Shown: piece by piece, positions 1 to 64,000 of the stretch
Layout: each line of letters starts with the position of its first letter
Position numbering within the stretch: position 1 is the first letter of the stretch
NCBI RefSeq assembly: GCF_029633865.1
Contig: NC_079219.1
Coordinates: 14,970,310 to 15,034,309 of the forward strand
Reading direction: 5' to 3'
Source of the DNA: Lampris incognitus
Taxonomy: Eukaryota; Chordata; Actinopteri; Lampriformes; Lampridae
Length of the DNA stretch: 64,000 nucleotides
Made by a program: the position numbers and the translations under genes
The notes under the pieces: generated by a model
Told to the model about the DNA's origin: nothing
The model's input: only the letters and a program-made list of their open reading frames with translations
Databases searched by the model: none

Positions 1-266
1 GCAATGTCATTAAGAGGTTCACCAAATGACCAAAATGTTAACAACACTGACTGCCACTAATGAAGATTTAATTCTCACACAGGCATTCACCTCACCGCAG
101 GAAAAAGCTGCATGAAAGGCAGCAGGTTGTACATATGTAAATAACACTTGTCAGGCCCTGGATGGGAGACCATGCCTACCATGTAGTCTGTTTCCCTATT
201 ATGCAAAATTGTAACATGGGAAAGATCACATGTCAAAAGGGGGATGGTTGAGTCAGTGAACAGACT
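1..266. other. Left-edge stretch, no feature recognised
   Basis: I see no convincing gene or repeat end here. It directly precedes the retroviral env remnant and could be earlier env or pol sequence too decayed to read. Confidence 0.4.
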
Positions 267-770
267 ATGGTTCACAAGAGGCTTTTCAAATTATTCTCAA
301 AAATTTTGTTGAAAATTATTGGTTTGTACCGTACAGTTTATCCTAGCCAGCTGAACAAATTTTATTGGACACAGGTAATTGGCAAACACTACTGTGTTAC
401 TACATGCGGAACAGACTACTGCAAAGTGCTGGTCACAGAACAACATACAGCTGAGAGCTTGAAACAGTCTGTGGTCTAGTGCCAAAAGGATAGAAAACCC
501 GCGTGTTGCATAGATGCAGATTGGCCTCTAGGCACCAGTTGCAAATATGTAAAAATATTACTACACCCACGGTAGCCATTCAAACCCCTAAACTCCCTCC
601 TATGTGTGCAAGACTCCATGATACCTATAAGAGAAATCTGGCCATAACTATGATGAAAGAATGGGCCACTGCCCGTAACTTTACTAGCTGTTGGATCTCC
701 CAACAATTACCTGCATCGTCTCAAACACCTATGGTAGTTCCAGTGCCATTGTTTGCTGCAGACTTTAAGG
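267..770 (+). pseudogene. Endogenous retrovirus env, surface-subunit part (decayed)
   Basis: Two reading frames (267-479 and 503-805, in different frames) together resemble the surface (SU) half of a gammaretrovirus-like Env. The second frame carries a CW-x-S-QQLP segment followed by a proline-rich VPVPL stretch. In intact relatives the CW motif is CWxC; here the second cysteine position is serine. The frame change between 479 and 503 shows it cannot encode a continuous protein. The transmembrane-subunit part follows at 1590, separated by a Tc1-type insertion. No LTR, gag or pol could be recognised. Assignment to env rests mainly on the clear TM-subunit motif downstream; the SU half alone would be weak. 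Confidence 0.65.
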
Positions 771-1587
771 TATATATATATATTGATACATTCAGCAGCA
801 AGTGAACAGTCAGTTCTTGAAGTTGATGTGTTAGAAGCAGGAAAAATGGGCATGTGTAAGAATCTGAGCGACTTTGACAAGGGCCAAATTTTGATGGCTA
901 GACGACTGGGTCAGAGCATCTCCAAAATGGCAGGTCTTGTGGGGTGTTCCCGGTATGCAGTGGTCAGTACCTACCAAAAGTGGTCCAAAGAAGGACAACC
1001 AGTGAACCAGCAACAGGGTCATGGGTGCCCAAGGCTCACTGCTACACATGGCGAGCGAAGGCTAGCCTGTCTGGTCCGATCCTACAGAAGAGCTTCTGTA
1101 GCTCAAATTGCTGAAACACTTAATGCTGACAGAAAGGTTTCAGAAGACAGTGTATCACAGCTTGCTGTTTAAGGGGCTGCGTAGCCACAGACTGCACAGA
1201 GTGCCCATGATGACCCCCTGTCCACTGCCGAAAGTGCCTACACTGGGCATGTGAGCGTTGGAACTGGACCATGGGGCAATGGAAAAAGATGTCCTCGTCT
1301 GACGAATCACATTTTCTTTTACATCATGTGGCTGGCCAGGTGTGTGTGCATCATTTACATGGGGACGAGATGGCACCAGGATGCACTACGGGCAGAGGGC
1401 AAGCTGGCAGAGGCAGTGTGATGCTCTGGGCAATGTTCTGCTGGGAAACCTTGGGTCCTGGCATTCATGCGATGTTAATTTGACATATACCACCTACCTA
1501 AATAAACATTGTTGCTGACCAAGGGCACCCCTTCATGGCAATGGTATTCCTTAATGGCAGTGGTTTTAATGTTTTGGCTGATCGGTG
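771..1587 (+). mobile_element. Tc1/mariner-type transposon, left end missing (copy 1)
   Basis: The right terminal inverted repeat (1560-1587) matches the terminus of the element at 20066-20958 and abuts a TA dinucleotide at 1588. Reading from 846, the translation [20 protein letters not shown] continues through a helix-turn-helix DNA-binding domain typical of Tc1 transposases and is colinear with copy 2. The frame breaks near 1170, and further transposase-like fragments (DESHF, VMLWAMF) appear at 1271-1460. No left inverted repeat is present; homology fades into a TATATA run near 771-783. It sits inside the env remnant, so it inserted after the retrovirus. It is a dead copy. Confidence 0.85.
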
Positions 1588-1589
1588 TA

Positions 1590-2087
1590 TAAACGACCAA
1601 GGAGAAGTCCCTCTCTTTGGTGTTAGAGTGTCACATGAATATCTCTACAGCTGCCATTACAGCCACAGGGAGGCGCTTAGATGATGTTGGATGTGTAGTG
1701 ACTGAATATAGAATGGTGTTGGATATCTTGATAGCCTCACAGGGTGGTGTGTGTAAAGCGATCTCTACTGAATGTTGTGCTTATATCACTAGCAATGATG
1801 CTGAAATACCCGAACTGAAACATGATACTGAACAAGGAGTGAAAGATTTGCATACTGTTCATGGGTGGGATCCCTTTTCAGAACTGTTTGGCCCCCTGAC
1901 ATCTGTGAGTGCGTCATTCATCCATACACTGATTGTAAGCATGATCCTATTTCTCATTATTTTCATCATTACTTGCATGCTTGGGCTGATCCATAAACAA
2001 TGTACTAAGACTTTGCTCAATACTGCACAAGTTGAAAGAAAGATCTTCTCCAGATCCCTGGATTCCGCCATTCTATGGAGAGGATGA
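1590..2087 (+). pseudogene. Endogenous retrovirus env, transmembrane-subunit part
   Basis: The open frame 1617-2087 (156 codons) reads as the C-terminal part of a retroviral Env transmembrane subunit. It contains a CX6CC motif at residues 46-54, preceded by the conserved immunosuppressive-like segment (about residues 30-46), and a strongly hydrophobic membrane span at about residues 101-125 followed by a short basic tail. The CX6CC motif is typical of gamma-type Envs whose TM is disulfide-linked to SU. The upstream half is separated by the Tc1 insertion, so the gene is broken. It could be an old percomorph ERV; domestication is not supported because the SU part is frameshifted and interrupted. 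Confidence 0.8.
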
Positions 2088-2156
2088 TGACAGAGATTTT
2101 AGTGAGTATCTGTAGTGACCTCGCTCAGTTAAGCCCCTGACAAAGTGGTTCCCCTA

Positions 2157-2400
2157 GACCAGGGTTTCCCAATTAGTTTTCCCCAAGGGCCAAATCATGT
2201 CATGCATGCTAAGCCAAGGACCAAAATGTCAGGGGGGTTCCATGGCACCAGCAAAAGCTGTTGTTGTTTTATGTGCAGGTGTTATTGTTGCTGCTATTAT
2301 GATTATTATTATCATCATCACTATTATAGTAGTAGTAGTTGTTGTTGTTTATTATTAGTAGTAGTTGTACTGTTATGCTGCTGTTGCAGCCTCAAAAATA
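2157..2400 (+). repeat. Unclassified dispersed repeat with trinucleotide tail, copy 1
   Basis: Bases 2157-2215 (CAGGGTTTCCCAATTAGTTT onward) recur almost unchanged at 3246-3320. In both copies the shared segment is followed by an ATT/GTT/AGT-rich trinucleotide tract. The CAGGG start recalls hAT-type ends, but no second end or target duplication was found. Confidence 0.55.
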
Positions 2401-2812
2401 TCAAACTAAAGAAAACTAGTTTATAAAAGATATACTTTAATTCATTATGGTACTTTGTTTAGCAAAGACAATATGTACATATTTATTCAGTCTACATTAC
2501 CTGTTAAATGCATTAGTAATAGCCTAGCGTAGTCTGCAGCCGATTTGCAATAAGTTTGCGCGACGGCACGTGAGGGGTTAATAAATTGTGAGAGAAGAAT
2601 ATAGTATGTAATGGAGAATGTGATAAAGCTGTACTATGAACTGGAACAAATAGGCGAGAGACTAATGAAATTATTGTTTTTAAAACAAGTCTACAGGGAG
2701 CACGGGGTCATCAAGGAAAAAGAAACAGGTAGTTTAAATATAACACTAAACTTGGCTTTCAATTATGCTAGCGGACGGATGACGCCTGCTAGCTCACCTC
2801 AACATGTCTTTT

Positions 2813-3194
2813 TTTTTTATTTCTGATTTTTCCCTTTTTCTCCCAATGTAGTGACCAATCAATCCCTATTTTAGTTCTAACACCCAACCTCGTACTGTAT
2901 GCGTTCGCCAACTGCATCTCTCCAGCCGGCAGTCTCGAAGGAGACGCCTCCCCACTTTCGTGACAAGGCGAATCCAGGCCGAACCACTGCTTTTTTCGAC
3001 CCACGCAGAGACGCATTCATGTGATGAACACAAGCCGACTCCACCCCCTCCTGAAGACAGCGTTGCCAATTATTGCTGCTTCATTGAGTCCAGCCATAGT
3101 CAGATCTGACGAGACCGGGGCGCGAACCCCGGTCCCCAGTGGGCAACTGCATTGACACAAAGCCGATGCTTAGACCGCTACACCACCGTGGACT
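2813..3194 (-). mobile_element. tRNA-headed SINE with perfect 17-bp target duplication
   Basis: On the minus strand the element starts at 3194 with a tRNA-like head: an A-box-like TGGTGTAGCGG and a B-box-like GGTTCGCGCCC. It ends in an A-rich tail near 2813. It is flanked by identical copies of ACCTCAACATGTCTTTT at 2796-2812 and 3195-3211, which is strong evidence of a LINE-mediated insertion. Its 3' end (ATTGGGAGAAAAAGGG) resembles that of the SINE at 7775-8220. Confidence 0.9.
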
Positions 3195-3245
3195 ACCTCA
3201 ACATGTCTTTTGCAGTCATATAAGCCTTAGCCGGAAATCCATATA

Positions 3246-3405
3246 CGCTCCAGAAGATGCTACACCAGGGTTCCCCAATTAGTTTTCCCCAAGGGCCAAA
3301 TTATGTCATGCATGCCAAGCTGCTATTATCATTATTATCATCATTATTTATTATTATTATTAGTAGTAATATTACTACTACTACTATTATTATTATCATT
3401 ATTAT

Positions 3406-3457
<52 letters not shown>

Positions 3458-3472
3458 GGTGGTAGTAGTAAC
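3246..3472 (+). repeat. Unclassified dispersed repeat with trinucleotide tail, copy 2
   Basis: Shares its first 70 bases with 2157-2215, then runs into (ATT)n and (AGT)n microsatellite sequence. Apparent poly-Ser and poly-Val ORFs here are read-through of the microsatellite. Confidence 0.6.
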
Positions 3473-3572
3473 TACCTGTCTTTAAACTTCAAGAACTTCA
3501 TAATAATTGTTCTTGGACATGTATTGTGCGAGTTGTTGTTTGGCGGGGCACTGATTCTATGAGCTCGCTCAA

Positions 3573-4086
3573 TTACCGAGACCTCCTGAGGTTCCAGTCC
3601 CAGACCTTCCGGTTACCACTTTTCCAGGAATGTAATTGTATCCTGGTCTCTACCTTCTCTGGTAGGCCCACCAGTCTTATGTTGTTCCATCGGCTTCTGC
3701 ATTCCAAGTCTTCCACTTTGTTGCTAAGAGTTTTAATGGTGCTTTCCAATGTGCTGACTTTGAATATTAGCCCATTAACGTCTTCTTCAGTATCAGAAAT
3801 CTGTTGTCCCGCATGCGCAATGTGCCCTGTGCATTCCTGTACCTGCTTTCTTATATCAGTAATTGTTGCTTGCACAACATCAATTTTCTTAGAGTCCTCT
3901 TTTCAAGGACATTATAGCTTTCATGATATCTTGGTTGTTGTTCTCGCCCGAGTCCAATATTTTGCCATCTCCTTCGTCGAGGTCGTCATCCATGGCAGCC
4001 ATGGTGTCATTTATTTCTTCACCCTGCGAATGTTTCTCCTTGTATCGTGATTTCCTTTTGTCTTTTTTGCCTCCTTTTCGTGACAT
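3573..4086 (-). pseudogene. L1/Tx1-type LINE ORF1 fragment
   Basis: Minus-strand frames 4086-3889 and 3875-3573 read as the N-terminal and coiled-coil portion of a vertebrate L1 ORF1 (Transposase_22) RNA-binding protein. A lysine-rich, acidic N-terminus is followed by heptad-type sequence (ISDTEEDV, STLESTIKTL) and then NNIRLVGLPE, the conserved start of the RRM-like domain. The two pieces are in different frames, so the copy is dead. It is 5'-proximal and truncated after the coiled coil. ORF2 of this copy is not adjacent. Confidence 0.8.
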
Positions 4087-4130
4087 TTTTAATACCCAGT
4101 ACTCTTATATACGTGTTGCTTGACTTGGAA

Positions 4131-4717
4131 TAAAATTCTGGTTAGTATTGCAGGATTAATTACATGCTAGTAGCAGAGCTGAAAAGTTGTGACCTCTTAG
4201 CACCACACCATAACCGGAAGTCCCTATTTGCTTACTTTCAATCTTTAACTATGTATGACCTATACCATGCGAACCAGAGTGTCTTGTCCATGTGAACGCA
4301 GAGGCCTATTGTTGACTGTTAGTTGATAAGCAGAGGAACGTGTAAGAAAGTCCCTGAGTGTAGCAAGTTTGTACTCAAATTTGCACAAAGTAATTGGAGA
4401 AACGGCCTGGATGGGATATGAGCTAGAAGACATGAGTTCAGGAGGAGAAGAACAAACAACTGCCCTTTAAGAGAGACTGTGGGTAACACTTGGGTAACAA
4501 TGCTTTATGTGTGCCATGCCTGAGAATTAACAAGGTGTGATAATACTGTGAGGAAATTTGTCTCTGAATCCTCTGTTAAAACAAATGAGAAGTCTGATAT
4601 AGAATTGCCATGACAGGCTTACAGAATATCATCAAATTCTGCATGATGATACTGATACTAATATTTCCTGCTTTCACAAATGCTATATTGTGATAATAAT
4701 GACAATAACAATAATAC
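4131..4717. other. zfat intron sequence, no feature recognised
   Basis: AT-rich sequence between the L1 ORF1 fragment and zfat exon 10. I searched the minus strand for the next zfat zinc-finger exon and did not find one here or further left. Confidence 0.5.
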
Positions 4718-17023
<12,306 letters not shown>

Positions 17024-17300
17024 TTTTCTCAAGACGAAACCGCCCTAGAGATAGTAATTTTATAATGATTATCGATGGAAATATAGCAAAATATAACCAC
17101 ACAACGAGAATTTTGAGCCTAATTTTCCCTTTGCGTCCAGTAAAATTTCTGTCGAATCTGCGACAAAAGTCCTTCCAGCCAACGGAAGAGGGAAGGTGTT
17201 GCCTTAGCAGTGGAGAGAACACTGCCCCCTAAGGCAGGAGGACTTTACTGCGGCTGGCGTTTGAGTCGTGAGAAGAGCGTGTTACCTTTTTACCTCAAAA
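17024..17300 (-). promoter_or_regulatory. zfat: zfat 5' UTR / promoter-proximal region
   Basis: Sequence immediately upstream of the zfat start codon. No TATA box or transcription start could be placed. The CpG density is moderate. Listed by position only. Confidence 0.45.
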
Positions 17301-18915
17301 TATTGGCGTTAGGTTTTCGCGGCCGTTGGGGAAATCATTTCCAAATTTAAATATGCAAATCAGTGGAACAATATTGTAATTAATATTGTAAACAGCCCAT
17401 GGCCTAATTTGGAGCACTAGTTCAATATTTACCCATCTGTTTTCTGGACTGTTTTTTATCTGTCTGGGTCCCAGTGACAAAAGGGCTGGCAGAGCATCAA
17501 AGATGCCTGCCTTGGCCCCACGCAACTACCCCCAGCTCCTCTTTGGGGCACCTGAAGGCATTATAGGGCCATCCCTATAGTGGGTCTAGCCTTTGTAGTC
17601 TACCCACAATTGGCTGTATCCAGCATCCAGATCCAATCTCATTATTACCACTTGTGTCCACAATCAGGCTTCTGTTCACTGTATATAACTCTTGATGACA
17701 AGTTAAGATTTAATGAAAACTGACCACTCAGTGGCTTTTATGGAACTTTACTTAAGAGATAGCTCAGCTATATGACAGTCGGTCACTGCAGTCACTGCAC
17801 CTATACAAGCGTCAGTCTCACACTTTCTTGAGAAGACAGAATTGATTCAGATACAATAATAACACCAGAAATATCTCAAATCTGTCGCTTCTCAAAAAAG
17901 GAAAAGGAAATCAATGTCCTCCGGTTTGATTTGTGATGTGTTACACATAGCTTTCTTGGTGCTGGATTTGAGAGTGTGCATTATGTTAATCTCATGCAGA
18001 AAATTAATTTGACTGTTTTTATAGTTTGCCAAATTGAAGTTATTGCGCCAGGTATTAACTAACGCTGTAACTGTAGTTTGGCTAAAAAGATCTCTGGTGT
18101 GGTTGAATCAGCAACTAAGGCCCACACTTATACTTCTTCGTTTATTAATTGAAATATATATTTTTATTCAAATGAGAGCTGGCCATTCGCCTTTAGTACT
18201 GTTATTGATTTCGATAGTAAAAACCTAGAAGGAAAAGGGAAACACACCAAGAGATTTCGCAGAGACATTTGTGGTAGGTTTCAAGTCCACACCAGGTGGG
18301 GGCATGTGCTCCAGTGGCTGCAGACATAAGCGCTTCCCACTATCTTTGCTCTTTTTGATATTTCTCTTAGTAAGAAAGCTGAAAGACTCAGTAAGGGATG
18401 CACGGTAGAGAAGTCTGTGGTGGAATTCGACCCCAAGCCAGGAGCCACATATGTGGCTTCACATGGATGAAAATGTAACCAGCACTACTGTTATCCTTAT
18501 GTTAGAAGCCTGACATTTACATTTTTCACATCATCATTTGCAGGCTTAGCACTGGCAGTTAATAGACTTAGCAAGCTGCCCACAAATTTGCCAAACTGCA
18601 ATAACTTTATGATTATGAATTCACTAATGTTTTAAAAAATCTGTTGCTTTTACCTTTTCCTTGGGAACTGCAAAGACTGTGTTTAATGTTAGAGTTTTTT
18701 TTTTTACTGGTGCCTGCACTATGAAATTGTTTACCTGAATGGGGTACACGCAGACCCCACAGGACCCGAATAACAAATAACCTCATTCAAACAGGGAAAA
18801 TGACACACAAAGTTTATTAAACAGTTAAAAGAATTTACAGACAATTAACTTGATTTGTTCATTAACAAGGAGCAGGAACAAGTTGCCACCGATGCTTCTG
18901 CCTGCTTACAGTCCG
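17301..18915. other. Intergenic, zfat to ptp4a3, no feature recognised
   Basis: AT-rich; no coding frame, repeat end or RNA gene that I can support. Confidence 0.5.
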
Positions 18916-18919
18916 TTAA

Positions 18920-19403
18920 AGGGAAATTTCACTCATGGTTTCATGTATGTGCAATCAGTGCTGATGAGTAATGTAATGGATCGAAGCAATCAAGCCCTCA
19001 CTGTGCGCTGCGCTGCCAAAGAACTCTGTGATCACCCGCTCACAGTGGCTTTCCCGCAGCGCCTACACATACCAGAATGCATTGCGCACAAACCTCTGTA
19101 TCGTCCATAAAACCCTCTGTGCTATTGTTGTGGGAGGTCATCTACACCATCGGAAACGCTGCTGAGCCAAGAGAACGAGGATGTGTTCTTTGAACAGCGA
19201 GTTTAGAGTAGATTACATGTAGAAACCCCGCTAGGCTGTAGTTTTCCGGCCGCCAGTGACGTCATGATACGTGTGAGGTGACGCGTCACTTGCCGGCCGG
19301 AGAAAAAGAAAACCCGATGCAGGAGCAACGGCAAGTGTTTTTTCATGAGCTGTCCTCGTCGCAGATAGACAGAGATAAGGTTGAAAATTGGTGAATTTTC
19401 CCT
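18920..19403. mobile_element. TTAA-flanked MITE, piggyBac-like
   Basis: Begins AGGGAAATTTCAC and ends GTGAATTTTCCCT, an inverted repeat with one mismatch, flanked by TTAA on both sides (18916-18919, 19404-19407). TTAA duplication is the piggyBac hallmark. The interior is GC-rich and non-coding and includes a TGACGTCA palindrome at 19258. Confidence 0.7.
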
Positions 19404-20065
19404 TTAACAGTCATGTTGGTGACAACATCACCTTTTTAGTGGTAGCCACTGCCGAGTCAACATGCCGATCCACAGCAACAATCACTAAGACTACTGTAAT
19501 GTATCCCGGTCTCTCTTCCTTTCTGCCTCTCATACACACACAGATAACGCACGCACGCCAACACTCACACGACGGGCTCCTCTCCCTCCGTTCTTCCTCC
19601 CCTCTCCGGAGGACGGCATCCACCCCACCCCCCACCCCCCAATTACAGAAAGAGTATGCTTCATCTTCAGCCAATGTGTTTTGAATGGAAATAAAATTTA
19701 AAAATAAATAAGAAGGAAAAAAAACACTCCCATGCTATTATTTACATTTCGCTGTTGTTTACAACATGGTAACTCTGGTAGACCTCCAAAAAAAAAATCA
19801 CTACACAAGATGCTGATAACCTCAGAATAAACGTGTGCCATGTTTTCTCAGTGAAGTTTAAGGAAATTGTGTTCCAATTTCCGAATGGATGGAGTTGGTA
19901 CATGGCTATTGGCTATACTAAAGCGCAAGACGCCAAGTTAGCTAGACTCAGATAACCATAAATGCAGTCTTTTCACAAGCTAGTGGGCCAGTGGGAACAG
20001 GCCTATTGCATCTCATGATTTAAAACGTCAGACAAACAATTGATGAGAGTTTAAGAGCTGATATA

Positions 20066-20958
20066 CACCGATCAGCCAAAACATTAAAACCACCTGAGGC
20101 CATTGTCATAAGGTAACATTGTTGCCATGAAGGGATGTACCTGGTCTGCAATGGTGTTTAGGTAGGTGGTACGTGCAAAAGTAACATCCACGTGAATGGC
20201 AGGACCCAAGGTTTCCCAGCAAGAACATTGCCCAGAGCATCACACTGCTTCCACCGGCTTGCCTTCTTCCCATAGTGCATTCTGGTGCCATCTCTTCCCC
20301 ATGTAAACAACGCACATGCACCCGGCCGTCCACATGATGTAAAAGAAAACGTGATTCATCAGACCAACTTCTTCCATTGCTCCATGGTCCAGTTCTGATG
20401 CATACGTGCCCATTGTAGGTGCTTTTGGCAGTGGACAGGGGTCATCATGGAAACTCTGACCGGTCTGTGGCCATGCAGTCCCATACGCAGCAAGCTGTGA
20501 TGCACTGTGTGTTCTGACACCTGTCTGTCATGGCCAGCGTTAAGTTTTTCCACAATCTGAGCTACAGAAGCTCTTCTGTGGGATCGGACCAGATGGGCCA
20601 GCCTTTTGCTCCCCACATGTATCAATTAACTTTGAGCACCCATGACCCTGTCGCCGGTTCACCAGTTGTCCTTCCTTGGATCACTTTTAGTAGGTACTGA
20701 CCACTGCATACTGGGAACACCCCACAAGACCTGTCGTTTTGGAGATGCTCTGACCCAGTCATCTAGCCATCACAATTTGGCCCTTGTTAGAGTCGATCAC
20801 ATCTTTACGCTTGCCCATTTTTCCTGCTTCCAAAACATCAACTTTAAGAACTGTTCACTTCCTGCCTAATATATCCCACCCCTTGACAGGTGCCTTTGTA
20901 AATGAGATAATGTTATTCACTTGCCTGTCAGTGGTTTTAATGTTTTGGCTGATCGGTG
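20066..20958 (-). mobile_element. Tc1/mariner-type transposon, near full length (copy 2)
   Basis: Perfect 28-bp terminal inverted repeats at 20066-20093 and 20931-20958, starting CACCGATCAGCCAAAACATT, each flanked by the TA target duplication (20064-20065, 20959-20960). The minus strand encodes transposase pieces: the N-terminal HTH near 20815-20640, [20 protein letters not shown] (20603 leftward), and GSSVMLWAMF (20250 region). In-frame stops and a frameshift show it is non-autonomous. At 893 bp it is shorter than a typical 1.3-1.6 kb autonomous Tc1, so it probably also has internal deletions. Confidence 0.92.
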
Positions 20959-21394
20959 TATATAACATCTGTTTAGGTGTCCAAATCCTCCTCTTCCATC
21001 ATTCCTATTTCTCGCTACTGTGAGCTAGTTACTGAAATAAAGTTGACATACCTCAAAAAAACAAAAACAAAAAACTTTAAAAAGTATTTGAGCACATTTT
21101 GGTGTTATTGTTGCTCGCTCCCGTCCTTCCTGTCTCTCCACTGTAAACTCTTAAGTCAAAGAAAATGTGCCCAACAAGGAAAAAGACATGAAATCATTAG
21201 AAACAAGGGTAGAAATCAGGGTTGCCGGGGAAAATATCACCTAAGTTTCCTCACACAGCTATTTCAAATCGAAACCAAATACCCTTTTATAGAGGAAGAT
21301 AAAAACAAGTATTAAGGTTTGTGTGTGGATGATAAACAAAAAATGACTCAAGGCTATTATGGCTGTATTCCTGAGAACCTGTGTTGACATGTTT

Positions 21395-21443
<49 letters not shown>

Positions 21444-21462
21444 GTGCATGCGTGTGTGTGTG
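21395..21462. repeat. TG-rich tract in the ptp4a3 3' UTR
   Basis: Imperfect TG/TA tract ending two bases from the ptp4a3 stop codon; it reads CA-rich in the transcript. Confidence 0.9.
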
Positions 21463-21463
21463 T

Positions 21464-21581
21464 TCACATGGAGCAACACTTGTTCTTGTGTGCGTGACAG
21501 TTTTTGAAGCGGAGTCTCTGTTTGGAGCGATATTTCTCCAAGTAGGTCAGCTGTTTACTGTTGATGGCCCCTCTGCGCTTC
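21464..21581 (-). CDS. ptp4a3: ptp4a3 exon 5 (C-terminus, CAAX)
   Basis: Acceptor ATTCCAG|G, enters in phase 2, stop TGA at 21466-21464. Encodes [18 protein letters not shown], then a basic tail ending CCSM. The prenylated cysteine is residue 170, as in mammalian PTP4A3. Confidence 0.96.
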
Positions 21582-21949
21582 CTGGAATACACACAGAGAC
21601 GCAAACATACAACGGTAAAAGTCAGTCACATGTTACTCAAATGATAAATTTTCACTGTTGGAAAAGAAATTGTTGGGGTAGGGCGATATTTTGTCATCAC
21701 TTCTTTGGAGCGAAAAACTATTTTCAGTAAACAGAAAATACGTATGTATGCTAAAGCTTATTTTGGCATATGATGGGTTCTCACGTTGTATACATTTGTT
21801 ATGTGTCATTACATATTTCTGTATGAATAAGTTGTTATGACGCTATAATGTGCAAATGTCCTTACTGTCTGATGAGCTGAATGGCATCCTCATACTTCAT
21901 CCCACTCTCTATCAGAGCCAGAGCCACCAGCACAGGTGCCCTGCATGCA

Positions 21950-22035
<86 letters not shown>

Positions 22036-22269
22036 GGTAATGCCTGTGTGGGTATTTATATAGTTGGTTGGATTGGGTATAACAATTTTGTGGTGGTAGT
22101 GTAAAGGTGGTCATGTGGTCATTTTAATGTAAGCAGAGACAAGACAAACTAACAGCTATTTAATGGTTTTTCCATGCAAAAACAAAAGTGGCTGTAGGAA
22201 TCAAGCTTCTTGAATGTCTCTAAATTAAACTTTTTTTCCTGGCTAAAAGCGTTGATGAGCTGATTAGAA

Positions 22270-22328
<59 letters not shown>

Positions 22329-23443
22329 ACGCATGAGTGTGTATGTGTGTGTGTGCGAGAGAGAGAAATGCAGGTTTCACAGCAGTCGCTGTCCCCAATA
22401 AAAGACCCTGCCCCCCCCGAGATACTAGATCATCATGAATAAATTAGAGATTTCATGTGCTATTTAAGCTGCAAGTGGTTTCAGAAAGCCCTCTTGAAAT
22501 GAAAACATGAGTGACGAGTGACTTCAAGATATTCTTAGCATTAAGAGGCCTTCCGGGAAACCAAACACAGATTATCCCACAAGAGGCCCCAGAGAAAGCA
22601 TGTGACCTCAAGCCTCCGGCCCTTCTTGTCACCCTCCCAACAAAATGTACCCCTGTCAGATAGGTGATCAACAGCAGAACAAGAACACTTTGTACAGCTA
22701 CTGAAAGCAGCTGACAAAGAGTACAAATTTGTTTTATAATTGTCTAAAAAAAGTATCTGCTCAGTGATCTGGTGCTTTGGGGTGCCGCATGCCAAGTTGG
22801 TAATCAGGGCAGGTGTCATAACTGACCCCCCCCCCCCTGTCTTTGTCTCTCTGTCTGTCTCTCTCTCTCTCTCTCATACACACACACACACACACACACA
22901 TGCACGCTCTCTTTTGTGTGGGTTCAGTGCATGTGTGTTTGTGTCAGTGTCCGACCTCCCCAGTCCAGCCACACAGTGCACAGCCACACAGCATCCCGGA
23001 TCCTCCTGAAACTTTTTCTTCAGCAGGCTCAGCCAATCATCAACCAGTTTACTGGGGGGTGGGGCACCATCGTCAAATGGCCAATCCTGGAAGAGAAACA
23101 AGGCGGTAATTCTGTTCTTCTCCAGTGGACAAGCTTGCCTTTACATAGTTTGTTGTGTTTACACAGTCAGCGTGTTACACAGTCAGCGTGTAGCAGATAG
23201 TGCGTGTATAGCATTCTCACCACCACGGTAATGCCGTCTTTCTCTAGTGGCGCTTTGTCATATGTGACATCACAGACTCGAACCACTGTGGTGGCTCCAT
23301 ACTGCTTCAGGTCCTAGGGAGGAATAATGGTGTGGGGTAGCCAATTAATTAGATGAACACATCATGAAAGTGTGTACAGTGTAGTTTCTTTTAATGCAAT
23401 ATGTTCGTATCAAAAACAGCGATTTTTTTGTGATAGTAACAAA

Positions 23444-23477
<34 letters not shown>

Positions 23478-23482
23478 GTCTA

Positions 23483-23521
<39 letters not shown>

Positions 23522-23540
23522 GAGTGTGTACTTGCTTTTC

Positions 23541-23616
<76 letters not shown>

Positions 23617-23792
23617 TGTGTGTGTGTGTTTGTGTGTGTGTGTGCTTTGCTTACCTCTATGAAGGAATTGAGTGTGTTGTTTGTGGGGTTGTGTGTGATG
23701 AGGAATCTCATGTTCTTATGGCAGAGTTCCACCGGGGCCGGACGGTTCATGTTGGCCATCACGACGCTTGTGCGCGTGGGATGACCTCTGAC
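21464..23792 (-). CDS. ptp4a3: ptp4a3 (PRL-3), complete coding region
   Basis: Membrane-anchored protein tyrosine phosphatase of the PRL family; PRLs bind CNNM magnesium transporters and promote growth and motility. Five coding exons on the minus strand: 23655-23759, 23221-23313, 22956-23086, 21866-21940, 21464-21581. Total 522 nt, 173 residues, the usual PTP4A3 length. The signature HCVAGLGR holds catalytic Cys104 and Arg110; the general acid Asp72 is in WPFDDG; Cys49, which forms the regulatory disulfide, is in VRVCDV. The protein ends CCSM, a CAAX prenylation box after a basic stretch. [26 protein letters not shown] and [14 protein letters not shown] favour PTP4A3 over PTP4A1/2. All splice phases agree and there is no frameshift. 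A possible acceptor at 23793 suggests an upstream non-coding exon. Confidence 0.96.
21866..21940 (-). CDS. ptp4a3: ptp4a3 exon 4
   Basis: Encodes (R)[18 protein letters not shown] followed by AIQLIRQ; phase 2 in and out; donor GACA|GTAAGG. Its acceptor GCATGCAG lacks a pyrimidine tract and is preceded directly by a (TG)42 tract on the sense strand. Confidence 0.95.
21951..22034. repeat. (CA)42 microsatellite at the ptp4a3 exon 4 acceptor
   Basis: Perfect 84-bp tract; in the transcript it is (UG)42 ending 10 nt before the exon. Confidence 0.97.
22272..22326. repeat. (TG)n microsatellite, ptp4a3 intron 3
   Basis: Near-perfect TG tract continuing into an imperfect TG/GA tract to about 22366. 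Confidence 0.93.
22844..22899. repeat. (CTGT)/(TC)/(CA) compound microsatellite
   Basis: Lies in ptp4a3 intron 3, about 55 nt past the exon 3 donor on the sense strand. Confidence 0.9.
22956..23086 (-). CDS. ptp4a3: ptp4a3 exon 3 (catalytic)
   Basis: Acceptor CTTCCAG|GAT, donor GGGGAG|GTCGGA, phase 0 in and phase 2 out. It carries the WPFDDG acid loop and the P-loop HCVAGLGR, split after the second base of the arginine codon. The donor is weaker than consensus (GTCGGA). Confidence 0.96.
23221..23313 (-). CDS. ptp4a3: ptp4a3 exon 2
   Basis: Acceptor CTCCCTAG|GAC, donor GTGGTG|GTGAGA, phase 0. Encodes [20 protein letters not shown] and then [11 protein letters not shown], including Cys49. Confidence 0.96.
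23441..23620. repeat. (CTAT)n(CTGT)n plus (TG)n microsatellites
   Basis: A tetranucleotide tract at 23441-23521 and a long TG tract at 23545-23613, continuing imperfectly to 23644, which is 10 nt from the ptp4a3 exon 1 donor. Confidence 0.95.
23655..23792 (-). CDS. ptp4a3: ptp4a3 exon 1 (first coding exon)
   Basis: ATG at 23759-23757 encodes [20 protein letters not shown], then [15 protein letters not shown]; donor GAG|GTAAGC in phase 0. Bases 23760-23792 would be 5' UTR if the acceptor ATCTAAAG|GTC at 23793 is used, implying a non-coding exon further right. Confidence 0.93.
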
Positions 23793-23799
23793 CTTTAGA

Positions 23800-26300
23800 T
23801 GTTAGCAGAACACTATTAGTACAAATGGACAACACGTGAGTGCAGCTTTTACTCTCTGAGGTATATGTAAGGCGTCTGTGTTGGAGGAAAATATACGATA
23901 TTCTTGGAAAATAAGATTTTTTTTGGAAATTTCATAACCCAACAGAGCTAAAAATACAATGTTTTTTTTTTTTTTTTTTTATCCCAGTGTTTGCCAGAAG
24001 GAACCCTACATATTCACATGGGGAACCAGATCGAAAGTCCAACTGGACTTTTGCCAAGGGGACGCGATCACCGTCATGCTTCATCTTCACAGCCAGCCTT
24101 TATGACTGGAAGTTTCCCCTTTTCAGTTTGACGTCTCACTGCTCACTTATTCAATTCTCCATGGATTGTTTTGAGTGTTTCCATGTAATGTTACATGGAA
24201 ATTTTACTGTAAACTTTGGTTAAATCACGCATCCTTCTGAGAAGTTAGTTTCAAGCAATTTGTACTGATAGCTGTAATCACGTCATGGCCGTGTTGTTGT
24301 AATATCAGATTGCATCACAATATTTCCCATTTAAAGTAAAACTAACCATTTCACAGTCCCCAAGATATTGGAAAAACTCATCTTGTCCTCATACCCACAA
24401 CTCATATGAAAGGTGTGAGGCTTATTTACAATTTTCAACAGATCAAGATGAGACATAAATGAAGCTCATTTGCATGTAAAACTCAAACAAGCATTGTGGC
24501 AGTCATATCATGGTGTTTTGTATTGACTTGATGACCAATGACTTGGATATCCTGCTAATGTTTATCTGTATCATGGGGAAAAACAGGAAATTTCCCTTTA
24601 CTTTATACAGATGTTGACACTACCCACTGTCAGTGAGAAAAAAAATCAAGCATGCCTCACATTTTTAATTCCAGAATGCTCACAGCTTTGACTGAGATAA
24701 GGATGTGACAACTGTGAGTTGTGATAATGGCGTCCTGCCAGGCTTCCGAGAAACCACTTGTCACAGTGAGGCATCACCTCACTGGATCACAGCACGGTGA
24801 ATATTTTACCTAGACATGGGTATTTCTCTTCAAAGATGAACTGGATGTATGCATAAAGCTATTACGCTGACATAAATTAGTTAGGCATGTCTTACATAAG
24901 AAAATATTTTCATGCTTGTGACTTGTAATTGTATGCACAAGCTGCATATTGAGTTGTCCACAGCCATGCCCTCATACCTGCTGAGAAGGAGATGCACTAA
25001 ATAGACCACAGGGTCTAGACCGTAGACTAGAAAAGAGCAAAGAAAGCCAGAGCAGGTGGAAACTCGAGTGACTGAACAAGCTGAATGACACCATCTGCAG
25101 TATTAAGGCTATACGGGAGTTCTTTCAGCAGTAGGCCATTAAAGTTCCCTGCATGTCAACAGAAAGGTCCAAGAAGAGGCGTGTTATTATGAGAGCAATT
25201 AGGTTTTGATGTCAACACGGTTTACAGTTTGCATCATGTCCATCCTCTCAGTGTGGCTTTGCAGTATCTAAACTTCACATTTGATTTAGTGCGATTGGTT
25301 TTTTCTCTTCTGTCTGTGTGGGCAGTCCCCGATAATGATTTATTATTGCATTACTTGCTTTACAGTAAATGAATAACCCATTGTGGATGTAATAAAAAAC
25401 ATTTTACTGCTACTATAATTGGTATATGAGCATGACAGAATTTCTGAGATGCTCAATACATAACAAGAGCCACATATAAAAAAAAAAAAAGAAAAACGCT
25501 TGGAACCTGCAGGGGAAAAATGGCATTTGTACATCCCTATATATAGTCACGGTTGGCCTCCCAGTCCCCTCTCACCTTTAGATGTTCACGACTAGCAGTC
25601 AGCTGTTTTCTTCAACACCCAGTCAGTGATATCAGTGCTCCCAGGTGATGCCGGCCTTCCCGACTGACCTCGAACTGTCAGAAATCTGTTTATGACTGTT
25701 TATGTTGTCCACGTGCTTGGGTCCTGTTGTCTTGAGTATTGTTTTACCCCATCAGTTGCCTTTCAGCTTCAGTCTGGCAGGCTCCACTGTGCTACTGCTT
25801 TCCACGTCTCTCTCTCTGTTTCTCTCTCTCTCTCACGCTCTCTCTCTCTCTTTCCTTCTTTCTCCAGTTAGCGTCCAGTGGCCAAACTCCACTGGTTACC
25901 CCATGAGCTGGCTGGGTCAGAGGACTACAGGCAAAGGTGATCCAGAGTTCAGGGCCCCAGAACAGCAGGATAGAGCATGGTGCCAGATGGGGGTGAGTCT
26001 AAATGTGTTGGGCGTGGCAGTAGTCACCGCTCCTGCGCACAAACTCCATCAACCAGCAAATCTGAAGAACAAAACACACATGAAAAACAATATTGTGACC
26101 GTGAAATCAAATGTTAACTCGGAGGAGTCAGTGGTACAAGATTTTTTCCCCCAAGTTTGGACACTTGCTTTTCATATCAACACCCCATAACCAGCCCTTA
26201 CGGCCAAGCTGCCATTGCCAACTGACATGTATCAGGTCAAATGATTGGCCCATTTACTCACCCTCTCTCTCTCTTTCTCGCTTCTCTCTTCTGCACTCAC
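23800..26300. other. Intergenic or ptp4a3 5' intron, no gene recognised
   Basis: AT-rich with homopolymer runs; CT-rich stretch at 25805-25865. The ORF at 25702-26190 has low-complexity composition and no domain. I cannot place a ptp4a3 leader exon here. Confidence 0.45.
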
Positions 26301-26309
26301 CCACACACG

Positions 26310-26316
<7 letters not shown>

Positions 26317-26376
<60 letters not shown>
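26317..26376. repeat. (CA)n microsatellite with CG interruption
   Basis: (CG)n then (CA)n; the matching poly-Thr/His frames are artefacts. Confidence 0.95.
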
Positions 26377-27054
26377 GCACTGCTTATTTTCTTATTATAG
26401 TTAAAAAACCCAGGGTTCGCCAACCAAGGCAAAAATGTTTAGAGCCGCATGCTGTGATAACGATATCAAAACAACTCTGACCTCATTATTTTTTGCCTGG
26501 TCCTGAAATATTGATGTTTTAACTTGGGTTTAAAATGTTAAAATCACATCATCACATGTTATTGCACAAAATCACAAGTCCCACAAAGATCTAGGTCAAA
26601 GGCTGGGAATAACATCTAAGTTTCCAATCCGCGTGTTTACATGGACCTGAGTATTCCGGTTCTGATCGGGCTTTTGGAGTACCCCCGTCTTTGTGTCTGT
26701 GCATTGCAGTCAATAGAGTGGAACGGATGAACACCAGACAAACGTCTTCATACCTCAGCTGTAGTTTTATTGAGGACAGACGTTGCTGTGATGTCATAGT
26801 TTCAGCGCCGAAAAGGATTACAAGACTTGGTGACAACGGTTCACACGAAAGAAAGAAAAAAAAACAATAAAACCGGAACTCCCCCGCAACCGAAGTACAC
26901 GTCACCAAAATGGACGCCTATGCAACAATCATTACGTCATGTAAACATCACAGCCCGAGTTCAGAAACCTGAATAAGCCCTTATGTCAGTTTTGAGGAAC
27001 CAGATTATGCTAGCTGGAGTACTCCGAAAGAAGCTGTTACTGCTGCATGTTTAA

Positions 27055-27135
27055 CCGGTTATTTTCTTGCCCGGTGCGGGATTCGATACGGGTGTACTTC
27101 ACCACAAGGCGACGTCACTAACCGCTCGGCTAAAG
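27055..27135 (-). repeat. tRNA-like repeat fragment related to the element at 52675-53047
   Basis: The minus strand reads TTTAGCCGAGCGGTTAGTGA then TATCGAATCCCGC, an A-box/B-box arrangement like tRNA-Ser. It is clearly similar to the tRNA-like part of the LTR-like sequence at 52915-53047. No acceptor-stem pairing is evident, so it is not a tRNA gene. Confidence 0.7.
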
Positions 27136-27214
27136 GGTCAGACCCGTTAGCTAGGGACTAATATGTATTATTATTAGTTTACACGTGTATAATACAGCTT
27201 AATCCGGTTTCTGA

Positions 27215-27300
27215 CCGCCGCCGACTACCTGCGCAGGCGCGGCTTCAGCCAAATCGCGTAACAGAAACACAAAAAATGGCGGCGACGAGAGCGCTTCACT
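27215..27300 (+). promoter_or_regulatory. Candidate GC-rich housekeeping promoter (NRF1- and YY1-like motifs)
   Basis: CTGCGCAGGCGCGG at 27230-27243 resembles an NRF1 site. AAAATGGCGGC at 27273-27283 resembles the YY1 consensus that often lies just downstream of housekeeping transcription starts. It is among the most CpG-rich stretches in the window. It could also drive ptp4a3 in the other direction; that is inference. Confidence 0.5.
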
Positions 27301-27489
27301 TCTGGAGCCTATTTTGCCGGTAACTGCTGCATATCTTCATCCACTTCTCCGTTGTCCTACACGGTGGCACTGACAGCCTGACACCGGTCAAAGTGGAGGA
27401 CATGTTTAATATTTCCTGTGGCTCTCTTCAATTGCTGGCAATAAGGTGGATAAGCCAAATCCGCAACACGATGTCGGCATATAACAGTG
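27276..27489 (+). CDS. Candidate first exon(s) of an unidentified gene
   Basis: Two start options follow the candidate promoter. ATG at 27276 encodes MAATRALHFWSLFC and reaches a possible donor CCG|GTAACT at 27320. Alternatively, one leader exon continues to ATG at 27471 (MSAYNS plus one base) with a consensus donor AGTG|GTAAGC at 27490. The second option joins the exon candidate at 28594 in frame. I do not recognise the protein. Exon boundaries are inferred from splice motifs only. Confidence 0.4.
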
Positions 27490-27825
27490 GTAAGCCCGCT
27501 ATGAGCCAACGTGGTCTAATTTTCAATTGCTACAGTCAATTTAATTCAAGGTCAACGGTTATGAATATCAGATTAACGATTTCAAAATTGCTTGCAGTTT
27601 GCGTTGTAAACATTACAGGCGCCGGCACAAATAGCATGCTGTAGTCAGTAACCGCGACGCTAGTATTTATTAGGACTGGTAAAAATCTGGCAATACAATA
27701 CTGTAACGTGCATGGATAAGAAGACACGCTGGCCGCTGGTGCGGGCGATACGGGTTCGCTTCCCGGCCGCGGCGGTTCCTGTGGTTGCGTTGTCCCCCGA
27801 ATTCGCTACAATATGTATCGCGATA

Positions 27826-28275
27826 CAGGGGTTACGATTCGATATGTTGCGAAATACTGCGATGCTGTAAACAAACAGGAATCAGGAGCAACTTATTGTT
27901 ATCTCTATCATGGACCTGCACACAAAAGAAACGAAATTCCGTTTCACCCAGCCCACTGTGCAACACAAAAGACAAAAATAGATAAACAAGGTGATATATT
28001 GTGATTTTATAGGCCTGTGTTCTTTGTGTTTACGCTACTTCCTGTCTCAGTTTACATTGTTACGTTGGAGTGGAAGAATCAAATGACTGAAGATTGCAAA
28101 ACTGCTATCTTACGGCGAGGGGGTTTATACACAACACAAAATGAACCGCTGTCTACCACAAATCTTTGCACGTGAACTGCTAGTTAAAAATTTATAATGT
28201 GTTTGAGAGTCGATTCAGTATCACAAAACACAATATCGCGATACTCAAGTGTATCGATATTTTCTTACACCCCTA
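27826..28275. mobile_element. hAT-like non-autonomous element
   Basis: Starts CAGGGGTTACGATTCGATAT; the other end, read in reverse, is TAGGGGTGTAAGAAAATATC followed by GATACACTTGAGTATCGCGA. The ends are related inverted repeats with a TATCGCGATA-type motif. No clear 8-bp duplication and no coding capacity. Confidence 0.55.
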
Positions 28276-28593
28276 GTATTAATCATGGATACGGGGATAT
28301 GGATAACCAGATTTCTTTGTGTTCCATGTAAACGCCATATCCCGAATATGATCAAAACCGGGATAAGCCTCATAACCGGTAAACGCAGTCCATGTGAAAA
28401 CCTACTTGGCAAATACATAGAATCCTATTTGGATATGTGTCTGTGTATTATTGAATAGTATGTTCCCATTATGTTCTAATCTTAAAAAATTGTATGGACA
28501 GCTACAAGTGAAATTAGTTCTATAAGCCTGCAAAACCCATGTTGTAATAATTTTAGTTTGTCACGTTAATTGAATAAAATTATACTTCCTCAG

Positions 28594-28643
28594 CGCATGA
28601 TACAAAGCGCCGAGGACGGAAACGCTTGAATGATAATACCCCG
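28594..28643 (+). CDS. Candidate 50-nt second exon of the unidentified gene
   Basis: Acceptor CTTCCTCAG|CG and strong donor CCCCG|GTAAGT. Joined to MSAYNS in phase 1 it reads AHDTKRRGRKRLNDNTP, a basic, nuclear-localisation-like stretch; the other two frames contain stops. No continuation exon was found up to 31 kb. Confidence 0.4.
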
Positions 28644-28649
28644 GTAAGT

Positions 28650-31060
28650 ATGTTATATACTGTACTTATAGGCCTAGGCTGAATTGATGTATCAGCAATA
28701 CAAAGCAATACACAGCATTATGGTCAGTTACGATGGAGAGACAGTCACAAAACGTTGTTGCAGGGGAATCTGTTACAAAGGTAGGACCAAATATTGCGGA
28801 TCTGTATTGGATAAAATATCTGGTTTGCAAGGAGGAAAATTACCGACCTTCACATAAATACTTGTAGATTATATCTGGTAAGTCTGTCTACTGTACCATA
28901 GCCCCTTTGTCAGTATTAGCCGGACGTGCTCTGCCTTATTACAATCATTTCATCAGGTAAAGGCAAATCTTTGAATGTATAGTTTTGGTTGTTAGCCAGT
29001 AAAATTGCTGCAGTCCATCATGATCAAGTGACTAACACAATATTTTGCAAGTATTTCTGAAATGACCATCGAACTGACAAAGAAATATAAGCGCAACAGC
29101 AGAATGAGTCATCATTTACCAGTCCCTTACCTGATACCCCAGGATGCACTATTCAAGCTAAGTGGCAGAAATTAATAATGTGGTGCTTCCAAGATTTTAC
29201 TTATAGGGAGAGATGAAGGAAAGGGTCAGCAGGTAAAAGAGAAACAGGTAGAGAGGGAAACTCTTGGGGGTGGGGGGGGGTGGAGCTCACTAGTGCTCCT
29301 CCCACACACTTGCCTGAACACCCAGACCGACAACCTAGAGAGCCAACAGGTAATCTGGGTAATCCTCTCTCTCACCTTTTCAACTGTCAGATTCAATTGA
29401 GCGCACACACACATGCACGCACACATGCACACACACGCACATGCACGCACACATGCACACACTCACACACACAGTCATTATGATCACACGCCAACTCACT
29501 CACTCTTCCAGAAGAGGGAAATTGCGGTCTATTCTTGGTAGCGGCTGTCTCCCTATATTTAGGAATTTACCTTGTGATGCCTCTATTTAGAGTTGGGTTC
29601 ATTTTTCCCCCCATTCACTCAAAGGCAAGTGTGAAGATAAGTTGTTTTACACCGATATTTTTTAACTACTTTAAGGTGAACTCTCTGAATTTATTGGACC
29701 TAAGGGGAATTAAACTCAGTTCTGCTTTTAGTTCTGAGCTGCTACAGGCACAGGTACAGTCACAACATAAGTATTTAACAGAGACCTTATTTAGAGACCT
29801 TTAAATAAACACAACAGTAGAAGAGCTTCAGTTAAATGTCCCAGACTGCTGTCGTAATTACAATTTAAAACTGTGTATCCAACATTTACATTACAACATA
29901 TGAAGACCATTTGCTTTAGAAAACAGTTTTTACTGCAGGATAGGCTGATTTTCAATAGTTAAGGCTAGTAATTAACACCAGGTTAGGGTAATAGTCAACA
30001 CAAGATATGGTCAAGTAAATATACTTGACAGGCTAGTGGGTTAGTTGCCAAGCACAGAGTAAATCTGGCTGCTCTAATGTGATCCAGTAAACACTGGTAG
30101 CTCTCTATGGCTCTATCTTTGGCAACGCTTACTCGAGTCACCCTGGATTTAGGCATGGACTACATGCCTGAATTGTACCTATAAGCCTGGCATTCCTTCT
30201 TACCTCAATAGACAGCTCGGTTTTTGTACAGGGGAGTCCACCAACCACCAATAGGCAGTTGCACCAAAGTCCTGTAGAGGCAGCAGGCTCCACCACAGTT
30301 TCAGCACTGTTATTCTACAGACTGACTGTTATAGTCCGACCTCGTGGACACAGTAGCTGTATTTATAACTGTATCTTTATGAGCAGGCTGACTGTATGTA
30401 ACATTAAGGTTTTGTAGAAAAACAGCAGTGTGCCCTGCCACTCCAATGGTATCACGCCTCTGTCATTTTACCCGCTGACAGTGTTCTTCAGTAAAGAGCT
30501 GCAGAACTCGAGAGGCTTTATAGCAGGATATTGAGCAAAACAGCTAAACTGACTTTCCCTTTTGAAGTCATGTATTAAATAAATATCTAGAACATCACTG
30601 TGTAAACGTAATTCTACAACGGTCTGGTGACTCTTGCACCACAGTCATCCTATTCACTGTTATCAAACCTTTTGGAGCAAAACAAGAGCTCCCCTTAGCT
30701 GCCAAGCCTCTGGCAGCTGAGTCTGTCTACTCGATCCGAACTGTGGCAGCAAAACAAAAAAACCTTTCACAAAAGCTCTGTGGCACCATGAGAACTTAGT
30801 GTGGCAACAACAACAAAACTAAAGCAGTGTCCTTTGAATTATTGCCCCCACCAGTCTCTGTGACTTGATAGTATTTTGCTGTTCCAACAGCAAAAAAGCT
30901 GGTTTCCTCTGGATTGCTGTAACAGTGAAGTCCAACAAACGCTGGTCAAGCTCTTCAGGTCCCTTTTCCCATGTGGCTATATGCCAAGTCTTTTACCAAA
31001 GAAAAGTCCAACAGAGTCTGCTACAAGTTGAAATATCTTGCAATCGATCCTCGGTCTGTT
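28650..31060. other. Unannotated intron or intergenic sequence
   Basis: AT-rich; a CA-rich stretch at 29400-29475; no coding frame or recognised repeat family. Confidence 0.45.
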
Positions 31061-31061
31061 A

Positions 31062-31148
31062 CTCACACTCACTCACTCACTCACTCACTCACTCACTCAC
31101 TCACTCACTCTCGCTCTCTCTCACTCACTCACTCTCTCTCACGCTCTC

Positions 31149-31221
<73 letters not shown>
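31062..31221. repeat. (CACT)n / (TC)n compound microsatellite
   Basis: Tetranucleotide and dinucleotide tracts; the overlapping Ser/Leu/Thr-rich ORFs are artefacts. Confidence 0.95.
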
Positions 31222-31225
<4 letters not shown>

Positions 31226-32195
31226 GAGTGAACTACCAGACCTCTTGTACAACTGCTTAGGCCAGTGTGAATCTGTCCAGTCAGTTGCAACTCTGCTTAT
31301 GCCAATTTACAGGTCCACTTCCAACCCTCTCCTGTTCCCGCCGAGAGGAACCCTGTGCAATTGCAAGGAATACTGGTATATCTCCTAGTTTGCCGCTCTC
31401 TACCTTGCTGAAGAAGCAGTGCAGTATGCTGAGCTGAGGATCCTCAGTGAGCTGGTCTAATCAGGCTGTGCAACCATCTGACCCTGACAGCCCTGTCACC
31501 AGCAGAGCACTCCACAGATAATGCTCTTAAAGCAGGGAGAGCGGCTTCCCTCCTTCCCTCACTCCCTCCGCTCCTACACTATTTTCCTCCCCTCCTCCTT
31601 TTGCACTTGCGGAGTAGAGAAGAGCCCCCTCCTCCTCCTCCTCCTCCTCCCCCAACCCCTCCTTCCCTCTCCTCACCCCTCCTTTTTCTTAGGTTGGGGA
31701 TTACAAGGTGGAGTCAAGTTTGGAGGAGGCCAATAACTCAGTGGTCTGACATGGGACCGGTACGTCGACAAACAGAGCTGTTGTTCCAGGCGGAGCGCTC
31801 CTTCCACTTCTTGTTGTTTTTCCTTTTAGTTCCTCTGACAGTTGAGTGACAACAGTAGTGAGAAAAAAAAAAAAAAAAGGTCCCGAGAGTGCAGAATTGT
31901 GTTGTTGTGATGACACCCTTGTCTCCTCCTTTTCTTGTCAGCTCAAGCGTTCTCTTTCCTTACCCGCCCCGAACCACTTTTAAAAATAGAAGCTTCTTTT
32001 AGCGACCAGACACATAACAGAGGCCAGACCTTTTTACTACTGGGGGCCAGTCCAAGAAAACAGACTTTCTTCTCAAATGACCAGAGAGTTTAGGGTTTCA
32101 AAAATGTAAAGGTCTTCTTTTGCAGTCAACCGACTCTGAAGCTGCCGAGTGTTTGAAAGTTCCCGTAGTGCTCTGGCCATTGATCAGATCAAATT
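31222..32195. other. Pyrimidine-rich sequence, no gene recognised
   Basis: 31545-31690 is strongly pyrimidine-rich with (CCT)n. It could be a 5' leader of a minus-strand gene, but there is no supporting exon. Confidence 0.35.
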
Positions 32196-32440
32196 AAATC
32201 AAGTCAAATCAAATCAATTTTATTTGTATGGCCCAATATCACAAATTACAAATTTGCCTCAGTGGGCTTAACAGCAACATAACATCCTGTCCTTAGACCC
32301 TTGCATCGGATAAGGAACAACTCCATAAAAACAAGAAAACCTTTTAACAGGGAGAAAAAATAGGAAGAAACCTCAGGGAGAGCAACAGAGGAGGAGGGAT
32401 CTCTCCCAAGACAGACAACGTGCAATGGATCAGACATTAC
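32196..32440 (-). mobile_element. L2-type LINE 3' UTR fragment
   Basis: Contains the block TTTATTTGTATGGCCCAATA, the block TTTGCCTCAGTGGGCTTAAC and AGGAAGAAACCTCAGGGAGA, found again at 57400-57650 and in reverse at 33500-33735. Confidence 0.88.
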
Positions 32441-32814
32441 TTTTAAGGGACTTGTAGAGTGGTGGATTCGGTAGCTGCTGTCAATGTTCTGCAGATGACA
32501 GGTGCCTATTGGGGTTAAGGACAGTCTGCAGTGTTAATGATTACAGGATAAAACATGCCATAAATGCAGTCAGTGAGGTGTGAATGCAAGAAATTCACTT
32601 TGCTATGGTCAGAGGACAGAAATCATTTGAGACTTAATTTCAAGCCATTGTATTGAATGGACAGAATACCGTGTAGCATAATGGAATAGAGAGAGAGGAT
32701 AACATGCAACAAAGGTGATGACGCTGATGAGGTTTACATAACTGTGTGCTCACATTATGACTTGGTGCAGTGGCAGATTTGTGCCTGCACATTTTCTCCA
32801 GGGAAGTGAGCAAA

Positions 32815-33738
32815 GAGTCTTAACCTGCCGTCAGACAATCTGTCTGTTGAGTCCATTAAATCCAAACTTAAAACTCATCTTTTTGCCTTAACCTACAATT
32901 AGTTGCTTTTAAATTGAAGGCTTCGCAACCTGTCCTGCATGGCGGGTCGGTTTCTGTCTCAGTGAATTTACCAAGCACTGTTCTGCCGACGAGATTATAG
33001 AGTATAGATTATTGATTATTGCAAACTGTTCTCTTCTCTCACATGTCTTTTCTCTCTCTCTGAATGATGTCTTCTCCTTTCTCTTCTGTGTATGTGAATG
33101 GTGTGATGTGAATCTCCCCTGTGTGTACGTGTAGTCTGTCCTCCTCCCAGGTCTCCATGGTGATGGTGGTTGCCACCTGGACCGCTGCTTGGCATCCTCG
33201 TCTTCACATTCTTTATATATGTTATAAATCCTTATAATTTTGTTATCCTGTTTCAATGTTGTATCCTCCTCTCTCCAACGTGTTACTTATGATTTTTCTT
33301 GTCTCTTCTCACATGTCCGTGAAAGGTGTGATGTAGTCGGTCCTCCTGTCAAGTCTACATGGTGATGGTGGTCACGTGGCTCAGGTCCCGGGCTGTTCCA
33401 GTGGCATCTGGACACTGCTTGGCATCCTCCTCATCATATTCTTCATATATTTTATAAGTCCATTATAATTCTGTTATCCTCTTTCAATGTTGTGTTGTGT
33501 AAATTGTGTAAACACAACATCCATTGCACATCTGTCCATCTTGGGAGATGTTGCTCTGTTGCTCTCCCTGAGGTTTTTTCCTATTTTTTCTCCATGTTAA
33601 AGGGTTTTTTAGGGAGTTGTTCCTTATCCGATGTGAGGGTCTAAGGACAGGATGTTGTATTGCTGTAAACCCCACTGAGGCAAATTTGTAATTTGTGATA
33701 TTAGGCCATACAAATAAAGTTGACTTGACTTGACTAAA
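32815..33738 (+). mobile_element. L2-type LINE 3' end
   Basis: Opens with the C-terminal codons of the L2 protein (SIKSKLKTHLFALTYN then stop, 32848-32900), followed by the 3' UTR ending CATACAAATAAAGTTGACTT and short TTGAC repeats. The same C-terminus (KCKTHLFTLAYN) is seen at 57886. 5'-truncated. Confidence 0.87.
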
Positions 33739-34224
33739 GGATATTTCTGTTTTGTTTTTTTTTCACAACTTGGGTCTTATTTTCATCGTTTTTGCCGTCT
33801 TGCACAACAGTTATGATATCATGTTATTCACCGGCTTCATTGTTGAGATTTTAGACATGGGACCACCGCTTTACAATGGTGGCAACTGAACACTGTCCTT
33901 TTAACAAAACAACAACAACAAAGACCCTGGTTCCTCTGTTAGACTGTGTACAAAACTTTCCATTATCTATGACTTCTCAATTATGCTTGCTGGGTAGTTA
34001 TTAAATGAGAACTACTACCTATGGTAAGTATAGGTTGGAAATTCCTGCTAGTTGAACCAGAAATTAGCTTAGCGATGCAATTGACCATTTATAATGTAGG
34101 ATATTTCTGGTAAGGGCTTTTAACTTGTACTTGCATTTTCAGTTCCAAATACGTGGTCTGGATAATTGGGTTGAATTGGGCCTGCTGAAACATGTCTGAC
34201 ACTGGTTTTCCATTACCCTATAAC

Positions 34225-34670
34225 TTCCCCTGGATCGCCACCTTGACATGGTGGAGAAGCCTGCATGTACTAATGATCCCAAGAGCTATGCCATCCAGAG
34301 CTTGGCTCCTGGGAGGGTCCTCCAAGGTGGATAGGTCAAGGGGGAGGTTCCAGACGAAGCACGACCCAACAAAGACCTCAACGGCGGAACTGGTGGAAGA
34401 TGTCTCCAGGTCATAACAGCAGTGAAGGTGAATGAAGGCTGCAACAGAGGGTGGTCCCCAATCATCTTGGTTTTCCATGCCATTGGACTCTGGCCACCCT
34501 CTGCCAAGGACCGTGTGGTGGCTGCAGGTGCATCAGCCTCTCCCTGTAAAAAGCTGTCATGAGCAGGTATCCTCCTGTTATACAGCTCCAGGATCAGCCT
34601 CTATGCCCACCTGAGGACTCAGAAGCACCCAGAAGGAGGATAGTCATACTGAACCCCGAGTGACTGCCAA
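34225..34670 (+). repeat. Unclassified dispersed repeat (LINE 5'-UTR-like)
   Basis: GGATCGCCACCTTGACATGG starts a segment that I recognise as dispersed in fish genomes and that may be the 5' part of a LINE, but it has no open frame here. Classification is uncertain. Confidence 0.4.
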
Positions 34671-34786
34671 TGATGATGATAATTGCCCTATAAGAAACCA
34701 ATGTAAAGCTGAGTCCAGTGATGGTCCCATATCCAGAATTTCAACAATGACGTCAAATGATAAAATGATATCATGGCCATCCATCC

Positions 34787-34855
34787 ATCCATCCATTATC
34801 CAAACCGCTTATCCTGCAGGATGAGCAGGGTAAGCGGTTTGGATAATGGATGGAT
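34787..34855. repeat. Perfect foldback of two SINE 3' ends
   Basis: 25-nt arms (34787-34811 and 34831-34855) are exact inverted copies containing TATCCAAACCGCTTA, around a 19-nt loop. Each arm is the 3' end of the SINE family at 63293-63705. Confidence 0.9.
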
Positions 34856-35029
34856 TTGATATCATAACTGATATGCATCGTGACAAACTATGAAAATAAG
34901 ATCCATGTTAAAAAAAATAAGTATTATCCTTTAAAGGATTTGAAATTCCTTTCTACCCTATTGTGATAGGTGTATGCTTTTTTTCTCATACATTTCAGAG
35001 CCATAGACTGTTGATAGATGAAAGTTAGT

Positions 35030-35900
35030 GTCTAGGTTTAGTCAGGCTTGTCTTCTATATCGCTTGTACAACCCATCAGCGGTGTAACCTGCAAAAACTT
35101 GTTGTTTTTGGTCTTTCCATGTCAGATACCCTGACCTAGATGACCAATCTGGGATTTATCAGCCCCCATCCTGACCATCGTTCACTTCTCTTGATCCAGG
35201 ACCTCCTGAATACTTTCCTGCAGCATGTATGATGGTTTCCTCTGCATGTCTGCAATGCACGGGTGACAATGACATCTTTACAGACTCTACTACTGTTGCA
35301 GATCACCTTGTATTACCATTGCTGCCTGTGGTGCTCGTTTAGCTTTTCCTCATAATTTCCCCTCCTCCTCTTCCTAGGCTGCCCTATCCAAACCAATCTG
35401 AGCATCCATCTTATGTCAACCCTAAACCAGGAGTCTTGTACTAGTCTGATTAGCCCAACAGACACTTTCACCCATGGCTGGGGCTTAGTTCGCTGGGTTT
35501 GGCTTGGGTCCATCCATTATCCAAACCGCTTATCCTGCTCTCAGGGTGCTGGAGCCTATCCCAGCAGTCACTGGGCGGCAGACGGGGAGACACCCTGGAC
35601 AGGCCGCCAGGCCATCACAGGGCCAAGGCTTGGCTTGGGTGATATGTTTTAAGATGGTGCCTGCTATAACTTCCAGCACTTGGTTGTGTCTCCGATGAAA
35701 GTGTCCTTTGTCAAAGGCCTTCGTGCAACAGCCAAAGATGTTCTGTAGAGTCCGTCTCATGATGGTGAGAAGGACTTTAAAGATGTAATGAAGTTTCAGC
35801 CTTGTCTCAGCAGAAGAGATCAGATTACTACTGAAGACTGAGGATGAATTACAAACTAGATAAGATAAGAACCAATCTATCGGCTTTGAATGCTGGTAAT
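35030..35900 (-). pseudogene. Decayed R2/NeSL-like LINE C-terminal region
   Basis: On the minus strand 35850-35640 reads FDKGHFHRRHNQVLEVIAGT, resembling the region before the restriction-like endonuclease of R2/NeSL-type elements. Further RKRRRGNYEEKL lies near 35380-35340. Many stops. A SINE is inserted at 35513-35625. Confidence 0.55.
35515..35626 (-). mobile_element. Truncated SINE copy with 11-bp target duplication
   Basis: Reverse orientation 3' portion of the common SINE (CATCCATTATCCAAACCGCT to CAGGCCATCACAGGGCC). TTGGCTTGGGT flanks both sides, so it inserted into the LINE remnant. Confidence 0.85.
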
Positions 35901-37150
35901 TTAGCGGGCTCTCTAGTTTGACTAAAGTCTTCATTTGTCACATCTACACTTCTACACACACAATGAAAAACTTGAGAAATGCATTACACCGTGAATATTT
36001 TATCATACCTTGGATGCACGGTAATATCTGGACGTTCATGTTGTCACTATCCGAAAGAGGCTAGCCCAAGCTATCTATTTCATACAATAAGTATGTATAT
36101 GAGATAGGTTGCAAATGTGGAATCCCAACCAATAATGCGGTACATGAGGTATGGATTAATCCTAATCTGACTTTAATAACAAACACGCTGGCACCTCAGT
36201 GCTGAACACCCGACTGATGTCCTTTATATGACACTGCTATTTAATCATCCACCCATCCATTATCCAAACCGCTTATCCTGCGTATCATTTATTTAATCGC
36301 AGTTATTTAACCAAGGGTATAAATCCACATCTCCTTTTCTGTGTCAATCCCAGGTTTTAGTTAACATTTACACCACTCTTTCTCTCTTGCTCTGTTTGTT
36401 TCTGAATATCTCCACAATATCCCATTCTAGTGGAAAAGATGTAATGTTGTCTAAGAATAACAGGTGTGAGAAACCGGTTTGTGGTGCTGTTTTAGTAATT
36501 GCGTGTTTATTTGTCCACACAAGGCTGTTGTTGAAATAGCTTATTCGTCTGTCTGATGTGATGAATCTTGTATGAGACTGTTGCTAAATGAAAGTTATTT
36601 CAGGCTTGTTTTATTTGATCTGATTATTCTGAGTTGATAAAGGATTCGTTCTGTTTAGTGTTGAATGCTTTTATTATATGTTACTTTATTGTTACAAGAT
36701 GAAAGTTGTGCTGGCCAATTTCAGTAATATAGACTGTTTCTGTGATAGGATGTTGTTGTGAATGGCAGATAATTTAGCACCACCTTTTTTCTTAGGAAAT
36801 CCTTGCTTGAATTCTGAACTGAGTTGCAGTGTAGCTTTTGTTGTGAGGCAAGTGTCTTGTTGGCAAGTAGCTCTTGGTATTACACGATGAGTAGTACTAT
36901 TTAAACCTCCTATCTACTTTACCGAGGAGCTGTAATCTGGATCAATGGCTTCTCAATCTCCTCTATTTCTGTCTAATGGACACAAACATCATTCTATAGA
37001 TAAAATTAGACAATTTAGCCTACAGTTATGCAACAACTTTAGAGCTTTATAGGCTTGCCTGCAGTGATAATGCAATAATACTACTAACTGTGCAATAATT
37101 ACTGCACTAATGTGCCAAGCTATCAGTTTTATTAGACAGCCTGTGTGTAC
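35901..37150. other. AT-rich sequence, small SINE scrap only
   Basis: A 3' SINE scrap at 36247-36282 (CATCCATTATCCAAACCGCT). Otherwise nothing recognised. Confidence 0.45.
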
Positions 37151-38850
37151 AATACAACAGCATAATAACAATAGCAAAAAGACGAAGAAGAGGGCATCTG
37201 GGTTAAGATTAAACCTGAAAAAATGTGAATTACTTCCAATTCATAACTCTCCTCTGACAACAATTCATAATATCCCTGTTAAATCAACTGTTAAATACTT
37301 AGGTATACACATTACGAAGGATAACACACTGGATAATCTCAACATTTGGAATAAGCTAGATACATGTAAATCTTATCTGAATTCTTGGTCCCAAAGAGAC
37401 ATCTCTATTACTGGCTGAATTTTTCTCATGAAAATGGAGTGCATTTCAAGATTCATTTACCCAGCTTACTCAATGTCACTCCCCAAAAATGCAATGAAAG
37501 CAGTAAACCAGGCCAACTTTAATTATATCTGGAAAAGAAAAACACACTATATTAGAAAAGGATTTATGGTTAAAGATTGTGACGAAGTAGGGCTAAAAGC
37601 CATTGACACTGAATGTACTAATGGTACTATCAAAATAAATTGGTTAAGGTCCTTTGCGAAAAATGAAAACAGCTTATGGTTCCATGTCCCAAGCCAAATT
37701 TTTACGAAGCTTGGAGGCATCAGCCTTCTCAGATGTGATTATGACCTTAAAAAACTCCCTATCAAATTATCCATGTTTCATCAACAGATATTACTTTATT
37801 GGAAAATTATCTACAAGCATAATTTTAGTCCCCATCCCACTCCGTTGTGGAATTGCAGGTATGTGGTATTTAGAAATAAAGCCTTGTTTTATAAAAATTG
37901 GCTTGAGAAAGGAATATGGTCTGTAATGCACTTACTGGAAAATACAGGCAACGTTATATTTTATGAGAATTTTTGTTCAAAATTTAATTTAAATGACCGA
38001 AAACAATATGATACTGTTATCAAAGCAATCCCACACTCTATAATAGTAATGTAGATCCGCACCTTCCTAAACGTTTGGTGAATGGACATGATCTCATCGT
38101 TCTAAAATTGCCCAACACCACAATCCGGAGAGTCTTTGTCAAAGAGTTATATCCATTTTCATCGAACAGAAACTCAATTTTATAACATTTCCCCAAAAGA
38201 TGAAGCTGAAAAATTGAGAACAAAATTCTTTTTAAGTTTCCAGTTGCACCAAAAGTAAAGGAAGCGCACTTTAAAATTCTTAATGGAATATATCCTTCTG
38301 GAGAATTTTTAAGACATCGGTTTGGTTTAGACTGTAACAACTGCTCATTTTGCAATGAACACGCTGAAACAACAGAACATGTGTTTTATGAAGGTCAGTT
38401 TGCTGGTGCCTTTTGGGAAGCTCTGCATTACTGATTGTTTCCTAAATTTGACAATGTCTCTGAACTAAAAAAAGAGGATGTGATTTTTGGTATGCTTGGG
38501 AAAGATGCAACTCATGGTTTGGCAATTAACACAATTATTATTCTTGGAAAGTTCTGCCTACATAAGAAAAGATTCCTTAAAACGCAGCCAAACTTCTTCA
38601 TATTTCATTGGGAACTGTGTCATTATTTCTCATCGCTGAGGTTAATGGAGAAGAAGAATGCTATGTAACTCTCTGACTTGATAGAAGAACTTGAACTTGC
38701 AGAGAACCCCTAGGACTCCCCTCCCTTTCATTTATGTATTTGATTTTATTTATTTCACTTCATTTTCTTTACTTGTCCCCCCTTTCTTTTGTTTTATGTT
38801 TGTTGTATGTAGAATTTAAATGTGTTAATAAAAAAGGAAGAAGAAGAAGA
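37150..38850 (+). pseudogene. L1-type LINE ORF2 C-terminal half, 5'-truncated
   Basis: Consecutive frames (37110-37418, 37428-38054, then 38220-38668) encode the post-RT part of a fish L1 ORF2: LNLKKCELLPIHN and KYLGIHITKDNT just after the RT, FNYIWKRKTHYIRKG, then a cysteine/histidine segment CNNCSFCNEHAETTEHVF. The copy starts after the RT active site, has frameshifts at about 37420 and 38060, and ends in a (GAA)n-type tail (38830-38850). Inactive. Confidence 0.88.
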
Positions 38851-40420
38851 AGACATGAATCTTTTACCTGTATTAGGTATTTACAAGGTGATTACATGGG
38901 AAGAATCTTAAAATAGTTTATTACAGTGCAGCTACTGAGAGGCTACACCGTTACTACTTGCCACCAATTCAAGTCCCTTTGCAGTTATCGTAGGTTAAGT
39001 TCGGTTGTAGCTCAAGATGATCTACAAACTTTTGGGGATAAATGGGTACAGTAAGTGTTACTTTTAATTATTCAGGCTAACCTAAGTAATCTTGTTTAAA
39101 TCAACAGGTATAAAGGGAAAGTTGGAAAAAGCCCCGGTTTAATATGGTTCTCCAATATTGTAAAAAAAGGCACTTTATAGGTGTTGTTCTTGGTTCTGCC
39201 CCTTGTCAGGGAGTTTATCGGGCTCGCTGAAATTCCCTTTGCGCCATGCTTTGTATTCATTAGCGTGTCACTAAGAAGTACCCTCTAATCTCCTGCAAAC
39301 TAAAGGCGAGAGTGAGCTTTTAAGCACAGCGTGTTCCCATGGCTTTATGCTTACGGGACTGGGACAGGCTAGCTAGGCCGGGATATGGACCAGCCAGCCG
39401 CAACCCTGAATTAGATCAAGCGATGGATGGATGGATCAAAACGACCAGGCTCCCTTTAATGTTTTGAGGATCCCATGTTCATTTTTGTTCACTTAACCAC
39501 CCCTCCCCCCAAACAAACAACAACAACAATGTAGTGCAGTCACAATGGTTTCACACTCATAGCAGACTTTGGTTCAGTTATTGGCATGTACTCACTATAT
39601 GTAGCCAACTAGCACTAAAATAGTTACTGAATACTCCTCTTGACTGTTTTCCACCTACCCAGACAGGGTGAAAGGAGTTCATACCTTTTCTGGGATGAGG
39701 TGGATGCAACAGATGCAGACCACTAACGTGCTCCATAATAAGTCTTGTGGCCAAGATTGTGTAGCGAATAACTAGTAATAGATTCAGTGGTGGAGGAAGA
39801 GCTCAGGACTTGGACCATTATAGGGTTTTTTGGGGGGGGTTGAGGTTTTTTTTTTTTTAGTGTGTGACTCAAACCTGTTTTTGTTTCACAGGATTAAACC
39901 ATCCCAGCAAGTTTAGTTCGAATAAGTCTTGTAATGTTATGGTCACTGGTTTGGTCCAAGTGGTATAGTTTTGGTACAAAATTATAGTTATAATTTAGTT
40001 ATGCTGTTGCAGCTAGAAAAGTGCTATATAAATGCAACTTGATTGATTATAATCATAGTAATTAAATGAAACTTTAGGATTCAGAGCAATTCAATACAAA
40101 ATCAGACAATTCAACATGATGCATCACATATGGAAGCATGCTTCTGTAGCTACAAACTGATACAATACAATATGATACAGAAGAGATGACAGAAACTCCC
40201 AAGAATGTACTTCAATCACATAGGTTTTTTTTCAATGTATAGTAATATTTTATTTAAAAACAAACTTGAAGCATTTCGACACAAGTTTTTGTCAAAAGCT
40301 TGACGCAAAACAGTATTATGTAATACATTATTATGATATTACTCAACATGATATAAAACCATATGATAAACCATAAACCACATAAAGTATGCAATAAATA
40401 AAATGATATATGATATCAGG
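38851..40420. other. AT-rich sequence with minor repeat scraps
   Basis: A (GGAT)n-ended scrap of a SINE-like repeat at 39370-39440. No gene recognised. Confidence 0.45.
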
Positions 40421-40672
<252 letters not shown>

Positions 40673-41234
40673 GGCTATCTAATACATATATTTTTATGTA
40701 TTTTTATAGTTTTTATGTATTAAAAATATAAATATACCTATATTTTTATGAATATTTATATTTTTATGTATGTACTATTGTATTATATTTGCTATATTAA
40801 TGATACACTACAATAAGACAATACAGTATGATCCACTATAATATATAATGAATCATGATGAACTGAAATGAAACAAAGTGATATGATTTTTTATGATTTA
40901 ATATGTAACCCGATGCATGATATGATTACATGCACCATGAAACATTCCCGAAGTTCAAGCATTTAGAATTCATCCAATTTACTTTAAAACCAGGCGTTAT
41001 CTGTTAAGGGTACATCAGATTTGAAATTACATTAAAAAAATATTTGGACTAATACTTTGCTCTACAATAGTGACATCCACGTGATGGCTGACATGTGAAC
41101 ACCGACATCCACGGTGGAAACCCAGAGGGAGCTTTGTGTACCCAACACCTCTCTCGCATTTCCTCTTTTCCTCCTCCAGCACTGCACATCCTACCAACTA
41201 ATCCTTTTACACAAGGCTGCAGGAAAAGGGCCAG
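40673..41234. other. AT-rich sequence, no feature recognised
   Basis: Strongly AT-rich with TATTTTTATG-type repeats at 40690-40780. Confidence 0.45.
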
Positions 41235-41502
41235 AGCACTCCATGCACACAAACAAACAAAACGCGCACAAACACTCCAACACAACACATGCAAATGCAC
41301 ACGCACAAAGACATACACTCACAGAAGCTTGCACATACACACATGCACACAAACACACTCACAGACACACACCACACATATATGTACAGACACATATGAA
41401 CACACACAAACACAAACATGCATGTGTTTGCACACACACACACAAACACATACACACACGCACACACACACACAAACACACACACACACACACACACACA
41501 CG
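41235..41502. repeat. CA-rich cryptic repeat
   Basis: Imperfect CA/CACG/CATA tract over about 270 bp; His/Thr-rich and Cys/Val-rich ORFs across it are artefacts. Confidence 0.9.
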
Positions 41503-42670
41503 TACAAACGTAGTGGGCAGGAGCAGCTGCCATGTGTATATTTAGAGTGTTTTGAAAGCTAATAGTCTAACAGCAAGGCTTTCACCTGCAGACTGGCTGG
41601 TTACCATGACGACCACTTGTCACCATGACGCCAAGACGTAGCAACGGTATGATGGGTTTATCGATATGGACATATATTCTTATCACATCGTCTTACTTTG
41701 AGCCTACAGTTCAAACACCTGTCTTGGGCCGCTCTTGCATGTCCTTCTCTTATTTCTAGATATTTTGTTATGTAACTTGTGCAGTTCCTATAAACGACCC
41801 GCTGCTCTCTGCCAGCAAATTCCCAGCAATGCGAGGCTTGCGATGATGTAAAAACCCTTCTCTGACAAACTTGAGAAAACAAGCTAAGAAACACATTTTA
41901 AACCTTTCTCTTTATAAAACCAAAACCATCTGGTTTTGTAAATTTTGCAAAAAAGCACCAAATTACTCCCATTGCGTATAATGGGGGGGGGGGCGGATAG
42001 TGAATGTAGTATGGAAAGAACATACACAACATAAAGTAGGAAAAAGTACTTGCCTTGATAATATAATTTGCATCAAATTTTACATGATCTTAGAAGTTGT
42101 TAGGTCTTGCAGAAGTAGTTGTAGTCGTGGAGGTGGTCGTAATAGTAGTCATAGTCGACCTAATTTAGGATGTCGGGAGGGCTGGCTGAAGTGGTGTAAT
42201 GAGAGTTTAAATACTTTGCTAGTCAGCTTGCAGTTGCATCCATAGCTTAGCACTGTGCTCCATCTAGCTGACACGATGAGGAAAATACAAAGATCTAGAG
42301 TCACTGAGAAAGTTTAGTTTGACTTGGGTTAGTAAACCGACTTTATGCAGCGAGGAATTTAAAAAACCTCTGAAGGGTCATTTAGATCATGGTTTATCAA
42401 GTTACTGTGAACAAGCCAAGGTGTTTGTAAGCAGTGAGAGTAAAACAAGTCTGACTACATTTCAGCTGAGCTTAACAGATGAACACCTTGCTGCATGTAA
42501 ACATAGAAGGTGATGAGGTCAAGTACTGTTTTCTGAAAATAAACCATTGATAACCATCTGCTGAGGAAAGAAACATTCTTGCAATATCCAGAGGCAACCT
42601 ATTAACTTTATCTTAAAATCCTTTACAACGTGATTTTATTACTATTCAGTTCAAAGGGTTTTTGGTTGAA
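41503..42670. other. No gene recognised
   Basis: The ORF at 41658-41894 (minus) has cysteines near its C-terminus but no recognisable domain. Confidence 0.4.
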
Positions 42671-42671
42671 T

Positions 42672-42972
42672 GGCAGCACGGTGGCCCAGTGGTTAGCACT
42701 GTTGCCTTACAGCGAGAAGTTCCTGAGTTCGAACCGCAGGCCATCCCAGGTCCTTTCTGTGTGGAGTTTGCATGTTCTCCCCATGTCTGCGTGGGTTTTC
42801 TCTGGGTGTACCGGTTTCCTCCCACCATCAAAAAAGCATGCATGTTAGGGTTAGTACTCTTAATACTCCTGTCTGTGCCCCTGACAAAGGCAATGAAAAG
42901 AAGAACTGGAGTTGGTCCCTGGTCCCCGGGTGCTGCAGATGCCCACTGCTCCTATACAGTAGGATGGGTTAA

Positions 42973-42990
<18 letters not shown>
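42672..42990 (+). mobile_element. tRNA-headed SINE (GCACGGTGG family, subfamily A)
   Basis: GCACGGTGGCCCAGTGGTTA with A-box-like GGTTAGCAC, and B-box-like GAGTTCGAACCGC. The body TTTGCATGTTCTCCCCATGT is shared with 60672-61000. The 3' end leads into a (TG)n tract (42974-43038). Confidence 0.9.
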
Positions 42991-43048
<58 letters not shown>

Positions 43049-43049
43049 G

Positions 43050-43130
43050 AAACCCATCCTATTGTATTAGGATGTAATTGTAATAGGATGGGTTAGGATC
43101 CTAACCCATCGTATTACAATTGTTGAGCTC
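43050..43130. repeat. Foldback of the SINE end sequence
   Basis: AACCCATCCTATT (43052) is inverted as AATAGGATGGGTT (43081), then again as AACCCATCGTATTACAATTG (43101). The unit matches AGGATGGGTTAAATG at the SINE 3' end (42961). Confidence 0.7.
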
Positions 43131-43169
43131 TTTTTTCTACATCAAAGGTTTTATTGCAACATCCTGTGG

Positions 43170-43215
<46 letters not shown>

Positions 43216-43235
43216 ACATATATATATATGTCACT

Positions 43236-44815
43236 GCAATTGGAGAGAAGGCTGTAAGCCAAGATCAAGCAGGACGGAGAGATGTTAGCCAGTTAACAGA
43301 GGTGCAGAAAGGTGTGATGAAAGACAGGACCTGGTTGAAGAAGTACACCAAGATGTCCATAACTGAGGCTCACAGCTCTGGTCACCAGGCTGAAGAGATG
43401 CACTAGAGAAGTAGAAACCAAAAGAGTAAATGGCCTGTTCCTCAAAGAACCATCCAAAGTGTACTCCCAGCTGCCGAGTAATAAGGGAAAAAACATCACA
43501 CCCACCCAGAGCAGAGACTGAGCGATACTGGAAGGATATATGGGAAAAGGAGGCATCACACAACACCAACGCCCAGTGGATGGTGGGCCTAAGAGCAGAC
43601 CACAGCAATATCCCAGAACAAGAACCAGTTATCATCACAGTAGCCGACATCCAATGCCAAGTCTCAAACATGAAGAGCCGGACTACACCAGACATGATTC
43701 ACGCCAACTGGTTGAAGAAGCTAAAGGCACTACATGAACGCCTGGCAACACAGATGAACCAGCTGCTAACATCAGGGTCTCACCCTGACTGGCTAACACA
43801 GGGGAGAACAATACTGACCATAAAGGATCCCCACAAGGGCACAACACCTTCAAATTACTAGCCGATAACCTGCCTCTCCACAACATGGAAGATCCTGTCA
43901 GGCATCATAGCAGCTAAGCGAATCAATGAGTCAATATATGAGTGAAACTCAGAAAGGAATTGGGAACAACACCAGAGGGTCAAAGCATCAGCTACTGGTT
44001 GGTAGAGCAGTCACCCAAGACTCTAAGACCAGACAGACCAACCTGAGCACAGCCTGGATTGACTACAAGAAAGCCTATGATTCAATGCTCCACACCTGGT
44101 TATTGAAGTGCTTGGCACTATAAAAAGCCAATAGGACACTAATAGCCTCTATCAAAAACTCAGTGTGGCAGTGGAAAACAACACTAGAGGCCAACTCAAA
44201 GATGATCACACAGGTAACCATCAAATGTGGCATATACCAAGGTGATGCACTGTCTCCACTGCTGTTCTGCATAGGCCTGAACCCCCTCAGTCAGATCATC
44301 ACAAAGAGTGGATATGGATGCAGGTTCAGAAGTGGAGTTACCAACAGCCACCTCTTATACATGGATGACATCAAGCTGTATGCCAGGAATGAGCGAGACA
44401 TTGACTTGCTGATCCACCTCACCAGGATCTACAGTGACGACATCGGGATGTCATTCGGACCGGACAAGTGCGGTTGCATAGTGGCAAAAAGAGGAAAGGT
44501 GGTGATTACTGAAGGGGTTGAATTACCAGATGGCAGGATAACAGACATACAGGACAGTTACAAGTACCTGGGTATTCCACAGGTAAATGGAAACCACGAG
44601 GAGGCAGGAAGGAGGTCAGCTACAGCTGAGGAGCCAGCTCAATGGGAAGAATAAGATCCAAGCCATCAACACGTATGCCCTATCAGGCAGCAGAAGACAG
44701 TGCTGAGGAAGAACAGGGGGTATCATTGAAGATCAAGCCCCTCCATGGGATATACCATCGACAGATAGAAGACCTGGCTGATTTCAAGAAATCCTACCAG
44801 TGCATGTGTCATAGC
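43236..44815 (+). pseudogene. R2/NeSL-like non-LTR retrotransposon RT
   Basis: Frames 43430-43861 and 44163-44654 encode a reverse transcriptase. TTPDMIHANWLKKL and DWLTQGRTILTIKDPHKG form the fingers; WIDYKKAYDSMLHTWLLKCL (motif A) lies at 44056-44115. CGIYQGDALSPLLFCIGLNP is motif B, and LLYMDDIKLYARN keeps the catalytic YMDD. Stops at 43859 and 43900-44120 and a frameshift before 44163 break it. The upstream endonuclease and domain ends are not intact. Related fish sequences are usually placed near R2/NeSL; the clade call is tentative. Confidence 0.8.
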
Positions 44816-44829
44816 TAAATCTGTCAATG

Positions 44830-47260
44830 GAAAAAATATTCTTTTCTCTTTAACAATTTGTATTTATTTTTGCAATACATTTTTATGCACATACACATGA
44901 ATATATATGGAACTACATAACCATAAATGCATTATACCTAATCCATATACATAGATTAGTACACAGATTGCACATATATCTTGCAATACATATTATTCAT
45001 AATGCACACATACATATAGAAAAAAGAAAAAGGAAAATAAACAGACAACAAATAAGGGGGAAGTTATCTGTCGCCTCAGTCTAACGCTGAACTTTCTTAT
45101 TGAGTGGGATTTGTAAACTCTTGTAATAGTCGAAAAAGGGGGTCCAAATCTTCATAAACTTTTGTATAGAGCCTTGACGAGCGTATCTGATTTTCTCAAG
45201 TTTCAAAAACTGCATGTCTTTAATCCATCTGGAAAAATTAGGTGGTGCTTGTTGCTTCCATGAGAGAACAATGAGACATCTACCAAGCAAAGAGGTAAAT
45301 GCTATAATTACATGTGCCTTATCTTTAAGGGTCCGAGTTTCTGGAGAAAAACCAAATAGGGTACATATGGGGTTAGGATGAATGTCGTTTTGAAACATCT
45401 AGCTATAGGCGTTAAAAATACTGGTCCAAAATGTGTTAAGGTTAGGGCATGAGCAGAACATATGTGTGTGATCTGCTGGTTGACTTTTACAGTGAGGACA
45501 GGAAGGGTCTGCATTGGGAAAAAATTTGGCCAGTCTAGCATTGGTCAAATGTGCTCTCAAAACAACCTTTAGTTGTATTGAGCTGTGCCTTGCACATGGT
45601 GAGGAGGTATGTATTAGGCCAAGTGCAGCCTCCCTGTCATCATCCGTCATTTCCCCTCCAAGGTCCTCTTCCCAAAGTCTCCTATCAACCTGCAATGAAT
45701 GAGGGGAGATATTACTTATTCTGTCATAAAGAATTGATACCAAGCCTTTGGAGTGTGGGGATAAAGAAAGAATGTGATCGATTGTATTGTTTGTTGGCAA
45801 ATTTGGAAAGGGGTCATGTTTTTCTGGGCAAAGTGTCGGATTTGAAGATATCTGAAAAAGTGAGATTTTGGCAGATCGTACATTTGGGGAAGTTGTGTAA
45901 ATGAACCGAATTTTCCATCAAAATATAAACTAGAAAGTGACTTGATTCCGTTTGAGAACCAAACTCGAAAGATAGAATCAGAGAGACAAGGCAGGAGGTT
46001 GTAATTATTTTTGGATAGGGGAAAAGTACTGATGCCGTATGCAACTTAAAATGTCTCCTAAATTGTGACCAAATTTTAACTAAATGAACACTGTTGGGTT
46101 GGAAGAAAATTGGCTTTGAGGAGGGGGTGAGGAGGCACAAATTAAGGAGCGTAAATGAAATGGGCTGGAAGCGTGTTCCATTTGTACCCAGGCCTCACAG
46201 CTGTCTGTCACACACTCCCCCATCCAGGATACTATTTTCTTTATATTACAAGCCCAATAATAATAAATGAAATTAGGTAGAGCAAGGCCAGCAAGCTTTT
46301 TAGGTCTCTGCAGCATGTTTCTTTTAATTCTATGTGGTTTACCATTCCAGACAAATTAAGTTATACTCTTCTCTAATGAATTAAAAAAGACATCTTGATC
46401 AGAATGGTGATATTTTGGAATAGGTAAGTAAATTTTGGTAATATAATCATTTTAATGACATTGACTCGTCCGACTATGGACAGGGAGAGCTTCATCCAAC
46501 CAGCCATAATTTATTTACATTTTTTTTCAAAGAAAATACCAAAATTCTTGGTGAAAAGAGCTGAGAAAGTGCATGTGATTTCAACCCCAAGATAGTTAAA
46601 GCCATTTTTGACTACTTTGAATGGGAAATGTGAGATAGAAATTAGGGTATCTGCCTGATTAAGGGGGAACATTTCACTTTTCTGAAAATTAACTTTGTAT
46701 CCTGAAACTTTTCCAAACTTAGTCAAAATATCATTAATGGGAGGAATGGAAGTTACGGGGTTCGAAATATACAACAGAAGATCATCTGCATACAAAGACA
46801 GTTTATAAGTTATGCCCGCATGTTCCATACCCCAAAACTCCCTAGACCAGGGGGGGCTAACCATGTGCCATGGAGAACCATGTGTATGCAGGTTTTCATT
46901 CCAGCCGGACTCCACACGGGGTGATTTCACTGATTAGCAACCCTTCAACCAAAGAGAAAGAATGCATCATTGAAATCACCTGGTGTGGAGTCGGGTTGGA
47001 ATGAAAACCTGCATACACACGTCTCTCCATGGCACATGGTTAGCCACTGCTGCCCTAGACTGTCAAAGAGAGATGGCTAAGGGCTTAATGGTGATAGTGA
47101 AAAGAAGGGGCGACAAGGGGCAGCCTTGACAAGTACCCCTGCCGAGTGAGAAATATCTAGATTGTTGTCCATTGGTGATCACACTGGCCAAAGGAAGAGA
47201 GTAAAGTAGTCTAATCCAAGAGATGAAGGCATTATCAAATCAACAGATATCTTAGTTACA
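44830..47260 (-). pseudogene. L1/Tx1-type LINE ORF2, RT to C-terminus
   Basis: Reading leftward: ITNGQQSRYFSLGRGTCQGC then PLSPLLF (RT motif B) near 47190-47095; a 205-bp MITE at 46848-47052; YKLSLYADDLLLYISNP with intact YADD at 46815-46760; GYKVNFQKSEMFPLN; then the long C-terminal region (KLAGLALPNFIYYYWACNIK, CPHCKSQPADHTHMFCSCPN) to 45400. Several stops and frameshifts. It converges tail-to-tail with the LINE at 43236-44815. Confidence 0.87.
46848..47052. mobile_element. hAT-type MITE inserted in the L1 RT domain
   Basis: CAGGGGGGGCTAACCATGTG at the left, and the inverted arm ending CATGGTTAGCCACTGCTG at the right; arms match for about 80 bp. Exact 8-bp target duplication CCCTAGAC (46840-46847, 47053-47060). 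Confidence 0.93.
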
Positions 47261-47384
47261 AAAAGATTTAGCCAGTAAGACTGTTTTGTGTTTATGTGTG
47301 GTATTTATTCGGTTTGGGAAATCCCACGATCTCTAGAGAGCATTAATTCAATTTGGCTGGCTGACTCAACAGGAACTAGAAATC

Positions 47385-47581
47385 ATCTCTGTTCCCAGGT
47401 CCGGGGTAGACCCAGAACTCGCTGGAGGGGCCTAGGAATGCCTTGGGATCTCCCAGGAGCAGCTGGAGGACGTTGCTGGGACGTCTGGAGTGCCCTATTT
47501 AGCTTGCTGCCACCATGACCCAACCTCAGAGAAGCAGCTGAAGATGAATGAATGAATGAATGAATGAATGAATGAATGAAT
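47385..47581 (+). mobile_element. RTE LINE 3' tail fragment
   Basis: Reads GGTAGACCCAGAACTCGCTG, then GCTGGAGGACGTTGCTGG and a (TGAA)n tail, the same as the end of the RTE copy at 53078-54247. Confidence 0.88.
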
Positions 47582-48155
47582 TAAACAGCAATGAAAACTT
47601 TGGCAGTTTTTTAAACGATGCTCATTGCAACAGTTGTCCTTTCAAGAGCCTAAATTCAATATAGCTGACCGAAGGAATTCAGTCCGTTTCTTCACAGCTG
47701 GTGCTACAAACTGATTCTTCATCTTCTTTTTTTTAAACAGACATTGTAACACTTTCTTCAATATTGTGTTATAAAACAAAACAGAACACTCCCAGACAAA
47801 ATCAAAATTAAAACTCAAACTTGATAGCACTGAAACGGGGCTATGCGGTATTGCCAACAGGCCAAATCAAAGAAACCAAGCAAAAAATACTCACACGCCA
47901 TCCCCGCTACATCTCTCTCCACACGCCACACCATTCAACCAAAATCTAACATCACCCTCCCTCCTTCCCCAATCCCAATAAAAGTGCTCTCCTCCATAAA
48001 TCCACTAAAAAACTCTAATTTACTAACATAACTATACAACATATTAATGTCTCTTTTCATTATACTTCTAAAAGTATTCCACACATCAGCTTTCCTCATT
48101 TCATAATGGGCTATATTCTTCCTTAACTTGACAGCAAACCTTGCATGGCTTAAAA

Positions 48156-48266
48156 CATCCATCCATCCATTATCCAAGCTGCTTATTTGGGTCGCGGGAT
48201 CCTGAAGTCTATCCCAGCAGTCATTGGGTTGCAGGAGGGGAGACACCCTGGACAAGCCACCAGCAT
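48156..48266 (-). mobile_element. Truncated SINE inserted in the LINE
   Basis: CATCCATCCATTATCCAAGC ... GACACCCTGGACAAGCCACC. TAAAACAT flanks both ends. Confidence 0.85.
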
Positions 48267-49230
48267 AAAACATAATTTAATAAATTAACATTACATCCTT
48301 TCACTTTACCAGTCACCCCAAACAACCACAGTTCTCTCCATTCCATTCTCTCAACAAACCCACCTCTCCAACATCTACTTATCAATTCCTTCATTTTCAA
48401 CATGTATTCATCCAGCTCACAACATTCAACAAACTCATGCATAAATGTTTCCACTCCCACACTACACACATCACTTTTTTTTCACATTCCCATCAAACGT
48501 ACCAATTATTAAATTATTGAACACCTTATTGTGCCTTCATAAAAAGTCAAAATTCTCACATTCAACATTATTCCATTTCACTCTCAGATTCCTCCATACC
48601 CTCCCTACATCCATCTCATTCATAACCCTTTCCCACACTTTCTCCACAGCTGGTCCTCTGACTTCTTTTCCTCTTAAACATCTACTATACATCATTCTCG
48701 TTTTCATACTCATCTGACTCACTCTCCTTTCTCCTTCTCCCACATACATTTCTATCTCTCCTTCCTCATCCAACACAGCCTCTTTCAATCAAACTGACCC
48801 ATGTTCTCAGCATCCCCCCTTGAGCTTTCCCATCATCCTCTCCACTGTTTCCAACCACATTTAATCACCCCTTTCCCTCACTTCATCTACCACTACCTGT
48901 GCCCTCATAAACCCTGGAACATATTCATATACTAGACCCCTTATCTTCCTAAACCCTGCTCTCTAAGTCACCCTGTTATAAATTGTGTTCCCCTCAACTG
49001 TGATTTTTGGATTTAGAAATACTGGTTTTTCCCACACCTGCTTCACATTCTTACATTCATACTGCACACATTTCGCACTCTTCCCATGCTCCCAGCAACT
49101 CCTTGTAAAACTCCACTCAACATACCTTTCTTCAGCTGCATATACACTCCACTCCCCCTACACCCACCACATTTATGAATTGCCTCCCTTAAAAACATCT
49201 TCCATATGTGATCCCTCTTATTTCTTAAAT

Positions 49231-49296
49231 ATCCATCCATTATCCGAACCGCTTATCCCACTCTCAGGGTCGCAGGAATGCTGGAGCCTATCCCAG
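49231..49296 (-). mobile_element. Truncated SINE inserted in the same LINE
   Basis: CATCCATTATCCGAACCGCT ... GGAGCCTATCCCAGC. TTTCTTAAATATC occurs on both sides (49218-49230 and 49310-49322), with an extra 13 bases TTAATTTAGCTTG between the SINE and the right copy. Confidence 0.8.
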
Positions 49297-49480
49297 CTTA
49301 ATTTAGCTTGTTTCTTAAATATCTTACCATCATTTTCACCAAAGTGTTTTCTTTTTCACCCCTACATTGATTAACTTCAACCTGCCATCTTCATACTCAT
49401 CTTCCATCACCTCCCTTGCTAGCCTAACTCCCTTCCCATCCCACAGAAACTCACTCACTCACTCACTCACACTCCAGGTC

Positions 49481-51885
49481 GTTATTAAGGGTCGGCCTAC
49501 CGGCTTGAGTAGTAAACTTGGTTTCATTACATAGGAGTCTACTGATGTGACTGATTGTTTTCCAGGTATTAGCTAGACACCATCTATTTCCATAGAAACA
49601 GAGATAACACTGGCAAAAAGTTTTTATATTTTGAGAGTGAATTGTCCCAAAATATAAATACATTTTGATTATATCTTTTATTTTGTCGGTAACTGTTGTA
49701 TAATCGCAATATTACACTAGAGGGTGTGCTTTGCCGTCATTATTGGCACTTCAGTGATGTTTACGGAACTCGGCACAAGCGGAACGGATTAACGCCACGC
49801 TTGAAGTGCCCCCCTCCTCACACTTTACCACTCTTTCACTAAAAGTGAAATTTACTATGAGTATAAAGACCATAGATTTACATGAACTTATTAGCTAAAG
49901 TAAAGGCTCAACACACATACTACAGAAAAATGTAAGACCCAACCAAAAAAAATTTACACCATGGAAAGACATAGGCCTACAAATGCCATACTAGTGCTTA
50001 CACTGATTCGCAAATCTGAATGCAACTCATATCCCAATGCAACACGTCATGCCAAATATCATTATTTCCATCATAAATGGCCTTTACTGTGAGGCCTATA
50101 TGCAAAACCATTATAGAGTATGTCTAAAAAAATCATCACACCCATATACCAAATAAGGTAAGCAACTATTTCAAAAGTTGAATGATCATAGAGCGCCGGT
50201 TGAGGTAATGTGAAGGTATAGGGAATAGCACATTGAGACAATGTATTGCAATGTGTGGGATATTAGAAATTATGGTTGTTTTGTTGTTGTTGTTTTCAAA
50301 AACAGAAATGAAAGGAATGAAAACAGAGAAGTAATTTTCATTTCAAAAATCCACAAATGAAAAGACCTTTTTCGTTTTCCTGATCAGAGACGGCAGATAC
50401 AATATTTGTAAAGGACTTGATTTTCCTTCTCGCCTGTATAAAACAGAAAAGTTCACAGGAGGGTGGATTAGTAAAATGGTCTTTGAACATAGTATTTTCT
50501 ATCAGAAATAAATGGAAGGACTCTTGTCTGTCCGTCCCGTGGTAACCAGACAAACAGCGCTACTCTGCCATTGAAACCGACGTTGTGGTTGGAGGTGGGA
50601 TTACACTCGAATAGGCACAGCACTAGTTATTGAAAGAAGCACCGTCTCTCTCAACGCCTCCGTGGCACTGAAAGAAGCACAGAAAATATGACAAATATCT
50701 TAAAATATTTTAAGTCTAGTCGTTGTCTTAATCATTTGACCCCCCCCCCCAGCACGGCAAATTGGCTGGTGACCCCTGGCACTCGCCCGTTGCCACATAT
50801 GGATAATCCGGCCCAGGGCGCAGGTGCCTCGGGTCCTGACTGCATCACTGTTGTGCCAAGCACTCTCTTGTAATATTGCTTAACTCGAAATGGGTTTGTT
50901 CATATTAGATAGAAGCGTATTAGTTATTATGAAATGATTTATTGGTTGTCTTTCTTGGTTGCCACGGTAACTGTTAAAATCACAGCTGTGCCGTGTTGTG
51001 TCAGTCGGTCATCATGGGCAGTACAGGACTCAGGGCATTGGCCCGCGTGAGTTAGAAGAAAAAAAACTTGAAGAGTTGTTCATAATTATCAAACTAACGA
51101 TAAATGATAGAAATTAGACGCATTACAGACCCAAAGAAGCATTTCCTTCCAAACTGAAACGTTGCAAAACTATTTTATAACATGGACCGAAATGAACAAG
51201 GCCCACATACATTTGACATGCTAACATCATCTAGCTAGCTTGCATCATGTGAGTAACTATCTCAACTGAACAGAGCTGGAAAATGATAGCAGACCTGGGT
51301 GAAGCAACATCACACGAGAGGGAGTGCTGTTATACTGCGGCCGAGTACCAAAGATAATCACAGCTGTGACCTCGAGTGTGATATTGATTTAATACAAGTT
51401 TTACAATCGCCATTTATTAGTTAGCAGTAATAAGCGACAACAGATTATGATTTGTTTGTTTATTTAATCATTTATTTAGCTCCACCAACAAATAGTCCCA
51501 CAACCGCTCTTGAACTTGGACCGATGCCAGGCAACCTGAACACAAACATTTTCCTGCACAGCTTGCTACTTTGTATCATTGTAGCCTAATTACCGCTTAT
51601 TAATAGAACACCTGTGCGGCGGAGTGATACATATAGTTAAAAGTCCCAGTGCTGTTATACTGAATATCAGCGCTCATGGAATACCTCTTGTCCAATCAAA
51701 TAACTTGGTTGGAACTAATTGTTGTATAATAGAATGTCAACAGGAACCGGTAACTGCTAGATGTTAAAAGACAGTGGTCAATACGTAACGTAAAATTTTG
51801 GCTTTCTTGAAAATTAATTCATCGGAAAAACTTCTGACATGCCACAATCAATCTATAAAAACTTTTTTAATCTGCGTGTGTATGT
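49481..51885. other. No gene confirmed
   Basis: AT-rich. One possible 33-nt first exon at 51014-51046 (MGSTGLRALAR, then GTGAGT) is discussed in the findings. No repeat family named. Confidence 0.4.
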
Positions 51886-51888
51886 GTT

Positions 51889-51891
<3 letters not shown>

Positions 51892-51953
<62 letters not shown>
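51892..51953. repeat. (TG)n microsatellite
   Basis: TG tract with one TTTG interruption at 51919. Confidence 0.95.
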
Positions 51954-51955
<2 letters not shown>

Positions 51956-52674
51956 CTGATCCCTGTTCTCTAGGTGCTTAATGGCAAAGTAGGGCCTATC
52001 TTTAGGGTAAGTAGGTGACCTACCTATGTTGTTTATTTTGCTATGTAGTTTACTTGTTTCTCTGCTATTTTCTGGACAGTTTGTGTGTATGGTATGTCAG
52101 GAAGGGTTGTTTAAATGCCAAGGAGTAAAGAAGTCATCTTATTTTTTTGGGCCTCAAAGAATTGTGGCAACTTTTGAATAATAAACAAAAAATAAAATAG
52201 ATAATCCACAAAATGTGAAAAGCATACAACAAAGATTAGGTATTACTGTCTCAATGTGTTAATTACATGCCAATGAAAGGCGTTGAACTGCTCAAAATGC
52301 CAGCTTTGGTCAAGCAATTTCATTTCAGCCAGATCAGAATGACTGTACAGCCTGACTTGGTGATTTTCAAAGTTTAGTAACTTTGTGAAAAAAAGAAAAA
52401 AAAGATAAACAGACCTGCCGCTCCCTAAATGCTCAATACACATGTATTTGCAGGAAAATTAGTAATGAGTTTTAGATCAGTCGCAAAAAAAAAAGTTATG
52501 ATAAGAACTATCTAAAACGATCATGACCGGTCAAAATGACCGGCGGTTTTTAAACTCTATATTCTGAGTTCAACATAAATACCCAATTGAGATATTAATG
52601 CATTGCATATGTTAGTAGCTATGTCTGCAAGGAAACGACTGACACCAAAATTAAAATTTTAAAGACTATAATAC

Positions 52675-53047
52675 TGTAACCTACAAAAAGACCCACTTGC
52701 CAATCGGCCATTGAGTCTTTTTGTTGCGAGTTAGTCAGTTAATTTAGCTTGTTTCTTAAATACTGTAACGTCTTACTATCATTTTCACCCATAGTCACCC
52801 TCCCCGGAGTCACGGCGCTTACTCGACAAGCGCGCCCCCGCGCTTCGTTATTCCCGCGCTCCGAAGAGACTTCTGAGGATCTGCACGCTTCCGGAGACTT
52901 CCGCTGCCACCAATGTAACCGAGCATATTTTCCGCAGCGGGATTCGATCCGATGTTGTACTGCACCACGAGTCGATATCGCTAGCCGCTCGACTAAAGGG
53001 GGCCGAACCCCCTGGCGATCGGCCATTGAGTCCTTTTGTAGGTTACA
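52675..53047 (-). mobile_element. TRIM-like LTR element with a tRNA-like segment
   Basis: 373 bp, TGTAACC...GGTTACA at the ends, flanked by ATAC duplications (52671-52674, 53048-53051). On the minus strand a 133-bp LTR-like unit (53047-52915) is itself TGTAACC...GGTTACA. It includes a tRNA-Ser-like segment with A box TAGTCGAGCGGCTAGCG and B box GGATCGAATCCCG. It is followed by TTGGTGGCAGCGG, resembling the leader of Ty3/gypsy elements, and a 17-codon frame starting MGENDSK. The right part repeats CTCAATGGCCGAT of the LTR but is incomplete. No pol. Confidence 0.65.
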
Positions 53048-53077
53048 ATACTATTTTTAAACATTTTAAACTTCAGA

Positions 53078-54247
53078 TTTAAATTTAAACTTCCGTCCTG
53101 GCAATGGAACAACGGACCAACTCTTTACCCTTGCGGAAGTGCTGAGCGGCGTATGTGAGTTTGACCAGCCAGTCTACATGTGTTTTGTGGACTTGGAGAA
53201 GGCTTACGACCGTGTACCCCGAGGCATTCTGTGGGGGGTAGTACTGCAGGAGTATGGGGTACCGGGGCAGTTGCTAGCCACCCGGTCCTTGTATAACCAA
53301 AGTAAGAGCTGTGTCTGCATTCTCGGCACAAAGTCAAACACGTTTTCGGTGGGTGTCGGACTCCTCCAAGGTTGTCTCCGATTCTGTTTGTGATATTCAT
53401 GGACAGGATCTCAAGGCGCAGCCAAGGTGAAGAGTGTGTCCGTTTTGGGAACCTCAGAATTGTATCTCTGCTCTTCAGATGATGTGGTTTTGTTGGCTTC
53501 ATCAGTACGCGACCTCCAGCGCGCACTGGGGCGGTTTGCAGCTGAGTGTGAAATGGCCGGGATGAGAGTCAGCACCTCCAAGTCTGAGACCATGGTTCTC
53601 TACCGGAAACGGTGGATTGCTCCCTCCGGGTTGGGGACAAGTTGTTGCCTCAAGTGGAGTTCAAGTATCTTGGGGTCTTGTTCACGAGTGAGGGTAGGAT
53701 GGAGTGGGAGGTTGGCAGGCGGATTGGTGCAGCATCAGCAGTAATGCGGACATTATACCGGACCGTTGTGGTGAAGAGGGAGCTGAGCCGGAAGGCAAAG
53801 CTCTCAATTTGCCAGTCAATCTTCGTTCCGAAAGGGTGAGATCGAGGATACAAGCAGCTGAAATGAGTTTCCTCCGTAGGGTGTCTGGGCTCAGACTTCG
53901 AGATAGGGTGAGGAGCTCGGACATCCAGAGGGAGCTCGGGGTAGAGCCGCTGCTCCTTCGCATCGAAAGGAGCCAGTTGAGGTGGTTCGGGCATCTGATT
54001 AGGATGCCCCCTGGGCGCCTTCCTTTGGAGGTGTTCCGGGCACGGCCAACTGGAAGGAGACCCCGACCCCGGGGTAGACCCAGAACACGCTGGAAGGACT
54101 ACGTGTCCAATCTGGCCCGGGAACGCCTTGGAGGACCCCCAGGAGGAGCTGGAGGGCGTTGCTGGGGAGAGGGACGTCTGGGGTGCCCTCGGGGAAGCGG
54201 CTGAAGATGAATGAATGAATGAATGAATGAATGAATGAATGAATGAA
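53078..54247 (+). mobile_element. RTE-type LINE, 5'-truncated, 12-bp target duplication
   Basis: RT motif A region CFVDLEKAYDRVPRGILW, then LLFxDDVVLLASS, MAGMRVSTSKSE, VEFKYLGVLFTSEGRMEWEV, SFLRRVSGLRLRDRVRSS and RWFGHLIRMPPGRLPLEV, ending in the usual GGPPGGAGGRCW region and a (TGAA)n tail. The catalytic FADD codons lost two bases (CTCTTCAGATGATG at 53470), shifting the frame; other frameshifts occur near 53390 and 53840. TTAAACTTCAGA flanks both ends (53066-53077, 54248-54259). Confidence 0.93.
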
Positions 54248-55390
54248 TTAAACTTCAGAGACGTATGGTCGAACTTGAATATCAAAATTAAAAAAGTGAA
54301 AATATTACCTGAAAAACAAAACGGAAAACACATATTGCTAATCAAACAAACATAGCAGGGCCTATAAAATGTGAAATGTAAAGAACTCAAAATACCTAGT
54401 GAAACAGTCCCAAACAACGACCGGAACTTTAAAAACTACTAGAACGACCAAGGCGGTCATTTTGACCGTTTGGGATTTTCAAAGTTTAACAACTTTGTGT
54501 GTGTGGGGGGGAGGGGGGGGAGATACAGACCTGCCGCTCCCTGAATGCTCCTAAAACTGCATATATTTGCATTAAAACGAGTTTTAGATCCATTGCACAA
54601 AAAAGTTATTATACGATCTACCTAAAACGACCACGAGCGGTCAAAATGACCGCGCGGAATTTGCGCGTCATTGTGCACGTCATGTCACGTGTGTTGTTGC
54701 GTCATTTCCTTCGCAACGTTCAGTTCTTTTTTATATTTAACGTTTTATGTAGGCCTTGTTACGTTTGTTAGATTAGCAGTCTGTGTTTTCCAGGTATTGT
54801 TGCCAACGTGTCTGGTTACAGACGCCGTTTCAGACGCACCATGACTACCACCGAGGCGTTGCAGTGTTTATAGGCGTTGGACACCGGCGATTTTAAATTG
54901 TTTGAAAAATAGTATTAAAGTTGTTAAAATGTTAATTTTGGTGTCAGTCATTTCTTGACAGACATACTAACATATGCAATGCATTAATATCTCAATTGGG
55001 TATTTATCGTGACAGAATATAGAGTTTAAAACCCATCGTTTTAGTAGTTTTTAAGTTCCAGTCGTTGTTTGGGGCTGTTTAAATTGTTATTTTCATTTTA
55101 TTTTTTACATTACAGGCCTTGTTATGTTTGTCAGATTAGCAATATATGATTTCCTTCTTCTTCTTTTTTTTCCAGGTAATATTTTCACGTTTTCGATTTT
55201 GCTATTCCAGTTCGACCACGTCTCTCTGAAGTTTAAATTGTTTAAAAATAGTATTATAGTTGTTTAAATGTGAATTTTGGCTTCAGTTGTTTCCTAACAC
55301 ATATACTAACATATGCAATGCATTAATATCTCAACTGGGTATTTATCTTGACAGAATATAGAGTTTAAAAACTACCGGTCATTTTGACTG

Positions 55391-56467
55391 TGCGTGATTG
55401 TTTCAGGTAGGAAATCCCCGTCGTTCTGTTGTTAAAATACTGGTAATATCATTAATTGTATCAGTACTGTAACTGTACTGTAAATAGGTCAGGAGTTTTA
55501 AGAATTTGTTTGGCAAGATAAGTTCCCCTCAAAGTATCATACCCTCAAGGGGAATTAGCTCAGATAGCCGAAAGGGAGAGAGAAACTCAAGAAAACATAT
55601 TCTGCAGCTATATCTGATTTACAGCAGGTTCCAATGATGTCAAGTCTACTTAGAAGAGGCACTTTTGGGCATGACAACTAGTTGGTGCCTGTGTTGATGT
55701 GGAATTTGTGATGAGTGTCAATGCAGATTTTAAAAACCCAATTAGTACAAAATGTTCTAAATATTGAGTAAATTACAAAATAAGGTAAATGGGGTCACTA
55801 TCTATAGGCTAGCAGGCTAAAGCTTAGTCAGGGTTCGTGTTATGTTAAAATGGCTTCAGAGTGACGCGGGGCTGAGTAAGACCCATCTGGTAATCTCTGC
55901 TCTTCAACAAATACTAAATGGATTAGATGCTGTCTGTCTGTCTGTTTCTGTGTGTGTGTGTGTGCGCACGCGCGCGTGTGTGCGTGCGTGTGCGTGCGTG
56001 CGTGCGTGAAGTTAAAGGTGATGACATTACATGTTTAAGAATGTGGTCACTGCAATCTGTTTTGTTTCCACTCTGCCAGGTGTTACTGAGAGGCATTTCC
56101 TACTCCTGTTTTTTCAATCTTTAATGACCCCGGTGATGTACGCTGACACACACGCTCTGTTTCAGTAACACCCTTCTTCACAATTGTAAAGTTGCATAGA
56201 TTCACACGCAACAACCTCCCACAATAGCAGCTTGAGATAAGTAGCTCACTCTAAAAATGTTTACTGGAGTTTATTGTTGGGAGTGGTCTTTTTAATCTCT
56301 CTTTTTCCCATCCAGATTTTCCTCAGGAGTTGGGGCCATCTTTGAGACTCACACCACTTTCTTTTATGAGTAATAAAACTGCATCAGATAGCCCAATCAG
56401 TATTTATAAATGTCAGTGTAGCTCAATCAATGTCATGAGACATGGACACCTTAAAGTCACTGTACTA
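55391..56467. other. No gene recognised; short GT/GC tract
   Basis: (TG)(CG) tract at 55951-56008. Otherwise unremarkable. Confidence 0.45.
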
Positions 56468-56672
56468 TTCTGGGGGCACCTGGCGCCCCCAGTAGCTCAC
56501 CTGGTAGAGCCCGTACCACATAGCAAGACTGAGTCCTTACTGCAGTGGCCTGGGTTCAAATCCTGCCCAGGCCTTTTGCTGCATGTCATGCCCTATCCCT
56601 CCCCTGCCCCCCAACCTCTCTATGCTGTCACCATCAAATAAAGTGGAAATGCCAAAAGAACTACCTTTAAAA
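56468..56672 (+). mobile_element. tRNA-derived SINE with 15-bp target duplication
   Basis: CCCAGTAGCTCACCTGGTAG is an A-box head, GGGTTCAAATCC a B box, and ATAAAGTGGAAATGCC the LINE-like 3' end before an A-rich tail. AAAGTCACTGTACTA flanks both sides (56453-56467, 56673-56687). Low divergence suggests a fairly recent insertion. Confidence 0.93.
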
Positions 56673-56929
56673 AAAGTCACTGTACTAGTCAAAGGCAATT
56701 CCTTGTTCGATTCTCACATAGTGAATGCTAGCTAATGAAATGACCAAGAGCCTTCCTCTCATCCAAGGATATGACATGACCTAAGACGTCAAATCAAATA
56801 ATCCTAAGCAGCAGCGCAACAAGTCAGCATCGAGCCCCAATGCAAGCTGCTGAAAGCGGTCTCGTTTAGAAAAAAAAAATCTCTTTCTCGCGCTTTTACT
56901 TAAGCACTGGTTTTGCTCTTAGATGCTTG

Positions 56930-57050
56930 TTTAGAGAGAAGATGCACTTATGACCTCTGATGACTAGTAGTTCTCCTGATTTCCTACGTTAAATGCACTT
57001 ATTGTAAGTCGCTTTGGATAAAAGCATTGGCTAAATGACTGTAATGTAAT
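56930..57050 (+). mobile_element. LINE 3'-end fragment
   Basis: TTGTAAGTCGCTTTGGATAA followed by AAGCATTGGCTAAATGACTG and TAATGTAATG is a widely dispersed fish LINE tail. Confidence 0.7.
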
Positions 57051-57394
57051 GTTCCAGCCTGCCCATCACAATCAGTCGTAACCTAATGTCATGTCAGTAG
57101 CCAATGAAAGAAGTGAAAGCACGCAACGTTAAAACTGTCAGCAACGGCAAAATGCACTGCACAGTTGATGCCTAAATGAAAGGATTAGTAGTAAAATAGA
57201 TCACCGTGTTATAGAAGAGGAGTCATAATAGCTAGGTCAAGATATTGATAGACTGACCTACTCAACAAAATCTGGTGTCTGAGCACCATAACAGATGAAA
57301 ACATAATTGGAGACAGTGTACCCGCACATGGACAACATTATTCATGCCTACGCATATAGGCCTTATAAACACAAAACACAAGTGTGTAGGTTGA

Positions 57395-59640
57395 TTATTA
57401 GTCAAGTCAAGTCAATTTATTTGTATAGCCCAATATCACAAATTACAAATTTGCCTCAGTGGGCTTAACAGCAACACAACATCCTGTCCTTAGACCCTTG
57501 CATTGGATAAGGAACAACTCCCTAAAAAAAAAACCCTTTAACGGGGAGGAAAAAATAGGAAGAAACCTCAGGGAGAGCAACAGAGGAGGGATCTCTCTCC
57601 CTAGATGGACAACGTGCAATGGATGTTGTGTTGACACAATTTACACAATACAACACTGAAAGAGGATAAACAGAATTATCATTGACTTTTAAAATTTATG
57701 AAGAATGTGATGCACAGGATGCCAAGCAGTGTCCAGACGTCATTAGTCATAATCAATTAAGTCATCAATTAGTCATAATCTATATGCTATAATCTCATCG
57801 GCAGAAAAGTGGTTGGTAAATTCATTGAGACAGAAAACTGACCCGCCATACAGTACGGGTTGTGAAGCATTCAATTTAAAGGCAACTAATTGTAAGCTAA
57901 GGTAAAAAGATGAGTTTTACATTTGAATTTAAAGGACTCAACTGACTCTGATTGTCTAACAGCAGCAGGCAGGTTATTCCTCAAGAATGGAGCCCAATAG
58001 GAAAAGGCCCTGCCACCAGCTGACTTCTTTTTAAATTTGGGTACACACAGGAGCCCTGTATTTTGAGAGTGAAGAGCTCGAGATGGCATGTACGGTTTAA
58101 GGAGATCAGACAGCTAAGATGGGGCAAGCCCATTAAGGATTTTATAAGTCAGTAGAAGCACCTTGTATTCTGATCTATCATGGATAGGAAGCCAATGAAG
58201 GGAGTCAAGAATTGGTGTAATATGGTCAAATTTCTTAGATTTAGTTAAGATTCTAGCAGAAGCATTCTGAACCATCTGAAGACTTTTAGTACTACAATGT
58301 GGCAGACCTGAAAACAGTACATTACAGTAATCAAGTCTGGATGAAACAAATGCATATATTAAGAGTCTCTGCATCAGCCATGGAGAGAAAAGACCGAATT
58401 TTAGCTATGTTAAATAAGTGAAAAAAGGCAGTCTTGGTGATTTCTTTAATGTGCTTATCAAAGGAAAGGCTGGGATCGAATGTAACACCAAGATTTTTGG
58501 CTGCCATACTTTGTGAAACCGCAGAGTTGTCGGTTGTTATTGTTACTTGATCAAATTGGTGTCTGTGTCTAGCAGGGCCAATGACCAGCATTTCGGTTTT
58601 AGCCGAATTTAAAAGCCGAAAGTTAAGTGACATCCAGTTTTTCACAGTAGCCAAACAGGCCTCTAAGTCAATCATTTGAGTATGATGATCAGCCCTTATA
58701 GGCACATACAGCTGAGTATCAACAGCATAGCAATGGAAATGTATTCCATAACTGAGTATAATTTGGCCAAGAGGTGAAATATAAAGAGAGAAAAGTAGAG
58801 GGCCAAGAACTGAGCCCTGAGGCACACCATATTTAACGTCAGAGAATTTTGATATATCACTATAGCAGACACAATGTGTTCCTCCAGATACGTAGGACTT
58901 AAGCCAAGAGAAAGCTAAGCCAGCGACACCAAAATTACAATTTAATCTGTCTAATAGTATACAGTGATCAATGGTGTCAAAGGCTGCACTGAGGTCCAGT
59001 AGTAGAAGCACAGAAGTGGAATCAGAGTCCATAGCTAGTAAAAGATCGTTCACCACTCTGGTCAGAGCAGTTTCAATGGAGTGACAGGGCCTGAAAGCCG
59101 ATTGAAAAGGTTCATATAGATTGTTTTCTTCTATACGGGTCGAAAGTTGTTGATACACAACTCTCTCTAGTACTTTAGAAAATAATGGAAGATTAGAGAC
59201 TGGTCAATAGTTATTAAGAGACCCTGGATTGAGATGCAGTGTTTTAAAGTAGAGGTTTAACCACAGTTGTCTTAAAACTGCTGGGAACAATGCCAATAGT
59301 AAGTGATAAATTAACAATGTCTAGCATTGTAGGTTCCAGAAAAGGCCAGAGGTCTTTAAAAAGTTTTGCTGGTAAGGGGTCAAGTAGACAAGCAGTTGGT
59401 TTAGAAGCTGACACGAACTTAGTCAAATTATCAAGAGAGATAAAAGCTGTAATAACTGGGACTGTCAGTGACGAATTGTATAGCTAAGAATTTGGTAAGA
59501 CAGTATCTGCAGGGGTAGCTGGAGTTGAAGAACTAATTTTGTTTAAGATCTCATCAACCTTATTGCAGAAAAAATCTAGAAATTCATGGGCTGTGAATGG
59601 TGAGCAGCTAATAGACGGCTGCTTTTAGTCAAATAAATAA
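57395..59640 (-). pseudogene. L2-type LINE, RT domain to 3' end
   Basis: The minus-strand frame 59158-58331 (275 codons) covers most of an L2 reverse transcriptase: FRPCHSIETALTRVVNDLLL, LLLLDLSAAFDTIDHCILLD (motif A), YGVPQGSVLGPLLFSLYISP (motif B), and HCYAVDTQLYV, where the catalytic YADD is YAVD. 59426-59244 gives the preceding DPLPAKLFKDL segment, separated by a stop. After a frameshift near 58360 the frame continues RLDYCNVLFSGLP to KTHLFTLAYN with one TAG at 58116. The 3' UTR runs to 57395. Dead, but only lightly decayed. Confidence 0.93.
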
Positions 59641-60671
59641 TAAATAAGTTCTACTTACATCATAGGCACACTGTTCGGACTTTTCGCTGTGTGAGGTCTA
59701 TTCTGTGTAGTACGCAGTAGTACGCATGTCCATAATAATGCGTAGGCACACCTGACAGATTTTTGAACATACCGTATATCGTATACACATTGCTTGGGAT
59801 CTTTGATATGATAGTGGTGAGATAAAGAGGCGTCCGTGCATGCGAGCCTTAAACTGTTGTGGTCCCAAAGCTGCTGCATTACCTGCATATATGGTAGTTT
59901 TGCCTCTGATCTTAAGGCTGGTAGGGTTTTCCTCTAAATATATCGCAGTAAAATAAATTGTCATCACGTGTATTTGCACCATAGCCAGTGTCAGTAGCTG
60001 TGTATGAGTCTCCACTCTGAAACTTTTAAAGTTGCTTTTGCACAACAGTCTCCCATGAGGCAATAATTACATTTCAGGGAACTTTGTTGGAACTTTTGTC
60101 AAAGTCCAGACATTTTCCTCAATGAAAGTCGGAAAATATATTGCAGTTACAGTCACCAGATGGAAAAAAGTTTCCTTTTTCCAGCACTGAGTGCATCTTG
60201 CCCATAGATGGGATGGTGACATATTGAAATGATTAGATCGCCTGGGGCAGTCTACATAGCTATTAAATGTTAACATGAAAAACTAGGGCAAGACCACACA
60301 TCAGTATGCAATATCACTGAGATATAATCTGTTTTTTTCTCTAGCTATTAAAGGCTGACATTTCAAACTGCTTGTCTGGGTTTTCCCCGCATCCAGATGG
60401 GTTTCATTCATAGTAGTACTTTAAACTGTGGATTAGAAAGTGTAACGTTGCCTTCGGAAAATCATTCGTACAGCATCAAAATCAGCTTGGTGGGTGTCAC
60501 AGACTAGTGAATGGGCTGTTCACCTCTGAATATGTAGGACTGCAGCAAATGCTCTCTAATACAAATGAGGACAAAATTAAGGTCTGTGGTAGGGAGAAGT
60601 AAGTGTAATTGAAAGTTGTATGAGAGCTTAATGTGGGTGAACAACACATTTTGGTGGAGCAGCATGTACAT
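59641..60671. other. No feature recognised
   Basis: Short ORFs here lack recognisable domains; no repeat ends found. Confidence 0.4.
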
Positions 60672-61000
60672 GTGGGTCAAGTGGCCCAGTGGTTAGCACT
60701 GTTGCCTCACAGCAAGAAGGTCCTGGGTTCGAACCCCAGGCCATACCAGGTCCTTTCTGTGTGGAGTTTGCATGTTCTCCCCGTATCGGTGTGGGTTTCC
60801 TCTGGGTGCTCCAGTTTCCTCCCAACATCAAAAAGATATGCATGTTAGGGTTAATATTCCTGTCTGTGCCCCTGACCAAGGCAATGGAAAGAAGAACTGG
60901 AGCTGTTCCCCAGGTGCTGCAGCTGCCGACTGCCCCTATAGTATGGGATGGGATAAATGCAGAGAACAAATTTCATTGAAGGAACACAATGTCAAATAAA
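60672..61000 (+). mobile_element. tRNA-headed SINE (subfamily A)
   Basis: GTGGCCCAGTGGTTAGCACT, B box GGGTTCGAACCCC, TTTGCATGTTCTCCCCGTAT, ending GATGGGATAAATGCAGAGAA and a LINE-like AATAAAGTGGC. Sister copy of 42672-42990. Confidence 0.92.
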
Positions 61001-61004
61001 GTGG

Positions 61005-61310
61005 CTTTCAAGTTTACCTGTACAGCCCAAAATCAAAAAGTAGTCCCGAAGGGCTTTACAATCAGTGCAATATATGACACCCTTTATCCTTAGACCCTTG
61101 ACTTGAATGAGGGAAAACGGCAAAAAATAAATAAATAAAACCTAAGGAAAGAAAAGGGAGAAACCTCAGGAAGACAACAGAGGAGTGATCCCTCTTCCAG
61201 GACAGACAGACATGCATTAGGTGTCGAATGCACAGAGTAGACAATATTAACAGAATTATAAAGTACAGTCTGAGATCACATACAGAGTGAGGTAATGTAA
61301 CATACATCTA
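61005..61310 (-). mobile_element. L2-related LINE 3' UTR
   Basis: Plus-strand blocks GTACAGCCCAAAATC, CCTTAGACCCTTGACTTGAA and AAACCTCAGGAAGACAACAG parallel the L2 3' UTR at 57410-57590 but belong to a diverged subfamily. Confidence 0.75.
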
Positions 61311-62118
61311 TCCTATATAAAATATAACTTATATGTCATATGTTGTTATATGTTATATAGGTCATAATCTATTAATAAGGCCCTACATGGCCTCTCATGT
61401 CCCGCTCGTTAATCTCTGGTTTCTCTCACTTTGCAGTGACAGAGATTAAGGTTAGCTATACTCTGCATGTAGTATCAGAGTTCAGGTTGTCTTACTGCTG
61501 TTGGCAAAGGATATCAATACGGAAAGGCTTCAGCCATTTGACATGGACTGGGATAACGTTTACTGTGCTGCAGGGAACAGCTTGAGTCACTGTGAGGTCC
61601 AGATGGTGGCATGAGATTAGACAGTTGACCTGAGGATGGCTTGGCTGAAAAAAAGTCATGATGCCTCTGCCTATCACTGCAAAAAAATAACTAGCTAGTC
61701 ATGTTATTTCATCCATGGCTCAGATGTAGCAAGCTTATTTTGGGATACATCAAGTCAACTGATCTTAGTGCACTGGGTAGAACGTTTTGCTGGTTTCAGG
61801 AAATCTAAATTCTTGCTTTATTTTCAGAATAAATCCTCAATTAAATCGTTTTTGCTGTCATAAAACAGGTGACAAATAACCCTAATAGACTGTCATGATG
61901 ACAATTTTGCGGAAATTATCCATGCTTAAACTATAACACTGACAAAAAGTCTGTTGCCCCACATTTTGCAGTGTTTATTTCCTGGCAGATCACCTACAGA
62001 GGCCAGTGCAGTCTCTGTGGGCATGCAGCCTGGGGTCAAATTAAAACAGTAGGAGGGCCAGCAGGCTGCGTGGGAGCCAGGTTAAGGTTAGGGCTTAGTG
62101 ACAGATCAGTGTTAGGGG
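61311..62118. other. No feature recognised
   Basis: Region upstream of the candidate TATA promoter; no repeat or exon supported. Confidence 0.4.
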
Positions 62119-62130
62119 ATATATAAACCA
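62119..62130 (+). promoter_or_regulatory. Candidate TATA box
   Basis: GATATATAAACC lies about 30 bp upstream of a plausible start (62145-62160) and 270 bp upstream of a good ATG followed by a splice donor. Confidence 0.45.
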
Positions 62131-62397
62131 GCTCAGCCATATAACCCGTCAGACACTGCATCGTGGACTGCTTGCCTGATGCCATACCACTGAGGGACTT
62201 ACACTGCACAGGAATTCACATCGGAGGCCAAATAATCTTGGAGCAGTTAGCATAATAACTTTTTAAGAAGAATAAGAGAGTGGATATAAGGATACTAGGT
62301 TTAACACGAGACGCCCATTTGTTGTCCTGGGCATAGCTCTTGTGTCGCTGCTGCGTTTGACTGAGTGTATATCGTGGTCTGCTCTGCACCAACAGCC

Positions 62398-62448
62398 ATG
62401 GTTTTCGAGGATAATGAATACGACTCCGTGTTTGAGCCTCAGATCACT
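62398..62448 (+). CDS. Candidate first coding exon of an unidentified gene
   Basis: ATG in a good context (CAGCCATGG) encodes MVFEDNEYDSVFEPQIT and ends at a consensus donor ACT|GTGAGT in phase 0; beyond the donor the frame stops within 7 codons. With the TATA box upstream this looks like exon 1 of a regulated gene extending right, beyond or within the last 1.5 kb. I do not recognise the peptide. Confidence 0.45.
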
Positions 62449-62480
62449 GTGAGTATCTCATCATGAAGAGTTGAACTTGG

Positions 62481-62754
62481 CTATAGCCCTAACTGTTTTG
62501 TAGTTAATGTCCAACTGAACACACATAGGTGTGTAAAGAAGACATTGGGTTTATTGCAGTGCTGCCAGCACAAGGTACATGGTACTCCCACATTCTTTTC
62601 AAACCCAGCACAGAAAACCCTGAAATGCTTGTCCATGACTTTGTCGGTGAGGGTCTCCTTGTTGATTTCCCCGGGGAAGTGAGGGATGCTGCTGGATAGC
62701 GACGTCTTTTCCCAGCCTCTCTGTCTCATCGGAACGTACAGAGTGGAGAACAGC
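62481..62754 (-). CDS. Unassigned exon-like ORF
   Basis: The minus strand has a plausible acceptor (ACCTTTTAG|GCTG at 62755) followed by an open frame of 90 codons to a stop at 62481. It reads LFSTLYVPMRQRGWEKTSLS and later PHFPGEINKETLTDKVMDKH, with four cysteines near VPCTLCWQHC. It has normal protein composition and an AATAAA near 62547. It could be a terminal exon or a chance frame; no family recognised. Confidence 0.35.
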
Positions 62755-62759
62755 CTAAA

Positions 62760-63290
62760 AGGTGGTGTGTTGTCCTACCCTGCCTGCCCACGTGGGATCC
62801 CAGTGGTGTCGGCCGGGTCGGTTGACTGTGTAACATTGTGTTAACAAAAGGGCGAGCCACGGTTCAGTGCAGTACAAGTCAGGGAATTCAGTAAGGGGAG
62901 TTTTCCTTGATGTTTTCAATTGGGAACATAAGGGAAGTTCTCGATCGTATGCTCGTATGCTGTCTTGGCAAGGTAAAGATCATTTACTCAAAACACCAGA
63001 AACTTGCTTTTGACGTGACAACATTTTCACCTCCAAAAACTTGAAAAAAGTACAAAATGATTTGCCTTTTCTTTCTATTTGAAATGGTCAAATACAAAGT
63101 GAAGTTGGTTCAGTCTTCGTCCAGGTTCTCCATAAAAAATGATTAAAATCACAAATGGAATGTCAGACACAAAGGACTTCAGAGCAGTGAAAAGTGCCAC
63201 AGATAGCATTTTACATGAAACATGTTTAATCATTGTTTTAGAAAAGGGCTATTTAGCTAGTTAATGTTATTATTATCATTATTATTATTA
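62760..63290. other. No feature recognised
   Basis: No coding frame or repeat end that I can support. Confidence 0.4.
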
Positions 63291-63292
63291 TG

Positions 63293-63510
63293 CAGCACGG
63301 TGGTGCAGTGGTTAGCACTGTTGCCTCACAGCAAGAAGGTCCTGGGTTCGAGCCCCGGGGTGGTCCAACCTTGGGGGTCATCCCGGGTCGTCCTCTGTGT
63401 GGAGCTTGCATGTTCTCCCCGTGTCTACGTGAGTTTCCTCCGGGGGCTCCGGTTTCCTCCCACAGTCCAAAGGCATGTAGGTCAGGTGAATCGGCCATAC
63501 TAGATTGTCC

Positions 63511-63598
<88 letters not shown>

Positions 63599-63705
63599 TG
63601 GTCTGGTGGCCTGTCCAGGGTGTCTCCCCGCCTGCCGCCCAGTGACTGCTGGGATAGGCTCCAGCACTCCCACGACCCTGAGTAAGGATAAGTGGTTAAG
63701 ATAAT
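63293..63705 (+). mobile_element. tRNA-headed SINE, best full-length copy (subfamily B)
   Basis: GCAGCACGGTGGTGCAGTGG with A box, B box GGGTTCGAGCCCC, TGTTCTCCCCGTGTCTACGT, GTCAGGTGAATCGGCCATAC, an internal (TG)n at 63517-63597, GGCCTGTCCAGGGTGTCTCC, and AGGATAAGTGGTTAAGATAA then a (TGAA)n tail. Reference copy for the truncated members in this window. Confidence 0.93.
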
Positions 63706-63755
63706 GAATGAATGAATGAATGAATGGTTATTATTATTATTATTATTATTATTAT
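63706..63755. repeat. (TGAA)n and (TTA)n microsatellites
   Basis: The (TGAA)n tail of the SINE, then a TTA tract. Confidence 0.93.
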
Positions 63756-64000
63756 ACTGCTCCAGCCAATTAGAATCAAATATTTTCAAAGATTATATTA
63801 TAAATACGCTATTCATATGACAGTTATTTTTTGGAAATAATATCACATGAAACTAATGCTGTGTATACACTGCTGTCCCCAAAGCACACGGGTAGAAGAT
63901 CAAATGTGGGTCAGATGCGGGTCACATACTCAAGAATTGAACATGTGATTGTGTGAATCCACTTAGTGAGGTTTTAGTTTCTGTTGAACTCTGCCCCCTA
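63756..64000. other. Right edge, no feature recognised
   Basis: Nothing that I can support. Confidence 0.4.

Follow-up and report, generated by a model that had tools for sequence, protein, structure and literature searches.

The closest described elements are Helenus (TRIMp3; Kojima 2024, PMC10886601), TRIMs that carry a tRNA-like sequence with A and B boxes in each of their two LTRs. In the parts of that account used here, these elements have a primer-binding site (PBS) and a PPT, are flanked by 4-bp duplications in animals, and also occur as solo LTRs. The screen dealt with TRIMs shorter than 1000 bp and without mobilisation proteins. The vertebrate primers are tRNA-His, tRNA-Leu or tRNA-Lys; the fish hosts named are sturgeon, paddlefish, several Ostariophysi and coelacanth, and for zebrafish 5575 LTRs and tandem arrays are given. 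A SINE origin was proposed for the tRNA-like part, human tRNA-Val-CAC was aligned with fish Helenus, and animal Helenus are similar to Gypsy elements at the PBS; as far as these parts go, Pol III transcription was not shown experimentally (PMC10886601). According to the sections drawn on here, the plant element Cassandra has 5S rRNA in the LTR of a TRIM and forms tandem arrays (PMC10886601, PMC7215508), and for the complex LTR elements of Triticeae the fusions were attributed to switches of template in the course of reverse transcription (Sabot and Schulman 2007, PMC1950507).

Structure of the insertion and of its family

The window, that is, the whole stretch of 64,000 nucleotides analysed, contains a 373-bp insertion at 52675-53047 (minus strand) within a local repeat. 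It is flanked by the target-site duplication ATAC, with the left copy at 52671-52674 and the right copy at 53048-53051. Two paralogues of the flanking repeat that carry no interruption lie elsewhere in the window and were first matched at 54911-54981 and 55250-55320. When the flanks were fused with a single ATAC, they aligned straight through both paralogues with scores of 202 and 239; with both ATAC copies retained, the scores against the same paralogues were lower (191 and 228). Read from these alignments, the two paralogues show the empty site of the insertion, and the 373-bp insertion with an ATAC duplication given in the original prediction was borne out.

The 5' LTR (TGTAACC...GGTTACA) occupies 52914-53047 on the minus strand. 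The 133-bp unit that had been predicted is indeed a repeat, but it is 134 bp long and runs from 53047 to 52914. The consensus scan placed the A box TAGTCGAGCGG of the putative tRNA-like promoter at 52985-52995 (minus) and the B box GGATCGAATCC at 52940-52950 (minus). They are 45 nt apart and match the scan consensus, in the tRNA order and spacing that had been claimed for them. Next comes the PBS (52901-52912, minus), in which 12 nt are complementary to the 3' end of tRNA-Leu plus CCA. The supposed gypsy-like leader is this sequence after the LTR, but it is read here as a PBS, which measures 12 nt in the window copy and reaches 18 nt in 50 of the 59 relatives. The internal region common to the family extends over 52828-52913 (minus; 91% over 86 nt), and the purine-rich tract GGGGAGGGTGACTA, at which the 3' LTR begins in other copies and which would act as a primer, lies at 52792-52805 (minus).

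A foreign segment with a tiny ORF is present at 52739-52792 (minus). About 43 bp of this segment match 49298-49340 of the window, 3.4 kb away, except for an 8-bp indel, and this is the lone other match in the genome. The match suggests local templated repair or capture as the source of the segment. The ORF, which had been noticed earlier, does exist (52792-52739, minus, 17 codons) but is not a feature of the family; as a family gene it was rejected, since the segment that holds it is matched at one other genome place only.

The window copy has a single full LTR. Its 3' end (52675-52724), earlier taken for an incomplete second repeat, is instead an inverted LTR start and not a short direct LTR. 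On the plus strand from 52675, about 35 nt in the LTR sense lead into the element's own antisense, with an overlap at 52690-52710. The turn point is a near-palindrome, TGGCCGATCGCCA in the intact LTR of the window copy. A hairpin of single-stranded DNA is predicted at the turn; it is weak, with a z value of -1.77, and 17 of 200 shuffled sequences fold equally well. The inverted piece stops at the LTR tip, as would be expected if the plus strand from the purine tract had switched template. The inverted ends of the copy comprise 39 nt at 82%, some flank included. Judged by this structure, the window copy is a damaged, aberrant fold-back member of its family. The window also contains a second Helenus copy at 27050-27183 (minus), a solo LTR of subfamily A with 95% identity to L061 and with flanks (catg/cgtg) that match at three of four bases.

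When the 133-bp unit was searched against the host's own genome (1.48 Gb), 1278 candidates emerged, and the 40 that were scored contained 53 matches. An exact LTR/PBS 20-mer occurs 1970 times (1015 + 955), a count that takes in hybrids and Gypsy copies, and its reversed control does not occur. Fifty-nine places were fetched from the first 100 listed of the 1970, all on one contig (C1); because each of them holds the 20-mer without a mismatch, the sample is biased towards young copies. Thirty-seven of these have two direct LTRs and three are fold-backs; the other 19, four hybrids among them, are incomplete through truncation or in other ways.

The two-LTR copies are 351-387 bp in total. The internal region of the relatives is about 104 bp long and ends in a purine tract; the second LTR follows, and 4-bp duplications flank the whole. 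The purine-rich stretch (e.g., GGGAGAGGGTGACTAC) is immediately 5' of the 3' LTR in the copies inspected and would serve as primer. The duplications of the 37 two-LTR copies were exact in 23, had one mismatch in seven and had two to four mismatches in seven; L066-L068 among the 37 sit in arrays, where inner units cannot display a duplication. Cross-paired control flanks gave an exact 4-bp match in 33 of 1332 pairs. The PBS was 18 nt long at 50 of the 59 places, 21 nt at one and 12-17 nt at eight, the 12-nt minimum being imposed by the search pattern. A host tRNA-Leu(AAG) gene with a matching 3' end was found at L112.

In the first set of copies, four of seven two-LTR copies (L005, L027, L028 and L032) have exact duplications. 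Among its 14 single LTR ends, exact duplications were seen at L002, L015, L016 and L030, the last with a tract in common with L025; the other ends showed none, and several of them are pieces of larger copies. Four more single LTRs include one, L037, whose duplication is exact. Tandem arrays are also present (L041, L067/L068). Most members of subfamily A (TGTAAACTACTAATAAGAC...) are 94-99% identical to the query copy closest to them, and some are near 90%. Subfamily B (TGTAACCTACAAAAAGACTC...), of which the window copy is a member, is more diverged, and most of its matches in the 40 scored of 1278 candidates are at 81-90%.

The genome search for the unit, proposed earlier as a check, returned many copies in which paired LTRs are accompanied by a PBS, a purine-rich tract and 4-bp duplications, and solo LTRs as well. 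Paired terminal repeats, which might have been missing from every copy, are present at 37 of the 59 places, and the tRNA-like part belongs to the LTRs of the family rather than to a SINE inserted by chance. On these grounds of sequence, the family is an abundant miniature retrotransposon with a tRNA-like promoter in its LTRs.

The tRNA-like part of the LTR

The scan consensus comprised 11 of 11 positions in the A box, at least 10 of 11 in the B box, and a spacing of 30-74 nt. Nine A/B pairs were found on the two strands of the window, one in the insertion and two at the 27-kb copy; six simulated sequences of equal total length had 1, 0, 0, 0, 2 and 0. In the first set, 22 of 31 LTRs carry a pair 44-45 nt apart under the strict consensus; the strict pair is absent from eight, and L002 has a pair only at a different spacing. 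Two further pairs, each 44 nt apart, at 60682 and 63301 (plus strand) probably represent ordinary tRNA-derived SINEs.

When subfamily A (35 copies) is compared with subfamily B (18 copies), the tRNA-like stretch is the least divergent part of the LTR: the majority base is the same in approximately 91% of this stretch, and outside it agreement is 67% in the first 48 columns and 74% in the last 31. Inside each subfamily, conservation of the B box does not exceed that of the U3 part (93% vs 96% in A, 92% vs 94% in B), in a comparison that placed the box segments two positions off the true boxes.

TTTT is a stop signal for Pol III. On the sense strand, TTTT is found in two of the 37 two-LTR copies and AAAA in 35, and shuffled sequences gave 15.75 with TTTT; because the 37 copies share ancestry, this count amounts to one or two observations from few ancestors. 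The window copy does have a sense-strand T run, which is located within the folded-back end.

ARAGORN with default settings found no tRNA in the window, and Rfam found none in the window at gathering scores or in 12 loci at E ≤ 10; the LTR unit was therefore rejected as a true tRNA. With lowered thresholds, ARAGORN gave weak overlapping candidates on both strands, which were regarded as noise. Similarity to human tRNA-Val-CAC in a simple alignment was not above that of shuffles (scores of 9, 10 and 11, with shuffle maxima of 13, 12 and 14). A 5S-type LTR, as in Cassandra, was also rejected: no 5S match was found within the LTRs of the 12 loci at E ≤ 10, and the one 5S match (L029, E 0.88) is outside the LTR. 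Inferred from its sequence, the element is likely to be transcribed by Pol III.

Hybrids, fold-backs and joins to tRNA-Leu

A second LTR family, first met joined to tRNA-Leu sequence, has an LTR of 253 bp that contains AATAAA; the same consensus scan found no A/B pair in this LTR. A genome search with it gave 527 first-look candidates, of which 40 were scored. At C6, two such LTRs 6.0 kb apart belong to a 6.3-kb element with a CTAT/CTAT duplication, which was sampled as three pieces. Its RT piece matches Pfam RVT_1 (E 3.4e-39), and the best solved relative is Ty3. With a Gypsy-type RT between LTRs and a 4-bp duplication in the sampled sequence, the partner family is assigned to Ty3/Gypsy. The PBS junction of this Gypsy is identical to that of Helenus over 19 nt, and its LTR tips (TGTAACCTA...CTCGGTTACA) are near-identical to the Helenus tips, matching subfamily B. 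Past the PBS, the Gypsy leader did not align with the internal region of Helenus.

At four of the 59 places (L056, L081, L084 and L100), the 5' LTR is the Gypsy LTR at 94-96% and is followed by Helenus internal sequence. L081 has a Helenus LTR at its end and an exact ctaa/ctaa duplication, and the flanks of L100 match at three of four bases; both were compared by eye. The flanks of the fold-back hybrid L056 do not match, and L084 is truncated. Genome-wide, exact junctions number 84 for Gypsy LTR/Helenus, six for the reciprocal arrangement (with a pattern covering subfamily A LTR ends only), and 37 for Gypsy's own. Five of the 84 and four of the six were inspected, and all were as expected, each of the four reciprocal places having a Helenus LTR and then the Gypsy leader. 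In L116, the order is Gypsy LTR, Helenus internal region, Helenus LTR and Gypsy leader. The hybrid loci joined at the shared PBS are L056, L081, L084, L100 and L116-L119. The 84 junctions may represent a few events that were amplified. We read the hybrids as products of strand transfer in trans, from one cDNA to another packaged with it, at the PBS that both share, and the PBS joins suggest co-packaging and mobilisation of Helenus in trans by this Gypsy.

The 20-nt 3' end of tRNA-Leu occurs eight times in the genome, and all eight occurrences were inspected; one is the tRNA gene (L112). In the fold-back L111, tRNA-Leu sequence with CCA continues into antisense Helenus LTR. L107 and L108 are Gypsy LTRs fused to tRNA-Leu 3' sequence past the usual 18 nt, and L109 is a Helenus LTR with PBS complementarity longer than 18 nt. 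L104 is a bare tRNA-Leu fragment without CCA. In both L105 and L110, the tRNA-Leu 3' end with CCA is followed by TGTTTCATTCTGTTCCG, and they are perhaps another element family with the same primer. The switch point of L111 is at AGTCTCTTCGGAG, a sequence that Helenus internal regions have in common with the tRNA-Leu of L104; the tRNA gene L112 differs at this point. In the Helenus internal region, e.g., at 52913-52828 of the window (minus), AGTCTCTTCGGAG is in the sense orientation, the same as in the tRNA-Leu of L104.

Further fold-backs are L007 and L034; L046, L047 and L099 among the 59; L111, through tRNA-Leu; and L056, with Gypsy LTRs. Exact duplications surround three of the eight fold-backs (the window copy, L007 and L047). 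At L034, L099 and L111, three of four bases match, which counts for little because at least three of four bases matched in 242 of 1332 control pairs. The duplication is ambiguous at L046, and L056 has none.

Proposed origin and comparison with known systems

We consider it very probable that the family is a Helenus-type TRIM transcribed by Pol III and mobilised by Gypsy, and that the window copy was folded back during plus-strand synthesis. Transcription by Pol III would begin close to the A box in the 5' LTR and continue through the whole element, and the Helenus RNA would be packaged in particles of the Ty3/Gypsy with the same PBS. The minus strand would be primed by tRNA-Leu and the plus strand by the purine tract, and the Gypsy integrase would insert the product. 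In the window copy, the plus strand from LTR nucleotide 1 might have turned back at the U3 hairpin TGGC-CGATC-GCCA; after the fold-back, both DNA ends would be LTR starts. The integrase would have accepted two LTR starts because the LTR tips are mutually inverted (TGTAACC/GGTTACA). To a wider model we give even chances: the Pol III miniature would be co-packaged with one Gypsy, frequent plus-strand transfer in trans at the PBS would produce the two-way hybrids, and the fold-backs (3 of 59) would be a regular second integration substrate with two U3 ends.

Some observations could instead point to an origin of the fold-backs and hybrids after insertion, by inversion or by recombination among neighbouring copies. 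Tandem copies are known (L041, L067/L068), three of the six reciprocal junctions are located 189-242 bp from a Gypsy-LTR/Helenus junction, the segment of the window copy that matches a site 3.4 kb away suggests local repair, and an exact duplication is missing in five of the eight fold-backs. However, exact duplications do surround the other three and the hybrid L081, and the shared stretch of about 19 nt at which the hybrids are joined would be short for ordinary recombination; we regard this origin as unlikely. The presence of the tRNA-like part in the LTRs of both subfamilies, of which it is the least divergent part, makes it quite improbable that the LTR is an ordinary one into which a tRNA-derived SINE inserted on a single occasion, with no role in the element, although the B box has no special conservation within subfamilies and a SINE origin of this part has been proposed for Helenus, in the section cited (PMC10886601). 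As for a MITE, i.e., a non-autonomous DNA transposon with terminal inverted repeats and a tRNA-like stretch by chance, the window copy alone could be taken for one from its inverted ends (39 nt, 82%, some flank included) and 4-bp duplication. Direct terminal repeats in 37 of 59 relatives and the tRNA-Leu PBS after the first repeat leave this a negligible probability, and the MITE was rejected on the direct LTRs and PBS of the family.

With the Gypsy-mobilised, Pol III-transcribed TRIM as the preferred reading, one Gypsy family is singled out by position in the mobilisation of TRIMs with Pol III promoters, and the hybrids make its role testable. The fold-backs and the tRNA-LTR joins would preserve, in the genome of an animal that looks like a fish, traces of the intermediates of reverse transcription.

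By anatomy, the family is of the Helenus type, a class assigned on the published description. It shares with Helenus, as far as the latter is described in the sections cited, the A and B boxes in the LTR, the tRNA-Leu PBS, 4-bp duplications, solo LTRs and tandem arrays. Two tRNA-like LTRs are reflected in the 37 of 59 places with two direct LTRs and in the strict boxes of 22 of 31 LTRs, and the shortness of a TRIM without mobilisation proteins in the two-LTR copies of 351-387 bp. The PBS corresponds to a host tRNA (tRNA-Leu, 18 nt in 50 of 59, with the host gene present), and the 4-bp duplication of animals is exact in 23 of 37 copies, with one mismatch in seven (control, 33 of 1332 exact). 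In contrast, fold-backs, Gypsy-Helenus hybrids and joins to the primer tRNA are not mentioned in those sections (PMC10886601).

The parallel with Cassandra drawn in the original prediction is right, and had already been drawn for animals as Helenus (PMC10886601, in the part cited): both Cassandra and the present family are TRIMs whose LTR holds a promoter of Pol III type, and both form tandem arrays, whereas Cassandra is 5S-derived and from plants, and the promoter here is tRNA-like. The complex LTR elements of Triticeae, in the account cited, are also from plants; in the present genome, a TRIM and a Gypsy are united, and they meet at the PBS. Folded-back TRIMs and Helenus-Gypsy hybrids did not appear in titles or abstract openings of the open-access literature among the matches listed. 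Elements of this kind have been known since 2024 as Helenus (PMC10886601); the published accounts met, as represented by the portions cited, do not extend to the hybrids, the partner Gypsy or the joins with tRNA.
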